Positions 1-64,000 of a stretch of DNA of 64,000 nucleotides are shown here, piece by piece. Location of the stretch: assembly GCA_002356515.1 (NCBI GenBank), contig AP017605.1:4597001-4661000 (forward strand). Reading direction: 5' to 3'. How positions within the stretch are numbered: position 1 is the first letter of the stretch; each line of letters begins with the position of its first letter. The position numbers and the translations under genes are program-made. This DNA comes from Mesorhizobium loti (lineage in GTDB: Bacteria > Pseudomonadota > Alphaproteobacteria > Rhizobiales > Rhizobiaceae). A model generated the notes under the pieces. It was not told the DNA's origin and did not search any database. It saw nothing but the letters and a program-made list of their open reading frames with translations.

Positions 1-361
1 TTGCCAAGGTGAGCTGCCGCGCAATCGCCGTGGCTGCGATCAGGCCGTCCATCGATGACAGGCCGCGCCCACGGCGCTTGGCAAGGCCCATCAGGTCGCC
101 CCAGGCCAAGGCAACCGGTTCGTCCACCGGCAAAACCCTTTGCTCGAAGCGCTGCGGCAGGTCCCGAGCGAGCCATTCGGCGAGTGCCTCGCGTTTCCGG
201 CCCTCATCCATCAGGGCGACGCCGCGCCGGATCTCGGCGATCGATATGACGCTGATGAATGAGCGGTCCTCATCAAGCCCGTCCAGCCAGTCCAGAACGC
301 TTGCGTCCGGCGCCGGCCTTGTCACCTCGGACAGGACATTCGTATCGAGCAGCAGCCTCAC
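1..361 (-). CDS. VapC-like PIN-domain toxin, cut by window edge
   Basis: The minus-strand frame starts at a GTG whose last bases overlap the antitoxin stop (GTGA). About 120 residues are present and the frame leaves the window at base 1, so only the C-terminal end is missing. The start reads VRLLLDTNVLSE, the usual PIN opening with the first metal-binding Asp; a central acidic motif (AEIRRG) and the late SSMDGLIAATA motif give the other expected acidic residues. VapC toxins are Mg-dependent RNases neutralised by the co-transcribed antitoxin. The gene order, antitoxin first with a 4-nt overlap, fits a type II module. The RNA target cannot be told from sequence. Confidence 0.85.
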   Translation of the reverse strand, partial: MRLLLDTNVLSEVTRPAPDASVLDWLDGLDEDRSFISVISIAEIRRGVALMDEGRKREALAEWLARDLPQRFEQRVLPVDEPVALAWGDLMGLAKRRGRGLSSMDGLIAATAIARQLTLA

Positions 362-624
362 AGCGGCAGGTCACGCGGCTCGTCGGGCTGACGTTCAAGG
401 TCGAGATCGGCGCCGCGCAGCGGTGACCCCAGCAGGAACTGCGCAAGCGTACCCTTGCGCACGGTCTTCCGCTGCCATTCCTCGGCCGAGACGACAACCA
501 CGCTTGGCTTGCCGTTCTTGGTGATCGTCTGCGGCGACGACTGCGCGCGCTCGATAACCTCCGAGAGCCGGGCCTTTGCTCCGGCGACCGTCCAGTTGGT
601 ATCCTCTTTGGTCTCAGGACGCAT
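358..624 (-). CDS. Phd/YefM-family antitoxin
   Basis: An 88-residue protein. I chose the ATG at 624 because GGAG sits about seven bases upstream; an in-frame ATG at 642 is possible, and a longer frame exists but would run through the likely promoter. The WTVAGAKARLSEVIERAQ stretch followed by ITKNGKPSVVVVSAEEW is the typical Phd/YefM DNA-binding N-terminal fold; the C-terminal tail (ERQPDEPRDLPL) would be the toxin-wrapping segment. It overlaps the downstream PIN toxin gene by four bases. Antitoxins of this family repress their own promoter, and tandem TGACTAT repeats lie just upstream. Confidence 0.85.
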   Translation of the reverse strand: MRPETKEDTNWTVAGAKARLSEVIERAQSSPQTITKNGKPSVVVVSAEEWQRKTVRKGTLAQFLLGSPLRGADLDLERQPDEPRDLPL

Positions 625-644
625 TTCAACCTCCGTGACCATTC

Positions 645-660
645 TGACTATCTTGACTAT
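645..660 (-). promoter_or_regulatory. tandem TGACTAT repeats upstream of the antitoxin, putative autoregulatory operator
   Basis: TGACTAT occurs at 645-651 and again at 654-660, nine bases apart, next to an AT-rich TATATAAG stretch in an otherwise GC-rich region. The position, 20-35 bases ahead of the antitoxin start, fits operator DNA for Phd/YefM autoregulation. Binding is inferred only. Confidence 0.4.
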
Positions 661-752
661 ATAAGAATGGCGATGAGGCGGCAACAGGGAAGGAGCGAGC
701 ATGCCTTTGACTGGTCCGCAACCAGTCACGCTGTCGTTGATATTTTTCGGCT

Positions 753-777
753 ATCTCGGCCAACAGATGGCCGAGAT
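753..777. terminator. 10-bp inverted repeat after the SDR gene
   Basis: ATCTCGGCCA and TGGCCGAGAT are separated by five bases, downstream of the SDR stop on the minus strand. There is no T-run after the stem on the minus strand, so it may be a weak terminator or an RNA-stabilising hairpin at the end of the polyol operon. Confidence 0.4.
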
Positions 778-807
778 GCTTCTGGCCGTGCGGCTGCTCG
801 GACGCTG

Positions 808-1602
808 CTACTCGCCAATCACTCCGGCGATGTTCTGGTCGTAGTCGACCAGCGACCCGGTCATGACACCGGCCTGCGGGCTGATCATGTAGGTGATCAG
901 CCGGGCGAGCTGGTCCGGCTTGACCAACTGGCCCATCGGCTGCGCGGCCTCGGCTTTCGCCAGCCAGTCATCGGGCGCGTCGTGCCATTTCTTCTGCACG
1001 ATGTCCTCGCCCTCCGTGTCCATCCATCCGGGCAGCACGGCGTTGCAGCGGATGCGGTTCTTCCGATACGAGCTGGCGACGTTCTTGGTCAACGTCATCA
1101 GCGCGCCCTTGCTGGTCGAATAGGGCGTCAGGAAGGACTGGCCGGCATGTGCCGACATCGACAGCACGTTGACGATCGAGCCCGGTGCCTTGCGCTCCAG
1201 GAGATGCGCGACGAGCCCCTGCATCAGGAAGAACGGGCCACGCACATTGGTGTCGAAGATCTGGTCGAAGAGCTCTTCCGAGGTTTCGACCAGTGAGCCG
1301 CGCGCCGAGGTGGCGGCGGCGTTGACCAGCGCATTGATGCTGCCGAAATGCGAGAGCGCGGTGGCGACGGCGCGCTTGCAGTCGGCCACCTTCGAGACGT
1401 CGGCGCTGATGAAGATCGCGTCGACGCCGGCCTTCTTGAAGTGGGCGGCGGCCTTGTCGCCCTTCTCCTGCGAGCGGCCGATGAGCGCCAGCGCCCGGCA
1501 GCCTTCGTCGGCCAGCGCCTCGGCGACGGCGAAGCCGATGCCTTGGGCGCCGCCGGTGACGATGGCGCGTGTTGTCGAATTGCGATCGGTTGATGCGCTC
1601 AT
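808..1602 (-). CDS. SDR-family NAD(P)-dependent oxidoreductase, last gene of the polyol operon
   Basis: A 264-residue classical short-chain dehydrogenase. The cofactor motif TGGAQGIG is at residues 16-23, NAAATS follows near 94, and the catalytic set is Ser148, Tyr161 and Lys165 (YSTSK). The start has GGAG upstream. It lies 30 bases after the inositol dehydrogenase-like gene on the same strand and so is probably co-transcribed with the importer. The likely role is oxidation or reduction of a polyol or inositol-derived ring alcohol, but family membership does not fix the substrate. 3-oxoacyl-ACP reductase-like enzymes look similar; the context argues for sugar metabolism. Confidence 0.8.
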   Translation of the reverse strand: MSASTDRNSTTRAIVTGGAQGIGFAVAEALADEGCRALALIGRSQEKGDKAAAHFKKAGVDAIFISADVSKVADCKRAVATALSHFGSINALVNAAATSARGSLVETSEELFDQIFDTNVRGPFFLMQGLVAHLLERKAPGSIVNVLSMSAHAGQSFLTPYSTSKGALMTLTKNVASSYRKNRIRCNAVLPGWMDTEGEDIVQKKWHDAPDDWLAKAEAAQPMGQLVKPDQLARLITYMISPQAGVMTGSLVDYDQNIAGVIGE

Positions 1603-1632
1603 CGCTTTGCTCCTGTGGCTTGGGTCCGGTTC

Positions 1633-2628
1633 TTACTTGTCGAGGCGGACGGTCTTGCCCGTCGTCGCCGACTTCAGCGCCGCATCCGCCAGCTTCAGCG
1701 CCACCAGGCCGTCGGCGCCGCTCGGAGCCGCTTTCTTGCCTGAGGTCGCGGCGGCGATGAACGAGGCGATCTCGATGGCATAGGCGTCGAGATAGCGGGT
1801 CATGAAGAAGTCGTGCAGCGGCGGGCGCGTATAGCCCTTGTCGTTTGCCACTTCGATCGACACCGGCCGCTGGTTTTCAGCTGCGACCATGCCTTTCGAG
1901 CCGTGCACCTCGATGCGCTGGTCGTAGCCATAGGTGGCGCGGCGCGAGTTGGAGATGACGGCCTGCTTGCCCGAAGCGGTCTCCAGGATGACGCTGACCG
2001 AGTCGAAATCGCCGGCCTCGCCAATCTTCTTGTCGACCAGCACCGAAGCGTGCGCGGAGACCGCCACCGGCTCTTCGCCGAGCAGGAAGCGCGCCATGTC
2101 GAAATCATGGATGGTCATATCGCGAAAAATGCCGCCCGAGCGGGCGATATAGTCCAGCGGCGGCGGGCCGGGATCGCGCGAAGTGATGGTGACCATCTCG
2201 ACGGTGCCGATGGCGCCGTCGTCGATCGCCTTGCGCACGGCGGCGAAATGCGGATCGAAACGCCTGTTGAAGCCGACCATCAGCGTTGCCTTGGCCTTCT
2301 CGACCACGGCCAGGCATTTTTCCACGCGCTTCACGCTCAGGTCGATCGGCTTCTCGCAGAAGATCGCCTTGCCGGCCTTGGCAAAGCGTTCGATCAGATC
2401 GGCATGGGTGTCGGTCGGCGTGCAGATGACCACGGCGTCGATATCCGCGGATTTCTCGATGGCGTCGATCGTACGCACCTCGGCGCCATAGGCCGATGCC
2501 AGTTCCTTTGCCGCCTTCTCGAAGGCGTCGGCAACGGCAACCAGTTTGGCCTGCGGATTGGAACCAACGGCGCGGGCATGGACCTTGCCGATGCGGCCGG
2601 CACCGAGGAGGGCGAAGCGGAGAGTCAT
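1633..2628 (-). CDS. iolG: inositol 2-dehydrogenase-like Gfo/Idh/MocA oxidoreductase
   Basis: A 331-residue protein. The frame is open much further upstream, but the start at 2628 (MTLRFALLGAGRIG) has AAAGGA upstream and begins directly with the Rossmann GxGxxG. The EKP motif with the catalytic Lys93 and the GGIFRDMTIHDFDMAR block, with Asp170 and His174, are the hallmarks of inositol dehydrogenases. The known reaction is myo-inositol + NAD to 2-keto-myo-inositol + NADH; rhizopine (scyllo-inosamine) dehydrogenase MocA is in the same family. Placement after an ABC importer supports use of an imported inositol-like compound. Myo-inositol specificity is likely but not proven. Confidence 0.8.
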   Translation of the reverse strand: MTLRFALLGAGRIGKVHARAVGSNPQAKLVAVADAFEKAAKELASAYGAEVRTIDAIEKSADIDAVVICTPTDTHADLIERFAKAGKAIFCEKPIDLSVKRVEKCLAVVEKAKATLMVGFNRRFDPHFAAVRKAIDDGAIGTVEMVTITSRDPGPPPLDYIARSGGIFRDMTIHDFDMARFLLGEEPVAVSAHASVLVDKKIGEAGDFDSVSVILETASGKQAVISNSRRATYGYDQRIEVHGSKGMVAAENQRPVSIEVANDKGYTRPPLHDFFMTRYLDAYAIEIASFIAAATSGKKAAPSGADGLVALKLADAALKSATTGKTVRLDK

Positions 2629-2741
2629 GGAATGTCCTTTGAAGGTGGTTCGAAACTGTCGGCGCCGGTCATGGGCGCGGGTGATTTTCCGGTCAAGACA
2701 AGATCGACAGGAGGCGATGACCGCCGCCTCCACGCCCGGCG

Positions 2742-3509
2742 TTAGGCCGCGAGTTCCGCCTCTCCGGTCTTGGCGCCGGTGATGTAGGAGACGATGTCCT
2801 GGCCGTCGGTGTTCTCCTTGCGCAGATTGGCGACGATGCGGCCGCGCCGGAAGACGACGATGCGGTCGCACAGGTCGAACACCTGGCGCATATTGTGGCT
2901 GATCAGGATCAGCGGCTCGCCATTGGCCTTCAGCGTGCGGATGATGTTTTCGACCTGCGCCGTTTCTTGCACGCCGAGAGCCGCCGTCGGCTCGTCCATG
3001 ATGATCAGCTTGGAGGCGAAGGTCGCCGTCCTGGCGATCGCCACGCACTGCCGCTGACCGCCCGACATGTGGCGGATGGTGTTGGAGAGATTGGGGATTT
3101 TCACCGCCGTGCGCACCAGCGCCGCCTCGGTCGCCTTGCGCATGTATTTGCGGTCGAGGATCGAGAATGGCCCCAGATTGAACAGCACCTTTTCGCGGCC
3201 GAGGAACAGGTTCGACGGCACGTCGAGATCATCGGCCAACGCCAGGTTCTGAAACACCGTCTCGATGCCCGCCGTGCGGGCCTCGATCGGGCCGGTGAAA
3301 TTCACTTCCTTGCCGTCGAACCAGACCTTCCCGCTGGTGCGTTGCTCGACAGCCGTGATCTGGCGCACGAAGGTCGACTTGCCGGCGCCATTGTCGCCCA
3401 TGATGGCGACATGTTCGCCCTTGCGCAGCTCGAAGTTCGCGCCTTCCAGCGCATGCACGCCGCCATAGCGCTTGGTTAGGTTTTCGGTCTTCAGGACGAT
3501 GTCTGACAT
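2742..3509 (-). CDS. ATP-binding subunit of sugar/polyol ABC importer
   Basis: A 255-residue ATPase. I place the start at 3509 (MSDIVLKTENL), with GAGGG upstream and only two bases after the permease stop, rather than at an upstream in-frame ATG. Walker A is GDNGAGKS, the signature is MSGGQRQ, and Walker B is LIIMDEP with the switch His in LISHN. It has a single ABC domain, unlike the double-domain RbsA type common in CUT2 importers; single-domain FrcA/IntC-like subunits are known in rhizobia. It would work with the permease at 3512-4588 and the binding protein at 4690-5631. Confidence 0.9.
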   Translation of the reverse strand: MSDIVLKTENLTKRYGGVHALEGANFELRKGEHVAIMGDNGAGKSTFVRQITAVEQRTSGKVWFDGKEVNFTGPIEARTAGIETVFQNLALADDLDVPSNLFLGREKVLFNLGPFSILDRKYMRKATEAALVRTAVKIPNLSNTIRHMSGGQRQCVAIARTATFASKLIIMDEPTAALGVQETAQVENIIRTLKANGEPLILISHNMRQVFDLCDRIVVFRRGRIVANLRKENTDGQDIVSYITGAKTGEAELAA

Positions 3510-3511
3510 GG

Positions 3512-4588
3512 TTAAGCCCTCAATGCCCGCAGGCGTTGGCGCCACTGGTCGAGAACGACAGCCCCGACGATGATCACGCCCTTGACCATCTCCTGGTAAT
3601 AGGCGTCGAGGCGCAGGAAGGTGAAGCCGGAGATGATGACGCCGAAGATCAGCGAGCCGATCACCGTACCGACGATCGAGCCGCGGCCGCCCGACAGCGA
3701 GACGCCGCCGATGACCGCCATGGCGATCGCGTCGAGTTCGTACATCACGCCCATGCCGGACTGAGCGGTGAGGTTCTTGGAGGAAAGCACCACCGCGGCA
3801 AGTGAGGCGAGGATGCCGGCGATGACGTAAACCAGGATCTTGTGGTTGGCGATCTTGATGCCGGACATGCGCGCGGCATCCTCATTGGAGCCGATCGCAT
3901 AACAGTGCTTGCCGTACCTTGTGTAGGTCATGATCAGCTGGAACAGGATCGCCAGCGACAGGAAGATAATGACGGGCATCAGCCCCTTGCCGATTGCGGC
4001 AAAACTGTCGGTGGGAAACGAGATCGGCTGGCCCTTGGACCACCATTTGGCAATGCCGCGCGCGGTGACCATCATGCCGAGCGTGGCGATGAAGGGCGGA
4101 ATGCGCGTGTAGGCGATCAACGAGCCGTTGACCAGGCCGGCGAGCAGGCCGCAGCCGATCGCCACCAGCACGGGCACGATGACAGGCAGGTCGGTCCAGC
4201 CTTGCGCCAGGAACATCGCCTTCGGGTTGGGGTTGCCGTTGACCGTCGCCACCTGGGCGAAACTCATGGCGATCATCGCCGTCGCACCGACGATCGAACC
4301 CGAAGACAGGTCGATGCCGCCGCAAATGATGACTTGCGTCACGCCGATGGCGATGATGCCGACGATCGACACCTGCAGGATGATGATCTGCAGGCGCGCC
4401 TCATTGAAGATCCCCGAGACATCGCTGCGGGTGTTGAACAGGAAACTGTCGCCGAGAAAGATGCGGCCGATCGCTTCGAAGATGACAACGAGAATGACGA
4501 GCGCCAGGAAAACGTTGAATTCGGCTGGCCATGCGCGCTTCTTCGCATCGTAGGTGAGCCCTCCGACGCCATGAGATGTCTGTGCCAA
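3512..4588 (-). CDS. RbsC-type permease of sugar/polyol ABC importer (TTG start)
   Basis: A 358-residue inner-membrane protein of the BPD_transp_2 (RbsC/CUT2) family with about nine to ten hydrophobic segments. The GGIDLSSGSIVGATAM region and the late AIAMAVIGGVSLSGGRGS block are typical of the family. The start codon is TTG at 4588, preceded by a strong GGAGGA at proper spacing; no ATG fits as well. It is separated from the binding-protein gene by about 100 bases holding a stem-loop, and it is followed two bases later by the ATPase. It forms the translocation channel for an inositol-like substrate. Confidence 0.9.
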   Translation of the reverse strand: MAQTSHGVGGLTYDAKKRAWPAEFNVFLALVILVVIFEAIGRIFLGDSFLFNTRSDVSGIFNEARLQIIILQVSIVGIIAIGVTQVIICGGIDLSSGSIVGATAMIAMSFAQVATVNGNPNPKAMFLAQGWTDLPVIVPVLVAIGCGLLAGLVNGSLIAYTRIPPFIATLGMMVTARGIAKWWSKGQPISFPTDSFAAIGKGLMPVIIFLSLAILFQLIMTYTRYGKHCYAIGSNEDAARMSGIKIANHKILVYVIAGILASLAAVVLSSKNLTAQSGMGVMYELDAIAMAVIGGVSLSGGRGSIVGTVIGSLIFGVIISGFTFLRLDAYYQEMVKGVIIVGAVVLDQWRQRLRALRA

Positions 4589-4646
4589 TCTTCTATCCTC
4601 CGTCAGCCGCGGTCGTTCCTCTCGCCTTCAGGCGCTGAGGGAAAGG

Positions 4647-4676
4647 GGAGCGGCGCTGTCTTTTGCGCGCCGCTCC
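4647..4676 (-). promoter_or_regulatory. intercistronic 10-bp stem-loop between binding-protein and permease genes
   Basis: GGAGCGGCGC (4647-4656) and GCGCCGCTCC (4667-4676) form a perfect stem between the stop of the binding-protein gene and the permease start. Such hairpins in ABC importer operons commonly stabilise the upstream mRNA or partly terminate it, giving excess binding protein over membrane subunits. The structure is seen; the function is inferred. Confidence 0.6.
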
Positions 4677-4689
4677 GTATGTCCGTGGC

Positions 4690-5631
4690 TCAGTTCTTCT
4701 TCAGGAACTTGTCGATGTTGGCCGGGGTGACGAGCTGGAACGGAACGTAGACCTTGTGCTCGACCTTCTCGCCCTTGGACAGCTTGAGCGCCGCATCCAG
4801 CGCACCGGCACCCTGGCCGGCCGCGTCCTGGAACACAGTTGCGTCGAGGTCGCCGGCCTGCATGGCGGCAAGCGCGTCCTGCGTGGCATCGACACCGCCC
4901 ACGACAACCGACTTCATGTCGATGTTGGCTGCCTTCATCGCCTGGATGGCGCCGATGGCGCTTTCGTCATTGTTGGCGATGACGCCGTCGAACTTCTTGC
5001 CGGTCGACAGCCAGTTGGTCATCAGGTTCTGCGCTTCGTCACGGTTCCAGTTCGACGTCTGCTTGTCGATGATCTTGATGAAGCTGCAATCCGGCGTGGC
5101 GATCACCTCTTCGATGTCCTTGGTGCGTTGCACGGCGGCTTGGTTGGAAAGCTCACCCATGATCACATAGACGTTGGCTTCCTTCTTGCCGGCTTCCTTG
5201 AACAGGCGGCAGACTTCCTTGGTTTCGAGCGTGCCGGAATCGGCCTCGTTCGAGGCGACGAAGGCCTGGTTGTCCGGCAGCGTGTTCACGTTGACCGGCT
5301 CGCGGTTGACATAGACAAGCGGAATCTTGGCAGCCGCGGCGGCGTCCGACATCGCTTGGGTGGCCGAGGTGTCAACCGGGTTGACGATGATCGCGTCGAC
5401 GCCCGAAGCGGCGAAGTTCTTGATCTGGTCGAGTTGCTTGGCGACGTCGTTCTGTGCGTCTTCGACCTGCAGTTCGACGCCGCTCATGCCCTTGGCCTGC
5501 GCGATCATGCCGTTGCGCAGCACGGTGAGGAAGTTGTCGTCGAACTTGGCCATCGATACGCCGATCTTGGCGGCCATGGCCGATGAACTCATCAGCGCCG
5601 CGAAGGCGACGCCCAAAAGCAGTTTCTTCAT
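4690..5631 (-). CDS. periplasmic inositol/rhizopine-type sugar-binding protein
   Basis: A 313-residue periplasmic-binding protein (Peripla_BP_4, ribose-binding-like) with a signal peptide ending at SSAMAA. It has the GVSMAKFDDNFLTVLRNG opening, a VDAIIVNPVDTSAT hinge region and ANNDESAIGAIQA, which I associate with rhizobial inositol-binding proteins (IntA/IbpA) and the rhizopine-binding protein MocB. GGAGGAG precedes the ATG. It is the first gene of the minus-strand operon and captures substrate for the permease and ATPase. The inositol dehydrogenase downstream supports an inositol-like ligand; ribose or another sugar cannot be excluded. Confidence 0.85.
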   Translation of the reverse strand: MKKLLLGVAFAALMSSSAMAAKIGVSMAKFDDNFLTVLRNGMIAQAKGMSGVELQVEDAQNDVAKQLDQIKNFAASGVDAIIVNPVDTSATQAMSDAAAAAKIPLVYVNREPVNVNTLPDNQAFVASNEADSGTLETKEVCRLFKEAGKKEANVYVIMGELSNQAAVQRTKDIEEVIATPDCSFIKIIDKQTSNWNRDEAQNLMTNWLSTGKKFDGVIANNDESAIGAIQAMKAANIDMKSVVVGGVDATQDALAAMQAGDLDATVFQDAAGQGAGALDAALKLSKGEKVEHKVYVPFQLVTPANIDKFLKKN

Positions 5632-6029
5632 TGTATCTCTCCTCCACTTTTGGTGTCCGGTTGCACCGATCTATCCGGAATCCCCGATCTCCCCGGGGAA
5701 TCTCTCCCTGATATCGTTTCGTCCCGCGCGGCATTCCCTGCCTTGGCTGGAACGCCGAGCCCTCTGTTTGAAACAGACGTTCCGGAACGAAAGAACCAAA
5801 ATGTACAGCTAGTGAAATATTTATTCCATTTCGCCACGAGACGTCAAGGGCGATTCCAAGGCCGGATGCGCGATTCTGATGTCGACGCAGACAAGCCATG
5901 CGCGAGGCCGCCGGGCGCACGCCGGCTGCGCAGCCAATTCCGCGGTGGATCGCCAGGCGATCCGGCACCTATCAGCCGTGATGGGTTCTTTCATCCGCCG
6001 ACGGAATGCGGCTGGAGTACTGGAGATCG
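5632..6029. promoter_or_regulatory. 398-bp regulatory gap ahead of the importer operon with two adjacent palindromes
   Basis: No convincing gene lies here. At 5764-5776 there is CTGTTTgAAACAG and at 5778-5789 CGTTCCGGAACG, both perfect palindromes separated by one base, then an AT-rich stretch at 5797-5825. This looks like operator plus promoter DNA for the minus-strand operon. The neighbouring LacI-type regulator ends at 6030. A related sequence lies ahead of the mocE-like gene (8343-8371). Confidence 0.5.
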
Positions 6030-7061
6030 CTAGATATTTTCGGGCAGGTAGATCTCGAACGGCAGAAAAGTCTGTCCCGGCGCGTTCGCGGCACCTGTCT
6101 CGATGGCATGCGCCATCAGATCCAGCAGTTCGCGGCAAAGCGCCGGCAGCGGCGTCGAGATCACCATCGTCAGGATGCCGTCCGCCAACGCCGAACGCGA
6201 GACCGCCGTGATCTCGTTGCAGACGACTGCCGGCATCTCGGCTGGCCTCGCCTGCCTTAGTGCGGCGACCGCGCCTTCCATGCCGCCGCCGGCGACATAG
6301 CAGCCGACCAGATCGGGGTGGCGGCCGAGAAGCTCGAGCAGCGTGTCCTGCGTGATCTGGTTGGCCTCGAGATTGACCAGCGTTTCCAGCAAGGTGAAGT
6401 CCGGCGCCTGTTCGCGGAAGAAAGAGCGGAAGCCGATCTCGCGCAATTCATGCCCGTGGAAACGGTGGCTGCCGACGAACAGCGCCACCTTGCCCGGCCG
6501 CCTCGCCGCCTTCGAGATCATCCAGGCCGCGGTTCTGCCCACCTTGCGGTTGTCGAGGCCGACATAGCCCTCGCGGATGCCGGCGGCGAAGTCGGACAGC
6601 AACGAAAACACCGGCAGGCCTTTCGCTTTCATCTCCTCGACGGTGACCGTCAGTGTCGGGTGATCCGGCCCGACCAGCGCGACCGCCCTGCATTTGGCGG
6701 CCAGCTTGCGCGTGCGCTCGACGATTTCGTCCGGCGTCAGCGAACTGGCGAAATCGATGATCGCGACGCCGCGGAAACGCTGCGACTGCGCCACCGCAAG
6801 TTCGAGCTGCCGCGCGAACTCCGTGTAGAACACATCATTGCCTCTCAAGAGCAGGAAGCCGAGCCGGTACTCCGGCAGTTCATGGCGCATCCGCTGCTTG
6901 ATCAGCCCGGCCGCGTGATAGCCGATCTCGGTCGCGGTCTCGTAGACGCGGCGCGCGGTCTCTTCGCGCACCGGCAGACGGTTGTTGAGCACCCGGTCCA
7001 CCGTGGCAACGCTGACGCCGGAGATGCGCGCCAGATCGGTGATGGTCGGCCGTTTCGCCAT
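6030..7061 (-). CDS. LacI-family transcriptional regulator of the polyol locus
   Basis: A 343-residue protein. The start at 7061 (MAKRPTITDL) has GAGGG upstream and begins right at the LacI helix-turn-helix (ITDLARISGVSVATVDRVLN); upstream in-frame starts would add 56 residues of non-domain sequence. The rest is a periplasmic-binding-like sensor domain, expected to bind a sugar or polyol. It sits between the importer operon (same strand) and the divergent MocDEF-like genes, so it can plausibly control both. Inverted GATAG/CTATC half-sites just upstream are candidate operators. Confidence 0.85.
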   Translation of the reverse strand: MAKRPTITDLARISGVSVATVDRVLNNRLPVREETARRVYETATEIGYHAAGLIKQRMRHELPEYRLGFLLLRGNDVFYTEFARQLELAVAQSQRFRGVAIIDFASSLTPDEIVERTRKLAAKCRAVALVGPDHPTLTVTVEEMKAKGLPVFSLLSDFAAGIREGYVGLDNRKVGRTAAWMISKAARRPGKVALFVGSHRFHGHELREIGFRSFFREQAPDFTLLETLVNLEANQITQDTLLELLGRHPDLVGCYVAGGGMEGAVAALRQARPAEMPAVVCNEITAVSRSALADGILTMVISTPLPALCRELLDLMAHAIETGAANAPGQTFLPFEIYLPENI

Positions 7062-7102
7062 GATCGCCCTCGTTCGATTGCGGGACAAGGGTACATCATT
7101 CT

Positions 7103-7147
7103 GATAGGAAATGATAGAAACTATCTTTGTGATATTGAGTCTATCAT
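7103..7147. promoter_or_regulatory. GATAG/CTATC half-site cluster between the LacI gene and the hydroxylase gene
   Basis: GATAG occurs at 7103-7107 and 7113-7117, with inverted partners at 7121-7125 (GATAGaaaCTATC) and 7142-7146; ATGATAG (7111) and CTATCAT (7141) form a wider inverted pair. The spot is between divergent genes starting at 7061 and 7228. It is a good operator candidate for the adjacent LacI regulator; binding is inferred. Confidence 0.5.
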
Positions 7148-7227
7148 GGCTCAGCGGTATTTTCACGCTCGAAGCCAATGGGCAAGCGGCATTCGCTTGG
7201 GCGGGTGCCTTGCCGAGGGAGGCAATC

Positions 7228-8319
7228 ATGACCGCAGCGCCGTCCCGGCGTGACTACAGCCTGATCGGCCGCGACGCCAAGCTCGCCGTGGAAAACGGCC
7301 TGTCGGCGGCCGAGTGGTATCACACCGACATTCCCCGCAAGCAGATGAAGGAGCTGATGCAGCGCTCCGACGGCCCGGCGATCCGCGACACCGCCATCTG
7401 GCTCGCCGCCCTCCTCGTCAGCGGCGCCGGCGGCGCCTGGTTCTGGGGTACGTGGTGGTGCGTGCCGTTCTTCTTCGTCTATGGCGTCCTCTACGGCTCG
7501 TCGACGGATTCACGCTGGCACGAATGCGGCCACGGCACGGCGTTCCGGACGCAATGGATGAATGATGCGGTCTATCAGATCGCCTGCTTCATGATCATGC
7601 GCAACCCGGTGACCTGGCGCTGGAGCCACACGCGCCATCACACCGACACCATCATTGTCGGCCGCGACCCGGAAATCTCGGTCATGCGGCCGCCGGACCT
7701 GGTGCGCGCGCTCCTCGGCTTTGTCGGTGTAACAGATGCCTGGCATGCAATGTCGGACATGCTGCGCAACGCCGCAGGCAACATCAGCCCGGCCGAAAAG
7801 ACCTTCATTCCCGAGCAGGAGCAACCCAAGGCGATCCGCATTGCCCGCATCTGGACCGCGATCTATGCCGCGACCATCGCCCTGGCGCTCTACACCGGCT
7901 CCTTCCTGCCCTTGATGCTGGTCGGCCTGCCCAGGCTCTATGGTGCCTGGCATCACGTCATGGTCGGCCTGCTGCAGCATGGCGGCCTCGCCGACAATGT
8001 CATCGACCACCGGCTGAACAGCCGCACCGTCTACATGAACCCGGTCAGCCGCTTCATCTACTGGAACATGAACTATCACGTCGAGCATCACATGTTCCCG
8101 ATGGTGCCCTACCATGCGCTGCCGAAGCTGCATGAACTGATCAAGCATGATTTGCCGGCGCCGACGCCGTCGATCCTGGCAGGCTACCGCGAGATGATCC
8201 CGGTTTTCCTCCGCCAGCTGCGCAACGAGGACTATTTCCTGAAGCGCGAACTGCCGCCGACCGCGAGGCCGTACCGCGAGGAATTCCACAGCGATGCCGT
8301 CGCCGTCGCGGCGGAATGA
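7228..8319 (+). CDS. MocD-like diiron fatty-acid-desaturase-fold hydroxylase
   Basis: A 363-residue membrane protein. The ATG at 7228 follows GAGGGAGG; the frame stays open upstream but without a good start. It carries the three histidine boxes of membrane diiron desaturases/hydroxylases: HECGH (98-102), HTRHH (134-138) and HVEHH (284-288), plus His251 in LLQHGG, with hydrophobic segments between. It is followed by a Rieske ferredoxin and a FAD reductase, matching the MocDEF arrangement reported for rhizopine catabolism, where a ferredoxin-dependent oxygenase is thought to demethylate 3-O-methyl-scyllo-inosamine. The substrate here is inferred from context; a lipid desaturase is the alternative. 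Confidence 0.75.
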   Translation: MTAAPSRRDYSLIGRDAKLAVENGLSAAEWYHTDIPRKQMKELMQRSDGPAIRDTAIWLAALLVSGAGGAWFWGTWWCVPFFFVYGVLYGSSTDSRWHECGHGTAFRTQWMNDAVYQIACFMIMRNPVTWRWSHTRHHTDTIIVGRDPEISVMRPPDLVRALLGFVGVTDAWHAMSDMLRNAAGNISPAEKTFIPEQEQPKAIRIARIWTAIYAATIALALYTGSFLPLMLVGLPRLYGAWHHVMVGLLQHGGLADNVIDHRLNSRTVYMNPVSRFIYWNMNYHVEHHMFPMVPYHALPKLHELIKHDLPAPTPSILAGYREMIPVFLRQLRNEDYFLKRELPPTARPYREEFHSDAVAVAAE

Positions 8320-8342
8320 TCGCGGCGAACCGATCTGGATCC

Positions 8343-8371
8343 TTTGTTTCAACGAAATTCCGGACGGAAAG
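8343..8371 (+). promoter_or_regulatory. motif resembling the palindromes ahead of the importer operon
   Basis: TTTGTTTCAACG followed by AAATTCCGGACGGAAAG resembles the 5764-5795 block: both have TGTTT, then AA, then TTCCGGA and a GAAAG end with similar spacing. It lies in the 93-bp gap between the hydroxylase and ferredoxin genes. It could be a shared regulator site or a secondary promoter element. The similarity is by eye. Confidence 0.3.
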
Positions 8372-8412
8372 CCGCTACGCACTTTTCCTGGAATTGCTTT
8401 TGGGAGGACTGA

Positions 8413-8727
8413 ATGAGCGACTGGGTCGAGGCCTGTGCTGCCGACGACATCGATGAAGAGGATGTGATGCGCTTCGATCATGGCGGGCGCACCTTCGCCA
8501 TCTATCGCAGCCCGGACGACGAATATTTCGCCACCGACGGGCTTTGCACGCATGAGAAGGTGCATCTCGCCGACGGGCTGGTGATGGACGACATCATCGA
8601 ATGCCCCAAGCACAATGGCCGCTTCAACTACAAGACCGGCGCGGCCAGGGGCGCGCCGGTCTGCGTCAACCTGAAAACCTATCCGGTCAAGGTCGACGCG
8701 GGCAAAGTCCTCGTTCAGATCGGGTGA
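8413..8727 (+). CDS. MocE-like Rieske [2Fe-2S] ferredoxin
   Basis: A 104-residue soluble ferredoxin. The Rieske ligands are Cys45-His47 (CTH) and Cys64-His67 (CPKH). GGGAGGA precedes the ATG. It should pass electrons from the FAD reductase encoded next to the diiron hydroxylase upstream. The stop overlaps the reductase start by one base (TGATG), so the two are translationally coupled. Members of this group are named MocE after the rhizopine locus. NirD-like or dioxygenase ferredoxins are alternatives, but the neighbouring genes favour the Moc type. Confidence 0.85.
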   Translation: MSDWVEACAADDIDEEDVMRFDHGGRTFAIYRSPDDEYFATDGLCTHEKVHLADGLVMDDIIECPKHNGRFNYKTGAARGAPVCVNLKTYPVKVDAGKVLVQIG

Positions 8728-9962
8728 TGGATATGGCGCGGGGAATGGTCATCATCGGCGCCGGCGAATGCGGCGGGCGGGCAGCCCTTGCGCTGCGCGA
8801 TCTCGGCTATGACGGGCCGGTGACGCTGGTCGGCGACGAGCCGCATCTGCCCTACGAACGGCCGCCTCTGTCCAAGGAGGCGATGGCCAGCGACGCGCCG
8901 GAAATCAAGGCGATCGCCAGCGACGCGATCCTGGCCGAGAAATCGATCCGGCATATCCATTCCGTCCAGGCCGTGGCGATCGATCGCATGGCGCATACGG
9001 TGCGCCTGTCGGACGGTTCGGTGCTGCCCTACGACAAGCTCCTGCTGGCCACCGGCTCGACCCCGCGCAAACTGCCGATGCCTGGCCTCGGCGCGCGCTG
9101 CGTCTACCTCAGAACCTTCGCCGATGCGCTGGCCATTCGCGCCCATCTCAGCGCCGGCAGCCGCATCGCCGTCATCGGCGGCGGTTTCATCGGCCTCGAA
9201 CTTGCCGCCGCTTCCCGCAAGCTCGGCGCTTCCGTCACTGTCATAGAGGCGCAGCCGCGCATCCTGATGCGCGGCGTTCCGGCCGAAATCGCTGAAATCA
9301 TCCATCAGGCGCACGTCGCCGAAGGCGTCGACATACTGTGCGGTGACGGCATTGCGTCCATCGCCGACGACGGCAAAGAGGTGCGCGTGACGCTTGCCGG
9401 CGGACGCGAAATCACAGCCGATCTCGCCATTATCGGCATTGGTGCCGTGCCGGCGACCGGGCTCGCGGCGGAAGCCGGCCTGACGATCGACAACGGCATC
9501 GCGGTCGATGCCGAGCTACGCAGCAGCGATCCCGACATCTTTGCCGCCGGCGACTGCTGTTCGTTCCCGCTTGCCGTCTATGGCGGCCGCCGTGTGCGGC
9601 TCGAAGCCTGGCGCAATGCGCAGGAACAGGGCGCGCTGGCCGCTAAAAACATGCTCGGTATCGGCGAGGCGCATGCGGCGGTACCATGGTTCTGGTCGGA
9701 TCAGTATGGCTTGTCGCTGCAGATCGCAGGCCTTTCGGATGAAGGCCGAAGCACCGTGCGCCGCGATCTCGGCGACGGCGCCTTCATCCTCTTCCATCTG
9801 GCTGGGGACGGCAGGCTGGTCGCCGCCAGCGGCATCGGTCCCGGCAATGCGGTTGCCCGCGACATCAGGCTGGCCGAAATGCTGATCGGCAAGCAGGCAA
9901 GGCCGGCGCCGGAAGCGTTGGGGTCGCAAGCCGTCAAGCTGAAGTCGTTGCTGGCGGCCTAA
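8727..9962 (+). CDS. MocF-like FAD-dependent ferredoxin reductase
   Basis: A 411-residue pyridine nucleotide-disulfide oxidoreductase-fold protein. The start at 8727 overlaps the ferredoxin stop. The FAD-binding motif is VIIGAGECGGRAA near the N-terminus, the NAD-binding motif is IAVIGGGFIGLE about 145 residues in, and IFAAGDC marks the second FAD contact, with a C-terminal reductase domain (WSDQYGLSLQIAG). It lacks the CxxC of disulfide reductases, as expected for rubredoxin/ferredoxin reductases. It takes electrons from NAD(P)H to the Rieske protein. It is the last gene of the trio. Confidence 0.85.
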   Translation: MDMARGMVIIGAGECGGRAALALRDLGYDGPVTLVGDEPHLPYERPPLSKEAMASDAPEIKAIASDAILAEKSIRHIHSVQAVAIDRMAHTVRLSDGSVLPYDKLLLATGSTPRKLPMPGLGARCVYLRTFADALAIRAHLSAGSRIAVIGGGFIGLELAAASRKLGASVTVIEAQPRILMRGVPAEIAEIIHQAHVAEGVDILCGDGIASIADDGKEVRVTLAGGREITADLAIIGIGAVPATGLAAEAGLTIDNGIAVDAELRSSDPDIFAAGDCCSFPLAVYGGRRVRLEAWRNAQEQGALAAKNMLGIGEAHAAVPWFWSDQYGLSLQIAGLSDEGRSTVRRDLGDGAFILFHLAGDGRLVAASGIGPGNAVARDIRLAEMLIGKQARPAPEALGSQAVKLKSLLAA

Positions 9963-9969
9963 GGCGCGC

Positions 9970-10929
9970 CTAGAACAGCGCTTTCAGCTCCGGCAGTTTG
10001 TCGTTGACCAGCCAGCCGTAATAATTCTCCTCCGGCAATTTTTCCGGCTCACCGGCGGCGCGGCGCTTGTCGTTCTCCGCCTTCAGCGCATAGGCGCGTT
10101 GCTCCGGGTTGCCGACATTGTAGAGCGTGGCGGTCAGTCCCGGATTGCCCGAAATGTCGAAGCCGGCAATGCTCTTGTAGGCATCGATCGATTTCCTGAT
10201 CGTCGCCGCGACATAGGGCAAGGTCAGGTCTGGATCCATGATCGTCTTGTAGACCGAATTGGGGTCGCTGACGTCGAGCTTCGGCAAGCCCGACACCTTG
10301 TGCACGAGATCGCTCATCTGCAGGGCGGTCAAGGGGTTCAGCTGGCCGAGGCCGAAAGTCTGGCCGGCATAATAGGGCTGGAAGAAGGTGGCGCCGAAGC
10401 GGTCGTCGGGAAAGTCCTCGCCGCCAACATTCTTGCCGCGAAACGCATGGTTCCACACCTGCTCGCGGCATTCCCACAGATCATAGCTGTCGGACATAGC
10501 AGCGCATTTCTTGAATTCCGGCCGCTGCACGAAATCGGTGATGTCCTCGCCCTCATAGGCGAAGGACAGCTTGCTGGAGAGGTAGGAGATCGCCTTGACG
10601 TAATAGGTCTGCAGCCGGTCATAGGCGTCGACATTGTAGGTGTGCTCGCCGACGATGGCGCCGACGATATGCATCGGATCGATGCCGTAGGCGGCAGCGG
10701 CCTTCTTGATCTTGCCGCGCAGATCGGCGTCGTTCTGCAGCAAGGCGTAGACCTTGCGGTATTTCGCCTGGAAGGTGGTGTTGGTCGCCTGCGTGCGCCG
10801 GCTCGAGGCGCCGGGAATGTCGGGCTGCTCGGCATTGCGGTTTCCCGCTGGCACCAATGTCGCGGCATTGGCGGCGAACAGCGTCGCCGCCAGCATCAAG
10901 CCGAGAAGGACTGGGATCAGTTTTTTCAT
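9970..10929 (-). CDS. DUF1402 family exported protein, lysozyme-like
   Basis: A 319-residue protein with an N-terminal signal sequence (hydrophobic stretch ending near NAA, about residue 22). It matches my memory of the rhizobial DUF1402 family. It has segments reminiscent of lytic transglycosylase folds: AAAAYGIDPMHIVGAIVGEHTYN with a possible catalytic Glu, GQTFGLGQLNPLTAL, and a late TLYNVGNPE. Inference: a periplasmic protein acting on or binding peptidoglycan. It ends head-to-head with the FAD reductase gene, only seven bases away. No activity is established from sequence. Confidence 0.65.
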   Translation of the reverse strand: MKKLIPVLLGLMLAATLFAANAATLVPAGNRNAEQPDIPGASSRRTQATNTTFQAKYRKVYALLQNDADLRGKIKKAAAAYGIDPMHIVGAIVGEHTYNVDAYDRLQTYYVKAISYLSSKLSFAYEGEDITDFVQRPEFKKCAAMSDSYDLWECREQVWNHAFRGKNVGGEDFPDDRFGATFFQPYYAGQTFGLGQLNPLTALQMSDLVHKVSGLPKLDVSDPNSVYKTIMDPDLTLPYVAATIRKSIDAYKSIAGFDISGNPGLTATLYNVGNPEQRAYALKAENDKRRAAGEPEKLPEENYYGWLVNDKLPELKALF

Positions 10930-11014
10930 GCGCCGCCGCCTGCAGATTTTGCGGGCAAACTAGGTAAAGCTCAGAGTTGAGTCGAGAGCACCCCTTCACC
11001 CGGCAAGACGAAAG

Positions 11015-11064
11015 GTGGCCAGATGGTACCATCTGGCCACACATATTCCTGTTCGCCGGAATAT
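11015..11064. repeat. perfect 26-bp palindrome plus a second inverted repeat
   Basis: Bases 11015-11040 (left half GTGGCCAGATGGT) form a perfect 26-bp palindrome with no spacer. Three bases later ATATTCC (11043-11049) pairs with GGAATAT (11058-11064). The block lies after the hslU stop and before the DUF1402 start, both minus strand. It may terminate hslU transcription, although no clear T-run follows, or be a protein-binding site for the DUF1402 promoter. Confidence 0.6.
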
Positions 11065-11101
11065 TGCCTAAGCCGGCGCCGGAATGACCCGCTACCGTCG
11101 T

Positions 11102-12412
11102 TTAAAGGATGAAACGCGACAAATCTGTGTTTCGCGCGAGATCGCCGACATGCTTTTCCACATAGGCGGCGTCGATGGTGACCGATGTGCCGTTGCGGTC
11201 GGGCGCGTCATACGAAATCTCGTCCAGCACGCGTTCCATCACCGTCTGCAGCCGCCGGGCGCCGATATTCTCGACGCTGGCATTGAGGTCGACGGCGATG
11301 CCGGCGAGCGAATCGATGGCATCGTCGGTGAAGGTGAGGTCGACGCCCTCGGTCTTCATCAGCGCGATATACTGCTTGATGAGGCTGGCTTCCGTCTCGG
11401 TCAGGATGCGGACGAAATCCTCCTTTTCCAGCGCGCGCAGCTCGACGCGGATCGGCAGGCGGCCCTGCAATTCGGGCAGCAGGTCGGACGGCTTCGAGAC
11501 ATGGAACGCACCTGAGGCGATGAACAGGATATGGTCCGTCTTCAACGGCCCGTATTTGGTCGCCACCGTCGTGCCTTCGACCAGCGGCAGCAGGTCACGC
11601 TGCACGCCTTCGCGCGAAGGCCCGCCGGAGATGTCGGATCTGGCCGCAATCTTGTCGATCTCGTCGAGGAAGACGATGCCGTCATTTTCCGTCGCGTCGA
11701 GCGCCCGGCGCACCACCTCGTCCTGGTCAAGCAGCTTGTCGGACTCGTCGCTGACCAGCAGATCGTAGGATTCCTTCACCGTCGTCTTGCGCGACTTGGT
11801 CTTCTTGCCGCCCATCGCCTTCGACAGCATGTCATTGATGTTGAGCACGCCGATATTGGCGCCCGGCATGCCGGGGATCTCGAAGCCAGGCATGCCGCCA
11901 TTGCCAGTGTCGGCCACTTCGATCTCGATTTCCTTGTCGTCGAGTTCGCCGTCGCGCAGCTTCTTGCGGAAAGAGTCACGCGTCGCCGGGCTCGCGGTCT
12001 TGCCGACCAGCGCTTCCAGCACGCGTTCCTCGGCATTGATGTGGGCCCGCGCCTTTACATCCTCGCGCATCTTTTCGCGCACCAGGCCGATGGCGATCTC
12101 GACGAGGTCGCGGATGATCTGCTCGACATCGCGGCCGACATAGCCGACTTCGGTGAACTTGGTCGCCTCGACCTTGACGAAAGGCGCACCGGCCAGACGC
12201 GCCAGGCGGCGCGAAATCTCGGTCTTGCCGACGCCGGTCGGCCCGATCATCAGGATGTTCTTAGGCATCACCTCTTCGCGCATCTGACCTACCAGCTGCT
12301 GGCGGCGCCAGCGGTTGCGCAAGGCGATGGCCACGGCGCGCTTGGCGTCCTTCTGGCCGATGATGAAGCGGTCGAGTTCCGAAACGATTTCGCGGGGAGA
12401 AAATGTCGTCAT
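11102..12412 (-). CDS. hslU: HslU, ATPase subunit of the HslUV protease
   Basis: A 436-residue AAA+ unfoldase, normal length. Walker A is GPTGVGKT at residues 57-64, Walker B is [12 protein letters not shown], and the C-terminus LSRFIL is the tail that docks into HslV. The pore motif GYVGRD is present near residue 90. It unfolds substrates and feeds them to the HslV peptidase in the cytoplasm. The gene is separated from hslV by two unrelated genes on the same strand; the gap to the upstream DUF2585 gene is only three bases, so it probably belongs to the same heat-inducible operon. Confidence 0.97.
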
Positions 12413-12415
12413 AAT

Positions 12416-13015
12416 CTAAATTCCACTTTGCCACTGCTTGATGGCCTCGAACGGATGCAGCAGCATGATCACGTTGAGTGTCAGATTGTCCCGGATGAGA
12501 TAGCCAGTACCCAGTTCGAAAAGGATGGCGAGGCTGACGATCACCCATATAGGTAGCCTTCGCGCCATCACAAATCCCAGCACCATGGCCAGTGTGTCGG
12601 ACACCGAATTGATGATGCTGTCGCCGTAATAATCGAGCGAGATGGTGCCGGCGCGGTAGCGGTCGATGATGAACGGGCTGTTCTCCAGCAATTCCCAGCC
12701 GCCCTCGATGAGGACGGCGAAGGCCAGCCGCAAGCCGACCGGCGACCGCGGGAACAGGAACTTCGCCAGCGCGTAGAACAGGAAGCCGTGGATGATGTGC
12801 GAGAAGGTGTACCAGTCGGAAATGTGCTGAGAATTCTCCGAACTGTTCACCACGCCATGCCACAGTTTCACATAGCCGCAGGTGCAGATCGGTGTCCGGC
12901 CCATGCCATAGAGAGCCCCGGCCTGGAATATGAGCAGGCCAAGGACGAGCAGAAGACCCATGCGCCAGCTGTCTTCATAGGCCGAATAGCCATCGTCCGC
13001 GGCTGGTGTGTTCAT
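12416..13015 (-). CDS. DUF2585 (UPF0314) membrane protein between hslV and hslU
   Basis: A 199-residue inner-membrane protein. I use the ATG at 13015 ([15 protein letters not shown]), preceded by GAGGGG; an in-frame start 33 bases upstream is less well supported. There are about four hydrophobic segments, with conserved-looking polar spots in the membrane part ([40 protein letters not shown]). This is the UPF0314 family known from rhizobia and relatives, function unknown. Its position inside the hsl cluster suggests heat co-expression, not necessarily a protease role. Confidence 0.8.
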
Positions 13016-13019
13016 CTGG

Positions 13020-13541
13020 TTATTTCCCCTCTTCATCATCGTCGGCATCGATCGCCATCAGCACGACGTCGCCATAGACCGATTGCCTGCGGTCTATGGC
13101 CCGGAATCCTGCCTTTTCATAGGCGCGGATGGCCCTGAGATTGGTCGGGTCTGGGTCGATGATGACACGCGGCACGCCTTCCTCGAACAGATCCTCGACG
13201 AATTGGCGCACGATTGCCGAGCCGTGGCCGATGCCGAGCAGCTCCGGCCGGCCGATCGATAAATCGATGCCGAGCGTGCCGAACGGCTGGTCGGCATAGG
13301 GATGGTCGTCTTCCAGATGCGGGTCGTAGCTCTGCAGATAGGCGATCGGCTTGCCGTCGAGTTCGACGATCAGCGGCTCGACCGAGACCGAGTCGATATG
13401 ACCGCGAATCTCGGCGATTTCCGTCTCCGGATCGTCCCACCATTGAGCGACATGCGGCTGGGCGAGCCAGCCGGCGATCATCGGCAGGTCCTTTTCAGTC
13501 ACCGGCCGAAAATCGTAGAGCACCACCTTCTCAGGCGGCAT
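13020..13541 (-). CDS. GNAT-family N-acetyltransferase between hslV and hslU
   Basis: A 173-residue GNAT protein. The acetyl-CoA-binding loop reads [14 protein letters not shown] (close to the usual Q/RxxGxG/A pattern), followed by the [14 protein letters not shown] motif that ends most GNAT domains. The N-terminus ([25 protein letters not shown]) resembles the AAC(6')/RimJ-like acyltransferase group. Its start overlaps the end of hslV by 11 bases, so translation is coupled. The substrate is unknown; an aminoglycoside, siderophore precursor or protein N-terminus are all possible for the family. Confidence 0.85.
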
Positions 13542-14082
13542 CGAGCGTTTCGATGACGAAATTGTTGTTTGTGTAGACGCAGATGTCGGAGGCGATCTGC
13601 ATCGCCTTGCGGGCGATCTCCTCGGCGTCCTTGTCGGTGTCCATCAGCGCGCGCGCAGCCGCCAGTGCGTAATTGCCGCCCGAACCGATGGCCATGACAC
13701 CATGTTCGGGTTCGAGCACGTCGCCGGTGCCGGTCAGCGCCAGCGAGACCGACTTGTCGGCCACCAGCATCATCGCCTCCAGCCGGCGCAGATAGCGGTC
13801 GGTGCGCCAGTCCTTGGCCAACTCGACGCAGGCGCGCGTCAGCTGGTCGGGATATTGTTCGAGCTTGGCTTCCAGCCGCTCCAGCAGCGTGAAGGCGTCG
13901 GCGGTGGCGCCGGCGAAACCGGCAATCACATTACCGCCCTTGCCGATGCGGCGAACCTTGCGGGCATTGCCCTTCATGATGGTCTGGCCAAGGCTGACCT
14001 GGCCGTCGCCGGCGATCACCACCTTGTTGCCCTTGCGCACCGTCACGATGGTCGTGGCGTGCATGGTCAGATTATCAGACAT
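13531..14082 (-). CDS. hslV: HslV, peptidase subunit of the HslUV protease
   Basis: A 183-residue N-terminal nucleophile hydrolase. The mature enzyme should start at the Thr after the MSDNLTMHA leader (TTIVTVRKG); the long leader is usual for alphaproteobacterial HslV. The [14 protein letters not shown] block matches the proteasome-beta-like family. It forms a dodecameric degradation chamber with HslU. GGAG sits about nine bases ahead of the ATG, and a heat-shock-like promoter is visible further upstream. It is divergent from hisB. Confidence 0.95.
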
Positions 14083-14165
14083 TTATTGGCTCCGATTCGC
14101 GCGATCCCAAAAGGCGATTGGCGCGGTACGAGTGATTTTATCGGCCATATGTATGCATGGGACCC

Positions 14166-14192
14166 ATGATTGCAAATCGCCTCTCCGGCAAG
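14166..14192 (-). promoter_or_regulatory. candidate RpoH-type heat-shock promoter for hslV
   Basis: On the minus strand CTTG (14192-14189) is followed by 17 bases and then AATCAT (14171-14166), about 85 bases ahead of the hslV start. The pattern resembles alphaproteobacterial RpoH promoters (CTTG at -35, an AT-rich CxATxT-like -10). HslUV is a classic heat-shock protease, which makes this plausible, but the match is loose. Confidence 0.35.
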
Positions 14193-14323
14193 GCCGATAC
14201 CTCTGTGCGAGGCAACTGGCAATCGCCGGATCATGCTGATAGAAGGCATTCGTTTTCAAGCCCGCGAGCGCTTGAAGCCTGTGAACCGGTCACCATGTGA
14301 ACCGCTGGGACAAGGATAGAGTG

Positions 14324-14923
14324 ATGGCGCCCCGATCCGCCGAAGCCAGCCGCAAGACCAAGGAAACCGACATCTCGGTGTCGGTCCATGTCGACGGCTC
14401 GGGCAAATCCGATATCGCCACGGGCGTCGGCTTCTTCGACCATATGCTGGACCAGCTTTCGCGCCACTCGCTGATCGACATGACGGTCAGGGCCAAGGGC
14501 GACCTGCACATAGACGACCATCACACGGTCGAGGACACCGGCATCGCGCTTGGCCAGGCCTTGACCAAGGCGCTGGGCGAACGGCGCGGCATCATGCGCT
14601 ATGCCTCGATCGACCTTGCCATGGACGAGACGCTGACGCGCGCGGCGATCGACGTGTCCGGCCGGCCTTTCCTGGTCTGGAACGTGTCCTTTTCGTCGCC
14701 CAAGATCGGCACTTTCGACACCGAACTGGTGCGGGAATTCTTCCAGGCGCTGGCCCAGAATGCCGGCATCACGCTGCATGTCACCAACCATTATGGCGCT
14801 AACAACCACCACATCGCCGAAACCTGTTTCAAGGCGGTGGCGCGCGCGCTGCGCGCGGCACTCGAGCCCGACCCGCGCCAGCCGGACGCGGTTCCCTCCA
14901 CCAAGGGATCGTTGAAGGGATAG
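14324..14923 (+). CDS. hisB: imidazoleglycerol-phosphate dehydratase
   Basis: A 199-residue monofunctional IGPD, normal length for alphaproteobacteria. I use the ATG at 14324 ([12 protein letters not shown]) with AAGGA upstream. Metal-binding histidine motifs are visible: [21 protein letters not shown] and the late NHHIAE. It dehydrates imidazole glycerol phosphate to imidazole acetol phosphate, the sixth step of histidine synthesis. It opens the his operon and is divergent from hslV. Confidence 0.96.
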
Positions 14924-14926
14924 GCC

Positions 14927-15403
14927 ATGGCCATTTATGTCGTGATGGAACCGCCCGGCCGCAGTGAGAAGGTCGACACAACGGCCTTTATCCGTGACGG
15001 CTTCACCTGGCTCGGCCTGCTGGTGCCGCCGCTGTGGCTCGCCTGGCACCGGCTGTGGATCGAAGCAGGACTTGCTTTCATCGTCATGAGCCTGCTCTCG
15101 ATGGCTGGCCAGGAACTTGGCCTCGGACTGGCCAGTTCGTTGCTGTCGCTGCTGGTATCGCTCTATGTCGGCCTCGAAGGGCAGGGGTTGCGTATCGCGG
15201 CGCTGCGCCGGCGCGGCTGGCATGAATGGGGCGTGGTTCAGGCCGGCAGGCTCGACGATGCCGACATCCGCTATGCGCTGGAGGTCGAGGGGCATGCCGA
15301 GGAGACCACTCCCGCGCCGCGCATCGTTCCGGATGCTGCCCTGGCGCGCCCGGCGCAGCCGGGCATGGCGCTGGGCCTGACCCACATACCGGGACGGCGC
15401 TGA
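14927..15403 (+). CDS. DUF2628 membrane protein in the his operon
   Basis: A 158-residue protein with a short N-terminal cytoplasmic part, two or three hydrophobic helices ([19 protein letters not shown], then [11 protein letters not shown] and [16 protein letters not shown]), the [11 protein letters not shown] motif typical of DUF2628, and a Pro/Ala-rich soluble tail. It starts three bases after the hisB stop and ends one base before hisH. This gene is commonly found between hisB and hisH in rhizobia. No role in histidine synthesis is known; co-expression is the only firm inference. Confidence 0.8.
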
Positions 15404-15404
15404 C

Positions 15405-16055
15405 ATGCGGGTAGCAATCATCGACTACGGCTCGGGCAATCTGCGCTCGGCCACCAAGGCCTTTGAGCGCGCCGCGCGCGAAGCCGGCATATCGGCCGAA
15501 ATCGACCTGACGGCGGATGCCGACCGGGTGCGCAGCGCCGACCGCATCGTCCTGCCGGGCGTCGGCGCCTATGCCGACTGCGCGGCAGGCCTGCGCGCCG
15601 TCGACGGCATGTGGGAAGCGGTCGAGGATGTCGCCATCGCCAAGGGCCGGCCCTTCCTTGGCATCTGCGTCGGCATGCAGCTGATGTCGCAGCGCGGCCT
15701 GGAAAAGACCGTCACCCATGGCTTTGGCTGGATCTCGGGCGACGTCAAGGAGATCACGCCGGCCGATCCGGCGCTGAAGATCCCGCAGATCGGCTGGAAC
15801 ACGATCGAGCTCAGGCGCCAGCATCCGCTGTTTGCCGGCATCCCGACCGGACCAGCGGGGCTGCACGCCTATTTCGTCCATTCCTACCATCTCGATGCAC
15901 GCAAGGCGGACGAGGTTCTGGCAGTCGCCGACTATGGTGGCCCGGTGACGGCGACCGTCGCCCGCGACAATCTCGTCGGCACGCAGTTCCATCCCGAAAA
16001 GAGCCAGGCGCTGGGGCTGGCGCTGATCACCAATTTCCTCCGTTGGAGGCCATAG
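15405..16055 (+). CDS. hisH: imidazole glycerol phosphate synthase, glutaminase subunit
   Basis: A 216-residue class I glutamine amidotransferase. The catalytic Cys is in FLGICVGMQ, and the His and Glu of the triad are in QFHPEKSQ. The start [13 protein letters not shown] is canonical. It releases ammonia from glutamine for HisF to build imidazole glycerol phosphate and AICAR. HisF is encoded about 1.6 kb downstream, after hisA and an arginase-like gene. Confidence 0.96.
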
Positions 16056-16057
16056 AC

Positions 16058-16088
16058 CATGATCCCGAAAAGTGGACACCGGTTTTCG
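16058..16088. repeat. short intergenic repeat (CCGAAAAGTGG...CCGGTTTTCG type)
   Basis: The gap between hisH and hisA holds CCCGAAAAGTGGACACCGG followed by TTTTCG. The same core (GGAAAAGTGGGAACCGGTTTTCC) sits at 61662-61710, and a diverged form at 56307-56352. It is a small dispersed palindromic element of rhizobial genomes, here lying inside an operon and close to the hisA start. Confidence 0.65.
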
Positions 16089-16105
16089 TTGAGGGCGCCT
16101 GAATC

Positions 16106-16855
16106 GTGATCCTTTTCCCTGCCATCGACCTCAAGGACGGCCAATGCGTGCGCCTGAAGCACGGCGATATGGCGACCGCGACCATCTACAATGATGATCC
16201 CGCCGCGCAGGCAAAGGCCTTCGAGGATCAGGGCTTCGAATGGCTGCACGTCGTCGACCTCAACGGCGCCTTCCAGGGCCAGAGCGTCAACAGCGCGGCG
16301 GTCGGCGCCATCCTCAAGGCGACGAAGAACCCGGTGCAGCTCGGCGGCGGCATCCGCACGCTGGCGCAGATCGAGGACTGGCTCGACCGCGGCCTCGCCC
16401 GTGTCATCCTCGGCACGGTGGCGGTGCGCGATCCCGAGCTGGTCAGGCAGGCCTGCAAGGCTTTTCCAGGCAAGGTGGCCGTCGGCATCGACGCTAAGGG
16501 CGGCAAGGTGGCGGTCGAGGGTTGGGCTGAGGCGTCGAGCCTCGGCGTCATCGAACTGGCGAGGAAATTCGAGGGCGCCGGCGTCGCCGCCATCATCTAC
16601 ACCGACATCGATCGCGACGGCGTGCTGACCGGCATCAACTGGGACTCAACCATCGGTCTCGCCGACGCCGTCTCGATCCCGGTCATCGCGTCGGGCGGCC
16701 TTGCCTCGATCGCCGACATCGTGCGCATGACCATGCCTGACGCGCAGAAGCTCGAAGGCGCCATCTCGGGCCGCGCGCTCTATGACGGCCGCATCGATCC
16801 AGCCGAGGCACTGGCGATCCTGCGGGGCCGGTCGGCGGCGGAGGCAAAATCGTGA
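16106..16855 (+). CDS. hisA: HisA, ProFAR isomerase
   Basis: A 249-residue TIM-barrel enzyme. The start is GTG at 16106, with GAGGG upstream. The N-terminal Asp in [14 protein letters not shown] and the Asp in [10 protein letters not shown] are the expected acid-base pair; phosphate-binding loops are ASGGLAS and a C-terminal SGRALYDG. It isomerises ProFAR to PRFAR, the substrate of HisH/HisF. Its stop overlaps the GTG start of the arginase-like gene (GTGA). Confidence 0.96.
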
Positions 16856-17688
16856 AAATCACCATTATCCTCGCCTCCTATGACAGCGGCCACTATCACG
16901 GCGGCATGGGCCAGGGTCCGGATGCGCTGATATCAGGCGGTCTCGTCGACGCCCTGACTATGGCCGGCCACGACGTCGCGGTCGAGGATATCGGCAGGGT
17001 CGGTGCCGAGCAGGAGCGCGAGATCGCCACCGGTTTTGCCGTCTGCAACGCCGTCTCGGGCGAGGTCCGCATTGCCATCGATAGGGGACGGTTCCCCATC
17101 GTGCTGGCCGGAAACTGCCTGACATCAGCCGGCGCGGTCGCCGGCGAGGGCGCCGATGCGATCATCTGGGCCGATCAGCATGGCGACCTCAACACGCCCG
17201 AGACATCGGTATTTGGCTTTCTCGACGGCATGGCGCTGGCGACCGTGCTTGGCCTGTGCTGGCGCCCGATGGCGTCAGCCATTCCTGGCTTCAAGCCGAT
17301 CGATCCGTCACGCTGCGTGCTCCTCAACGCCCGTGATCTCGATCCGGCCGAGGAGCAGCTCCTCAACACCTTGCCGGTGATTCGCACCGAATGTGCCGGT
17401 GTGGCGCAAGCGACGCAAAAGCTGCAGGCCGTAGGCGCCAAAAGCGTGCACATGCACCTCGATCTCGACGTGCACGACCCCAAGGATCTGCAGGCCAACC
17501 GCTATGTCACGTCTGGCGGGCCGAGCCCCGAACAGTTGCGCGACGCCGCCTGTGCAATGGCCCTCGCCATGCCGGTCGTTGGGATCACCGTTTCCGCCTA
17601 CGATCCGGCTTTCGATGCGCAGGCCGACGTTCCGCCGCAGGTCGGCAAGCTGCTCAACGATCTCATCGCCACGATAGAGGGCCGCTGA
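16852..17688 (+). CDS. arginase/agmatinase-superfamily protein embedded in the his operon
   Basis: A 278-residue ureohydrolase-fold protein. It starts with a GTG overlapping the hisA stop, and its stop overlaps the hisF ATG (TGATG), so it is fully embedded. Metal ligand motifs are Asp108-His110-Asp112 (WADQHGDLN) and Asp204/Asp206 (HLDLDVHDP). The first ligand motif, GGDHS in arginases, is GNCLTS here (Asn88, Cys89), so the usual His is missing. The family cleaves guanidino groups with a Mn pair. With the changed site it may bind one metal or act on another substrate. The conserved frame and tight coupling argue against decay. Confidence 0.8.
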
Positions 17689-18479
17689 TGCTGAAAGCCC
17701 GCGTCATCCCGTGTCTCGACGTCAAGGACGGCCGTGTCGTCAAGGGCGTCAACTTCGTCGATCTCATCGACGCCGGCGACCCGGTCGAGGCGGCCAAGGC
17801 CTATGACGCCGCCGGTGCCGACGAGCTCTGCTTTCTCGACATCACCGCCTCGTCCGACAACCGTGAAACCATCTTCGATGTCATTGCCCGCACCGCCGAA
17901 CAGTGCTTCATGCCGCTGACCGTCGGCGGCGGCGTGCGCCAAGTCGCCGACATCAGGAAGCTGCTTCTGGCCGGCGCCGACAAGGTGTCGATCAACACGG
18001 CGGCGGTGAAGAACCCGGATTTCGTCGCCGAAGCGGCCGATAAGTTCGGCAATCAATGCATCGTCGTCGCCATCGACGCCAAGAAGGTCTCCGGCGCCGG
18101 CGAGGCCGACCGTTGGGAGATCTTCACCCATGGCGGACGCGAGAAGACCGGCATCGACGCGGTCGAATTCGCCCGCAAAATGGTCGATCGCGGCGCCGGC
18201 GAGATCTTGCTGACCTCGATGGACCGCGACGGCACCAAGGCCGGTTATGATATCGCGCTGACACGTGCGATTGCTGATGCGGTGCGCGCACCGGTCATCG
18301 CGTCGGGCGGCGTCGGCACGCTGGATCACCTGGTCGAAGGCATTCGCGATGGCCATGCCGGCGCCGTGCTGGCGGCCTCGATCTTCCATTTCGGCACCTA
18401 CACCATCGCGCAGGCCAAGGCGCATATGGCCGAGGCCGGCCTGCCGATGCGGCTGGACTCGGCTGTCGATCGGCCCTAG
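17688..18479 (+). CDS. hisF: imidazole glycerol phosphate synthase, cyclase subunit
   Basis: A 263-residue TIM-barrel. I place the start at 17688 ([12 protein letters not shown]), overlapping the previous stop by one base; the frame is open upstream but only as antisense-free shadow of the arginase-like gene. The catalytic Asp residues are in [14 protein letters not shown] and [18 protein letters not shown] is the phosphate loop. With HisH it forms imidazole glycerol phosphate from PRFAR and ammonia. Confidence 0.97.
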
Positions 18480-18514
18480 AGGCTTTCCGGCTAAGAAAAA
18501 GGCTCTCAGGCGCC

Positions 18515-18838
18515 ATGGCTGAATTTTCGCTGTCCGATCTGGAAAAAATCGTCCATGAGCGCGCTCATTCCGGCGATCCGGACTCTTGGACAGCGAAATT
18601 GTTCGCGCGCGGCATCGACAAGGCGGCCCAAAAGCTTGGCGAGGAGGCGGTCGAGACGGTGATTGCCGCCGTCAAGGGCGACAGACAGGGCCTCGTTTCC
18701 GAAAGTGCCGATCTTATATATCATTGGCTTGTCGTTCTCGGCCTCTCGGGTGTTCCGTTGAGCGACGTGCTCAAGGAGCTCGAAGGCCGCACCGGGCGTT
18801 CGGGCATCGCCGAGAAGGCGTCACGGCCCAAGGGCTGA
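18515..18838 (+). CDS. hisE: phosphoribosyl-ATP diphosphatase
   Basis: A 107-residue all-alpha NTP-pyrophosphatase. The metal-binding helices are visible: [13 protein letters not shown] and [13 protein letters not shown]. It hydrolyses phosphoribosyl-ATP to phosphoribosyl-AMP, the second histidine step. It is separate from hisI, as usual in alphaproteobacteria. The gene sits 35 bases after hisF and 24 bases before coaA. Confidence 0.95.
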
Positions 18839-18862
18839 CCGCGAGGGAGGGCAGGTATCTCG

Positions 18863-19822
18863 ATGGATCAGCTCGCGCCAACCGAGAAATATTCCCCCTT
18901 TCGTTTCTTCTCCGCCGAGCAATGGTCGCGATTCCGCGCCGACACGCCGCTGACGCTGAGCGAGGACGAGTTCCGCCGGCTGCGATCGCTCAACGATCCG
19001 GTCGACCTCGAGGAGGTCAAGCGCATCTACCTGTCGCTGTCGCGGCTGCTGTCCGCCCATGTCGAGGCGAGCCAACTGCTGTTTCGACAGCGCCAGGCTT
19101 TCTTCAACGCCGTCGATATCGTCAAGACGCCGTTCATCATCGGCATTGCCGGCTCCGTCGCGGTCGGCAAATCGACCACGGCGCGCGTGCTGAAGGAGCT
19201 TCTGGCGCGCTGGCCATCGAGCCCCAAGGTCGATCTCATCACCACCGACGGTTTTCTGCTGCCCAATGAGGTTCTGCGCCGCGAAAACCTGATGGAACGC
19301 AAGGGTTTTCCCGACAGCTATGATGTCGGGGCGCTGCTGCGCTTCCTGTCAGGCATCAAGTCGGCGCTGCCCGATGTCCGCGCGCCGGTCTATTCGCACC
19401 TTACCTATGACGTCATTCCCGGCGAGTTCGTCACCATCGACCGGCCCGACATTCTGATCTTCGAAGGCATCAATGTCCTGCAGCCGGGCAAGCTGCCGCA
19501 GGACGGCAAGATCGTGCCCTTCCTGTCGGACTTTTTCGATTTCGCCATCTATATCGATGCCGACGAGAAGCTGATCCACGAATGGTACATCTCGCGCTTT
19601 ATGCGGCTGCGCGAGACCGCTTTCCGCAATCCGGACTCGTTCTTCCACCGCTACTCGCAACTCTCGGAGGAAGCGGCGCGCGCCATCGCCGAAGGCCTGT
19701 GGACCAACATCAATCTGAAGAATTTGCGCGAAAACATCCTGCCGACGCGCGCCCGCGCCGATCTCATTTTGCGAAAGGGCGCCGACCACCTGATCGAGGA
19801 AGTGGCGCTGCGCAAACTTTAG
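18863..19822 (+). CDS. coaA: type I pantothenate kinase
   Basis: A 319-residue P-loop kinase of bacterial CoaA type. Walker A is GSVAVGKST, preceded by IIGIAG. Other family blocks are [20 protein letters not shown] and the tyrosine/arginine-rich [18 protein letters not shown] precedes the ATG. It phosphorylates pantothenate, the first and feedback-controlled step of CoA synthesis. It lies directly after hisE, an order common in rhizobia, and a strong inverted repeat follows its stop. Confidence 0.96.
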
Positions 19823-19830
19823 CCGGACAC

Positions 19831-19869
19831 CGATGTGGCGGGCTCGTCACCGACAAGCCCGCCACATCG
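19831..19869. terminator. 14-bp inverted repeat between coaA and the Do protease gene
   Basis: CGATGTGGCGGGCT (19831-19844) pairs perfectly with AGCCCGCCACATCG (19856-19869) around an 11-base loop. It lies between two convergent genes, where a bidirectional terminator is expected. There is no long T-run on either side. Confidence 0.7.
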
Positions 19870-19895
19870 ACCTTCATATCCATCCGTGTCGCGGC

Positions 19896-21437
19896 TCAGC
19901 CATTGGCGAACGGCACCGCGACATAGATCTGGCCACCGTCGCGTTCGACCAGCAGCAGCACCGATTTGTGGCCCGACTTGCTGGCCTGCGCGATCGCCTG
20001 CGTGACCTGCTTGGCGCTCTTCACCGGGGCCTGGTTGACCGCGACGATGATATCGCCGGGCTGGATGCCGGCAGCGGCCGCCGCCTTGTCGGGATTGACG
20101 CGCGCAACCAACGCGCCATGCTCGTTGTCGGCGAGGTTCATCTGCTGGCGAATGTCTGATGTGAGGTCCATCAAGCCAAGGCCGATCGCCGGCGCGCGGG
20201 AGCCCTGTTCGGTGCTCGGCGTGCCGGAATTATCGGTCGATGCCGTCTTCACATCGTCGCTGTTTTGCCCGACATCGACGGAAATCTGCATCGCCTTGCC
20301 CTTGCGCCAGACATCCAGCATCTCCTTGGCGCCAGGCGCGACATCGGCGACGGCGCGCGACAGATCCTTGGGATCCTTCACATCCTGTCCGGCGAAGCCG
20401 GTGATGACGTCGCCGGCTTCGACGCCGGCGCTGGCGGCGGGCGAGCTGTCATTGACCTTGGAGACCAGCGCGCCGCCGGCATGATCGAGCCCGATGGCGC
20501 TTGCCACGTCAGGCGTCACCGGCTGGATTTCGACGCCGAGATAACCGTACTGGATCGAGCCGTCCTTCATCAGCTTGGCGACGACCTTTTGGGCCTGGTC
20601 GGACGGGATGGCGAAGCCGACGCCGACACTGCCGCCATTGGGCGAATAGATTGCCGTGTTGATACCGACGACATTGCCGTTCACATCCACCAGCGGGCCG
20701 CCGGAATTGCCGTGGTTGATCGGCGCGTCGATCTGGATGAAATCGTCGAACGGCCCGCTATGCAGGTCGCGGCCGCGTGCCGAAACGATGCCGGCCGTCA
20801 CCGTGGTGCCGATGCCGAACGGATTGCCGATCGCCAGCACCTGGTCGCCGGTCATAAGCTTGTCGGAATCGCCCCATTTGACCGTCGGCAAGGACTTGTC
20901 GGTCTTGACCTTGAGCACGGCAAGGTCGTTCTTGGCGTCACGCCCGACAAGCTTGGCGGGAAGTTCGGTGCCGTCGTCGAGCGTCACCTTGATCGAGGAG
21001 GCGCCGTCGACGACGTGATTGTTGGTGACGATCGTGCCGTCGGCACTGACGATGAAGCCGGAACCGAGCGCTTCGGCCCGTGGCGCCTGCTGCGGGGGTG
21101 TCCGCGGAGCGGGCATGCCCTGGTCGCCGAAGAACTGGCGGAAATACTGGTCGAACGGCGAGTTGCCGAGAGGCATGCCGTCGTCGTCATTTGCCGTCTG
21201 CGCTTTCATCACGGTTGTGACCGTGACCACCGCCGGTTTGTCGGCCGCCACGATCGGCGCGAACGAGCCATTGGGGGCGGTGATGCCGGCAACCGGCGTC
21301 TGGGTCGTCGCGACAATTTTGCTGACGCCGGTGCTGTTCGCGCTCTGGGCGAACGAGACGACGACGGGGGAGATGATCAGCGCAGCGCCCAGCAGGGCGG
21401 CGACGCGATGCCTACGAAGAATACCAAGAGGTGACAT
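19896..21437 (-). CDS. Do-family (DegP-like) periplasmic serine protease
   Basis: A 513-residue HtrA protein with an N-terminal export signal (hydrophobic AALLGAALIISPVVVSFA). The catalytic triad is His141 (TNNHVVDG), Asp171 (NDLAVLK) and Ser245 (GNSGGPLV). Two PDZ domains follow, roughly residues 290-380 and 420-505, with GYLGVEIQPV and GDIIVAVN typical of each. It degrades or refolds misfolded envelope proteins. It is called DegP-like rather than degP because rhizobia carry several paralogues. It is convergent with coaA. Confidence 0.93.
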   Translation of the reverse strand: MSPLGILRRHRVAALLGAALIISPVVVSFAQSANSTGVSKIVATTQTPVAGITAPNGSFAPIVAADKPAVVTVTTVMKAQTANDDDGMPLGNSPFDQYFRQFFGDQGMPAPRTPPQQAPRAEALGSGFIVSADGTIVTNNHVVDGASSIKVTLDDGTELPAKLVGRDAKNDLAVLKVKTDKSLPTVKWGDSDKLMTGDQVLAIGNPFGIGTTVTAGIVSARGRDLHSGPFDDFIQIDAPINHGNSGGPLVDVNGNVVGINTAIYSPNGGSVGVGFAIPSDQAQKVVAKLMKDGSIQYGYLGVEIQPVTPDVASAIGLDHAGGALVSKVNDSSPAASAGVEAGDVITGFAGQDVKDPKDLSRAVADVAPGAKEMLDVWRKGKAMQISVDVGQNSDDVKTASTDNSGTPSTEQGSRAPAIGLGLMDLTSDIRQQMNLADNEHGALVARVNPDKAAAAAGIQPGDIIVAVNQAPVKSAKQVTQAIAQASKSGHKSVLLLVERDGGQIYVAVPFANG

Positions 21438-21634
21438 GGTCGTTCTGTCCGGGCGAGGGTTGATCTGGCGCCGCGGGCACCTTGGGAGGAAGCACCCGTC
21501 GGCGTGTCGACGACCGGATTGCCTGTCTCGCCGTACATGGCGGCCGGCCGGATCGACACCAGGGTATCTAGGGTGCCGATCGGCCCGAATTAGGGTTTTT
21601 GGGCGACCTTACGAAGATTTAATTCAGGGAACGC

Positions 21635-22390
21635 TTACGGATCGTCATGCCGGCGCAGATAATCCGTCGCGATCTCACGCATGCGCTTGCCGTCGAAACT
21701 CGGTCCGTGGCCGCCATGGCCGATGCGGATCGGCAGGTCGAGCAGCCGCTGCATGGTGCTGATATAGGCGGCACGGTCGGAATCCGGCAGCGAGTCGATC
21801 AGCGTGTCGTCGTAGATGGCGTCGCCGCTGAAAAACAGCCCGTCGGTCTCGTCGAGAAGCGCGATCGAATCCGGCGAATGCCCGGGCAGATGCAGGACGC
21901 GGAATTGCCGGTCGCCGAGATCGATGAGATCGCCCTCGTCAAGCGTCCGCGTCAGCGGTGCCGAGGGGATCTTGTAGTCGGCTGCCTTCCAGCCCGGCGC
22001 CGGCAATTTCGACACAGCGCCTTCGAGATCATGGAACATGTAGGCGTAGGTCGCCGCCTCATCCATGCTCTCGAAATGCGCAGCACTCATCTTCGGCCCC
22101 GCCCGCCACGGAAATTCGTGCAGCGAGCCGACGTGATCGAGATGGATGTGCGTGGCAACAACCAGCAGCGGTTTGCCCCGAGGTATCTCGATCTCCGGCG
22201 CCAGCGGGCAGATGCCCATGCCGGTGTCGACCAGGAGGTCGGCGTCGCGGCCACGCAGATGCCAGATATTGGCACGCACATACTCATGCACGAACGGCTC
22301 GGTCAGCATCGTCGTCCTGTCGTCGACGATGCTCTTGCTGAACCATTCCGGCATCACAAGTGAGCCCGGCATCAGGTGTGAGCCTGACAT
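21635..22390 (-). CDS. MBL-fold metallo-hydrolase
   Basis: A protein of about 251 residues with the zinc motif THIHLDHVG, a further His in HLPGHSPDS, an Asp in FFSGDAIYDD and a late His in IGHGGHGP. These are the standard ligands of the glyoxalase II/lactonase-type MBL family. The ATG at 22390 overlaps the preceding gene's stop by one base; an in-frame ATG at 22354 is an alternative start. The substrate is unknown. It is co-directional and coupled with the phosphofructokinase-like gene. Confidence 0.82.
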   Translation of the reverse strand: MSGSHLMPGSLVMPEWFSKSIVDDRTTMLTEPFVHEYVRANIWHLRGRDADLLVDTGMGICPLAPEIEIPRGKPLLVVATHIHLDHVGSLHEFPWRAGPKMSAAHFESMDEAATYAYMFHDLEGAVSKLPAPGWKAADYKIPSAPLTRTLDEGDLIDLGDRQFRVLHLPGHSPDSIALLDETDGLFFSGDAIYDDTLIDSLPDSDRAAYISTMQRLLDLPIRIGHGGHGPSFDGKRMREIATDYLRRHDDP

Positions 22391-23556
22391 CAAACGAACG
22401 GCTTCCCGACCTTGTACTTTTCCGGCACCAGCCGCTTCAAATAGGCCATGCCGGCCTCCGACAGTTGGTTGACGTCGGGTTTCATGAAATTGTCCGGCAT
22501 GTGGCGGGTCTTGCCGGCGACGTTTTTCAGCGGCACCTTCTTCAGCACGGTTTTCGTGCCGTCAAATTGCAGCGCCACCGAGCCGCCACCCTGTTCGGCG
22601 ACGGAGACGGCGAAGGCGCCGGCATCGAATGCCTCCTGCGCGTCGACGGCGCTGATGGCGCCGACATAGCCGCGCGGCATGTAGCCGAGTGCGTCGACGC
22701 GGGCCCGCTTGCCCGGCAGCCCCTCGGCCAATGCACGTTCGAGTGCGGCCGGCAGGTCGCTGCCCGACAATTTGACGTTGCCATGCGCGTCGCGCTCGAG
22801 CTTTTCCGGCGGCACCAGGCTTTCGACCAGTGCCTTGCCGTCGGCGGTGCTCACCCCTTCCGACACGGCGACGATGCAGCGCTTGTGGCGGTCGAGCGTG
22901 GCGCGCACGTCGTCTATGAAGCCGGCCGCGGAGAATGGTCGTTCCGGCACGTAGACCAGATGCGGTCCGCTGTCTGGATCAAGTTGCCAGGCCGCGGCGG
23001 CTGCGGTGAGAAAACCGGCATGCCGGCCCATGACGATGCCGACATAGATGCCGGGGAGCGCACGGAAATCGAGATCGACGGACAGGAAGGCGCCGGCGAC
23101 GAACTCGGCCGCCGAAATGAAGCCCGGCGTGTGGTCGTTTTCCTCGAGATCATTGTCGATCGTCTTCGGCGCATGGACGAAAGCGATGGAGCCGCCGGCG
23201 GCATCGGTCAGGATCTGCTGCGTGCCCGACGTGTCGTTGCCGCCGATATAGATGAAGGCATCGGCGCCGGCTTTCTTCAGCCCGTTGAGGATCACGTCGC
23301 AATAGGCGGCATCCGGCTTGTCGCGCGTCGAGCCGAGCGCTGCACTCGGCGTTCCGGCAATCAGCCGCAGCCGGTCTTCCGGGATGGCGGAGAGGTCGAC
23401 ATAATTGCCGTCACGGATGCCGCGCACGCCATGGATGGAACCCAGCACCTTGGCGCCGGGATGCCGCTTACGGATCTCCAGCGTGGCACCGACCACAGTC
23501 TGGTTGATGACGGCGGTCGGGCCGCCGCCTTGCGCGATAACAAAAGTTCCAGCCAT
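22390..23556 (-). CDS. 6-phosphofructokinase, probably pyrophosphate-dependent
   Basis: A 388-residue PfkA-superfamily enzyme. The start at 23556 (MAGTFVIAQGGGP) has GGGAG upstream. Family blocks: the N-terminal GGGPTAVINQ, IYIGGNDTSGT replacing the ATP-type GGDGS, PKTIDNDL and MGRHAGFL. The GGND form and the overall length suggest a PPi-dependent enzyme: fructose 6-phosphate + PPi to fructose 1,6-bisphosphate + Pi, reversible. Many rhizobia lack an ATP-type Pfk, so this could be the only one, or it could act on sedoheptulose 7-phosphate. The Asp that decides ATP or PPi use should be checked by alignment. Confidence 0.82.
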   Translation of the reverse strand: MAGTFVIAQGGGPTAVINQTVVGATLEIRKRHPGAKVLGSIHGVRGIRDGNYVDLSAIPEDRLRLIAGTPSAALGSTRDKPDAAYCDVILNGLKKAGADAFIYIGGNDTSGTQQILTDAAGGSIAFVHAPKTIDNDLEENDHTPGFISAAEFVAGAFLSVDLDFRALPGIYVGIVMGRHAGFLTAAAAAWQLDPDSGPHLVYVPERPFSAAGFIDDVRATLDRHKRCIVAVSEGVSTADGKALVESLVPPEKLERDAHGNVKLSGSDLPAALERALAEGLPGKRARVDALGYMPRGYVGAISAVDAQEAFDAGAFAVSVAEQGGGSVALQFDGTKTVLKKVPLKNVAGKTRHMPDNFMKPDVNQLSEAGMAYLKRLVPEKYKVGKPFV

Positions 23557-23642
23557 TCCTGACGTCTCCCGAGCGATGGTTTTCAAGGCACCTTGGCCTG
23601 TCTTGCCGCATCACGCAACGGGAGAAACAGAGGGATAAAGGA

Positions 23643-24413
23643 TCACATGACGACGACCGGGTTTTTCTTCGAAACGCGGCTGTAGAGGTCGATAATGTCC
23701 TGGTTGATCAGGCGCACGCAGCCCGACGACATCGCCTGGCCGATGCTCCACCATTCGGGCGAGCCATGGATGCGGTAGCCAGTATCCTTGCCGTCCTGGT
23801 AGATGTAGAGCGCGCGCGCCCCAAGCGGATTGGTGAGGCCGCCGGGCTGGCCGCCTTGCCACTTCACCAGTTCGGGCTTGCGCTGGATCATTTCCGGCGG
23901 CGGCGTCCAGGTCGGCCATTCCCTGCCGTACTGGATGTTGGCGCGGCCGGACCAGCGGAAGCCGTCCTTGCCGATGCCGACGCCATAGCGGATGGCGTCA
24001 CCACCCGGCTGGACGAGATAGAGCATGCGCTCCTTGAGGTGGACCACGATGGTGCCGGGCGCCTCGCCGGTGGTGTCGACGACGATCTGGCGGCGGAATT
24101 CCGGCTTGACCTTCAGATACGGCACCTCAGGCACGTTGAAGCCGTTGTCCGTCAAAGCGGCATACATGACATCAGCGCTGGTGATGTTCTTGTCGACGCT
24201 GATCGCGGGCCGCATCGGCGGAACTGAACCGGTGACCGTATTGTCGAGCTGGAGCGCCGGCATAGCCCCATCACCCGAGGTCGAACAGCCGGCGGCGCTG
24301 AGCAGTGCCAGCGCGCCTGCTCCGGACAGGATGGCGCGGCGGGAAAGAAGATGATCGGTATCGATTGCGTCGCCGTTTCGTGGCGTCGTCAGACCTTGCG
24401 GCAACTCACGCAT
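23643..24413 (-). CDS. L,D-transpeptidase (YkuD family), secreted
   Basis: A 256-residue protein. I prefer the ATG at 24413 (MRELPQGLTTPRN). A twin-Arg-like SRRAILSGAGALALL stretch is followed by LSAAGC, a possible lipobox, so it may be Tat-exported and lipid-anchored. The C-terminal YkuD domain has the HGSPEWWSIG His and the catalytic Cys in SSGCVRL. These enzymes make 3-3 peptidoglycan crosslinks or attach outer-membrane proteins to peptidoglycan, both common in rhizobia. Confidence 0.88.
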   Translation of the reverse strand: MRELPQGLTTPRNGDAIDTDHLLSRRAILSGAGALALLSAAGCSTSGDGAMPALQLDNTVTGSVPPMRPAISVDKNITSADVMYAALTDNGFNVPEVPYLKVKPEFRRQIVVDTTGEAPGTIVVHLKERMLYLVQPGGDAIRYGVGIGKDGFRWSGRANIQYGREWPTWTPPPEMIQRKPELVKWQGGQPGGLTNPLGARALYIYQDGKDTGYRIHGSPEWWSIGQAMSSGCVRLINQDIIDLYSRVSKKNPVVVM

Positions 24414-24653
24414 ATACCCAAACCCTACGCTGTCGGCGGGAAGCACGGTCCGGCCGGATAGCGGGCATTTTCATCATTCATGGTTGATAAAGCGTGAATG
24501 CCTTGCGCCGCCTGCATTTGCGCCTTGCCTGGCAGTCTCAGGCCGTCGCGAATGATGCGCCAACCGGGCGCTCCTGCACAAAAAGACCCAGTTCGGGTCA
24601 TAATCCCGGCACCGGTCTTTCCTACCCCATCAGGCGATCAGCGAGGGGCCTCC

Positions 24654-24776
24654 ATGTGCAAGACGTTAAAAACCGACATCACGCTTTTTGCCGCTGCCAT
24701 TGCCGCGGTCGCATTGGTTCTCGGTGCCGATGTCAGCCTGGCCGATATATTGAGCACGCTGGGCGGCGCGAACTGA
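24654..24776 (+). CDS. 40-residue predicted single-pass membrane or secreted peptide
   Basis: The ATG at 24654 follows GAGGGG with good spacing. The peptide starts MCKTLKTD, has one hydrophobic helix (ITLFAAAIAAVALVLGA) and ends DILSTLGGAN. The helix followed by an Ala-Asp at SLADIL could be a signal peptide cleavage site. It stands alone in a gap between the L,D-transpeptidase and LysE genes. I do not recognise a family; coding is supported only by the ribosome site and the membrane-like composition. Confidence 0.5.
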   Translation: MCKTLKTDITLFAAAIAAVALVLGADVSLADILSTLGGAN

Positions 24777-24924
24777 CGCCGACCTGCCTTTGGCGCAATT
24801 GATATCGCGGCAATTCCGGCGCGGCGGGTTGCCTTCCGGAATTGCGTAAAAACAAAAATCAGGCCTCTTTACATTCTCCCTGGGCTGAGGATTTATCCTT
24901 TTCCTTAACCCAAGGGAGACAGAC

Positions 24925-25548
24925 ATGTCCTTCGAGAACTGGGCCGCTTTCGCCGCCGCGTCGACCATCCTCCTCATCATTCCGGGTCCGACCATCCTGC
25001 TGGTCGTGTCCTATGCGCTGGGCCAGGGCTGGCGTACCGCCCTGCCGATGGCGGTCGGCGTGGCGTTGGGCGACTTCACCGCCATGACCTTGTCGATGCT
25101 CGGCATTGGCGCACTGCTCGCCGCTTCGGCTGGTGTCTTCACCATCCTGAAGCTGATCGGCGCCGGCTATCTGATCTATCTGGGCGTAAAGCTGTTCCGC
25201 GCCGGCGGCGCGCTGAAGGCAGAACCGCGAACCGATGCGGTATCCTCGGCCAAGATGATGGCGCATGCTTGGCTGGTCACCGCGCTCAACCCGAAAAGCA
25301 TCACCTTCTTCGTCGCCTTCCTGCCGCAGTTCCTCGACCGGCATGTCAATTTCTGGACGCAGATGCTGATCTTCGAGACGACCTTCCTGGCGCTCGCCTT
25401 CGCCAATGCCTTCGGCTATGCGCTGGTCGCGGCACGCGCCCGCAATGTCGTGCGCAATCCCAAGGCAATCCGCATCTTCAACCGCACCGGCGGCACGCTG
25501 CTGGTCGGCGCTGGCATCGCCACAGTGGCGATGCGTTCGGGTAACTAG
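24925..25548 (+). CDS. LysE/RhtB-family amino-acid exporter
   Basis: A 207-residue inner-membrane protein with about six hydrophobic segments. Family features are the IIPGPTILLVVSYALGQG opening, GVALGDF, LIGAGYLIYLGVKLF and the ALNPKSITFFVAFLPQF block. AAGGGAG precedes the ATG. Family members export lysine, homoserine, threonine or similar compounds; the substrate here is unknown. No regulator lies next to it. Confidence 0.9.
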   Translation: MSFENWAAFAAASTILLIIPGPTILLVVSYALGQGWRTALPMAVGVALGDFTAMTLSMLGIGALLAASAGVFTILKLIGAGYLIYLGVKLFRAGGALKAEPRTDAVSSAKMMAHAWLVTALNPKSITFFVAFLPQFLDRHVNFWTQMLIFETTFLALAFANAFGYALVAARARNVVRNPKAIRIFNRTGGTLLVGAGIATVAMRSGN

Positions 25549-25565
25549 CCCGTCTATATTCGATC

Positions 25566-25592
25566 ATCCGAAACCAGTTTCCGGTTTCGGAT
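25566..25592. terminator. 10-bp inverted repeat between convergent lysE-like and autotransporter genes
   Basis: ATCCGAAACC (25566-25575) and GGTTTCGGAT (25583-25592) form a perfect stem with a seven-base loop. Its place between two converging genes fits a bidirectional terminator. There is no clear T-run. Confidence 0.6.
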
Positions 25593-25598
25593 GGTGGT

Positions 25599-28445
25599 TC
25601 ACCACTTCACGCTGATCCCCAGATTGCCCTCGAGGATGCGGCGCTTGTCGCCGCCGAGATTGGTCGTGTAGTCGCCGGTGGCAAAGAGGCTGACCTTGTC
25701 GGTCAGCTTGGCGACCACGCCGCCACCGAACTCGAAGGAGGTCGACCGACCCTCGGTCGAGATGTCGGTGGTGCCGAAATTGACATGACTGGTGCCGCCG
25801 AAATCGTGCCAGATGTTGGCTTTGAGGTAAGGCTGCAGCGCCACGCCGTTGATGATGGTCTCGCCCTGCAGCCGCGCACCCAGCCGGCCGCTGACGCTGA
25901 CGTCGGTGTCGAAGGAAACCGACGAGAAGCGGTCGTTGGTGTCGTCGAGCGACAGATGCTGCCAGACCAGTTGCGCCTGCGGTTCCAGCGTCCAGCCCTG
26001 CGCCAGCGCGATGGGATAGCCGCCTTCCAGCGAAGCGGTGACTCCGCTTCCGCCGACATCGATGCCGATGTCGCGCGACGACGTCGCGTCGCCGCCAAAA
26101 AAGGTGGCCATCAAGACACCGTCAACGTACCAGCCGCCCTGGCCGATGCGTGTCCAGTAACCACCGACGCTGGTGCCGCTGACATCGAGGCTGCCGACGG
26201 ACAGATCGTTCCATCCCAGCGCCTGGCCGCGCACATCGCCCTTCATGCTGGCATAGGCTACGAACAGGCCGGCGCGATCGATCCCGCCTGAGGCGGTCTC
26301 GCGTCCGAACACGTCGAAGCCCGCCTGGAGGCCGAACAGCGTGCCGTCGAAGGAGGGCGACACCGTTCCCGACCAACCCATCTTGGCGTCCTGGCCAAAA
26401 ATGCGGCCCCAGACCGGCGACAGCTCCGGGTCCGACAGCAGGCTTTGCTCACCCCGCCGTTCGTGGAACGTGCCGAGCGTCGTCATCGCCAGGTGCTCGG
26501 CCACCGGCGGCAAGGCCGAATAGACCGGCACCTCGATGCGGTAGAGCGGGATCACGGCTGCCTGCACCGCGGTCGCTCCCGGTGTCGGCGGCGTCGGCTG
26601 GACCGGTGGCGGACCGGGCAGCGTCGGCACCGGCAGCACGGGCGCTGTGGTCGGCACCACCGGCGGAGATGGCGGCGGATCGGCGGGTGGCGCCGGCGGT
26701 GGTGGCGGTGGCGGCTCCGGTTCCGGGTCGCTGGCCTGCACCGGCGGTGTCGGATCGACCGGCGGGGTGTTGATGTCGCCCTCGGTCGGCGGTGGTGTCG
26801 GCGGCAGTTCCGAGGGCGGCGGTGGCGGCGGTTCCGCCGCGGGCGGTACCGGTTCCGGCGGCGGCGTGGGTTCGAGCGCCGGCGGGGCTGCCGCCGGCGT
26901 CGCCGGCGTGGTCAGCGTCGAGCGCAGGTACCAGTTTTCTTCGCTGCCGGCGCTGACGCCGCCCTTGAACAGGTAATATTCGAACGCGCCTGCGGCGACC
27001 GGCGCGTCGAGCGCGAAGGTCGTGGCGCCCGAGGTGGCGCCGTTGATGGACTGGACGACCATGATGCCGTCCTGCGCGGTCGCGGCCCCCGCGCCGCCGA
27101 CATTGACCACTGAAATGCCGGTCGAGCCTGAGGCTGTGCCGCCCGACAGGACCAGCCTGTCGGATGCGGAGGAATCGTCACCGAGTTCGGTCTGGACAAG
27201 CAGCAGGCCACCGGCGCCGACATAATTGCCGGAGATCGTCAGCCGGTCGGTCGCGCCCGTGGTGCCGTTGGTCAGGTCGATCCGCCCGGCATTGGTGACC
27301 TGCGCCAGCTGGCCCGCTGTGAAGGCCTGGATCGCCGCATTGAAGCCGCCGCCATAGAGCGTGCTCGATGCATCGACGCTGAGCGAACCCGTGCCGGTGC
27401 CGCTGTCGCCGAGCACGAGATTGCCGTCGAGCGTCAGCTGTGTGTCGTTGGTGGCGCCGATGCTTTCCCAATTCTGAACCCGGCCGATCCCGTCCAGTTT
27501 GACGTTGTCGAAGGTCAGCGCATCGGTGCCGAGGCCGCCATTTATAGCATCCGTGCCGCCGAGATTGGCGTTGGTGAGGTTGCTAAGCTTGGCGGTATCA
27601 TTGTCGGCGCCGAGATCGACCGCGCCGTAGATGATGCCGCCGCCATTCCAGACGAAACTGTCGGAACCAAAGCTCATCAGTACGTCGCCGCCGACCGTAC
27701 CGCCGGTGATCGTGACGCTGTCATTGCCGCCGCTGACGCTGATGTTGCCACCGATCGTGCCGCCCGACAGGATGATGGTGTCCTGATCGAAGCCGGTGAC
27801 GAGGTTGCGGTCGATAGTGCCGCCGGACATGTTGAAATAGTTCTTGTCGAGCTTCATGTTGACCCGGCCGATGCGGCCGCCGGTCATCACGGCACGATCG
27901 CCATCGTCGAAGAAGTCGACGATGCGCCCGCCTGTCATAGTGAATGTGTCTAGTCCGTCGCCCTGGTTGAGCGATCCGATCTGGCCACCGCTCATGTTGA
28001 AATCGTCGATGCCGGCGCCCTGCTGGACATTGCCGGTGACAGTGCCGCCGCCGATGGTGAAGAAATCGGTGCCGTCGCCCTGGTCGACCGTGCCGGTGAT
28101 GGTGCCGGACTGCATGTTGATGCGGTCCGTGCCGGCGCCGAAGATGACGTTGCCGCTCACCTGCCCGGTGCCGCCGGCGGGAAAGGTCAGCGTATTGTCG
28201 CCGCTGGTATCGGTAAGACTGCCGCCCGAATCGCCGCTGTCGCAGGTGAAGGTGGTATTCGCCGCCGACGGAACCAGCACACAGGCCGCCAAGGCCGCGG
28301 AATTGGGCAGCAACGCAAATGCTGTAGTTGCAAGTAAGCTAATAAACCATGGATGGATTTGCCGCGGGCCTCGCCGCAACAAAGAAATCGAGTCACCAGC
28401 GTATTCCGAACAGCCGTTCGGACGCTGTATTTCAAAATGCCGCAT
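25599..28445 (-). CDS. autotransporter with degenerate beta-helix repeats and Pro-rich linker
   Basis: A 948-residue type V secreted protein. GAGAGGA precedes the ATG. An extended signal peptide runs to about residue 53 (LLATTAFALLPNSAALA). Residues 100-288 hold about nine copies of a repeat near 20 residues with core xDxFxMSGGxIxGxV, likely a beta-helix. A Pro-rich linker spans roughly 535-650. The C-terminal part, about 680-948, is an autotransporter barrel ending in LGISVKW with a terminal aromatic residue. It should display the passenger at the cell surface. Adhesion is a reasonable guess, but no known ligand or protease motif is seen. Confidence 0.88.
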   Translation of the reverse strand: MRHFEIQRPNGCSEYAGDSISLLRRGPRQIHPWFISLLATTAFALLPNSAALAACVLVPSAANTTFTCDSGDSGGSLTDTSGDNTLTFPAGGTGQVSGNVIFGAGTDRINMQSGTITGTVDQGDGTDFFTIGGGTVTGNVQQGAGIDDFNMSGGQIGSLNQGDGLDTFTMTGGRIVDFFDDGDRAVMTGGRIGRVNMKLDKNYFNMSGGTIDRNLVTGFDQDTIILSGGTIGGNISVSGGNDSVTITGGTVGGDVLMSFGSDSFVWNGGGIIYGAVDLGADNDTAKLSNLTNANLGGTDAINGGLGTDALTFDNVKLDGIGRVQNWESIGATNDTQLTLDGNLVLGDSGTGTGSLSVDASSTLYGGGFNAAIQAFTAGQLAQVTNAGRIDLTNGTTGATDRLTISGNYVGAGGLLLVQTELGDDSSASDRLVLSGGTASGSTGISVVNVGGAGAATAQDGIMVVQSINGATSGATTFALDAPVAAGAFEYYLFKGGVSAGSEENWYLRSTLTTPATPAAAPPALEPTPPPEPVPPAAEPPPPPPSELPPTPPPTEGDINTPPVDPTPPVQASDPEPEPPPPPPPAPPADPPPSPPVVPTTAPVLPVPTLPGPPPVQPTPPTPGATAVQAAVIPLYRIEVPVYSALPPVAEHLAMTTLGTFHERRGEQSLLSDPELSPVWGRIFGQDAKMGWSGTVSPSFDGTLFGLQAGFDVFGRETASGGIDRAGLFVAYASMKGDVRGQALGWNDLSVGSLDVSGTSVGGYWTRIGQGGWYVDGVLMATFFGGDATSSRDIGIDVGGSGVTASLEGGYPIALAQGWTLEPQAQLVWQHLSLDDTNDRFSSVSFDTDVSVSGRLGARLQGETIINGVALQPYLKANIWHDFGGTSHVNFGTTDISTEGRSTSFEFGGGVVAKLTDKVSLFATGDYTTNLGGDKRRILEGNLGISVKW
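27582..28148 (-). repeat. tandem 60-bp degenerate coding repeats in the autotransporter passenger
   Basis: This stretch encodes about nine imperfect repeats of 17-21 residues, each with a G-x-D segment, then SGG or TGG, then an Ile/Val pair around G. Examples are FNMSGGQIG, FTMTGGRIV, FNMSGGTID, IILSGGTIG and VTITGGTVG. The fourth and fifth units are shortened. The copies are diverged at the DNA level, so the array is old. Confidence 0.75.
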
Positions 28446-28672
28446 CGCGTCCTCTCTCAGATCGCGATTACAAGCCCTTCGCCGCGCCGCAATGAAGCCA
28501 CAATTCGTTCGATTTTACAAAGCCTAATCTGCATCCCATGGTTGATGAACTGCAAAGGCTACTGGGATAGACCTTATAGAGTGCGCGATTGGCACGTCTG
28601 TGGCCCATGCTTTAAGATCGCCTTGGCCCGAAGGGCCGAGGGGCTTATCCCGGGTCGATCAGAGGATGTTGC

Positions 28673-29995
28673 ATGGGAATCAGGGACACATTCGGCCTGA
28701 CATTTTCAGGCGCCACCGAAGCGGGGTTCACGCCATACAGCCAGGCCGTGCGTGAACTGGCGTGCTTCATCGGCGATCCCGTCGCCTCCGTCGACCGTGC
28801 CATATCGGAGGATCCCGGTTTCGTCATGGCGCATGTCTTCAAGGGCTATCTCTTTGGCCTCGCCACCGAGCGTGACGCGACAGCGGTGGCCAGGGCCTGC
28901 CATGAGGCGGCGCTGCCGCTTGCCGCGACGGCGCGCGAAGCGGCGCATGTCTCAGCCCTCGGCCACCTCGCCAATGGACGCTGGCATGACGCCGCCAGAA
29001 TCCTTGAGGATATCGCCATCGAGACCCCGCTCGACGCCGTGGCGCTGCAGGTCGGGCACCAGATCGACTTCTTCACCGGCAATGCCCGCATGTTGCGCGA
29101 CCGCATCGCCCGCGCCTTGCCGTACTGGCAAAGCGACATGCCGGGATACCACGCCGTCCTCGGCATGCAGGCTTTCGGGCTGGAGGAGATGGGCGACTAT
29201 GCCAGGGCCGAAAAGCTTGGTCGCGCGGCGGTCGAGATCGAGCCGCGCGACGGTTGGGCGCAGCACGCCGTGGCGCATGTCATGGAAATGCAAAGCCGGC
29301 AAAGGGACGGCATTGCCTGGATGCGCGCCAACCCCGAAGCCTGGACAAAGGAGAGTTTCCTGCAGGTGCACAATTGGTGGCATCTGGCGCTGTTTCATTA
29401 CGATCTCGGCGAGATCGACGACGTGTTGGCGCTCTATGACGGACCGATCTATGGCACGCCATCGGCGATGGCGTTGAACATGGTCGATGCGTCGGCCATC
29501 CTGTGGCGGCTGCATCTCGGCGGCGTCGACGTCGGCAACCGCTGGGCCGAGGTCGCCGCCAATTGGCCCAAGGCCGGCCTCGGCGACTACGCCTTCAACG
29601 ATGTGCACGCGATGATGGCCTTCGTCGGCGCCGGCCTCGACGGACCCGCCCTTGCCTTGCTGGAGACGCAGCGCGAGGCGATGCGTGGCAGCGGCGACAA
29701 CGTCGCTTTCACCCGCGATGTCGGCCATCCGCTGACACGGGCGATCAAGGCATTCGGCGAGGGCAAATACACCGAGGCCGTGCAGCTGATCCGGCCGATC
29801 CGGGCGATCGCCAGCCGTTTCGGCGGCAGCCACGCACAGCGCGATGTCATCGACCTGACGCTGATCGAAGCGGCCTTGCGGGCCGGTGACCGCGCGTTTG
29901 CCGGGGCGCTCACGGCGGAGCGTTCGATGGCACGGCCGGACAGTCCGCTGTCGGCGCTGCTTGCACGACGCGCGGCCGATTTTTCAGAGAATTGA
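28673..29995 (+). CDS. TTC38-like tetratricopeptide repeat protein
   Basis: A 440-residue cytoplasmic all-alpha protein. The layout, with SQAVRELACFIGDPVASVDRA near the N-terminus, GYLFGLATERD, HQIDFFTGNARMLRDRI, QAFGLEEMGDYARAEKLG, WAQHAVAHVMEMQ and HNWWHLALFHYDLG, matches the conserved family related to human TTC38. The clustered His/Trp residues (HVMEMQ, HNWWHLAL) are unusual for a pure scaffold and may form a binding pocket. The function of bacterial members is not known. GAGG precedes the ATG, and a terminator-like stem follows the gene. Confidence 0.75.
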   Translation: MGIRDTFGLTFSGATEAGFTPYSQAVRELACFIGDPVASVDRAISEDPGFVMAHVFKGYLFGLATERDATAVARACHEAALPLAATAREAAHVSALGHLANGRWHDAARILEDIAIETPLDAVALQVGHQIDFFTGNARMLRDRIARALPYWQSDMPGYHAVLGMQAFGLEEMGDYARAEKLGRAAVEIEPRDGWAQHAVAHVMEMQSRQRDGIAWMRANPEAWTKESFLQVHNWWHLALFHYDLGEIDDVLALYDGPIYGTPSAMALNMVDASAILWRLHLGGVDVGNRWAEVAANWPKAGLGDYAFNDVHAMMAFVGAGLDGPALALLETQREAMRGSGDNVAFTRDVGHPLTRAIKAFGEGKYTEAVQLIRPIRAIASRFGGSHAQRDVIDLTLIEAALRAGDRAFAGALTAERSMARPDSPLSALLARRAADFSEN

Positions 29996-30015
29996 CCGCA
30001 AGCGGATCTTGCCTT

Positions 30016-30041
30016 AAAAACTGGCTCAGCCAGATTTTTTC
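30016..30041 (+). terminator. stem-loop with T-run after the TTC38-like gene
   Basis: AAAAACTGGCT and AGCCAGATTTTTT form an inverted repeat with a short loop, 20 bases after the stop and followed by six T residues. It is the clearest T-run terminator in this part and would separate the gene from xylB. Confidence 0.55.
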
Positions 30042-30076
30042 GAGATCCGAAAAAAATAATGGCATGGGAGGAAAAC

Positions 30077-31531
30077 ATGTATCTCGGCCTCGACCTGGGC
30101 ACGTCGGGCGTCAAGGCGCTGCTGATCGATGCCGGACAGAATGTCGTCGGCTCCGGCCATGGCGCGCTTGACGTTTCGCGGCCGCATCCCGGCTGGTCCG
30201 AACAGGATCCGTCGCACTGGATACGCGCCTGCGAAGACGCGATCGCCGAACTGAAGGCTTCCCATCCCAGAGAGTTCGCGGCTGTGAAAGGCATCGGCCT
30301 GTCCGGCCAGATGCATGGCGCCACCTTGCTCGATGCGGCCGATCACGTGCTGCGCCCCTGCATCCTGTGGAACGACACGCGCAGCCATGTCGAGGCGGCG
30401 GCACTCGACGCCGATCCGCGCTTTCGCGCGCTCACCGGCAACATCGTTTTCCCTGGCTTCACCGCGCCCAAGCTTGCCTGGGTGAAGAACAACGAGCCCG
30501 CTGTCTTCGCCAAGGTTGCCAAGGTGCTGCTGCCGAAGGATTTCCTGCGGCTTTGGCTCTCCGGCGAGCACATTTCGGAGATGTCGGATTCGGCCGGCAC
30601 GTCCTGGCTCGATGTCGGCAAGCGCCGCTGGTCGCCTGAACTGCTGGCGGCAACATCGCTTGACGAAAAGCAGATGCCGTCTCTGGTCGAGGGGACAGAG
30701 AAGGCCGGCGCGTTGCGCAGCGAATTGGCGTCGAAATGGGGCGTCGAGGCCGGCATCCCGGTTGCCGGCGGTGCCGGCGACAATGCGGCTTCCGCCTGCG
30801 GCATGGGCACCGTCGGCGCCGGCCATGCCTTCGTCTCGCTCGGCACGTCGGGCGTGCTGTTTGCAGCCAACGCGTCCTATCTGCCCAACCCGGCAAGTGC
30901 GGTCCACACCTTCTGCCATGCGCTGCCCGACACCTGGCACCAGATGGGCGTCATCCTGTCAGCGACTGATTCGCTCAACTGGCTGTCGGAGATCACGGGC
31001 AGAGGCGCCGGCGACCTGACATCGGAACTCGGCGACACGCTGAAGGCGCCGACCGGCGTGTCCTTCCTGCCTTACCTCTCTGGCGAGCGCACGCCGCACA
31101 ATGATTCGGCCATTCGGGGTTCCTTCACCGGGTTGGCGCATGAATCGAGCCGTGCGGTGCTGACGCAGGCAGTCCTCGAAGGCGTCGCCTTCGCCTTCCG
31201 CGACAGCCTCGAAGCCTTGAAAACAGCCGGCACCACATTGACGCGCGTCACGGCGATCGGCGGCGGCTCACGCTCGCGCTACTGGCTGAAATCGATCGCC
31301 ACTGCGCTGCAGGTGCCGGTGGACATTCCCGCCGACGGCGATTTCGGCGCCGCCTTCGGTGCTGCCAGGCTCGGCCTGATCGCGGCGACGGGTGCGGATC
31401 CCTTGGCCGTCTGCTCAGCGCCCAGGACGGATGCCACGATCGAACCGGATGCCAAGCTTGGTGGGGCGTATGCGGACGCTTATCAGCGCTACCGGGCGCT
31501 GTATCCGGCGATCAGGGGCGTAACCGCGTGA
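30077..31531 (+). CDS. xylB: xylulokinase
   Basis: A 484-residue FGGY-family kinase. The start at 30077 (MYLGLDLGTSGVKALL) follows GGGAGGA; an in-frame ATG 18 bases earlier lacks such a site. Key blocks: DLGTSGVKA, LSGQMHG, ILWNDTRSH, GGAGDNAASACGMG, and the late AIGGGSRSRYW with the C-terminal GAAFGAARLG. It phosphorylates D-xylulose after XylA. xylA lies 670 bases downstream in the same direction, but a minus-strand gene and a repeat stand between them. Confidence 0.92.
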   Translation: MYLGLDLGTSGVKALLIDAGQNVVGSGHGALDVSRPHPGWSEQDPSHWIRACEDAIAELKASHPREFAAVKGIGLSGQMHGATLLDAADHVLRPCILWNDTRSHVEAAALDADPRFRALTGNIVFPGFTAPKLAWVKNNEPAVFAKVAKVLLPKDFLRLWLSGEHISEMSDSAGTSWLDVGKRRWSPELLAATSLDEKQMPSLVEGTEKAGALRSELASKWGVEAGIPVAGGAGDNAASACGMGTVGAGHAFVSLGTSGVLFAANASYLPNPASAVHTFCHALPDTWHQMGVILSATDSLNWLSEITGRGAGDLTSELGDTLKAPTGVSFLPYLSGERTPHNDSAIRGSFTGLAHESSRAVLTQAVLEGVAFAFRDSLEALKTAGTTLTRVTAIGGGSRSRYWLKSIATALQVPVDIPADGDFGAAFGAARLGLIAATGADPLAVCSAPRTDATIEPDAKLGGAYADAYQRYRALYPAIRGVTA

Positions 31532-31537
31532 GCATGT

Positions 31538-31707
31538 GCGAGGCCCCCCTCTCTGCCCTGCCGGGCATCTCCCCCTCAAGGGGGGAGATTGGCAGTGGGG
31601 GTGCCCCGCTCATTTCTGCAACGCAGGAGATTGGCGAAAGCCGACGCGACATCCGATCTCCCCCCTTGAGGGGGAGATGGCCGGCAGGCCAGAGAGGGGG
31701 GCCTCGC
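31538..31707. repeat. 170-bp palindromic intergenic element, family A copy 1
   Basis: The ends are inverted: GCGAGGCCCCCCTCTCTG at the left and CAGAGAGGGGGGCCTCGC at the right, each followed inward by a CTCCCCCTCAAGGGGG hairpin. The same layout occurs at 42581-42752 and 49941-50110. All three lie just after stop codons. They resemble the RIME-like intergenic elements of rhizobia. Mobility is not shown. Confidence 0.85.
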
Positions 31708-31728
31708 GCCGCCTCTACGAAATTGCCC

Positions 31729-32091
31729 TCACTGCGCCGGCACCTTGTCGAGAAATCCAGTGACGCTCTTCAGGCGCCCGTTCTCGATGATGCCGATGTC
31801 GGTGCCTTCGATGACCGAAGGGACGCCCTCGGGGCCGAGATTCCAGGAGAAGCGGATCTTGTCGGCGAAGCCGTCCGGCGTGCCCTTCAGCGAGAACCGG
31901 AAGCCGGCAAAGCGCTGCTGCACCCCGTCGATGAGCGCCGCGACGCCTTCATGGCCGTCGCCCTGCATCAGCGGATCGCGATAGCTGACGTCTTCGGTGA
32001 AAGCGGCCTTGAGCAATTCCGCACGGCGGCTGGCATCGCTTTCGTTCCAGGCGGTGATGTAGCCCTCGGCGATTTTGTTGAGGTCGGTCAT
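31729..32091 (-). CDS. SnoaL-like/NTF2-fold protein
   Basis: A 120-residue cone-fold protein (IAEGYITAWNESDASRRAELLKAAFTEDVSYRDPL). AAGGAG precedes the ATG. SnoaL-like proteins include polyketide cyclases, isomerases and many small-molecule binders; the Asp in SYRDPL and the Asp-rich tail fit the group but do not fix a reaction. It sits on the opposite strand between xylB and xylA, so it is not part of a simple xyl operon. Confidence 0.75.
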   Translation of the reverse strand: MTDLNKIAEGYITAWNESDASRRAELLKAAFTEDVSYRDPLMQGDGHEGVAALIDGVQQRFAGFRFSLKGTPDGFADKIRFSWNLGPEGVPSVIEGTDIGIIENGRLKSVTGFLDKVPAQ

Positions 32092-32204
32092 GGTCTGTCT
32101 CCTTCGTTGAGTGGCTTTGACACGACCCTTTTCACCCCACGGCAGAGCGAAACCAATTACGCCTGAGGTAATCAGGGCGAACTATTCGAGAGAGGACAGA
32201 AATC

Positions 32205-33530
32205 ATGAGCAGCGGATTTTTCGGCGACATCCAGAAGATCAAATATGAGGGGCCGGATTCGACCAATCCGCTGGCCTACCGCTTCTACAATCCCGACGAG
32301 GTGGTCGCCGGCAAGCGGCTGGAAGACCATCTGCGCTTCGCCGTCGCCTACTGGCACTCCTTCGCCTGGCCGGGCGGCGATCCCTTCGGCGGCCAGACCT
32401 TCGACCGTCCCTGGTTCCCCAAGGCCGGCGGCATCGACACGATGGAACTGGCGAAACTCAAGGCCGATGTCGCGTTCGAGATGTTCTCGCTGCTCGGCGC
32501 ACCCTATTTCTGCTTCCACGACGCCGACGTGCGGCCCGAGGGTAAGGATTTCTCCGAAAGTGCGGCCCGCCTCGACGAGATCGCCGATTACTTTGCCGGC
32601 AAGATGAAGCAGACCGGCGTCAAGCTGCTCTGGGGCACGGCCAACCTGTTCTCCAATCGCCGCTTCATGTCGGGTGCCGCCACCAACCCCGATCCAGACG
32701 TCTTTGCCTATGCGGCCGCGACGGTGAAGAGCTGCATCGACGTCACCAAGCGGCTGAAGGGCGAGAACTACGTGCTGTGGGGCGGGCGCGAGGGCTATGA
32801 GACGCTGCTCAACACCGATCTTGCCCGCGAGCAGGAACAGGCCGGTCGCTTCCTCAGCCTCGTCGTCGACTACAAGCACAAGATCGGCTTCAAGGGCACC
32901 ATCCTGATCGAGCCGAAGCCGCAGGAGCCGACCAAGCATCAGTACGACTATGACGTCGCCACCGTTTACGGCTTCCTCAAGCGCTTCGGCCTGGAGAAGG
33001 AAGTAAAACTCAACATCGAGCAGGGCCATGCGATCCTGGCCGGCCATTCCTTCGAGCACGAACTGGCGCTGGCCAATGCGCTCGGCGTCTTCGGCTCGAT
33101 CGACATGAACCGCAACGACTACCAGTCCGGCTGGGACACCGACCAGTTCCCCAACAACGTGCCGGAAATGGCGCTGGCCTATTACCAGGTCCTGCAGGCC
33201 GGGGGCTTCAAGACCGGCGGCACCAATTTCGACGCCAAGCTGCGCCGCCAGTCGCTCGATCCGCAGGACCTGCTGATCGGCCATATTGGCGGCATGGATT
33301 CTTGCGCGCGCGGCCTCAAGGCGGCGGCGAAGATGGTCGAGGACAAGGCGCTGTCAGGTCCGCTCGCTGAACGCTACGCCGGCTGGAACACGGCGGAAGG
33401 CAAGGCGATGCTGTCGGGCAAGCGCACGCTGGAGGACATTGCCGAGCGCGTGGTGAAGAAGAAGATCGAGCCGCAGCCGCGCTCTGGCCGCCAGGAATTG
33501 CTGGAAAACATCGTCAACCGCTACGTCTGA
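32205..33530 (+). CDS. xylA: xylose isomerase
   Basis: A 441-residue TIM-barrel enzyme of the long (class II) type. The catalytic His is in YFCFHDADV; metal-binding residues are visible in [37 protein letters not shown] and [24 protein letters not shown] precedes the ATG. It converts D-xylose to D-xylulose, which XylB phosphorylates. Neither a xylose importer nor XylR is seen in the window. Confidence 0.96.
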
Positions 33531-33558
33531 CGCCGGACTCGCTGATTTGTACCGTTTC

Positions 33559-33590
33559 CCGGGCGGCGGGATGGCCAAACCGTCGCCCGG
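33559..33590 (+). terminator. stem-loop after xylA
   Basis: CCGGGCG (33559-33565) pairs with CGCCCGG (33584-33590), and the inner bases add a further GC pair. It lies about 30 bases after the xylA stop. No T-run follows, so confidence is low. Confidence 0.4.
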
Positions 33591-33732
33591 AACGCCTTTG
33601 CGCACGAGGCGGACCTACAACAAGGTTCTGCCCAGAACTGCCCCTCAATCGCCCCGCTCTTGCCTTCAAACAGCCGTCACGTACCTCGTATAGTGTTGGC
33701 ATGTGGCGGGAAGGAAAGAAGGAGGCGAACAC

Positions 33733-33936
33733 ATGCAGCATGAGCGCGAAATCGACGCCCTGCTCTCTCCTGGCGAGGCCGGATCGATCATCGATCGGCT
33801 GATGGCGCTGCCACATTCGAAGGACAGTGCCCGCAAAGCAAATGAATGGGATCGCGCGGTCGCCGCGCGACTTGAAACAGTGCTGGCCAATAGCATGCGC
33901 TCGCGAATTGTCGGCGAAAGTCGCGACGCCGCCTGA
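33733..33936 (+). CDS. 67-residue protein of unknown function
   Basis: The ATG at 33733 has AAGGAGG upstream at good spacing. The product is small, highly charged and predicted helical (MQHEREIDALLSPGEAGSIIDRLMALPHSKDSARKANEWDRAVAARLETVLANS), with no membrane segment. I do not recognise a family. It precedes an LHPP-like HAD phosphatase gene by 48 bases on the same strand and may be co-transcribed with it. Confidence 0.55.
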   Translation: MQHEREIDALLSPGEAGSIIDRLMALPHSKDSARKANEWDRAVAARLETVLANSMRSRIVGESRDAA

Positions 33937-33984
33937 TAATCCCAATGATTTGACGAACGGAGGCAGTTTCTCCATCCTTCACCC

Positions 33985-34758
33985 ATGATACGCGCGGTGC
34001 TCCTGGATATTCTGGGTGTCATCTATGATGCCGACACCCCGATCGCGGGCGCCGTGGCCGCGGTCGAGCGCCTGCGTCGGGCCGGCTTGCCGCTCCGCTT
34101 TGTCAGCAACACGACACGCACGCCGCGCGAAGCAATGATCGAGCAGCTTGCCGCTCTGGGAATCGAGGTGACCGATGCGGAATTGCTGACGCCGGCCCGT
34201 GCCGCTGTCGAATGGCTGCGCCGCCATGAATGCCGGCCCCATTTGCTCGTCCATCCTGACTTGGAAGCCGAGTTCTCCGGACTGGAGGGCGGGAACGGGT
34301 GTGCTGTCGTCGTCGGCGATGCCGGTGACGCCCTCGACTATGCTGGTCTCAACCGGGCGTTTCGCGAACTTGTTGCCGGCGCCGATTTCGTGGCGCTTGC
34401 CACCAACCGTACCTTCAAGGATGCGGACGGCCTGTTTAGCCTCGACGCCGGCGCGTTTGTTGCGGCGCTCGAATTCGCCAGCCGCCGTCCCCCCGTAGTG
34501 CTCGGCAAGCCGTCGCCGGATTTCTTCCTTTCGGCGCTCGCCGACGTGAACTGCCCGGCGGCCGATGCGGTCATGGTCGGCGACGATGCGGAAAGCGATG
34601 TCGCCGGCGCGCTGCGTGCGGGACTTGGCGCGGCACTGCTCGTTCGGACGGGCAAGTATCGCCCGGGCGATGAAACACGCTTCGATCCGCCCCCGACGGC
34701 GATCGTCCACGATCTCGCCGCTGCGGCGGATTGGATACTCAACCGCGCCGCAGCCTGA
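33985..34758 (+). CDS. HAD-superfamily hydrolase of LHPP type
   Basis: A 257-residue subclass IIA HAD phosphatase. Motif I reads LLDILGVIYD: the nucleophile Asp is kept, but the acid-base Asp two residues on is Leu. Human LHPP has a similar departure (DISG), which is why I compare it with the phospholysine/phosphohistidine/pyrophosphate phosphatase group. Motif II is VSNTTRTP, the motif III Lys is in LGKPSPDFF and motif IV is VMVGDDAESD. The substrate is unknown. Its 3' end overlaps that of the convergent regulator gene by 20 bases. Confidence 0.8.
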   Translation: MIRAVLLDILGVIYDADTPIAGAVAAVERLRRAGLPLRFVSNTTRTPREAMIEQLAALGIEVTDAELLTPARAAVEWLRRHECRPHLLVHPDLEAEFSGLEGGNGCAVVVGDAGDALDYAGLNRAFRELVAGADFVALATNRTFKDADGLFSLDAGAFVAALEFASRRPPVVLGKPSPDFFLSALADVNCPAADAVMVGDDAESDVAGALRAGLGAALLVRTGKYRPGDETRFDPPPTAIVHDLAAAADWILNRAAA

Positions 34759-35719
34759 CCGGCGCTTCGCCGAACGCTCTTGAAAACGCTCTTGAAAATG
34801 CCGCGGCGGACGAGAAACCTGTCCGCCCGGCAATGTCGGCCATGGCCACCCTGGTGTCGACCACCAGCCTGCGCGCGGCACCCAGGCGCAGCCTGAGATA
34901 ATAGGCACCTGGCGTCTCGCCGATCGACTTGCGAAAAATGCTTTCCAGGGTGCGTGCCGTCACCCCGGCACGCTTGGCGATGGCCTCTATGGTCAGCGGC
35001 TGGTCGACATGCGCTTCCATCAGCCGGATGGCCTGCGCCAGGCGTGGATCGTAGCCGTCGAGCCGGCCAAGCGAGACCAGCGGCTGCGCATCGGTCGCCA
35101 CGCGCGCCTGGTCGTAGATGAAGGCGCTTGCCACATCGAGCGCCACAGCCATGCCGAGCCGGGTGCGGATCAGGTGCAGCATCAGGTCGAGCGTCGGCGA
35201 CGCACCGCCCGTGGTGAAGACCGGCCCATCGATGATGTATCGATCGGGGCGCACGTCGACGCCGGGAAAAGCCGACGAAAAATCCTCCATGTCTTCCCAA
35301 TGGGTGGTGGCGCTGCGCCCTTCCAGCAGTCCGGCGCGCGCCACCAGCCAGGTGCCCGCCTCGACGCCGCCGCAGGCGCGGGCCGACCGTGCCGCGCGCC
35401 GCAGCCCGGCGAGCAAGGCTGACGTGGCATAGTTCTGCGTGCCGAAACCCGCGACCACGACCAGGACGTCGGTAGGCTCCGTCGCATCGAACCGGCCGCT
35501 GACCGCCACGGGCAGCCCACATGTCGTGACCGGGGCCTCCCCGGTCACCGAAACCAGTTTGAAGTCGAACAGCGTTTCGCCGGCGATGCGGTTGGCGGCG
35601 CGCAGCGGATCGACGGCGCACGCCACGCACATGATGGACGCCCCGGAAAACACCAGCAGCGTCACCTTCAGCGGCGACTGCTCAGCGCGAAAGATTGTCG
35701 CTTTTTCGTTTTTTATCAT
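34739..35719 (-). CDS. GlxA-family AraC-type regulator, candidate carnitine-locus activator
   Basis: A 326-residue protein. The start at 35719 (MIKNEKATIFRAEQ) has AAGG upstream; longer in-frame extensions run into the divergent gene's promoter. The N-terminal half is a DJ-1/PfpI-like domain (VLVVVAGFGTQNYA, CGGVEAGTWLVARAGLL), and the C-terminal half is an AraC HTH pair (TIEAIAKRAGVTARTLESIFRKSIG; MADIAGRTGFSSAAAFSRAF). This architecture is that of CdhR/GbdR, regulators of carnitine and betaine genes in Pseudomonas. It is divergent from the BKACE gene with an 80-base gap, so a role as its activator is likely. Confidence 0.85.
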   Translation of the reverse strand: MIKNEKATIFRAEQSPLKVTLLVFSGASIMCVACAVDPLRAANRIAGETLFDFKLVSVTGEAPVTTCGLPVAVSGRFDATEPTDVLVVVAGFGTQNYATSALLAGLRRAARSARACGGVEAGTWLVARAGLLEGRSATTHWEDMEDFSSAFPGVDVRPDRYIIDGPVFTTGGASPTLDLMLHLIRTRLGMAVALDVASAFIYDQARVATDAQPLVSLGRLDGYDPRLAQAIRLMEAHVDQPLTIEAIAKRAGVTARTLESIFRKSIGETPGAYYLRLRLGAARRLVVDTRVAMADIAGRTGFSSAAAFSRAFSRAFGEAPVRLRRG

Positions 35720-35798
35720 GTCGCCTTCGTAAAGCGCAAAGCAACCTCCCGCAAGTCGCGCAATGTTATGCCTCTGTTCGAATTGGGAGGAGAATTCC

Positions 35799-36722
35799 AT
35801 GCCGCTTGCGATGAACCGTGAGGTTTTCATTACCTGTGCCGTGACCGGGTCCGGCGGCTCGCAGGATCGCTCTCCGCATGTGCCGCGTTCGCCCAAGCAG
35901 ATCGCCGATTCGGCCATCGACGCGGCCAAAGCCGGTGCGGCGATCGTCCACTGCCATGTGCGCGATCCAGAGACCGGCAAGCCCAGGCGCGATGTGCATC
36001 TCTACCGCGAAGTGACCGAACGCATCCGTGATGCGAATGTCGACGTCGTGCTGAACCTCACTGCCGGCATGGGCGGGGACATGGTATTCGGCTCGCCGGA
36101 GGCGCCGCTGCCGCTCAACGAAAAAGGCACCGACATGGGCGGCGCCACCAACCGCATGGAACATGTGCGCCAGTGCCTGCCGGAAATTTGCACGCTCGAC
36201 TGCGGCACCATGAACTTCGCCGAAGCCGACTACGTCATGACCAACACGCCGGGCATGCTGCGCGCCATGGGCGGCATGATGACGGCGCTCGGCGTCAAGC
36301 CCGAGATCGAGGCGTTCGACACCGGCCATCTGTGGTTCGCCAAGCAACTGGTCGAGGAGAAGGTGCTCAACCCCGACGCGCTGGTGCAGCTCTGCATGGG
36401 CGTGCCGTGGGGGGCGCCGGACGATCTCAACACCTTCATGGCCATGGTCAACAATGTCCCGTCGACCTGGAACTGGTCGGCTTTCGCCATCGGCCGCAAC
36501 CAGATGGCCTATGCGGCGGCGGCGGTGCTCGCCGGCGGCAATGTCCGCGTTGGTCTCGAAGACAATCTCTGGCTCGACAAGGGCGTGCTGGCGACCAACG
36601 CGCAACTGGTCGAGCGCGCCGCCAGCATCGTCACCAATCTCGGCGCCAGGATTTTGGGGCCGGAGGAAGTGCGCAAGAAGCTCAACCTGACCAAGCGAGC
36701 GCCGATCGCAGCCGCGGCATAA
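35799..36722 (+). CDS. BKACE-family beta-keto acid cleavage enzyme, likely dehydrocarnitine cleavage
   Basis: A 307-residue DUF849 protein. The start at 35799 follows GGGAGGA. The zinc-site histidines are in AAIVHCHVRDPETGKP, and RADVLNLT-type and GNVRVGLEDN blocks match the family. BKACE enzymes use acetyl-CoA to split a beta-keto acid. Next to carnitine dehydrogenase the expected reaction is 3-dehydrocarnitine + acetyl-CoA to betainyl-CoA + acetoacetate. It is the first gene of a six-gene run. Confidence 0.88.
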   Translation: MPLAMNREVFITCAVTGSGGSQDRSPHVPRSPKQIADSAIDAAKAGAAIVHCHVRDPETGKPRRDVHLYREVTERIRDANVDVVLNLTAGMGGDMVFGSPEAPLPLNEKGTDMGGATNRMEHVRQCLPEICTLDCGTMNFAEADYVMTNTPGMLRAMGGMMTALGVKPEIEAFDTGHLWFAKQLVEEKVLNPDALVQLCMGVPWGAPDDLNTFMAMVNNVPSTWNWSAFAIGRNQMAYAAAAVLAGGNVRVGLEDNLWLDKGVLATNAQLVERAASIVTNLGARILGPEEVRKKLNLTKRAPIAAAA

Positions 36723-36737
36723 AGACGGGAGCGCACC

Positions 36738-37367
36738 ATGGCTACCGTCAAATTCACCGCGATGAAGGATGGCGACAAGGACGATTACGAGTTCCTGACC
36801 GCCCATGAAATCGACTATGCCGCCAAGACCGGCGAGCGGCTGCTCGACGCGCTGGTGCAGCTCGACGAAGGCTTGTCGGGCTACAAGATCACCCGGCTTG
36901 GCCATTCGCTGCAGGCGGCGACGCGCGCCTGGCGAGACGGCGCCGACACCGACTGGATCGCCTGCGCGCTGCTGCACGACATCGGTGACATCTACGCGCC
37001 CTACAATCACGACGAATACGCCGCTTCGATCCTGAAGCCCTTCGTGCGCGAGCAATGCACCTGGGTGGTGGAAAAGCATGGCGATTTCCAGCGGCTCTAT
37101 TACGCCCACCATCTTGGCGGCAACCGCCATGCCCGCGACCGCTTCGCAGGCCATGCCTTTTTCGACGATTGCGACCAGTTTTGCGAACGCTGGGACCAGT
37201 CGAGCTTCGACCCCGATTATGAGACGCTGCCGATCGACTTCTTCCGGCCCTTCGTGCTCGAAGTCTTTGCCCGCAAGGCTTACGACCCGGCCGTGATCCG
37301 CGCCGGCGAGCGTGTGCCTCTCATCGATCCCGAAACTGCCAGGACAAGAACCGGAGCCTCAGCATGA
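36738..37367 (+). CDS. HD-domain protein resembling HD diiron oxygenases, in the carnitine operon
   Basis: A 209-residue protein. HD-type metal ligands are in order: His56 (RLGHSLQAA), His80-Asp81 (LLHDIGD), His91 (YNHDEYA), His114 (VEKHGDF) and a late Asp153 in CERWDQSSFDP. The 24-residue His-to-HisAsp spacing and the final Trp-Asp motif recall PhnZ/TmpB and MIOX, mixed-valence diiron oxygenases, more than HD phosphohydrolases. It has 15 bases to the BKACE gene and overlaps the carnitine dehydrogenase start by four (ATGA). TmpB acts on a trimethylammonium compound, which makes an oxygenase on a quaternary amine attractive. This is inference; hydrolase activity is the alternative. Confidence 0.65.
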   Translation: MATVKFTAMKDGDKDDYEFLTAHEIDYAAKTGERLLDALVQLDEGLSGYKITRLGHSLQAATRAWRDGADTDWIACALLHDIGDIYAPYNHDEYAASILKPFVREQCTWVVEKHGDFQRLYYAHHLGGNRHARDRFAGHAFFDDCDQFCERWDQSSFDPDYETLPIDFFRPFVLEVFARKAYDPAVIRAGERVPLIDPETARTRTGASA

Positions 37368-38476
37368 GCATCATCAACAAGGCGGCCGCCATTGGCGGCG
37401 GTGTCATCGGCGCCGGCTGGGTGGCGCGGCTGCTGCTCAACGGCATCGACGTCTCGATCTTCGATCCGGATCCGGAAGCCTCGCGCAAGGTCTCGGAAGT
37501 GATGAAAGGTGCACGCCGCGCCTATAAGCAGATGGTGCCCGGCGGTCTGCCGAAAGAGGGCAAGCTGACCTTAGCCAAGACCATCGCCGAGGCGGTGGCC
37601 GATGCCGACTTCATCCAGGAAAGCGTGCCGGAACGGCTCGACCTCAAGCACAAGGTGCTGGCCGAGATCGATGCCCATGCCCCGGCCAATGCTATCGTCG
37701 GCTCGTCGACCTCCGGCATCAAGCCGACCGACATGCAGGTGGCGATGAAGAAGCACCCCGAGCGGCTGGTCGTCGGCCATCCGTTCAATCCGGTCTATCT
37801 CCTGCCGCTGGTCGAAATCGTCGGCGGTGATCAGACCTTCCCCGAGGCCATCGAGGTCGCCAAGGAGATCTATGGCTCGATCGGCATGAAGCCGGTCGTC
37901 ATCCGCAAGGAGATCGAAGCTTTCGTCGGCGATCGCCTGCTCGAAGCGGCCTGGCGCGAAGCGCTGTGGCTGATCAAGGACGGCATCTGCACCGTCGAGG
38001 AGCTCGACGACATCATGCGCTACGGCTTCGGCCTGCGCTGGGCGCAGATGGGCATGTTCCAGGTCTACCGCGTCGCCGGCGGCGAAGCCGGCATGCGCCA
38101 CTTCATGGCGCAGTTCGGCCCGTGCCTGAAATGGCCGTGGACCAAGCTGATGGACGTGCCGGAGTTCAATGACGAACTGGTCGACCTGATCGCCACCCAG
38201 TCGGACGACCAGGCGCATGGCCTGTCGATCCGTGAGCTGGAAAAGATCCGCGACGACAATCTGGTCGCGATCATGGATGCGCTGTCGAAGCAGAACAAAG
38301 GCAAGGGCTGGGGCGCCGGCGCCTTGCACAAGGATTACACCAAGCAGCTGGCCAAGCTGGCGGCGAAGAAGCCGGCGGCTTCCAAGGCCGCCGAGAAGGC
38401 CAAGGCCTCCAAGCCGGTGAAGAAGGTGGAAAAGCCGGCAAAGGGCGGCAAGGCGAAGAAAAGCAAGAAAGGCTGA
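37364..38476 (+). CDS. carnitine 3-dehydrogenase with a Lys-rich tail
   Basis: A 370-residue member of the 3-hydroxyacyl-CoA dehydrogenase-like family. The Rossmann motif is GGGVIGAG (11-18). SSTSGIKPTD, GHPFNPVYLLPLVEIVGG and the RYGFGLRWAQMG block are typical of L-carnitine dehydrogenases, which oxidise L-carnitine to 3-dehydrocarnitine with NAD. The core ends near residue 325; about 45 residues of Lys/Ala/Pro-rich, disordered-looking tail follow. In some rhizobia this enzyme is fused to a thioesterase domain, which is absent here. It overlaps the HD gene by four bases. Confidence 0.88.
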   Translation: MSIINKAAAIGGGVIGAGWVARLLLNGIDVSIFDPDPEASRKVSEVMKGARRAYKQMVPGGLPKEGKLTLAKTIAEAVADADFIQESVPERLDLKHKVLAEIDAHAPANAIVGSSTSGIKPTDMQVAMKKHPERLVVGHPFNPVYLLPLVEIVGGDQTFPEAIEVAKEIYGSIGMKPVVIRKEIEAFVGDRLLEAAWREALWLIKDGICTVEELDDIMRYGFGLRWAQMGMFQVYRVAGGEAGMRHFMAQFGPCLKWPWTKLMDVPEFNDELVDLIATQSDDQAHGLSIRELEKIRDDNLVAIMDALSKQNKGKGWGAGALHKDYTKQLAKLAAKKPAASKAAEKAKASKPVKKVEKPAKGGKAKKSKKG

Positions 38477-38480
38477 GACG

Positions 38481-39644
38481 ATGGATTTCGGTCTTTCGGA
38501 GGAACAAAAACTCATCGTCGAGACGACGCGCGCCTTCGTCGAGAACGAGCTTTACCCGCATGAGCGCGAGGTCGAGCGCACCGGCGTGCTGCGCCGCGAT
38601 CTGATCGAGGAGATCAAGGCCAAGGCGATCGAAGCGGGCCTTTACGCCGCCAACATGCCGGCGGACGTCGGTGGCGCGGGCCTCGATACGGTGACCTGGC
38701 TGCTCTACGAAAAGGAACTCGGCCGCGCCAACTACGCGCTGCACTGGACCTGTGTCGCGCGGCCTTCCAACATCCTGCTCGCCGGCACGCCGGAGCAGCG
38801 CGAAAAGTACCTATTCCCCTGCATCCGCGGCGAGAAATGGGACTGCCTGGCGATGACCGAGCCCGGCGCCGGTTCCGACCTGCGCGGCATGAAGGCATCA
38901 GCCGTGCAGGATGGGGACGACTGGGTGCTCAACGGCACCAAGCATTTCATCTCCCACGCCGATCTCGCCGATTTCGCCATCGTCTTCATGGCTTCCGGCG
39001 AAGAGGATTCGCCGCGCGGCAAGCGCAAGAAGATCACCGCCTTCTTCGTCGACAAGGGCACCAAGGGCTTTGCGGTGCGCGACGGATATCGCAATGTCTC
39101 GCATCGCGGCTACACCAACGCCATCCTCGAATTCGACGATTGCCGGCTGCCGGCAAGCCAGGTGCTCGGCGAAGTGCACAAAGGCTTCGAGGTCGCCAAT
39201 TCTTGGTTGGGCGCCACCCGCCTGCAGGTTGGCGCCACCTGTCTCGGCCGGGCCGAGCGGGCGCTCGGCCACGCCATCGAGTATTCCGCGCAGCGCCAGC
39301 AATTCGGCCAGCAGATCGGCAAGTTCCAGGGCGTGTCGTTCAAGCTTGCCGACATGGCCACGGAACTGAAAGCCGCCGACCTGATGGTGTTCGAAGCCGG
39401 CTGGAAGTACGATCAGGGCACCGTCACCGACCAGGACATGGCCATGGCCAAGCTGAAGGCCACCGAAATGCTGGCCTACGTTGCCGACGAAGCGATCCAG
39501 ATCCATGGTGGCATGGGGCTGATGGACGACCTGCCGCTGGAGCGCATCTGGCGCGACGCCCGCGTCGAGCGCATCTGGGAAGGCACGTCGGAGATTCAGC
39601 GACATATTATTTCGCGGGCGCTGCTGCGTCCGTTCGGAGCTTAG
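38481..39644 (+). CDS. acyl-CoA dehydrogenase, likely gamma-butyrobetainyl-CoA dehydrogenase
   Basis: A 387-residue FAD flavoenzyme of normal length. Signature blocks are CLAMTEPGAGSD and the C-terminal QIHGGMGLMDDLPLERIWRDARVERIWEGTSEIQ, with the catalytic Glu in WEGTSE. It starts four bases after the dehydrogenase gene. With the synthetase and CaiD-like hydratase downstream, the likely step is gamma-butyrobetainyl-CoA to crotonobetainyl-CoA. Other acyl-CoA substrates cannot be excluded on sequence alone. Confidence 0.82.
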   Translation: MDFGLSEEQKLIVETTRAFVENELYPHEREVERTGVLRRDLIEEIKAKAIEAGLYAANMPADVGGAGLDTVTWLLYEKELGRANYALHWTCVARPSNILLAGTPEQREKYLFPCIRGEKWDCLAMTEPGAGSDLRGMKASAVQDGDDWVLNGTKHFISHADLADFAIVFMASGEEDSPRGKRKKITAFFVDKGTKGFAVRDGYRNVSHRGYTNAILEFDDCRLPASQVLGEVHKGFEVANSWLGATRLQVGATCLGRAERALGHAIEYSAQRQQFGQQIGKFQGVSFKLADMATELKAADLMVFEAGWKYDQGTVTDQDMAMAKLKATEMLAYVADEAIQIHGGMGLMDDLPLERIWRDARVERIWEGTSEIQRHIISRALLRPFGA

Positions 39645-39702
39645 AGCATGATGCGCCAAAGCCGGGATTCGGCTCTGGCAGACATCGCGCTCAAACGAAA
39701 AG

Positions 39703-41787
39703 ATGACCATGCATAAACTTGAACGTCTCCTGCGCCCGAAATCGATCGCCGTCTTCGGTGGCGTGCAGGCCGCCGCCGTCGTCGCGCAATCGATCAAGAT
39801 GGGTTTTGCCGGCGAAATCTGGCCGGTGCACCCGACCAAGGACGAGGTTGCCGGCCGCAAGGCCTATCGCTCGGTTGCCGATCTGCCCGGTGCGCCGGAC
39901 GCCGCCTTTGTCGGCGTCAACCGGCATCTGACCATCGAGGTCGTCAAGGCGCTGGCCGAACGCGGCGCCGGTGGCGCCGTCTGCTTTGCCGCCGGCTTCC
40001 TCGAGACCGAGGCCTATGATGACGATGGCGAACGATTGCAGGCCGAGCTCGTCGCGGCAGCCGGCGAGATGCCGATCATCGGCCCAAACTGCTATGGCCT
40101 GATCAACTATGCCGATGGCGCGCTTTTGTGGCCGGACCAGCATGGCGGTATCAGGCTGGACGAGGGCGGCAAGGGCGTCGCCATCATCACCCAGTCCTCC
40201 AACATCGCCATCAACATGACGATGCAGAAGCGCGGCCTGCCGATCGCTTTCCTGATGACGGCCGGCAACCAGGCGCAGACCGGCCTGTCCGAAATGGCGC
40301 TCGGCCTGATCGAAGACGATCGTGTCACGTCGCTCGGCCTGCACATCGAAGCCTTCGATTCGGTAGCCGGCTTCGAACGGTTGGCCGCCAGGGCGCGCGA
40401 GCTGAAGAAGCCAATCATCGCCATGAAGGTCGGCCGTTCCGAGCAGGCGCGGCAAGCGACCGTCTCGCATACCGCGTCACTGGCCGGTTCGGATGCGGCC
40501 TCGGGCGCTTTCCTGAGGCGGCTTGGCATTGCGCGCGTCGATTCCATTCCCGCCTTCATCGAGGCGTTGAAGCTGCTGCACATCACCGGCCCGCTGCCCG
40601 GCTACAGGCTGTCGTCGATGAGCTGTTCGGGCGGCGAAGCCTCCGTCATGGCCGACAGTGCCGAAGGCCGCTGGGTCAATTTCCCGGTTCTGACGGAAAC
40701 GCACCGCGCCCATGTCAAATCGACGCTCGGGCCGCTGGTCGCGGTCGCCAACCCGTTGGACTACCACACCTTCATCTGGAACAACGAGCCGGCGATGACC
40801 GCCACCTTCACTGCCATGGTGTCGGGTGGCTTCGACCTCAACATGCTGGTGCTCGACTTTCCGCGCCCCGACCGCTGCTCGGTCACCGACTGGTGGGCGA
40901 CGTTGCGTGCCTTCGAATCGGCGCTGAAAACCAACAAGGCGCATGGCGCCATCGTCTCCTCGCTGCCGGAAAACCTGCCCGAGGAATACACCGCCGAACT
41001 GATGGCGCGTGGCATGGTGCCCCTGTTCGGCATTTCCGAGGCGATGGATGCCGCAGGCGCAGCGGCCTTCATCGGCTGGGCGTGGGCTGAACCGCAGGCG
41101 CAGCCGATCGACACGTCTGCTTCCGGCGCTGCCGGCGGCGAGCATGTCACGCCCGACGAGGCCGAGGCCAAGGCGAGGTTGATCAAGGCCGGTCTTCCGG
41201 TGCCCAAGGGCGAGCGCGCCGGCAATGCGGTCGAGGCGGTGATCTCGTCGATGGCGCTCGGCTTTCCCGTCGCTCTGAAGGCGCTGGGTGTCGCCCACAA
41301 ATCCGAGGTCGGCGCTGTCAGGCTCAACCTCAAGGACGCCGAATCCGTGAGCACGGCGGCGCATGATCTGCTGCCGCTCGGCACCGGGCTTTATGTCGAG
41401 CGCATGGTGCGCGACGGTGTCGCCGAACTGATCGTCGGCTTCACCAGGGATCCGATGTTCGGAGCGGTGATGACGCTGGGCACAGGCGGCGTGCTGGTCG
41501 AGTTGCTGCGCGACAGCGTCACGCTGATGCTGCCGGCGACCCGCGACGACATCGAGGCGGCATTGCGCGGCCTCAAGCTGTTCCCGCTGCTCGAAGGCTA
41601 TCGCGGCCGGCCGAAGGCCGATGTCGCGGCCGCCATCGACGCCATCGCGGGCATTGCCGGCTTCGTGCAGAAGAATGCCGGCGAGATCGAGGAACTCGAC
41701 ATCAACCCGCTGATCGTCTGCGTCGAAGGCAAGGGTGCCTGGATCGCCGACGCGCTGCTGGTGCTGGGAGAGAACAAGAATGTCTGA
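39703..41787 (+). CDS. ADP-forming acyl-CoA synthetase, likely for gamma-butyrobetaine/carnitine
   Basis: A 694-residue acetate-CoA ligase (ADP-forming)-type protein: N-terminal CoA-binding domain (RPKSIAVFGGV), succinyl-CoA-synthetase-like domain with the phospho-His in TVSHTASLAGSD, and a C-terminal ATP-grasp domain from about residue 470 (FPVALKALGVAHKSEVGAV, ending IEELDINPLIV). Here it may take the place of the AMP-forming CaiC, charging a betaine acid with CoA. It overlaps the hydratase gene by eight bases. The 58-base gap before it contains a diverged palindrome. Confidence 0.82.
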   Translation: MTMHKLERLLRPKSIAVFGGVQAAAVVAQSIKMGFAGEIWPVHPTKDEVAGRKAYRSVADLPGAPDAAFVGVNRHLTIEVVKALAERGAGGAVCFAAGFLETEAYDDDGERLQAELVAAAGEMPIIGPNCYGLINYADGALLWPDQHGGIRLDEGGKGVAIITQSSNIAINMTMQKRGLPIAFLMTAGNQAQTGLSEMALGLIEDDRVTSLGLHIEAFDSVAGFERLAARARELKKPIIAMKVGRSEQARQATVSHTASLAGSDAASGAFLRRLGIARVDSIPAFIEALKLLHITGPLPGYRLSSMSCSGGEASVMADSAEGRWVNFPVLTETHRAHVKSTLGPLVAVANPLDYHTFIWNNEPAMTATFTAMVSGGFDLNMLVLDFPRPDRCSVTDWWATLRAFESALKTNKAHGAIVSSLPENLPEEYTAELMARGMVPLFGISEAMDAAGAAAFIGWAWAEPQAQPIDTSASGAAGGEHVTPDEAEAKARLIKAGLPVPKGERAGNAVEAVISSMALGFPVALKALGVAHKSEVGAVRLNLKDAESVSTAAHDLLPLGTGLYVERMVRDGVAELIVGFTRDPMFGAVMTLGTGGVLVELLRDSVTLMLPATRDDIEAALRGLKLFPLLEGYRGRPKADVAAAIDAIAGIAGFVQKNAGEIEELDINPLIVCVEGKGAWIADALLVLGENKNV

Positions 41788-42562
41788 CGTCATTTCGACC
41801 CGCCGCGAAGGCTCGATCCTCGAGGTCACGCTCGACCGGCCCAAGGCCAATGCCATCGACCTCAAGACCTCGCGGCTGATGGGCGAGACCTTCAAGGCGT
41901 TCCGCGACGATCCGGAGCTTCGCGTCGCCATCGTCAAGACCGCCGGCGACAAGTTCTTCTGCGCCGGCTGGGACTTGAAAGCTGCTGCCGGCGGCGATGC
42001 TGTCGATGGCGACTACGGCGTCGGCGGCTTTGCCGGCCTGCAGGAGCTGCGCGACATGAACAAGCCGGTCATCGCCTGTGTCAACGGCATGGCGGTCGGC
42101 GGCGGCTTCGAACTGGCGCTGTCCTGCGACCTCATCTACGCCTCCGACCACTCTTCCTTCGCGCTCCCCGAAATCCGCGCCGGCACGCTGGCCGATGCCG
42201 CGACGATCAAGCTGCCGAAGCGCATTCCCTACCACGTCGCAATGGACCTTCTGCTCACCGGCCGCTGGATGGATGTCGCCGAAGCGCATCGCTGGGGCCT
42301 AGTCAACGAGGTGCTGCCCAAGGAAAAGCTCGAGGATCGCGTCTGGGAGATCGCCCGCCTGCTCGCCAGCGGCCCGCCGCTGGTCTTCGCCGCCATCAAG
42401 GAGACCGCGCGGGTGGCCGAAGCGCTGACCTTCCAGGACGCGATGAACAGAGTGACGCGCCGCCAGCTGGCGACGGTCGATGCGCTCTACGGTTCGGAAG
42501 ACAATATGGAAGGTTTCCGCGCCTTCGCCGAAAAGCGCGACCCGGTGTGGAAAGGGAAGTGA
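41780..42562 (+). CDS. caiD: CaiD-like enoyl-CoA hydratase (carnitinyl-CoA dehydratase type)
   Basis: A 260-residue crotonase. Oxyanion-hole segments are KFFCAGWDLKA and AVGGGFELALSCD; the acid/base Glu is in FALPEIRAGTL. The overall form, including CAGWDLKAAAGG and the C-terminal FAEKRDPVWKGK, is that of CaiD. It hydrates crotonobetainyl-CoA to L-carnitinyl-CoA. It is the last gene of the operon, followed by a family A repeat. The ribosome site lies inside the synthetase coding region. Confidence 0.85.
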   Translation: MSDVISTRREGSILEVTLDRPKANAIDLKTSRLMGETFKAFRDDPELRVAIVKTAGDKFFCAGWDLKAAAGGDAVDGDYGVGGFAGLQELRDMNKPVIACVNGMAVGGGFELALSCDLIYASDHSSFALPEIRAGTLADAATIKLPKRIPYHVAMDLLLTGRWMDVAEAHRWGLVNEVLPKEKLEDRVWEIARLLASGPPLVFAAIKETARVAEALTFQDAMNRVTRRQLATVDALYGSEDNMEGFRAFAEKRDPVWKGK

Positions 42563-42580
42563 CTCTGCGGAAATGACAGC

Positions 42581-42752
42581 GCGAAGCACCCCCCTCTGCC
42601 CTGCCGGGCATCTCCCCCTCAAGGGGGGAGATTGGCAGCTTCGGTCTCGGCACTCTTCTTGCGACGCAAAAGATTGGCGAAAGCATCCACGACATCCGAT
42701 CTCCCCCCTTGAGGGGGAGATGTCCGGCAGGACAGAGAGGGGGGCCTGGGCG
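42581..42752. repeat. palindromic intergenic element, family A copy 2
   Basis: It has the same layout as 31538-31707: ACCCCCCTCTGCCCTGCCGG then CTCCCCCTCAAGGGGGGAG at the left, and the inverted CTCCCCCCTTGAGGGGGAG then CCGGCAGGACAGAGAGG at the right. It follows the caiD-like stop by about 20 bases and may act as a terminator. Confidence 0.85.
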
Positions 42753-42778
42753 CCATCACCTGAAGTTGGTCACCCTGC

Positions 42779-43717
<939 letters not shown>

Positions 43718-43751
43718 GCGGATTCGCGTCTCACCACGGACCAAGGTCGGC

Positions 43752-45410
43752 TCACGCCACCGAGCGTCCTGATGCCCGGCCGGCGCTGCGGCCGGAGAAG
43801 ATACAGCCGCCGAGGAAGGTGCCTTCCAGTGCGGCATAGCCATGCACGCCGCCGCCGCCGAAGCCGGCCGCCTCGCCAACGGCATAGAGGCCGGCCACCG
43901 CTTGGCCGTCAGCGCCCAGCACGCGGCTGTCGAGGTCGGTCTGCAGGCCGCCCAGCGTTTTGCGAGTCAGGATGTTGAGGCGCACCGCGATCAGCGGGCC
44001 GTTCGCCGGGTCGAGCATCTTGTGCGGCTTGGCCGTGCGGATGAGCTTGTCGCCGAGATAGGCCCGAGCCCCGCGCAGCGCGGTGATCTGCATGTCCTTG
44101 GAGAACGGATTGTCGAGTTGCCTGTCGCGGGCACGGATCTCACGCTCGACCTCAGCGACATCGAGCAGCGGCTCGCCGCCGGCCAGCGCATTCATGCGCG
44201 CCACCAGCGTCGAAAGATCGGCCTCGACGATGAAGTCCTCGCCCTTCTCCATGAAGGCTTTTACCGGTCCCGGAATGCCTGAGGTGGCGCGGCCGAGCAC
44301 CTGGCGCCAGCTTTTTCCCGTCAGGTCCGGGTTCTGTTCGGAGCCCGACAGGGCGAACTCTTTCTGGATGATTTTTTTGGTCAGGATGAACCAGGAATAG
44401 TCGAAGCCGGTGCTCATGATGTGGCTGAGCGTGCCGAGCGTATCGAAACCGGGATAGAGCGGCACCGGCAGGCGTTTGCCCTGCGCGTCGAGCCACAGCG
44501 AGGACGGGCCGGGCAGGATACGGATCGCATGCTCAGTCCAGATCGGCGCCCAGTTCCTGATGCCCTCGACATAGTGCCACATGCGGTCGCGGTTGATGAT
44601 CGAACCGCCGGCAGCCTCGGTGATCGCCAGCATCCGGCCGTCGACATGGTCGGGCACGCCGGTGATCATGCGCTTGGGCGCGGCGCCCAGCCGCTTGGGC
44701 CAGTTTTCCCGCACCAGTCGATGATTGGCGCCGATGCCACCGGAGGCGACGATCACGGCTTGCGCATGCAGCTCGAAATCGCCCGATATGTCGCGCGAGC
44801 TCTTATGGCCGCGCTCGACCGTGCTCGGCTGGAGGATATCGCCGTGCACGCCGGTCACGACGGCGCCCGTTCGCGTCAGTTCATTGACCCGGTGGCGAAA
44901 CCTGAAGCTGATCAATCCACGTTTTTGCGCCTCGCGCACGCGCAGGACAAAAGGTTCGAGCACGCCGGGGCCGGTGCCCCAGGTGATGTGGAAGCGTGGC
45001 ACCGAATTGCCGTGGCCGATGGCATTGCCGCCGCCGCGCTCGGCCCAACCGACGACGGGAAAGAATTTCAGGCCGCGCTGCAGCAGCCAGGAGCGCTTCT
45101 CGCCCGCGGCGAAACCGACATAGGCTTCCGCCCATTTGCGCGGCCAGAAATCCTCCGGCCGGTCGAAAGCAGCAGTGCCCATCCAGTCCTCGAGCGCCAG
45201 ATCATGCGAATCGCGGATGCGCATCCGCCGCTGCTCGGGCGAATCGACGAGGAAAAGCCCGCCGAACGACCAGAACGCCTGGCCGCCGAGCGACTGTTCC
45301 GGTTCCTGGTCGACGATAATGATTTTCTTGCCGGCCTCGGCAAGCTCGGCGGCGGCAACCAGCCCGGCCAGGCCGGCGCCGACAATGATCACGTCCGCAT
45401 CATCAGCCAT
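43752..45410 (-). CDS. FAD-binding dehydrogenase (fumarate reductase/ketosteroid dehydrogenase-like)
   Basis: A 552-residue flavoprotein. The FAD motif is VIIVGAGLAGLVAAAELAEAG with the Glu-like VDQE at the end of the second strand; QSLGGQAFWSFGG and the C-terminal LYAVGEAAGFGGGGVHGYAALEGTFLGGCIFSG are typical of this group. No signal peptide is visible. It lies downstream of a Gfo/Idh/MocA gene by 40 bases and is probably co-transcribed. Many relatives are annotated only as FAD-binding dehydrogenases; the substrate is unknown. Confidence 0.85.
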   Translation of the reverse strand: MADDADVIIVGAGLAGLVAAAELAEAGKKIIIVDQEPEQSLGGQAFWSFGGLFLVDSPEQRRMRIRDSHDLALEDWMGTAAFDRPEDFWPRKWAEAYVGFAAGEKRSWLLQRGLKFFPVVGWAERGGGNAIGHGNSVPRFHITWGTGPGVLEPFVLRVREAQKRGLISFRFRHRVNELTRTGAVVTGVHGDILQPSTVERGHKSSRDISGDFELHAQAVIVASGGIGANHRLVRENWPKRLGAAPKRMITGVPDHVDGRMLAITEAAGGSIINRDRMWHYVEGIRNWAPIWTEHAIRILPGPSSLWLDAQGKRLPVPLYPGFDTLGTLSHIMSTGFDYSWFILTKKIIQKEFALSGSEQNPDLTGKSWRQVLGRATSGIPGPVKAFMEKGEDFIVEADLSTLVARMNALAGGEPLLDVAEVEREIRARDRQLDNPFSKDMQITALRGARAYLGDKLIRTAKPHKMLDPANGPLIAVRLNILTRKTLGGLQTDLDSRVLGADGQAVAGLYAVGEAAGFGGGGVHGYAALEGTFLGGCIFSGRSAGRASGRSVA

Positions 45411-45450
45411 TTTCCCTCCCAGGATTAGCCGGCTATTTTAATGCAGGCAG

Positions 45451-46440
45451 TTAGACGGTCTCCCAGTTGCCGTCCCTGCCGCCGGCGCGGAAGATGGCGT
45501 CGATGACCTTCTGGTTGAGCACGGACTCCTCCAGCGTGAAGACACGCTCCTTGCCGCCCTGTGCGGCGCGCGCGAAAGTTTCGACCTCCAACCGGTATTG
45601 CTGTGTGCCGGGAAAGCGGAACACTTGTGCTTCGGTGTGGTTCTGGTTGTGCAGTTCGACGCGGTGATGGTCGTAGAGCCCGGCATTGAACGGCGAAAAC
45701 ACCTCGATGAAACCCTTCTCGCCGTGGAACACCATCACCTGGCGTGCCGCCATCTGCGTCGACAGATAGAAGGACAGTTCGAAGTCGCCGAAATCGGCGC
45801 GGATCGAGGAATAGATGTCGGTGCCGAATTTCTTATCGCGCTCGATTGTCGCTTGCACGCGTAGCGGCTCCTTGCCGGTCGAAAATCGCGTCGACACGGT
45901 CGGGTAAACGCCGATATCGGGCAGCGCGCCGCCGCCGAGATCGAGCTGGTTGCGCATATTGTTGGGATCGACATTGTAGTAGGAGAACGCGCCCTGCACA
46001 TGGCGCAGCCGGCCAATGGCGCCGCTGGCGATGAGGTCGCGCACCTTGATCCATTGCGGGTGGTAGATGACCATGAAGGCTTCGCAAACCAGCACCTTCC
46101 TGGCATCGCGCAGCTTGATCAGCGGCGGGATATCCTTGACGTCGAGCGCCAGAGGCTTCTCGACCAGCACATGCTTGCCCGCCTCAATGGCCTTTGCCGT
46201 CCATTCGACATGCTGCGAGGTCGGCAGCGGGATATAGACGCCGTCAACCTCCTTGGAGGCGAGAAGCTCCTCATAGGAGCCGAAGGCATGGCGGGCGCCG
46301 AAACGGTCTGCCAGCGCCTTGGCCTTCGACAGGTCGCGGCTGGCGATCGCCGAAAGCACGCCATTCTCCGCTTCGACCATTGCCGGCAACAAATGCTCGC
46401 GGCCGATCTTGGCCGTCGACAACACACCCCATCGGAACAT
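45451..46440 (-). CDS. Gfo/Idh/MocA-family oxidoreductase
   Basis: A 329-residue dehydrogenase. I use the ATG at 46440 with GGAG seven bases upstream; a GTG directly before it is also possible. The Rossmann opening is [12 protein letters not shown] (a GxxxxxxG variant, as in glucose-fructose and xylose dehydrogenases), the catalytic Lys is in VLVEKPLAL, and [15 protein letters not shown] is the substrate-side motif. NAD(P)-dependent oxidation of a sugar is expected. It heads a two-gene unit with the flavoprotein. Confidence 0.85.
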
Positions 46441-46521
46441 CACGCTTCTCCATGTCGATTTACAGGCGACGAGGTTTGCCCGAAATCGACAGAAAAGCCA
46501 ATGACCGAAGGCAGACCCGGG

Positions 46522-47097
46522 TCAGCCCCGTTTCCCCGTCAGCGTCATGTCGAAGTCGACGACGTTGGAGTAGAGCGGCGTGCCGACATCCATGCCGTAG
46601 CGCGACCGCAGCACCTTGCCGGTGACGTGGAATTTGATCGTGCCGCCCTTCAAACCGTCGAGCTCTGCGGTGAACTTTTCCGCAAACGTCTTGCCGCGCG
46701 CCGTCAACCTGCCGGTGACAAGCGCCGACGTGTCGCCGGTGCGGGTCACGCTGGTCGAGCGAAACTGGATCTCCGGGCTGTTGGCCGCATCGAACACCGC
46801 GTCGGAGCGCAGAAAGGCGTCGATGCGGCTCTGGCCGGTGCCGACGCTTTCCGGATAGATGGTGAGATCGACCTTCGAGCGCCCGACATCACCATTGTCG
46901 ATGCGGATCGTGCCCTTGAAGCGGGCGAAGGCGCCGTCGAAGCCGCCGCCGCCGGCCTTGCCGATGGTGAAACGGATGCTGGAGCCTGCCGGACTGACGG
47001 TGTAGCTGCCCGCGGCGTCGCTCAACGCCACTGCCGCGGCTGCGGGCACGGCAAGGCATGCGGCAAAAGCCGCGAATCCAAGGATGCGCGCATGCAT
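46522..47097 (-). CDS. YceI-family periplasmic lipocalin-like protein
   Basis: A 191-residue protein with a signal peptide (FAAFAACLAVPAAAAVA). The YceI barrel is recognisable: YTVSPAGSSIRFTIGKAG at the start, then VDLTIYPESVGTG, the IQFRSTSVTRTGDTSALVTGRLTARG run and a final VDFDMTLTGKRG. Family members bind polyisoprenoid lipids. AAGGAA precedes the ATG. It lies downstream of a cytochrome b561 gene, the same pairing as yceJ-yceI in Escherichia coli, suggesting an envelope redox role. Confidence 0.92.
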   Translation of the reverse strand: MHARILGFAAFAACLAVPAAAAVALSDAAGSYTVSPAGSSIRFTIGKAGGGGFDGAFARFKGTIRIDNGDVGRSKVDLTIYPESVGTGQSRIDAFLRSDAVFDAANSPEIQFRSTSVTRTGDTSALVTGRLTARGKTFAEKFTAELDGLKGGTIKFHVTGKVLRSRYGMDVGTPLYSNVVDFDMTLTGKRG

Positions 47098-47166
47098 GGG
47101 ATTGTTCCTTTCCTGGAGGCAACGCTTGTTCGCGTCCTCACCTCACAAACGCGCCGGCCGCCCGCT

Positions 47167-47739
47167 CTATTCCCCGTCTGACGAAGGTGTGATCATACGC
47201 CTGAGCACGCTGTCGCGCAGCAGGAAGTGGTGGCGCAGCGCGGCTGCGGCATGCAGCGCGACGAGAGCGATGCCGGCATAGGCGAGATACCAGTGCGCCG
47301 CCGCCCAGAAGCTTTCGGCGGCATCGGATTCGGTGAGCGGCAGATTGGGCATCACGAACAGGTTGAACGGCATGGTCGGAATTTCCAGGGTCGAAACCGA
47401 AACCAGCGCCCAGCCCGACAAGGGCAAGGCGACCTGGAAGGCATAGAGCGCCAGATGCGCGAGCGGCGCCGTCCGCCGCTCCAGAACGCCGACCGAAGCC
47501 GGCAGAGGCGGCGCCGCATTGCCGAGCCGCCAGGCGATGCGCAGGATGATGAGGCCCAACAGCAGAAAGCCCAGGGATTTGTGCAGCTGGATCAGCTCGA
47601 AGGCCGTGCGCTGGCTCTGGGTCCTCACCATGATGAAGCCAAGGGCGAACTGGCCGATGAAGACGACGCCGATCAGCCAGTGCAGGAGGATCGTCGCCCA
47701 GCCGTAGCGGGTTGGCGTGTTGGTGATTGAGGTTTGCAT
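47167..47739 (-). CDS. cytochrome b561
   Basis: A 190-residue four-helix membrane protein. The start at 47739 (MQTSITNTPTRYGW) places the first heme His at residue 20 (ILLHWLIG); others are His53 (LHKSLG), His149 (AAHWYLAYAG) and His163 (ALHAAAALRHH). These are the b-type heme ligands of the family. It carries electrons across or within the inner membrane. The YceI gene follows 70 bases downstream. Confidence 0.9.
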   Translation of the reverse strand: MQTSITNTPTRYGWATILLHWLIGVVFIGQFALGFIMVRTQSQRTAFELIQLHKSLGFLLLGLIILRIAWRLGNAAPPLPASVGVLERRTAPLAHLALYAFQVALPLSGWALVSVSTLEIPTMPFNLFVMPNLPLTESDAAESFWAAAHWYLAYAGIALVALHAAAALRHHFLLRDSVLRRMITPSSDGE

Positions 47740-47771
47740 GGAAGGCGAACGTTGCAGAGCCGCGCTTTCTT

Positions 47772-47906
47772 CCACCCTCCCCCTTGTGGGGAGGGTCGGC
47801 GCGAAGCGACGGGGTGGGGCAGCGCCCTACGAGACCCCCATCCCGTCTCGCAATCTCCGCTTCGCTGCGACTGCGAGCCGACCCTCCCCACAAGGGGGAG
47901 GGTGAG
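47772..47906. repeat. 135-bp palindromic intergenic element, family B
   Basis: The left arm has CCACCCTCCCCCTTGTGGGG then AGGGTCGGC, and the right arm is its inverse: GCCGACCCTCCCCACAAGGG then GGAGGGTG. The arms also contain their own short hairpins, and the middle reads as non-coding. It differs in sequence from family A. It lies between the LysR gene end and the cytochrome b561 start, both minus strand. Confidence 0.8.
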
Positions 47907-47915
47907 GGGCGCTCC

Positions 47916-48806
47916 CTATCGACTCACCTTGAAAAAATCCACAAACGCCCTGAGCGCTGGCCGCATCTGTCGGCGGCTGGGATAATAAACGAAGAACCCG
48001 TCAAAGGGCGGGCACCAGTCCTCCAGCACGCGGATCAGCCTTCCGTCGGCGAGCGGGGCCTGGACATACGGCTCGAAGACGAAGGCGAGCCCGGCGCCGT
48101 CGCTCGCTGCCTGCGCGATCAGATGGTCCTCGTCGAGGATCAGCGGCCCTTGCGCTGATATCTCGATCTCCTCGCCGTCTTTCTCGAACTCCCAGCGGTA
48201 GAGGATGCCGCTGGAAAAGCGGAAGCGGATGCAGCGATGATCGGCAAGGTCGCGCGGATGGCGCGGCTTGGGGTTCGCCGCGAAATAGGATGGCGCGCCG
48301 ACCACCGCGCCGCGCATGTCCGGCCCGATGCGCACCGCGATCATGTCGCGCTGCAGGCTCTCGCCAAGCCGCACGCCGGCGTCGAAACCGCCCTCGACAA
48401 CGTCGGTGAAGCGGTCCTCGATGACGATCTCCAGCACGATGTCGGGATAGGCCCTGGCAAAGGCGCCGAGCCGCGGCGTCAGCACCAGATGCGCCGCCGT
48501 GCGCGGCACGCTGAGCCGCAGATTCCCGGCGGGTCGCTCCCGCGACTCGACCGCCGTCTCCAGAGCCAGGTCGATCTCGGAAAGGGCCGGCCGCAGCCGC
48601 TCCAAGAGTTGCGCGCCTTCTTCCGTCGGCGCGACACTGCGGGTGCTGCGCGCCAGCAGTCGCACGCCGAGCCGCGCCTCCAGGCTGGACACCGCATGGC
48701 TGACCGCCGATGGCGCGATGGCCAATTCCCTGGCCGCGCCGCGAAAACTGCCGCATTGAGCTACAGTTGCCAGCACGGCCAGTTGTGAGAGATGCGCTCG
48801 GTTCAT
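47916..48806 (-). CDS. LysR-family transcriptional regulator
   Basis: A 296-residue regulator. The start at 48806 (MNRAHLSQLAVL) leads into the winged HTH (FRGAARELAIAPSAVSHAVSSLEARLGVRLLARSTRSV). The rest is the LysR effector-binding domain. It is divergent from an aldo/keto reductase gene, with 97 bases between the starts, the normal layout for a LysR regulator and its target. The effector is unknown. Confidence 0.92.
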   Translation of the reverse strand: MNRAHLSQLAVLATVAQCGSFRGAARELAIAPSAVSHAVSSLEARLGVRLLARSTRSVAPTEEGAQLLERLRPALSEIDLALETAVESRERPAGNLRLSVPRTAAHLVLTPRLGAFARAYPDIVLEIVIEDRFTDVVEGGFDAGVRLGESLQRDMIAVRIGPDMRGAVVGAPSYFAANPKPRHPRDLADHRCIRFRFSSGILYRWEFEKDGEEIEISAQGPLILDEDHLIAQAASDGAGLAFVFEPYVQAPLADGRLIRVLEDWCPPFDGFFVYYPSRRQMRPALRAFVDFFKVSR

Positions 48807-48903
48807 TGATCTATTTCTTAGAACGACCCGTGCGCAGATGAGCCGATTATCGAGCATGGCGCAAGGCGCTACATCAGCGGCATCACAACAAGGAGATCTC
48901 GTG

Positions 48904-49899
<996 letters not shown>

Positions 49900-49940
49900 G
49901 CAATGGGGCGCTTCGGCGCCCCATTTTGTTGAGACGCCAA

Positions 49941-50110
49941 CGCGAGGCCCCCCTCTGTCCTGCCGGACATCTCCCCCACAAGGGGGGAGATTGAATGTCG
50001 TCGCGGCTTTCGCCAATCACCAGCGCTTGAAGGAAGGGCGGCACGGCCAAGCCGCCAATCTCCCTCCTTGTGGGGGAGATGGCCGGCAGGACAGAGGGGG
50101 GCGCCTCGCG
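49941..50110. repeat. 170-bp palindromic intergenic element, family A copy 3
   Basis: CGCGAGGCCCCCCTCTGTCC and GGACAGAGGGGGGCGCCTCG-like arms flank two smaller CTCCCCCACAAGGGGGGAG-type hairpins. It lies between the convergent ends of the aldo/keto reductase and nucleotidyltransferase genes. Compared with copies 1 and 2 the inner hairpins use CACAAG/CTTGTG in place of TCAAG/CTTGA. Confidence 0.8.
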
Positions 50111-50119
50111 CCTACTTCT

Positions 50120-50722
50120 CTACCACGGCACCAACTCAATCTCAGGCCAGTTCTCCTTTGCCCGCTTCCCCTTCGCCTCATGGGTCTGCCGGTTGTCCAT
50201 CATCCGGTTCGGCGTGATGCGAAACGAAAAAATGTCGCTCAGCCCGAACGGCGCCACCAGCCCCAACTGCCCGTCAGCGTCGAACCGCACCCCAACCGCA
50301 TGCGTCTTCGAGGCGAAATGGCTGACGGATTGGCTGGAACTCGCATAGCGCGGGCAGGGCTGCCCGAACTTTTGCGGATACCACAGATGCACCCGCGCCT
50401 GGTTGCGCACCTCGACGGGCAAGGGCAGCCCCTCGAAATGTCCTGCCGCCCGGCGGATGACCGCATCCTCAGCCTCGTAAGACAGGTCCGACTCGTCGAA
50501 ATAAAACAGGTCGACATCCCTAATGCCGTAACCTGACGGCTTGCCGGTCAGATGGTTCCAGACGCTGTTGTAGAGCGCGCCGGAAACCACCAGCCAGTCC
50601 GGCAGCGCCAGCGCGCGAGCCCGCACCAGCGCGTCGCGAACCAGCGGGTCCGCCGACACGATGTCGAGAAACGCCTCTCGCTGTGCTTCGAACGGCAGCC
50701 CGGAATAGCGCAGATGGTCCAT
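50120..50722 (-). CDS. nucleotidyltransferase-family protein (COG3575 type)
   Basis: A 200-residue protein. I use the ATG at 50722 with AAAGGG upstream. LPDWLVVSGALYNSVWNHLTG and the GYGIRDVDLFYFDESDLSYEAED block, with its Asp-x-Asp-like pair, match the nucleotidyltransferase fold of this family; PLPVEVRNQARVHLWY and the late PFGLSDIFSFRITPN are also conserved in it. The function is unknown; such proteins may modify tRNA, a small molecule or a toxin target. It stands just downstream of pheT on the same strand. Confidence 0.8.
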   Translation of the reverse strand: MDHLRYSGLPFEAQREAFLDIVSADPLVRDALVRARALALPDWLVVSGALYNSVWNHLTGKPSGYGIRDVDLFYFDESDLSYEAEDAVIRRAAGHFEGLPLPVEVRNQARVHLWYPQKFGQPCPRYASSSQSVSHFASKTHAVGVRFDADGQLGLVAPFGLSDIFSFRITPNRMMDNRQTHEAKGKRAKENWPEIELVPW

Positions 50723-50761
50723 CACCCTTTGGAGGGCGATTCGCCATCTGCCGGCAATCCC

Positions 50762-53170
50762 TTACGTCCTCAGCACGCCACCCGTCTGCTTGCCGACATT
50801 CTCGACGACGCGCTTGGCCAGCGCCTCGAAATCCTCGTCGGTCAGCGTCTTCTCGACCGGCTGGATCGACACTTCGATGGCGATCGACTTTTTGTCGGCG
50901 CCGAGCGCTGCGCCTTCGAAGATGTCGAAGACCGAGACGGCAGTGATCAGCTTCTTGTCGGCGGCCAATGCGGCGCGCACCAGCGTGCCGGCTTCCACCG
51001 TCTTGTCGACGACGAAGGCGAAGTCGCGCTTCACCGCCTGGAAGGCGGAGAGCTCCAGCTTCGGCTTGGTCTTCGTCGGCTTGGCCTTCGGTTCCGGCAC
51101 GGCATCGACGAACACTTCGAAGCCGCACAGCGGCCCGGACACATCGAGACCTTCCATCGTTTTGGGATGGAACTCGCCGAACGTGCCGAGCACGGTTTTC
51201 GGCCCGAGCTTGATCGTGCCGGAACGGCCGGGATGATACCAGGCCGGACCGCCGGCCTCGATCTGCAGCCGCTCGACCGGCGCGCCGCAGGCTTCCAGTG
51301 CCGCGATCGCATCGGCCTTGGCATCGAACACGCCGACCGGACCTGAATTGCCGGCCCAGTTGCGGCCGGAGCCGTCGAGCTTGGCGGTGCCGCGGCGCAC
51401 ACCGGCGGCCACGCGCCGCTGCTGGTCGGCGCCGTCGCCCTCATAGGTGCCCGAGACCTCGAACAGCGCCACATCGCCAACGCCCTTGTCGGCGTTGCGC
51501 TGGGCGGCGGCGATCAGTCCCGGCAGCAGCGACGGCCGCATGTCGGACATGTCGGCGGCGATCGGGTTGGCAAGCTTCAGCGCCGTCTGCCCACCGCCGA
51601 ACAGTTCGGCGTGTTTGGCCGGGATGAACGACCAGGTGACGGCCTCCATCATGCCGCGCACCGCAAGCGCCCGCTTGGCCGTGCGAGTGCGGACCTGCAG
51701 CGTGGTCAGGATTTTCGAATTGACCGCGTCATGCGCGCCGAGCGGCTGCGGGGCGATGTTGTCGACGCCATGGATGCGCATCACTTCCTCGACGAGATCG
51801 GCCTTGCCGTCGACATCCGGCCGCCAGGAGGGCACCTTCACCTTGACGATGTCGCCCGAGCCCTGTGGCTCGAAGCCGAGGCGAGTGAGGATGTCGAGGC
51901 TTTCCGCCTTCGGGACCTCGATGCCCGTCAGCCGCTTCACTTCCGACAGCGGGAAGGACACGATCTTCGGCTTGTGCCCGGCATAGCCGGCCACTTCCAT
52001 TTCCGTCGGCGTTCCGCCGCAGAAATCGAGCACCAGCCTGGTCGCGAGTTCGACGCCCGGCACCATGAATTCGGGGTCGACGCCGCGCTCGAAGCGATAG
52101 CGGGCGTCGGTGATGATGCCGAGCGCACGGCCGGTGCGGGCGGTTGCGATCGGGTCCCACAGCGCTGATTCGATCAGCACGTCGGTGGTGCTCTCATCGC
52201 AGCCCGAATGTTCGCCGCCCATGATGCCGGCGATCGATTCGACGCCGTTGTCGTCGGCAATCACGCACATCTCCGGCGTCAGCGTGTATTCGCGGCCGTC
52301 CAGCGCCAGCACTTTTTCGCCGTCCCTGGCGCGGCGCACCACGAGGTTGCCGGCCACCTTCGCGGCGTCGAACACATGCAGCGGCCGGCCGCGGTCGAAA
52401 GTGACATAGTTGGTGATGTCGACCAGGGCGCTGATCGGGCGCAAACCAATGGCGATCAGCCGCTGCTGCAGCCATTTCGGTGACGGGCCGTTCTTGACAC
52501 CCCTCACCATCGTCAGCGCGAAGCCAGGGCAGAGTTCCGGCGCCTCGATCGTGACCTTCACGGGGCACAGCCCGTCGCCGACATGCGGCATGATCGCGCC
52601 ACCCACGAGCCGTCCGAGCCCGCTCGCCGCCAGATCCCTGGCGATGCCGTAGACGCTGGTGGCATCTGGCCGGTTCGGCGTCAGATTGATCTCGATGACC
52701 GGATCGTCGAGATGCGCATAGGAGGCAAAGCTGGTGCCGACCGGCGCGTCGACCGGCAGGTCGATGATGCCGTTGTGTTCGTCGGACAGTTCCAGCTCGC
52801 GCTCGGAACACATCATGCCATGGCTTTCGACGCCCCGGATCTTGCCGACCGTCAGCGTCACGTCGATGCCGGGGACGTACGTGCCGGGCGCGGCGAAGGC
52901 GCCGATCAGCCCGGCGCGGGCGTTCGGCGCGCCGCAGACGACCTGGACGGGGGGCTTGCCGTCGCCGGTGTCGACGGTCAGCACGCGCAGCCGGTCGGCA
53001 TCGGGATGCTGCACCGCCGTCAGCACCTTGGCGATGACGAAGGGTTTCAGGCTCGACTTGTCGTCAACATGCTCGACTTCGAGGCCGATCGAGGTCAGCC
53101 GTTCGACGATCTCGTTGAGCGTGGCGTCGGTCTCGAGATGATCCTTGAGCCAGGAGAGGGTGAATTTCAT
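50762..53170 (-). CDS. pheT: phenylalanyl-tRNA synthetase beta subunit
   Basis: An 802-residue protein of normal length. Domains in order: N-terminal EMAP-II-like tRNA-binding domain (about 40-150), B3/B4 editing domain (about 210-380), B5 (about 400-475), the synthetase-like core, and a C-terminal FDX-ACB domain (about 705-800). With PheS it forms the alpha2beta2 enzyme that charges tRNA-Phe and edits Tyr. Its ATG overlaps the stop of a GFA-family gene (ATGA), which itself overlaps pheS. Confidence 0.97.
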
Positions 53171-53589
53171 GGGACTGTTCCGTCTGGTCTTTTGACGCTT
53201 GATTTCAGGTGTCTGGGCAGGTCGTCGGACATATGCAGGAAGGGAAGCTGCTCGCTGACATAGGCATGCAGCCTTGGTTTGAAATCGGCCGGCGCGTCCA
53301 TGGCGCCGAGCATGAAGTAGATGTCATCCTCCAGCCGCTCGTCGACATAGGCGATGGGCGAGCCGCAGACGCCGCAAAACGAGCGCGTCACCGGGCCGTT
53401 CTCATACATCTTCAGCGCCTTGCCGGTGAACGCCACCTGGTCAACCAGGAAGCCGACAAAGGCCGAGACCGGCGCGCCGCTCGCCCGCCGGCAATCGCCG
53501 CAATGGCAATAGCTGACGTGATGCGGCTCGGCCGAGGCCTCGAACCGCACGGCGCCGCAGCGGCAGCCGCCGAGATGGGGCGCTGTCAT
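53167..53589 (-). CDS. GFA-family zinc protein inserted between pheS and pheT
   Basis: A 140-residue protein of the glutathione-dependent formaldehyde-activating enzyme (GFA/DUF636) fold. Zinc ligands are Cys9/Cys11 (GGCRCGAV), Cys28/Cys30/Cys33 (CHCGDC) and Cys72/Cys75 (FCGVCG). It overlaps both neighbours by ATGA, so all three are translated together. True Gfa binds S-hydroxymethylglutathione, but most relatives have no known function. A link with phenylalanine tRNA charging is not implied by the family. Confidence 0.85.
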
Positions 53590-54689
53590 GCGCTCAAGCC
53601 GCCGAACAAAGTCGGCATGTCGAGCGGCCGGAAACCGTAATGCGACAGCCAGCGCACATCGGCGTCGAAGAAGGCGCGCAGGTCCGGCATGCCGTATTTC
53701 AGCATGGCGATGCGGTCGATGCCCATGCCCCAGGCAAAGCCCTGATACTCGTCCGGATCGAGTCCGCCGGCGCGCAGCACATTGGGATGCACCATGCCGC
53801 AGCCGAGGATCTCCATCCAGTCGGAGCCTTCGCCGAAGCGCACTTCGCCGGGCCGCGAGCGGTCGCACTGGATGTCGACCTCGAGGCTTGGCTCGGTGAA
53901 CGGGAAGAAGGACGGCCGGAAGCGCATCTTGACCGACGGCACCTCGAAGAACGCCTTGCAGAATTCTTCCAGCACCCATTTCATGTTGGCGACATTGGCC
54001 GTCTTGTCGATCACCAGTCCCTCGACCTGATGGAACATCGGCGAGTGCGTCGCGTCGGAATCCTGGCGGTAGGTCTTGCCCGGAATGACGATGCGGATCG
54101 GCGGCTTCTGCTTCTCCATGGTGCGGATCTGCACGGGCGAGGTGTGGGTGCGCAACAGCTTGCGCTCGCCCTTCTCGTCCGGCTGGAAGAAGAAGGTGTC
54201 GTGCATCTCGCGCGCCGGATGCCCCTCGGGGAAATTCAGCGCGGTGAAATTGTAATAGTCGGTCTCGATATCGGGACCTTCGGCGATGGCGAAGCCGAGA
54301 TCGCCGAAGATCGCGGCGATCTCGTCGATGACCTGGCTGATCGGATGGATGCGGCCGCGCTCGGCCGGCGACTGCCGCACCGGCAGAGTCACGTCGACCT
54401 TTTCCGCGGCCAGCCGCGCCGCGATGGCGACGTCCTTCAGTTCGGCCTTGCGGGCCGTCAGCGCCTCGGTGACGCGGTTCTTCAGGCCGTTGATGACAGG
54501 GCCTTTCACCTGCCGCTCCTCGGCAGTCATCGCGCCAAGCGTTTTCAGCATCTCGGACACGGTGCCCTTCTTGCCGAAAGCGGCGATGCGCACGGCCTCG
54601 ATGGCCGGCTCGTCGGCGGCCGATGCGATGTCGGCCAGAAGGGAGCTTTCAAGCGTATCCAGGCCAGTGGTTGCGTCGTTCAAGGTCAA
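53586..54689 (-). CDS. pheS: phenylalanyl-tRNA synthetase alpha subunit
   Basis: About 367 residues. The class II motifs are [40 protein letters not shown] and the final [17 protein letters not shown]. The frame is open to an ATG at 54749, but that lies only a few bases after a terminator T-run and has no ribosome site. I prefer a TTG at 54689 or 54683, or a nearby rare start, which also gives a length close to the usual 350-365. The catalytic subunit activates Phe. A terminator or attenuator hairpin precedes it. Confidence 0.93.
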
Positions 54690-54755
54690 ACTCGCTACGT
54701 TGGAAATCTGCGCTAACGTGAAAGTCACGTTTAAGTTGATATCGGGCATAAGAAA

Positions 54756-54784
54756 AACCCGCGCCAGCCGTGCCAGCGCGGGTT
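54756..54784 (-). terminator. rho-independent hairpin between rplT and pheS, possible attenuator
   Basis: On the minus strand AACCCGCGC, an 11-base loop and GCGCGGGTT are followed directly by TTT. It sits 40 bases after the rplT stop and about 65 bases before the proposed pheS start. pheST is attenuator-controlled in some bacteria, so it may be a regulated terminator. I found no Phe-rich leader peptide. Confidence 0.75.
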
Positions 54785-54824
54785 CCCCATAATCAGAATT
54801 GCGAATGCTTGGGAAGCGCTGGTC

Positions 54825-55226
54825 TTAGGCGACAGCGCTTTCAAAAGCGTTCGGCGTGGTGTTCTTCAGATATTCGAGCGCCACCTTGGCCTTGGCCACG
54901 AGCGCGGCGAAAGCCTGCGGCTCATGGATGGCCATGTCGGACAGGATCTTGCGATCGATCTCGATGCCGGCCTTGTTGAGGCCGTCGATGAAGCGGCCAT
55001 AGGTCAGGCCATGCTCGTGGGTCGCCGCGTTGATGCGCTGGATCCACAGCGCGCGGAACGAGCGCTTGCGGTTCTTGCGGTCGCGGTAGGCGTACTGCAG
55101 CGACTTTTCCACCGCCTGCTTGGCGATGCGGATGGTGTTCTTGCGACGGCCGTAGAAGCCTTTCGCGGCTTTCAGGACCTTCTTGTGCTTGGCGTGCGAG
55201 GTGACGCCTCTCTTTACGCGTGCCAT
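54825..55226 (-). CDS. rplT: 50S ribosomal protein L20
   Basis: A 133-residue basic protein. The start [21 protein letters not shown] and the core [21 protein letters not shown] are canonical. Alphaproteobacterial L20 is slightly longer than the 118-residue E. coli form because of its C-terminal tail, as here. It binds 23S rRNA early in 50S assembly and in some bacteria represses its own operon. AAGGAG precedes the ATG. Confidence 0.98.
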
Positions 55227-55265
55227 GTCATGATCTCCTTAAACGCTGTTCCTGAAACCGAATGC

Positions 55266-55469
55266 TCAGAGGCCGTTCGGCAGAAAATTCTTGATGACCT
55301 TCTTGCCATCCGGTTCAGCCAGAACCATCGTGCCGCGGGCATTTCGAATGAACTTGTTGGAACGCTTGATCATGCCGTGACGCTTGCCGGCCGCAGCCGA
55401 CAGGACTTTACCCGTACCTGTGATCTTGAACCGCTTTTTGGCGGCCGACTTGGTCTTCATCTTGGGCAT
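55266..55469 (-). CDS. rpmI: 50S ribosomal protein L35
   Basis: A 67-residue basic protein, normal length. The [22 protein letters not shown] opening and the [10 protein letters not shown] core are canonical. GGAG precedes the ATG. It lies 39 bases upstream of rplT in the usual order. The infC gene is more than a kilobase upstream, with a methyltransferase gene between. Confidence 0.98.
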
Positions 55470-55545
55470 TTTGCTACTCCGTATTGTTGGCGCACTATCG
55501 CGCTTCTTGTTCGCTCCGGGCCGACCAAAGCCCGAAAAGCAAATG

Positions 55546-55577
55546 AAACCGCCACGGCATGCCCTGCCGGGCGGTTT
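55546..55577. terminator. hairpin ahead of rpmI
   Basis: AAACCGCC (55546-55553) pairs with GGCGGTTT (55570-55577) around a 16-base loop. On the minus strand it is followed by TTTCATTT, a weak T-run, about 80 bases before rpmI. It could terminate the methyltransferase transcript or be part of the rpmI-rplT leader. Confidence 0.45.
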
Positions 55578-55651
55578 TCTTGAACGGCGGTCCTATACGT
55601 CAAAGACGGCCTGTGCGCAACACCTGAAGCCGTGCGACGCTCTGTCCCCAC

Positions 55652-56311
55652 TCAGGGCAGCGTGAACCACACCGGCAGCATGCCCGACTGCTGCGCGCCG
55701 TCGATCAGTTCGAAGGCCGGTAACGCAACCAGGAACACCAGGCCGTCGAGCAGCGTGGTCAACAGCAGGCGTGGCTTGAAGCTGCCTGTGTCGCCCTCCT
55801 GGTAGAGGGAGAGCTTCGGGAAGAAGCGCGGCACCTTGTTCAGATAGGCCTGATAGGGAGCGCCGAGCGCTTCCTTGAGGAATTTCTCTTCGCGCAGGAT
55901 GACGATATGGAAGGCGCCCGCGCACAGCACCGCGAACAGGATGATGCCGGAAAACGAGCCGATCTGTGCGCCGACGCCGGCCGCGGCCACCGTCGAGAAC
56001 ACATAGAGCGGGTTGCGGGTGATCGAATAGGGCCCGCCGGTGACCACCTCGGACGATTTGCGCCCGCCTATATAGAGCGTCGACCAAAGCCGTCCGACGA
56101 TGCCGAGGAAAATCAAGAGCACGCCGAACATCTCGATCGTTTCATGCACCGGCGTGTCGGGCGGGAAGGTCGACTGGCCAAACAGCAGCGCCAAAAACAG
56201 CACCACCACGAGCACGGCAAGCACCAGCCGACGCATTTGCTGGTAATTGCCCAGCCCGTATTTGAGTTCGTTGTCCAAGGGGGTGTCCGATCGTCGAAGA
56301 GCCAATTGCAT
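55652..56311 (-). CDS. isoprenylcysteine methyltransferase-like (PEMT/ICMT fold) membrane protein
   Basis: About 219 residues from the ATG at 56311; longer (56353) and shorter (56236) in-frame starts are possible, and the start region overlaps a dispersed repeat. It has about four to five hydrophobic segments. The GGPYSITRNPLYVFSTV motif, followed by EEKFLKEALGAPYQAYLNKVPRFFP, is the SAM-binding signature of the phospholipid/isoprenylcysteine methyltransferase family. The substrate is unknown. It stands between infC and rpmI on the same strand. Confidence 0.8.
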   Translation of the reverse strand: MQLALRRSDTPLDNELKYGLGNYQQMRRLVLAVLVVVLFLALLFGQSTFPPDTPVHETIEMFGVLLIFLGIVGRLWSTLYIGGRKSSEVVTGGPYSITRNPLYVFSTVAAAGVGAQIGSFSGIILFAVLCAGAFHIVILREEKFLKEALGAPYQAYLNKVPRFFPKLSLYQEGDTGSFKPRLLLTTLLDGLVFLVALPAFELIDGAQQSGMLPVWFTLP

Positions 56312-56352
56312 GTCGCCCAAAAGTGGGTCCGGTTTTGGGAGGACGACATGCA
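56307..56352. repeat. short dispersed palindrome at the methyltransferase start
   Basis: TGCATGTCG (56307-56315) and CGACATGCA (56344-56352) flank a CCCAAAAGTGGGTCCGGTTTTGG core. The core resembles the repeats at 16058-16088 and 61662-61710. The proposed start codon of the methyltransferase gene falls inside the left arm, so the element may have supplied or changed the 5' end of that gene. Confidence 0.7.
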
Positions 56353-56502
56353 TAAAAACAAAGCCGGCGATCGCAGCTTTAGCCGAGAAACAGGCGTCCC
56401 GCCGATCGCCGGGACGCTCTGCAAGACAATTCAGGCGGATTTGGAGCGCTGGCCACGCCTGACTTTATCGTGATCTCAGGTGGTGTTGATATTCAGCACA
56501 CC

Positions 56503-57039
56503 TTAGCGCGGCGCCAGCACCATCATCATCTGGCGGCCTTCGAGCTTCGGCTCAGCCTCGACCTTGGCGATGGTCGCCACTTCCTCGCGCACCTTGTTCA
56601 GAAGCTGCATGCCGAGTTCCATATGCGCCATCTCGCGGCCACGGAAGCGCAACGTCAGCTTGACCTTGTCGCCTTCCTCGAAGAAGCGGCGCACCGCCTT
56701 CATCTTGGTCTCGTAGTCATGGCTGTCGATGTTCGGGCGCATCTTGATCTCCTTGATCTCGATGACCTTCTGATTCTTGCGCGCCTCGGCCGCCTTCTTC
56801 TGGTTGGCGTATTTCAACTTGCCGAGATCGAGGATCTTTACGACGGGGGGCACCGCATTGGGCGATATCTCAACGAGATCGAGCCCGGCCTCTTCGGCGA
56901 GCAGCAATGCGTCGTTGATGGAAACATCGCCGCGGTTCTGGCCTTCGGCGTCGATAAGCTGGACCCGGGGAACCCGGATGTCACGGTTGGAGCGCGGCCC
57001 ATCCTTGGTCGGCGCCGCTGCTTTGAAAGGTCTGCGAAT
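56503..57039 (-). CDS. infC: translation initiation factor IF-3 (ATT start)
   Basis: A 178-residue IF-3. I place the start at an ATT at 57039, with AAGGAG nine bases upstream; no ATG or GTG near it fits, and the next in-frame ATG is 93 bases upstream in poor context. A rare AUU start is the known basis of IF-3 autoregulation. The protein begins with [17 protein letters not shown], then [16 protein letters not shown], and has the C-terminal domain with [15 protein letters not shown] and [14 protein letters not shown]. It controls start-site fidelity on the 30S subunit. Confidence 0.96.
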
Positions 57040-57259
57040 GGTCGTGGTCTCCTTGGCCGTTTCGTTCAGGATTTGTCGGTCTGATGCGTGGACGCGCCAA
57101 TGTGGGGAGCGCGCGGGCGGAGTCAATAGCACAGCATTGACAGAAAATCACCCTGATCACCGCCTGCACCAAACAAAGAAACAGCACGAGCACTTTTCGC
57201 CACGCCGGTGGCTGTGCCACAAGAACCCCGAGCCAGAAGAGGGGCCTGAGGAAAAAGCC

Positions 57260-58045
57260 ATGACCGTCACGCCCCCAACCGTTCTCCCCCCGACCTTTCT
57301 CGATGTCGATGGGTCCCGCATCGCGGTGCGCCATAGCGCGGGCTCGGCGCCCGGCATCGTCTGGCTGGGCGGCTACAAATCGGACATGCTGGGCACGAAG
57401 GCCGAGACGCTGTCGGACTGGGCGGCAAAAGAAGGCCGCGCCTTCCTGCGCCATGACTATTCTGGCCATGGTGAATCCGGCGGCGCCTTTGCCGACGGCA
57501 CGATTTCAAAGTGGCTTTCGCAGAGCCTTGCCGTGTTCCGGCACTTCAGCAGCGGCAGCCAGATCCTGGTCGGCTCGTCGATGGGCGCCTGGATCGCGCT
57601 GCGCATGGTGCAGGAATTGCGCAAGGCGGGTGAGACCAATGTCGTCGGCCTGGTGTTGCTGGCGCCGGCGCCGGATTTTACCGCCGAACTGGTCGAACCG
57701 GTGCTGACCGCGGCGCAAAAGCGCGACCTCGCCGAAAAGGGGTTCTTCGCCGAGCCCTCCGACTACTCCACGGAGCCGTATATCTACACGCGCGCCCTGA
57801 TCGAGGACGGTCGCGACAACAGGGTGATGACCGGGCCGATCGACACGCATTGCCCGGTCCACATTCTGCAGGGCCTGGCCGATCCGGACGTGCCGTCGAG
57901 CCACGCGCTGAAGCTGGTCAGCCTGCTGCCGGCCGATGACGTCACGCTGTCGCTGATCCCGGATGGCGATCATCGCCTGTCGCGGCCGCAGGATCTCGAC
58001 ATGCTGGTGCGGGCGGTCGGCGACATGGCCGGGCGGGGCAAGTGA
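57260..58045 (+). CDS. alpha/beta hydrolase (ABHD10-like)
   Basis: A 261-residue hydrolase starting at 57260 (MTVTPPTVLPPTFLDVDG). Features: GIVWLGGYKSDMLGTKA, HDYSGHGESGG, the nucleophile Ser in LVGSSMGAW, the Asp in QGLADPDVP and the His in PDGDHRLS. The block layout resembles the mitochondrial ABHD10/palmitoyl-protein thioesterase-like group. The natural substrate in bacteria is unknown. The next gene starts within or just after its stop. Confidence 0.85.
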   Translation: MTVTPPTVLPPTFLDVDGSRIAVRHSAGSAPGIVWLGGYKSDMLGTKAETLSDWAAKEGRAFLRHDYSGHGESGGAFADGTISKWLSQSLAVFRHFSSGSQILVGSSMGAWIALRMVQELRKAGETNVVGLVLLAPAPDFTAELVEPVLTAAQKRDLAEKGFFAEPSDYSTEPYIYTRALIEDGRDNRVMTGPIDTHCPVHILQGLADPDVPSSHALKLVSLLPADDVTLSLIPDGDHRLSRPQDLDMLVRAVGDMAGRGK

Positions 58046-58047
58046 CG

Positions 58048-59190
58048 ATGCGCCTTTCCATCCCGATCTCCGCCTTCGTCGCAGCCATCGTTGGCTTCGG
58101 CGGCACGCTCGCCATCGTCATTGCCGCCGCCCACGCGGTCGGTGCGACGCAAATTCAGACGGCGAGTTGGGTGACGACGATTTGCCTGGCCATGGCGATC
58201 GAGAGCCTGTGGCTGTCCTGGCGCACGAAAATGCCCGTCATCACCGCATGGTCGACGCCAGGCCTGGCGTTGATGGCGGCGTCGACCGGCTTTTCGATCG
58301 GCGAGGCCGTCGCCGCCTTCATCGTCACCGCCATCCTGTTGATCGCCACTGGCCTGTTCCGGCCCCTGACGCAATTGATCGCCAGGATACCGCCCTCCGT
58401 CGCCTCAGGCATGCTCGCCGGCATCGTCGTCACCTTCGCCCTCAATGCGGTCAAGACCATTCCCGTCGACCCCTGGCTGATCCTGCCTCTGATCGCGGCC
58501 TTCTTCTTGATCCGCGTGTTCCACCCGGCGCTGTCGGTGCTGGCGGTGCTGGTCGGTGGCGGTCTCGCCGCGTTTCTCACCGGCCGTGTCGGGGGCTTGC
58601 CGACACCCGAACTGTCTACGCTGACGCTGATCGCGCCTGATTTCACCGCCAAGGCGATGATCGGCCTGGCACTGCCGCTCTATCTCGTCACCATGGCCTC
58701 GCAGAACCTGTCGGGCCTCGCCGTGCTGCGCGCCGCCGGTTATCATCCGGAGCCCGGCCCGCTGATCGGCGTCACCGGCCTGTTTTCCCTGCTGTCGGCG
58801 CCGTTTGGCGGCTCGACCACCAACCTGGCGGCGATTTCGGCGGCGATCTGCACCGGGCCTGACGTCCATCCCGACCCTGCCGAGCGCTGGAAGACCGGCC
58901 CCTTCTATGCGCTCGCCTATCTCATTTTCGCGATTTTCGGCGCGTCGCTGGTGGCGATCTTCGCCGTCCTGCCGCAGAGCCTGATCGTGCTGGTCGCGGG
59001 TCTTGCGCTGATGGCCTCGCTCGCCAACGCGCTGGCGATCGCGCTGAAGGAGGAGGGTGACCGCATGGCCGCCACCGTCACCTTTGTCGTCACCGCTTCT
59101 GGGTTGACCCTGTTCGGCGTTGGCGCCGCATTCTGGGGGCTGATCGCCGGGCTGGTCGTGCTTTTCCTCGACAGGCTCAAAAAGCGATAA
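58048..59190 (+). CDS. benzoate/H+ symporter-like (BenE) transporter
   Basis: A 380-residue inner-membrane protein with about 11-12 hydrophobic segments. It has AIVGFGGTLAIVIAAAHAVGATQIQTASW, TKMPVITAWSTPGLALMA, and FGGSTTNLAAISAAICTGPDVHPDPAERW, the marks of the BenE family. A GTG at 58042 overlapping the upstream stop is an alternative start. No benzoate catabolic genes lie nearby, so the substrate is open. Confidence 0.88.
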   Translation: MRLSIPISAFVAAIVGFGGTLAIVIAAAHAVGATQIQTASWVTTICLAMAIESLWLSWRTKMPVITAWSTPGLALMAASTGFSIGEAVAAFIVTAILLIATGLFRPLTQLIARIPPSVASGMLAGIVVTFALNAVKTIPVDPWLILPLIAAFFLIRVFHPALSVLAVLVGGGLAAFLTGRVGGLPTPELSTLTLIAPDFTAKAMIGLALPLYLVTMASQNLSGLAVLRAAGYHPEPGPLIGVTGLFSLLSAPFGGSTTNLAAISAAICTGPDVHPDPAERWKTGPFYALAYLIFAIFGASLVAIFAVLPQSLIVLVAGLALMASLANALAIALKEEGDRMAATVTFVVTASGLTLFGVGAAFWGLIAGLVVLFLDRLKKR

Positions 59191-59307
59191 TCATTTCAGC
59201 CGCTTGTCCGGTTTTGGCGGACCTTATCTTGAATCGCCGTTTTTGCCTTCCCATTTCGATTCCACGCAGCCGGTCCTGGCTGTCTCCAACCGAAGGAATG
59301 GGAGAAA

Positions 59308-59790
59308 ATGAACACATCTGCATTGATCCGCCCGGCCTGGACGCCGGCAACCATCGCGTTGATGGTGATCGGGTTCATGGTGTTCTGGCCGCTCGGCTTC
59401 GCCATGCTCGCCTACATCATCTGGGGCGACCGGCTCGACGGCTTCAAGCGTGACGTCAACCGCGCCACCGACGGCATCTTCGCCGGCTGCCGCCGCGGTT
59501 CCGACAAGGCCGCGCGCTGGGGCAATGGCTCCGCCCGCACCGGCAACGTCGCTTTCGACGACTGGCGCGAAAAGGAGCTTGAGCGCCTCGCCGAGGAACG
59601 CCGCAAGCTCGACGACATGCTGACCGAGTTCGACGACTATGCCCGCGAACTGCGTCGGGCCAAGGATCAGGACGAGTTCGATCGCTTCATGGCGAACCGC
59701 AACAAGTCGACCGCTCCGGCAAAGACCGATCCGAGCACCGGCACGACCCCGACCAAGCGTGGCAAGGGCTCGAACCTGCTTGACGACTGA
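59308..59790 (+). CDS. DUF2852 protein
   Basis: A 160-residue protein. One hydrophobic N-terminal segment (IALMVIGFMVFWPLGFAMLAYIIWG) is followed by a charged coiled-coil-like region (EKELERLAEERRKLDDMLTEFDDYARELRRAKDQDEFDRFMANR) and a Thr/Pro/Lys tail. This is the rhizobial DUF2852 family, of unknown function; the form suggests a membrane-anchored scaffold. GGGAG precedes the ATG. A clear terminator follows. Confidence 0.85.
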   Translation: MNTSALIRPAWTPATIALMVIGFMVFWPLGFAMLAYIIWGDRLDGFKRDVNRATDGIFAGCRRGSDKAARWGNGSARTGNVAFDDWREKELERLAEERRKLDDMLTEFDDYARELRRAKDQDEFDRFMANRNKSTAPAKTDPSTGTTPTKRGKGSNLLDD

Positions 59791-59817
59791 GGCCGAGCGA
59801 CAGGCCCGATCGTGAAA

Positions 59818-59852
59818 AAACGGCGTCGCGCGAGCGGCGCCGTTTCTTTTTT
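59818..59852 (+). terminator. rho-independent terminator after DUF2852
   Basis: AAACGGCG (59818-59825) pairs with CGCCGTTT (59838-59845), followed by CTTTTTTT. It starts 27 bases after the stop. It is the best-formed terminator in the window. Confidence 0.85.
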
Positions 59853-59890
59853 GTTCTAGTCGTTTTTCTCGAATCGCGTATCGTCCCGCC

Positions 59891-60649
59891 ATGACCATCG
59901 GATTCTTCCGCAATCTGACGAAGCCCAAGGCCACGCCAGTCGTGGAGCGCGAATATTGCGTCGCCGGCCGCACGCTCCCGCTCAAGATCGTCGAGAGCGC
60001 CCGGGCCCGGCGCCTGACGCTGCGCATCGATTCCGGCGGCCAGGGCCTGCGCATCACCGTGCCGCCCGGCCTGCGCCGCGGCGAGGTGGACAGGTTCCTC
60101 GACCGCCATCAGGACTGGCTGGAGCAGCGTCTCGCCAAAGTGCCGACGCGGCCACAGGTGCGGCCGGGCATCAAGATTCCGATCCGCGGCGTGCCGCACC
60201 GCATCGTCCATGAGCCGTCAAAGCGCGGCACCGTGACGGTATCGCGCGACGAGCGCGGCCCGCTGCTGATCGTCCATGGCGACCGTGTGCACCTGCCGCG
60301 CCGCATCGCCGACTTCTTGAAGCGCGAGGCCAAGAAGGAGATCGAGAAGCTGGTGGTCAAACACACCGAGGCGCTCGGCAAGCGTGCAAAGGCGATCCGC
60401 TACAAGGACACGTCAAGCCGCTGGGGCTCCTGCACCTCGGAAGGCAATCTGTCCTTCTCCTGGCGCATCATGATGGCGCCGCAACCGATCATCAACTACC
60501 TCGTGGCGCATGAGGTGGCGCATCTCAAGGAGATGAACCACGGCCCGAAATTCTGGAAATTGTGCGAAAAACTCTGCCCCGACACCGACCGCTGCAAGGA
60601 CTGGCTGAAGCGCAATGGCGGGGCGTTGCAGGCGATTGTGTTCGAGTAG
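59891..60649 (+). CDS. YgjP-like zinc metallopeptidase domain protein (DUF45)
   Basis: A 252-residue protein. The zinc motif is HEVAH (207-211) with a third His217 in NHGPKFW; RWGSCTSEGNLSFSW is the other family mark. The N-terminal 100 residues form the usual beta-rich domain (LTLRIDSGGQGLRITVPPG). Family members resemble SprT-like DNA-protein crosslink proteases, but the function is mostly inferred. It is convergent with a small unknown gene, whose stop follows immediately. Confidence 0.88.
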   Translation: MTIGFFRNLTKPKATPVVEREYCVAGRTLPLKIVESARARRLTLRIDSGGQGLRITVPPGLRRGEVDRFLDRHQDWLEQRLAKVPTRPQVRPGIKIPIRGVPHRIVHEPSKRGTVTVSRDERGPLLIVHGDRVHLPRRIADFLKREAKKEIEKLVVKHTEALGKRAKAIRYKDTSSRWGSCTSEGNLSFSWRIMMAPQPIINYLVAHEVAHLKEMNHGPKFWKLCEKLCPDTDRCKDWLKRNGGALQAIVFE

Positions 60650-60868
60650 TCAGTCGTCATTCGCGGCATTGAGCTCATCCGGCCGCAGGCCCTCATCGCC
60701 ATGATGCGGCCAGGGCAGAAAATTCCGGTCGAACGCATCGCTGCCGAAATAATCCAGCGCCCGGTGTGCCTCGGCGCCGTTGAAGGCCGCCTTGTCCATC
60801 AGATGCGCGATCACCTCACGTGCCTGCGCGACCTTCTGCTTCAGTTCCGCAACCGTTCTGTCGGCCAT
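60650..60868 (-). CDS. 72-residue protein of unknown function
   Basis: The ATG at 60868 has GGGAGA upstream. The product is soluble and acidic: a helical start (VAELKQKVAQAREVIAHLMDKAAFNGAEAHRALDYF) and a Pro/His/Trp-containing end (FLPWPHHGDEGLRPDELNAANDD). I do not recognise the family. Its stop abuts that of the metallopeptidase gene on the other strand. Confidence 0.6.
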   Translation of the reverse strand: MADRTVAELKQKVAQAREVIAHLMDKAAFNGAEAHRALDYFGSDAFDRNFLPWPHHGDEGLRPDELNAANDD

Positions 60869-60989
60869 GATCGTTCTCCCACCCGGTATGCTGTCAATCC
60901 CGTCCATCAATAGGTAGCGCCTTTGGCGTTGCCGGCAAACAGGATGCTTTTTCTCGACTCTTGGCGCGTTTCATGCCAATTCCCGCGCC

Positions 60990-61649
60990 ATGGCGCTCGA
61001 CATCAAAATCTGCGGCTTGAAGACCGACCAGGCAATGGCTGCGGCCCTGGCCGGCGGCGCCAGCCACGTCGGCTTCATTTTCTTTGTCAAGAGCCGACGC
61101 TACGTCGAGCCGGTGGAAGCGGGCAGTCTGCGCGAAGCGGCGCGCGGCAAGGCCTTGGCGGTCGCCGTCACCGTTGACGCCAGCGATGCGTTCCTCGGTG
61201 AGATCGTCGAAACGATGCAGCCCGACATGCTGCAGCTGCACGGCTCGGAAACACCCGAGCGGGTGGCCGAACTGAAAGCCCGCTATGGCCTGCCGGTGAT
61301 GAAGGCATTGCCGCTCAGCGAGGCTGCCGATCTCGATCGGATCAAGCCGTTCATCGGCGTCGCCGACCGCTTCCTGTTCGACGCCAAGCCGCCTAAGGGC
61401 TCCGTATTGCCGGGCGGCAATGGGGTCGCCTTCGACTGGCGCATCCTTGCCGGCCTTGACGACGGCGTCGATTACATGCTTTCCGGTGGGCTCAACGCCG
61501 CCAATATCGGCGATGCCCTTCGGCTTGCCAACCCGCCCGGAATAGACATTTCCTCAGGCGTGGAAAGCGCGCCGGGCGTCAAGGATCCGGCGCTGATCGA
61601 ACAGTTTTTCCGGGCCGTCCGGGCAGCACGCGACGACCGCGCCGCCTAA
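60990..61649 (+). CDS. trpF: phosphoribosylanthranilate isomerase
   Basis: A 219-residue TIM barrel. The catalytic Cys is in IKICGLKT and the Asp in VAVTVDAS; the phosphate site includes MLSGGLNAANIG and the GIDISSGVES motif. It converts phosphoribosylanthranilate to CdRP in tryptophan synthesis. In alphaproteobacteria it is separate from trpC and heads the trpF-trpB-trpA set, as here. The ribosome site is weak. Confidence 0.96.
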   Translation: MALDIKICGLKTDQAMAAALAGGASHVGFIFFVKSRRYVEPVEAGSLREAARGKALAVAVTVDASDAFLGEIVETMQPDMLQLHGSETPERVAELKARYGLPVMKALPLSEAADLDRIKPFIGVADRFLFDAKPPKGSVLPGGNGVAFDWRILAGLDDGVDYMLSGGLNAANIGDALRLANPPGIDISSGVESAPGVKDPALIEQFFRAVRAARDDRAA

Positions 61650-61661
61650 AGCCTTAAATGA

Positions 61662-61710
61662 GAGCATGTCCCGGAAAAGTGGGAACCGGTTTTCCGACAA
61701 GGACATGCTC
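61662..61710. repeat. 49-bp dispersed palindrome between trpF and trpB
   Basis: GAGCATGTC (61662-61670) and GACATGCTC (61702-61710) flank a CCGGAAAAGTGGGAACCGG core followed by TTTTCCG. It is the best-preserved member of the short repeat group also seen at 16058-16088 and 56307-56352. It would form a hairpin in the trp mRNA. Confidence 0.8.
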
Positions 61711-61736
61711 AAAACATAAGATGCAGGAGATCGGCG

Positions 61737-62987
61737 ATGAACAAGCCGGCGACACCCAATTCCTTCCGCACCGGACCCGACGAGCAGGGCATGTTCGGCA
61801 TTTTTGGCGGCCGTTTCGTCGCCGAAACGCTGATGCCGCTGATCCTCGACCTCGAACGGCACTGGAATGAGGTCAAGAACGATCCGGATTTCAGGGCTGA
61901 GCTGACCGACCTTTCGACCCATTATGCCGGGCGGCCGTCGAAGCTGTATTTTGCCGAAGGCCTGACCAGGCATCTTCGTGAGGTTTCCTCGGCGAAGGGC
62001 CTCGGGGGCGGCGCCAAGGTCTATTTCAAGCGCGAGGACCTGAACCACACCGGTTCGCACAAGATCAACAACTGCCTCGGCCAGATCCTGCTGGCCAAGC
62101 GCATGGGCAAGAAGCGCATCATCGCCGAGACGGGCGCCGGCCAGCATGGCGTCGCATCCGCCACCGTTGCCGCCCGCTTCGGCTTTCCCTGCGTCGTCTA
62201 TATGGGCGCTACCGACGTCGCCCGCCAAAGCCCCAACGTCTTCCGCATGAAGCTGCTCGGCGCCGAAGTGCGACCGGTCACCGCCGGTCACGGCACGCTG
62301 AAGGACGCCATGAACGAAGCGCTTCGTGATTGGGTGACCAATGTCGAGGACACCTATTACCTGATCGGCACCGCCGCCGGTCCGCATCCCTATCCGGAGC
62401 TGGTGCGCGACTTTCAGTCGGTGATCGGCACCGAGGCACGCGCGCAGATCCTCGAACAGGAAGGCCGGCTGCCCGACACCATCATCGCCGCTGTCGGCGG
62501 CGGCTCGAACGCCATCGGCCTGTTCCATCCCTTCCTTGATGACAAGGATGTGCGCATCATCGGCATCGAGGCCGGCGGGCGCGGACTCGACGGCATCGAG
62601 CATTGCGCCTCGATGAATGCCGGTTCTCCCGGCGTGCTGCACGGCAACCGCACCTATCTCCTGCAGAATGCCGACGGCCAGATCATGGACGGCCATTCGA
62701 TCTCGGCCGGTCTCGATTATCCCGGCGTCGGCCCGGAACATTCCTGGCTGCGCGACTCCGGCCGTGTCGAATACGTGCCGATCCTCGACGACGAGGCGCT
62801 GGAAGCCTTCAAGTTGACGACGCGCGTCGAAGGCATCATCCCGGCGCTCGAATCCGCGCACGCCATCGCGCATGCGGTCAAGATTGTGCCGGCCATGGAC
62901 AAGGACCAGATCGTCATCGTCAACCTGTCGGGCCGTGGCGACAAGGACGTGCATACGGTGGCTTCGATGCTGGGCATGGAGATTTGA
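61737..62987 (+). CDS. trpB: tryptophan synthase beta subunit
   Basis: A 416-residue PLP enzyme. The PLP Lys is in HTGSHKINN, the phosphate loop is VGGGSNAIG and GAGQHGVA holds the catalytic-site Glu region (AETGAGQHG). GGAGA precedes the ATG. It joins indole and serine to make tryptophan. It is followed two bases later by trpA. Confidence 0.98.
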
Positions 62988-62989
62988 TT

Positions 62990-63829
62990 ATGACCACCCG
63001 CATCGACCGCCGCATGGCAAAGCTCAAATCCGAAGGCCGCCCGGCGCTCGTCACCTATTTCATGGGCGGCGATCCGGATTATGAGACATCCCTGTCGATC
63101 ATGAAGGCGCTCCCCGGCGCCGGCTCCGACATCATCGAACTCGGCATGCCGTTCTCCGACCCGATGGCTGACGGCCCGGCGATCCAGGCTGCCGGCCTGC
63201 GCGCGCTGAAAGGCGGCCAGACGCTGGTCAAGACGCTGAAGATGGCGGCCGAGTTCCGCGCCGGTGACAACGAAACGCCGATCGTGCTGATGGGCTACTA
63301 CAACCCGATCTACATCTACGGCGTCGACCGTTTCCTGAAAGACGCACTGGCCAGCGGCATCGATGGCCTGATCGTCGTCGACCTGCCGCCGGAGATGGAT
63401 GAGGAACTCTGCATTCCGGCACTGAAAGCCGGTATCAATTTCATCCGCCTGGCGACGCCGACCACCGACGACAAGCGGCTGCCCAAGGTGCTGCAGAACA
63501 CGTCGGGCTTCGTCTACTATGTGTCGATGACCGGCATCACTGGCTCCGCACTTGCCGACACCGGCAAGGTCGCCGCCGCCGTCAAGCGCATCAAGGGCCA
63601 CACGGACCTGCCGGTTTGCGTCGGCTTCGGCGTCAAGACCGCAGAGCAGGCCCGTGTCATCGGCGCCAATGCCGATGGCGTCGTCGTCGGCACCGCGATC
63701 GTCAACGCGGTCGCCAATGTGCTGGGGCCGAAGGGCGAAAAGACTGCCGACCCGGCGGAGGCCGTCGCCACACTGGTCAGCGGCCTGGCGCAAGGCGTGC
63801 GCTCGGCCCGCCTTGCTGCTGCCGAATAG
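62990..63829 (+). CDS. trpA: tryptophan synthase alpha subunit
   Basis: A 279-residue TIM barrel. The start at 62990 lies two bases after the trpB stop. The catalytic Glu is in [17 protein letters not shown] and the Asp in [18 protein letters not shown] is the phosphate loop. It cleaves indole-3-glycerol phosphate to indole, which is channelled to TrpB. Confidence 0.98.
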
Positions 63830-63877
63830 TTTTCCTACGTTTTTAGCCAACTCTTCGTCAGGACAGGAGCCGAAGCG

Positions 63878-64000
63878 ATGAACTGGATCACCAATTACGT
63901 CCGCCCGAAGATCAATTCGATGCTCGGCCGGCGCACCGACATGCCCGAGAATCTCTGGATCAAGGATCCGGAGACCGGCGAAATGGTGTTCCACAAGGAT
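63878..64000 (+). CDS. accD: acetyl-CoA carboxylase carboxyltransferase beta subunit, 5' end only
   Basis: The first 41 residues ([19 protein letters not shown], then [19 protein letters not shown]) match rhizobial AccD up to just before its zinc finger. GGAG precedes the ATG. It follows trpA by 48 bases, the standard trpFBA-accD order. The frame continues past the window edge. AccD is one half of the carboxyltransferase in fatty-acid synthesis. Confidence 0.92.

Follow-up and report, generated by a model that had tools for sequence, protein, structure and literature searches.

We lean towards reading an HD-domain protein encoded within a carnitine operon of Mesorhizobium loti as a dinuclear-iron oxygenase which, judged from sequence, would cleave a trimethylammonium alcohol after a first, hydroxylating step and so feed carnitine catabolism. 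The protein falls into a family of its own near PhnZ and TmpB, keeps an intact set of metal ligands and differs from TmpB at substrate-facing positions. Its gene holds a regular place in the operon, has relatives that adjoin hydroxylases of four families, and is tied genome-wide to carnitine dehydrogenase (CDH).

The HD gene and its operon

In the window, meaning the whole 64,000-nucleotide stretch of DNA that was analysed, the gene order is BKACE, HD, CDH, CaiA-like acyl-CoA dehydrogenase, ADP-forming acyl-CoA synthetase and CaiD-like hydratase, with a divergent GbdR-like regulator. All operon gene names except that of CDH come from profile matches below cut-offs.

34739..35719, - strand: GlxA/AraC-type regulator, GbdR-like (NF052371 GbdR, 202.8 bits, cut-off 480)
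35799..36722, + strand: BKACE, beta-keto acid cleavage enzyme (KCE profile NF052387, 229 bits, cut-off 382)
36738..37367, + strand: HD-domain protein (209 aa, ATG start)
37364..38476, + strand: L-carnitine (3-)dehydrogenase, CDH (NF005716, 592.9 bits, cut-off 592; model positions 1-349 of 495)
38481..39644, + strand: acyl-CoA dehydrogenase, CaiA-like (NF002885 crotonobetainyl-CoA dehydrogenase, 184 bits, cut-off 540)
39703..41787, + strand: ADP-forming acyl-CoA synthetase (acetate-CoA ligase profiles, below cut-offs)
41780..42562, + strand: enoyl-CoA hydratase, CaiD-like (NF002936 crotonobetainyl-CoA hydratase, 317 bits, best match, cut-off 500)

The BKACE stop at 36722 leaves 15 bases before the HD start, and the TGA stop of HD overlaps the ATG of CDH at 37364 by 4 bases (ATGA). 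The coupling to CDH and closeness to BKACE proposed in the initial annotation are borne out by these junctions, and its neighbour identities were right, with CDH just above its cut-off and the KCE/BKACE profiles, which match 35763-36722, below theirs. The longest ORF of the regulator reaches 35980, with a likely start at 35719 by comparison with one relative, and those of BKACE and the CaiD-like gene begin at 35763 and 41735. A reverse-strand ORF of 462 aa which overlaps the HD gene was treated as a shadow ORF.

The presumed substrate pair of BKACE is dehydrocarnitine:acetyl-CoA. The CaiA-like gene is presumed to encode gamma-butyrobetainyl-CoA dehydrogenase; the highest score, 295.8 bits for acryloyl-CoA reductase, likewise fails to reach the cut-off of that profile. 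The window CDH has 370 aa, and nothing in it corresponds to the C-terminal end of its 495-aa model. Its tail is Lys/Ala-rich, and relatives have versions of 475-497 aa.

Family placement

Pfam HD (PF01966) matches the protein at 23.4 bits, just above the cut-off of 22; this Pfam family also includes hydrolases. The scores for MIOX (PF05153, 19.1 bits, cut-off 25), NCBIfam PhnZ-like (TIGR03276, 33.2 bits, cut-off 214.6), NCBIfam PhnZ1 (27.5 bits, far below cut-off) and TmpB (NF049941, 22.4 bits, curated cut-off 300) all fall short. By its sequence the protein is in neither the PhnZ nor the TmpB family, as its scores lie far below the cut-offs and the Glu, His and Lys of TmpB are replaced.

When solved structures were searched with the single sequence, PhnZ (5e-5) was followed by TmpB (0.02) and Cas10 (0.037). 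With a 51-row family profile, PhnZ (1.2e-12) and TmpB (4.9e-11) came first, and next a dNTPase-like structure (0.086), Cas10 (0.15) and MIOX (0.33). Profile-profile comparison with 24 TmpB/PhnZ-type sequences gave a probability of 99.6% (E 5e-24) in global mode, with the ligands paired, and of 99.4% (3e-21) in local mode. Sequence and profile comparison thus support a position nearer to the PhnZ/TmpB oxygenases than to HD hydrolases and uphold the oxygenase likeness that had been preferred over a nucleotide phosphohydrolase.

In one database search, 7855 of 8000 scored candidates passed E 1e-3. Relatives are named peptidase, phosphohydrolase or plain HD protein, and the closest are from Mesorhizobium (77 of 80 titled so among the best 80 of 421 relatives in named genomes).

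Active-site residues

Residues were counted in 131 family rows, with three TmpB sequences as comparison.

36882..36884, + strand: Tyr49, where the YxxE loop has Glu (Tyr/Phe 129/131; TmpB Glu 3/3)
36903..36905, + strand: His56, metal ligand, start of HxxQ (131/131)
36975..36980, + strand: His80-Asp81, metal ligands (131/131 each)
36987..36989, + strand: Asp84, where TmpB has His (HDIGH) (Asp 127/131; TmpB His 3/3)
37008..37010, + strand: His91, metal ligand (131/131; aligns with a TmpB His)
37077..37079, + strand: His114, metal ligand (131/131; aligns with the His of TmpB HVAAK)
37089..37091, + strand: Gln118, where TmpB has Lys (Gln 131/131; TmpB Lys 3/3)
37194..37196, + strand: Asp153, last metal ligand (WDQ) (131/131)

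The ligand layout and the Trp152-Asp153-Gln154 motif are as first described, and the His/Asp set, whose fate in relatives had been named as a check, is retained in every row. The absence of the PhnZ Tyr/Glu loop is likewise confirmed, with position 46 being Tyr in 8/131 rows and position 49 mostly aromatic. The ligand set of HD oxygenases, their mixed-valent chemistry and the YxxE loop are treated in excerpts of PMC8177086. Further conserved positions are Gln59 (129/131), Arg53 (128/131) and Arg133 (130/131); the three TmpB have Met at 53 and Val at 133. HxxQ and the final Asp are common to the HD family and TmpB, and the TmpB/PhnZ stretch SxxSLxLQGG falls in an alignment gap against the HD family.

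In PhnZ, His62 and Lys108 (the His after HDxG and the Lys after HxxA) bind the phosphonate. As the ligands are invariant and positions 49, 84 and 118 are changed, the metal site is kept and the substrate-facing residues of TmpB/PhnZ are altered. TmpB had been offered as a hint to the substrate, which is weakened by these three replacements and by a separate true TmpB in the same genome (331 bits, cut-off 300). On the same two grounds a phosphonate role was set aside. No phosphonate gene is annotated near HD in five annotated plasmid loci. At about 1.21 Mb of contig G000:C1 of the same genome (L337), a TauD gene adjoins a TmpB gene that scores above the curated cut-off, presumably as a TmpA/TmpB pair.

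The HD gene as an optional part of the carnitine operon

The scan of named genomes covered the best 80 of 421 relatives and thus represents a close set. CDH follows HD in 80/80 of these loci, and BKACE lies upstream in 79/80, in 77 of which no labelled gene on that side is closer; in L048 and L052 a regulator ORF lies between BKACE and HD by centre position, and the 80th locus (L071) ends at a contig edge upstream. Operon-type HD genes occur in 19/247 family genomes from 10 genera, 17 with BKACE and CDH read within 1.7 kb either side and two (G051, G055) with CDH adjacent by coordinates. In one partial case (G824, locus L194), BKACE is upstream and CDH is on another contig.

CDH is found in 154/247 family genomes, against 19 or 20 with operon-type HD. 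Twenty CDH loci were read, 19 of them picked for having no HD beside CDH and one as a positive (L297). Among the HD-less loci, L287 had no CDH call, and 16 of the other 18 have BKACE then CDH with nothing called between, 14 of these keeping the whole order through CaiD. The operon thus exists without HD in relatives. The HD gene is therefore optional: inserted between BKACE and CDH, it keeps this place across genera but does not always accompany the operon. The linkage to carnitine genes claimed initially is strong within the Mesorhizobium clade (80/80) and genome-wide, and it is qualified by the HD-less operons and by HD relatives in other operons.

A quick tree of 134 rows, in which 54/131 inner branches are weak, holds a clade of 41 rows (SH-aLRT 97) that includes operon-type, AibH2-type, PF04116-type and PhyH-linked genes. 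The operon-type rows group within it (25 rows including L194 and L071, SH-aLRT 93).

Genome-wide association with CDH

In the family, CDH occurs in 43/44 HD genomes versus 111/203 HD-less ones, and in 23/24 genomes with a non-operon HD (G824 being grouped with the operon type; p 4e-5, which, like the other CDH/HD co-occurrence p values here, does not remove shared ancestry). For the class, 52 HD genomes were compared with 108 (the lower-numbered) of a random 150 HD-less genomes. CDH-like genes at E 1e-50 were present in 37/52 versus 16/108, those with at least 43% identity in 32/52 versus 7/108, and CDH in genomes of at least 3 Mb in 25/37 versus 4/38 (p 3e-7). TmpB-like genes served as a control in the part searched for both, again at 3 Mb or more; they occur in 10/17 HD versus 11/26 HD-less genomes, which is no clear association (p 0.36), and CDH in that same part in 11/17 versus 3/26 (p 6e-4). 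No CDH match at E 1e-50 was obtained in 15/52 class HD genomes, two of which (G147, G628) have a TauD-HD pair.

Hydroxylases beside HD genes in other operons

HD matches were found in 59/398 genomes of the phylum draw (E 1e-10), 53/385 of the class draw and 44/247 of the family draw (E 1e-60). Loci were read for 60/63 phylum places, 6/15 plasmid records, 38 family and 22 class cases, which with the window makes 127 (126 plus one): 20 of operon type, 1 partial and 106 other.

A same-strand hydroxylase lies within 1.7 kb in 30/106 non-carnitine loci, a count that includes near-copies and is favoured by the search, as the hydroxylase queries were taken from such neighbours. The partners are PhyH (12), TauD (11), an AibH2-like PF04909 protein with a Rieske ferredoxin (4) and PF04116 (3); one further TauD beside HD is on the opposite strand, and the remainder of the same regions holds 3 hydroxylase matches. 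In 8/23 PhyH or TauD pairs the longest ORF overlaps HD by 1 or 4 bases. The occurrence of four unrelated hydroxylase kinds in the same slot suggests that HD completes a two-step route, by which additional nitrogen compounds would reach carnitine catabolism. The other 76/106 loci have no recognised hydroxylase neighbour; five of them contain a class II aldolase, and two contain sarcosine-oxidase-like genes and GlxA-type regulators.

On an annotated Pseudomonas plasmid, TauD and HD occur together with genes for a choline-binding protein, a choline dehydrogenase and an aldehyde dehydrogenase. On a Rhizobium plasmid, reductase-, LysR- and AibH2-like genes, a Rieske gene and HD lie together with TetR-, choline-dehydrogenase-, choline-binding- and aldehyde-dehydrogenase-like genes. 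The TauD-HD pair of L160 has CDH, BKACE and a regulator as neighbours, along with another TauD that is BBOX-like. The context names RidA, TetR, LysR, sarcosine oxidase, GlxA-type and the L177 choline genes were given by eye or by likeness to the annotated locus L174.

The genome of the window has a second HD copy (L082/L113, G000:C1 at about 2.08 Mb), whose operon also encodes an AibH2-like PF04909 protein and a Rieske ferredoxin; this operon is convergent with a gene whose best match, below cut-off, is the NCBIfam trimethylamine methyltransferase. In L173 (9001-11483), L198 and L199, HD is directly followed by a PF04116-type membrane hydroxylase, with a divergent LysR gene, and in L173 a ketopantoate hydroxymethyltransferase-like gene comes after the hydroxylase. 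RidA proteins act on imines. In two loci (L229, L231) from small genomes of one genus, GcvT-like and RidA-like genes lie upstream of TauD-HD in the same direction, and a RidA-like gene also occurs at a greater distance from a single HD gene of the 'other' type. The pattern is suggestive, but the cases are too few.

The partner TauD as a substrate clue

Asn191 of BBOX holds the carboxyl group of gamma-butyrobetaine (excerpts of PMC13257696), and trimethyllysine hydroxylase has Asp231 at this place, which is thought to bind the alpha-ammonium (excerpts of PMC7764450). TauD matches from 80 genomes were read at this site (70/75). Asp is present in 10/10 TauDs sharing an operon with HD, and in an eleventh HD-linked TauD, that of the Pseudomonas plasmid; the opposite-strand TauD near HD has Asn. 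TauDs beside TmpB/PhnZ-type genes have Asp in 0/33 (32 Asn, 1 Ser) and the remaining ones in 6/26. The HD-linked TauDs score highest for TmpA (318-423 bits in 8/11 scored; cut-off 400, passed by one) and are related to one another, so their Asp may be one event.

Two of the 6 other Asp TauDs come from HD genomes and have TmpA as their nearest family, at scores under the TmpA cut-off. Against the trimethyllysine dioxygenase cut-off of 268.3, three others pass (305, 303 and 299 bits) and a fourth is below (248). The three proteins at trimethyllysine dioxygenase level (L356, L363, L365; alphaproteobacterial) are in HD genomes with HD not adjacent; for a dedicated TauD-HD pair this is neutral or unfavourable. 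Inspection by eye of the surroundings of the L363 gene (L369) showed no recognisable carnitine gene.

The Asp of the partner, taken together with Asp84 and the arginines of HD, which are absent in TmpB, makes an amino-acid end of the substrate plausible. The substrate of AibH1H2 is likewise an amino acid (literature excerpts). Conversion of 3-hydroxy-trimethyllysine to gamma-butyrobetaine would connect to the carnitine operon.

In the 22 operon-type genomes, an AibH2 partner is found in three (G000, G051, G171) and a PhyH partner-like gene of 41-44% identity in two (G071, G819), with a third at 33-36%; an Asp-type TauD is present in none of those read (all but the G055 TauD). The three partner hydroxylases searched (AibH2-type, PhyH and Asp-type TauD) are absent from 17/22. 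With unlinked partners mostly missing, the trimethyllysine reading becomes less likely for the operon of the window itself; there, the hydroxylation falls to a different enzyme, or else the alcohol is carnitine or a carnitine derivative.

Proposed function and alternatives

The enzyme would form a new dinuclear-iron branch beside PhnZ and TmpB, and we infer its O2 chemistry, its two irons, the bond cleaved and the substrate. An alcohol bearing a trimethylammonium group would bind with its hydroxyl at one iron, O2 would be activated at the other, the hydrogen of the carbinol carbon would be removed and the neighbouring C-C bond broken, leaving a carboxylate. The cleavage product would then enter carnitine and glycine betaine catabolism. 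The missing partner hydroxylases in operon genomes leave us with moderate confidence in the reaction class and little in the substrate.

The leading candidate substrate, put forward tentatively, is 3-hydroxy-trimethyllysine, which would give gamma-butyrobetaine, glyoxylate and ammonia. Carnitine itself comes next and is a less probable substrate; otherwise another trimethylammonium alcohol may be used. A complete bacterial trimethyllysine pathway, which we regard as a shade more doubtful than its key substrate, would have an interchangeable hydroxylase (Asp TauD, PhyH, PF04116 or AibH2-like Mn/Fe) that makes 3-hydroxy-trimethyllysine, and HD would cleave C2-C3 with O2, taking over from the aldolase and aldehyde dehydrogenase of eukaryotes. 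Gamma-butyrobetaine would then be converted by the operon to carnitine and on to glycine betaine. Other ideas considered were alpha-oxidation of a betaine, in which the substrate would be an alpha-hydroxy acid, and a role with homocholine or beta-alanine betaine; a literature search gave nothing usable for them.

Were HD a carnitine oxygenase, it would use O2 to split L- or D-carnitine directly into glycine betaine and an acid of two carbons, a shorter route that needs no CoA and runs parallel to CDH/BKACE; the alcohol would come from the CaiA-like, acyl-CoA synthetase and CaiD-like enzymes in the operon and from hydroxylases elsewhere. On chemical reasoning the TmpB substrate has its nearest analogue in carnitine (N-CH2-CHOH-X), which the operon itself should produce, and the lack of the three searched hydroxylases in 17/22 genomes fits. 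We still consider this rather unlikely, since such an enzyme would be redundant with CDH and BKACE, HD has other residues at positions 49, 84 and 118, where those of TmpB might have been reused for such a substrate, and in the partner TauDs an Asp occupies the site at which BBOX holds a carboxylate with Asn191. An enzyme that clears a damaged pathway product, for example from 3-dehydrocarnitine, would suit an HD gene that is optional in the operon and lives in genomes where CDH is commoner than in HD-less ones, and excerpts of PMC5979481 refer to CO2 loss that yields trimethylaminoacetone as carnitine is broken down. We rate it lower again, as it leaves the hydroxylase neighbours in other operons unexplained. 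Of the two roles first offered for the gene, a new entry reaction therefore fits best, and side-product handling keeps a small share of probability.

It is improbable that the protein is an ordinary HD phosphohydrolase with a nucleotide or a phosphate ester as its substrate. The Pfam HD match of 23.4 bits agrees with such an enzyme, and some databases name relatives predicted HD phosphohydrolase, but solved hydrolases reach E values of at least 0.086 with the family profile versus 1e-11 to 1e-12 for the oxygenases, the HxxQ and final Asp motifs are as in TmpB, and the readable contexts are catabolic. HD might instead stand in for the absent C-terminal thioesterase domain of CDH and hydrolyse betainyl-CoA, given that the window CDH covers only positions 1-349 of its model and that two activities, oxidation of carnitine and formation of glycine betaine from betainyl-CoA, are described for one dehydrogenase of Sinorhizobium (excerpts of PMC12482172). 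This idea was dropped as very improbable because HD also sits beside CDH of 475-477 aa (L179, L182, L184, L190, judged by length and C-terminal sequence); furthermore, operons that lack HD can have a CDH of 351-378 aa, and the acyl-CoA synthetase of the operon could do the betainyl-CoA step.

The HD gene probably represents, to judge from its sequence, an unstudied branch of iron enzymes that use O2 to cut molecules. No published description of an HD-carnitine enzyme was found in the open-licence full texts available as excerpts. The operon place suggests a small set of candidate substrates. If the proposal is true, a C-C cleaving diiron oxygenase would be added to quaternary-amine catabolism, a substrate clue would be gained for AibH2-like hydroxylases of unknown substrate, and the entry of trimethyllysine or similar compounds into the bacterial carnitine route could be explained.

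Comparison with known systems

Three HD oxygenases, MIOX, PhnZ and TmpB, are named in excerpts of a 2020 review (PMC8177086), and NCBIfam adds a further one, the hydroxymethylphosphonate enzyme. TmpB is the (R)-1-hydroxy-2-trimethylammonioethylphosphonate oxygenase (PDB 6NPA), with TmpA as partner. The HD protein resembles it in the six metal ligands, HxxQ, the final Asp, the TauD-type hydroxylase partner of some relatives and the trimethylammonium context, and differs in its score (22.4 versus 300 bits), in the replaced Glu, His and Lys, and in the gap at SxxSLxLQGG. PhnZ (PDB 4MLM, 4N6W, 4N71) is the best solved-structure match, and the hydroxylase pairing recalls that of PhnZ with PhnY (PMC8177086, excerpts); unlike PhnZ, the protein scores 33.2 bits against 214.6 and its family is without the YxxE loop.

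MIOX has the same ligand set, according to excerpts of PMC8177086, and C-C cleavage is the proposed reaction type; the Pfam match is weak at 19.1 bits, below the cut-off of 25, and the solved MIOX gives E 0.33. A Phaeobacter plasmid relative is annotated as an inositol oxygenase family protein.

Eukaryotic carnitine biosynthesis consists of trimethyllysine hydroxylase, 3-hydroxy-trimethyllysine aldolase, an aldehyde dehydrogenase and BBOX. The partner TauDs share with this route the Asp which separates trimethyllysine hydroxylase from BBOX (PMC7764450, excerpts), whereas the proposed bacterial route would have one oxygenase in place of the aldolase and dehydrogenase.

AibH1H2 is a Mn/Fe hydroxylase of 2-aminoisobutyrate which works with AibG and AibF. 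By sequence likeness, the four loci with a PF04909-type partner and a small Rieske ferredoxin resemble this system, and a flavin/2Fe-2S reductase-like gene is nearby in L177 and L195. In the excerpted text of section 7 of PMC10401708, adjacent HD genes are not mentioned, and 555 uncharacterised AibH2-like proteins are described, 90% of which have a Rieske neighbour.
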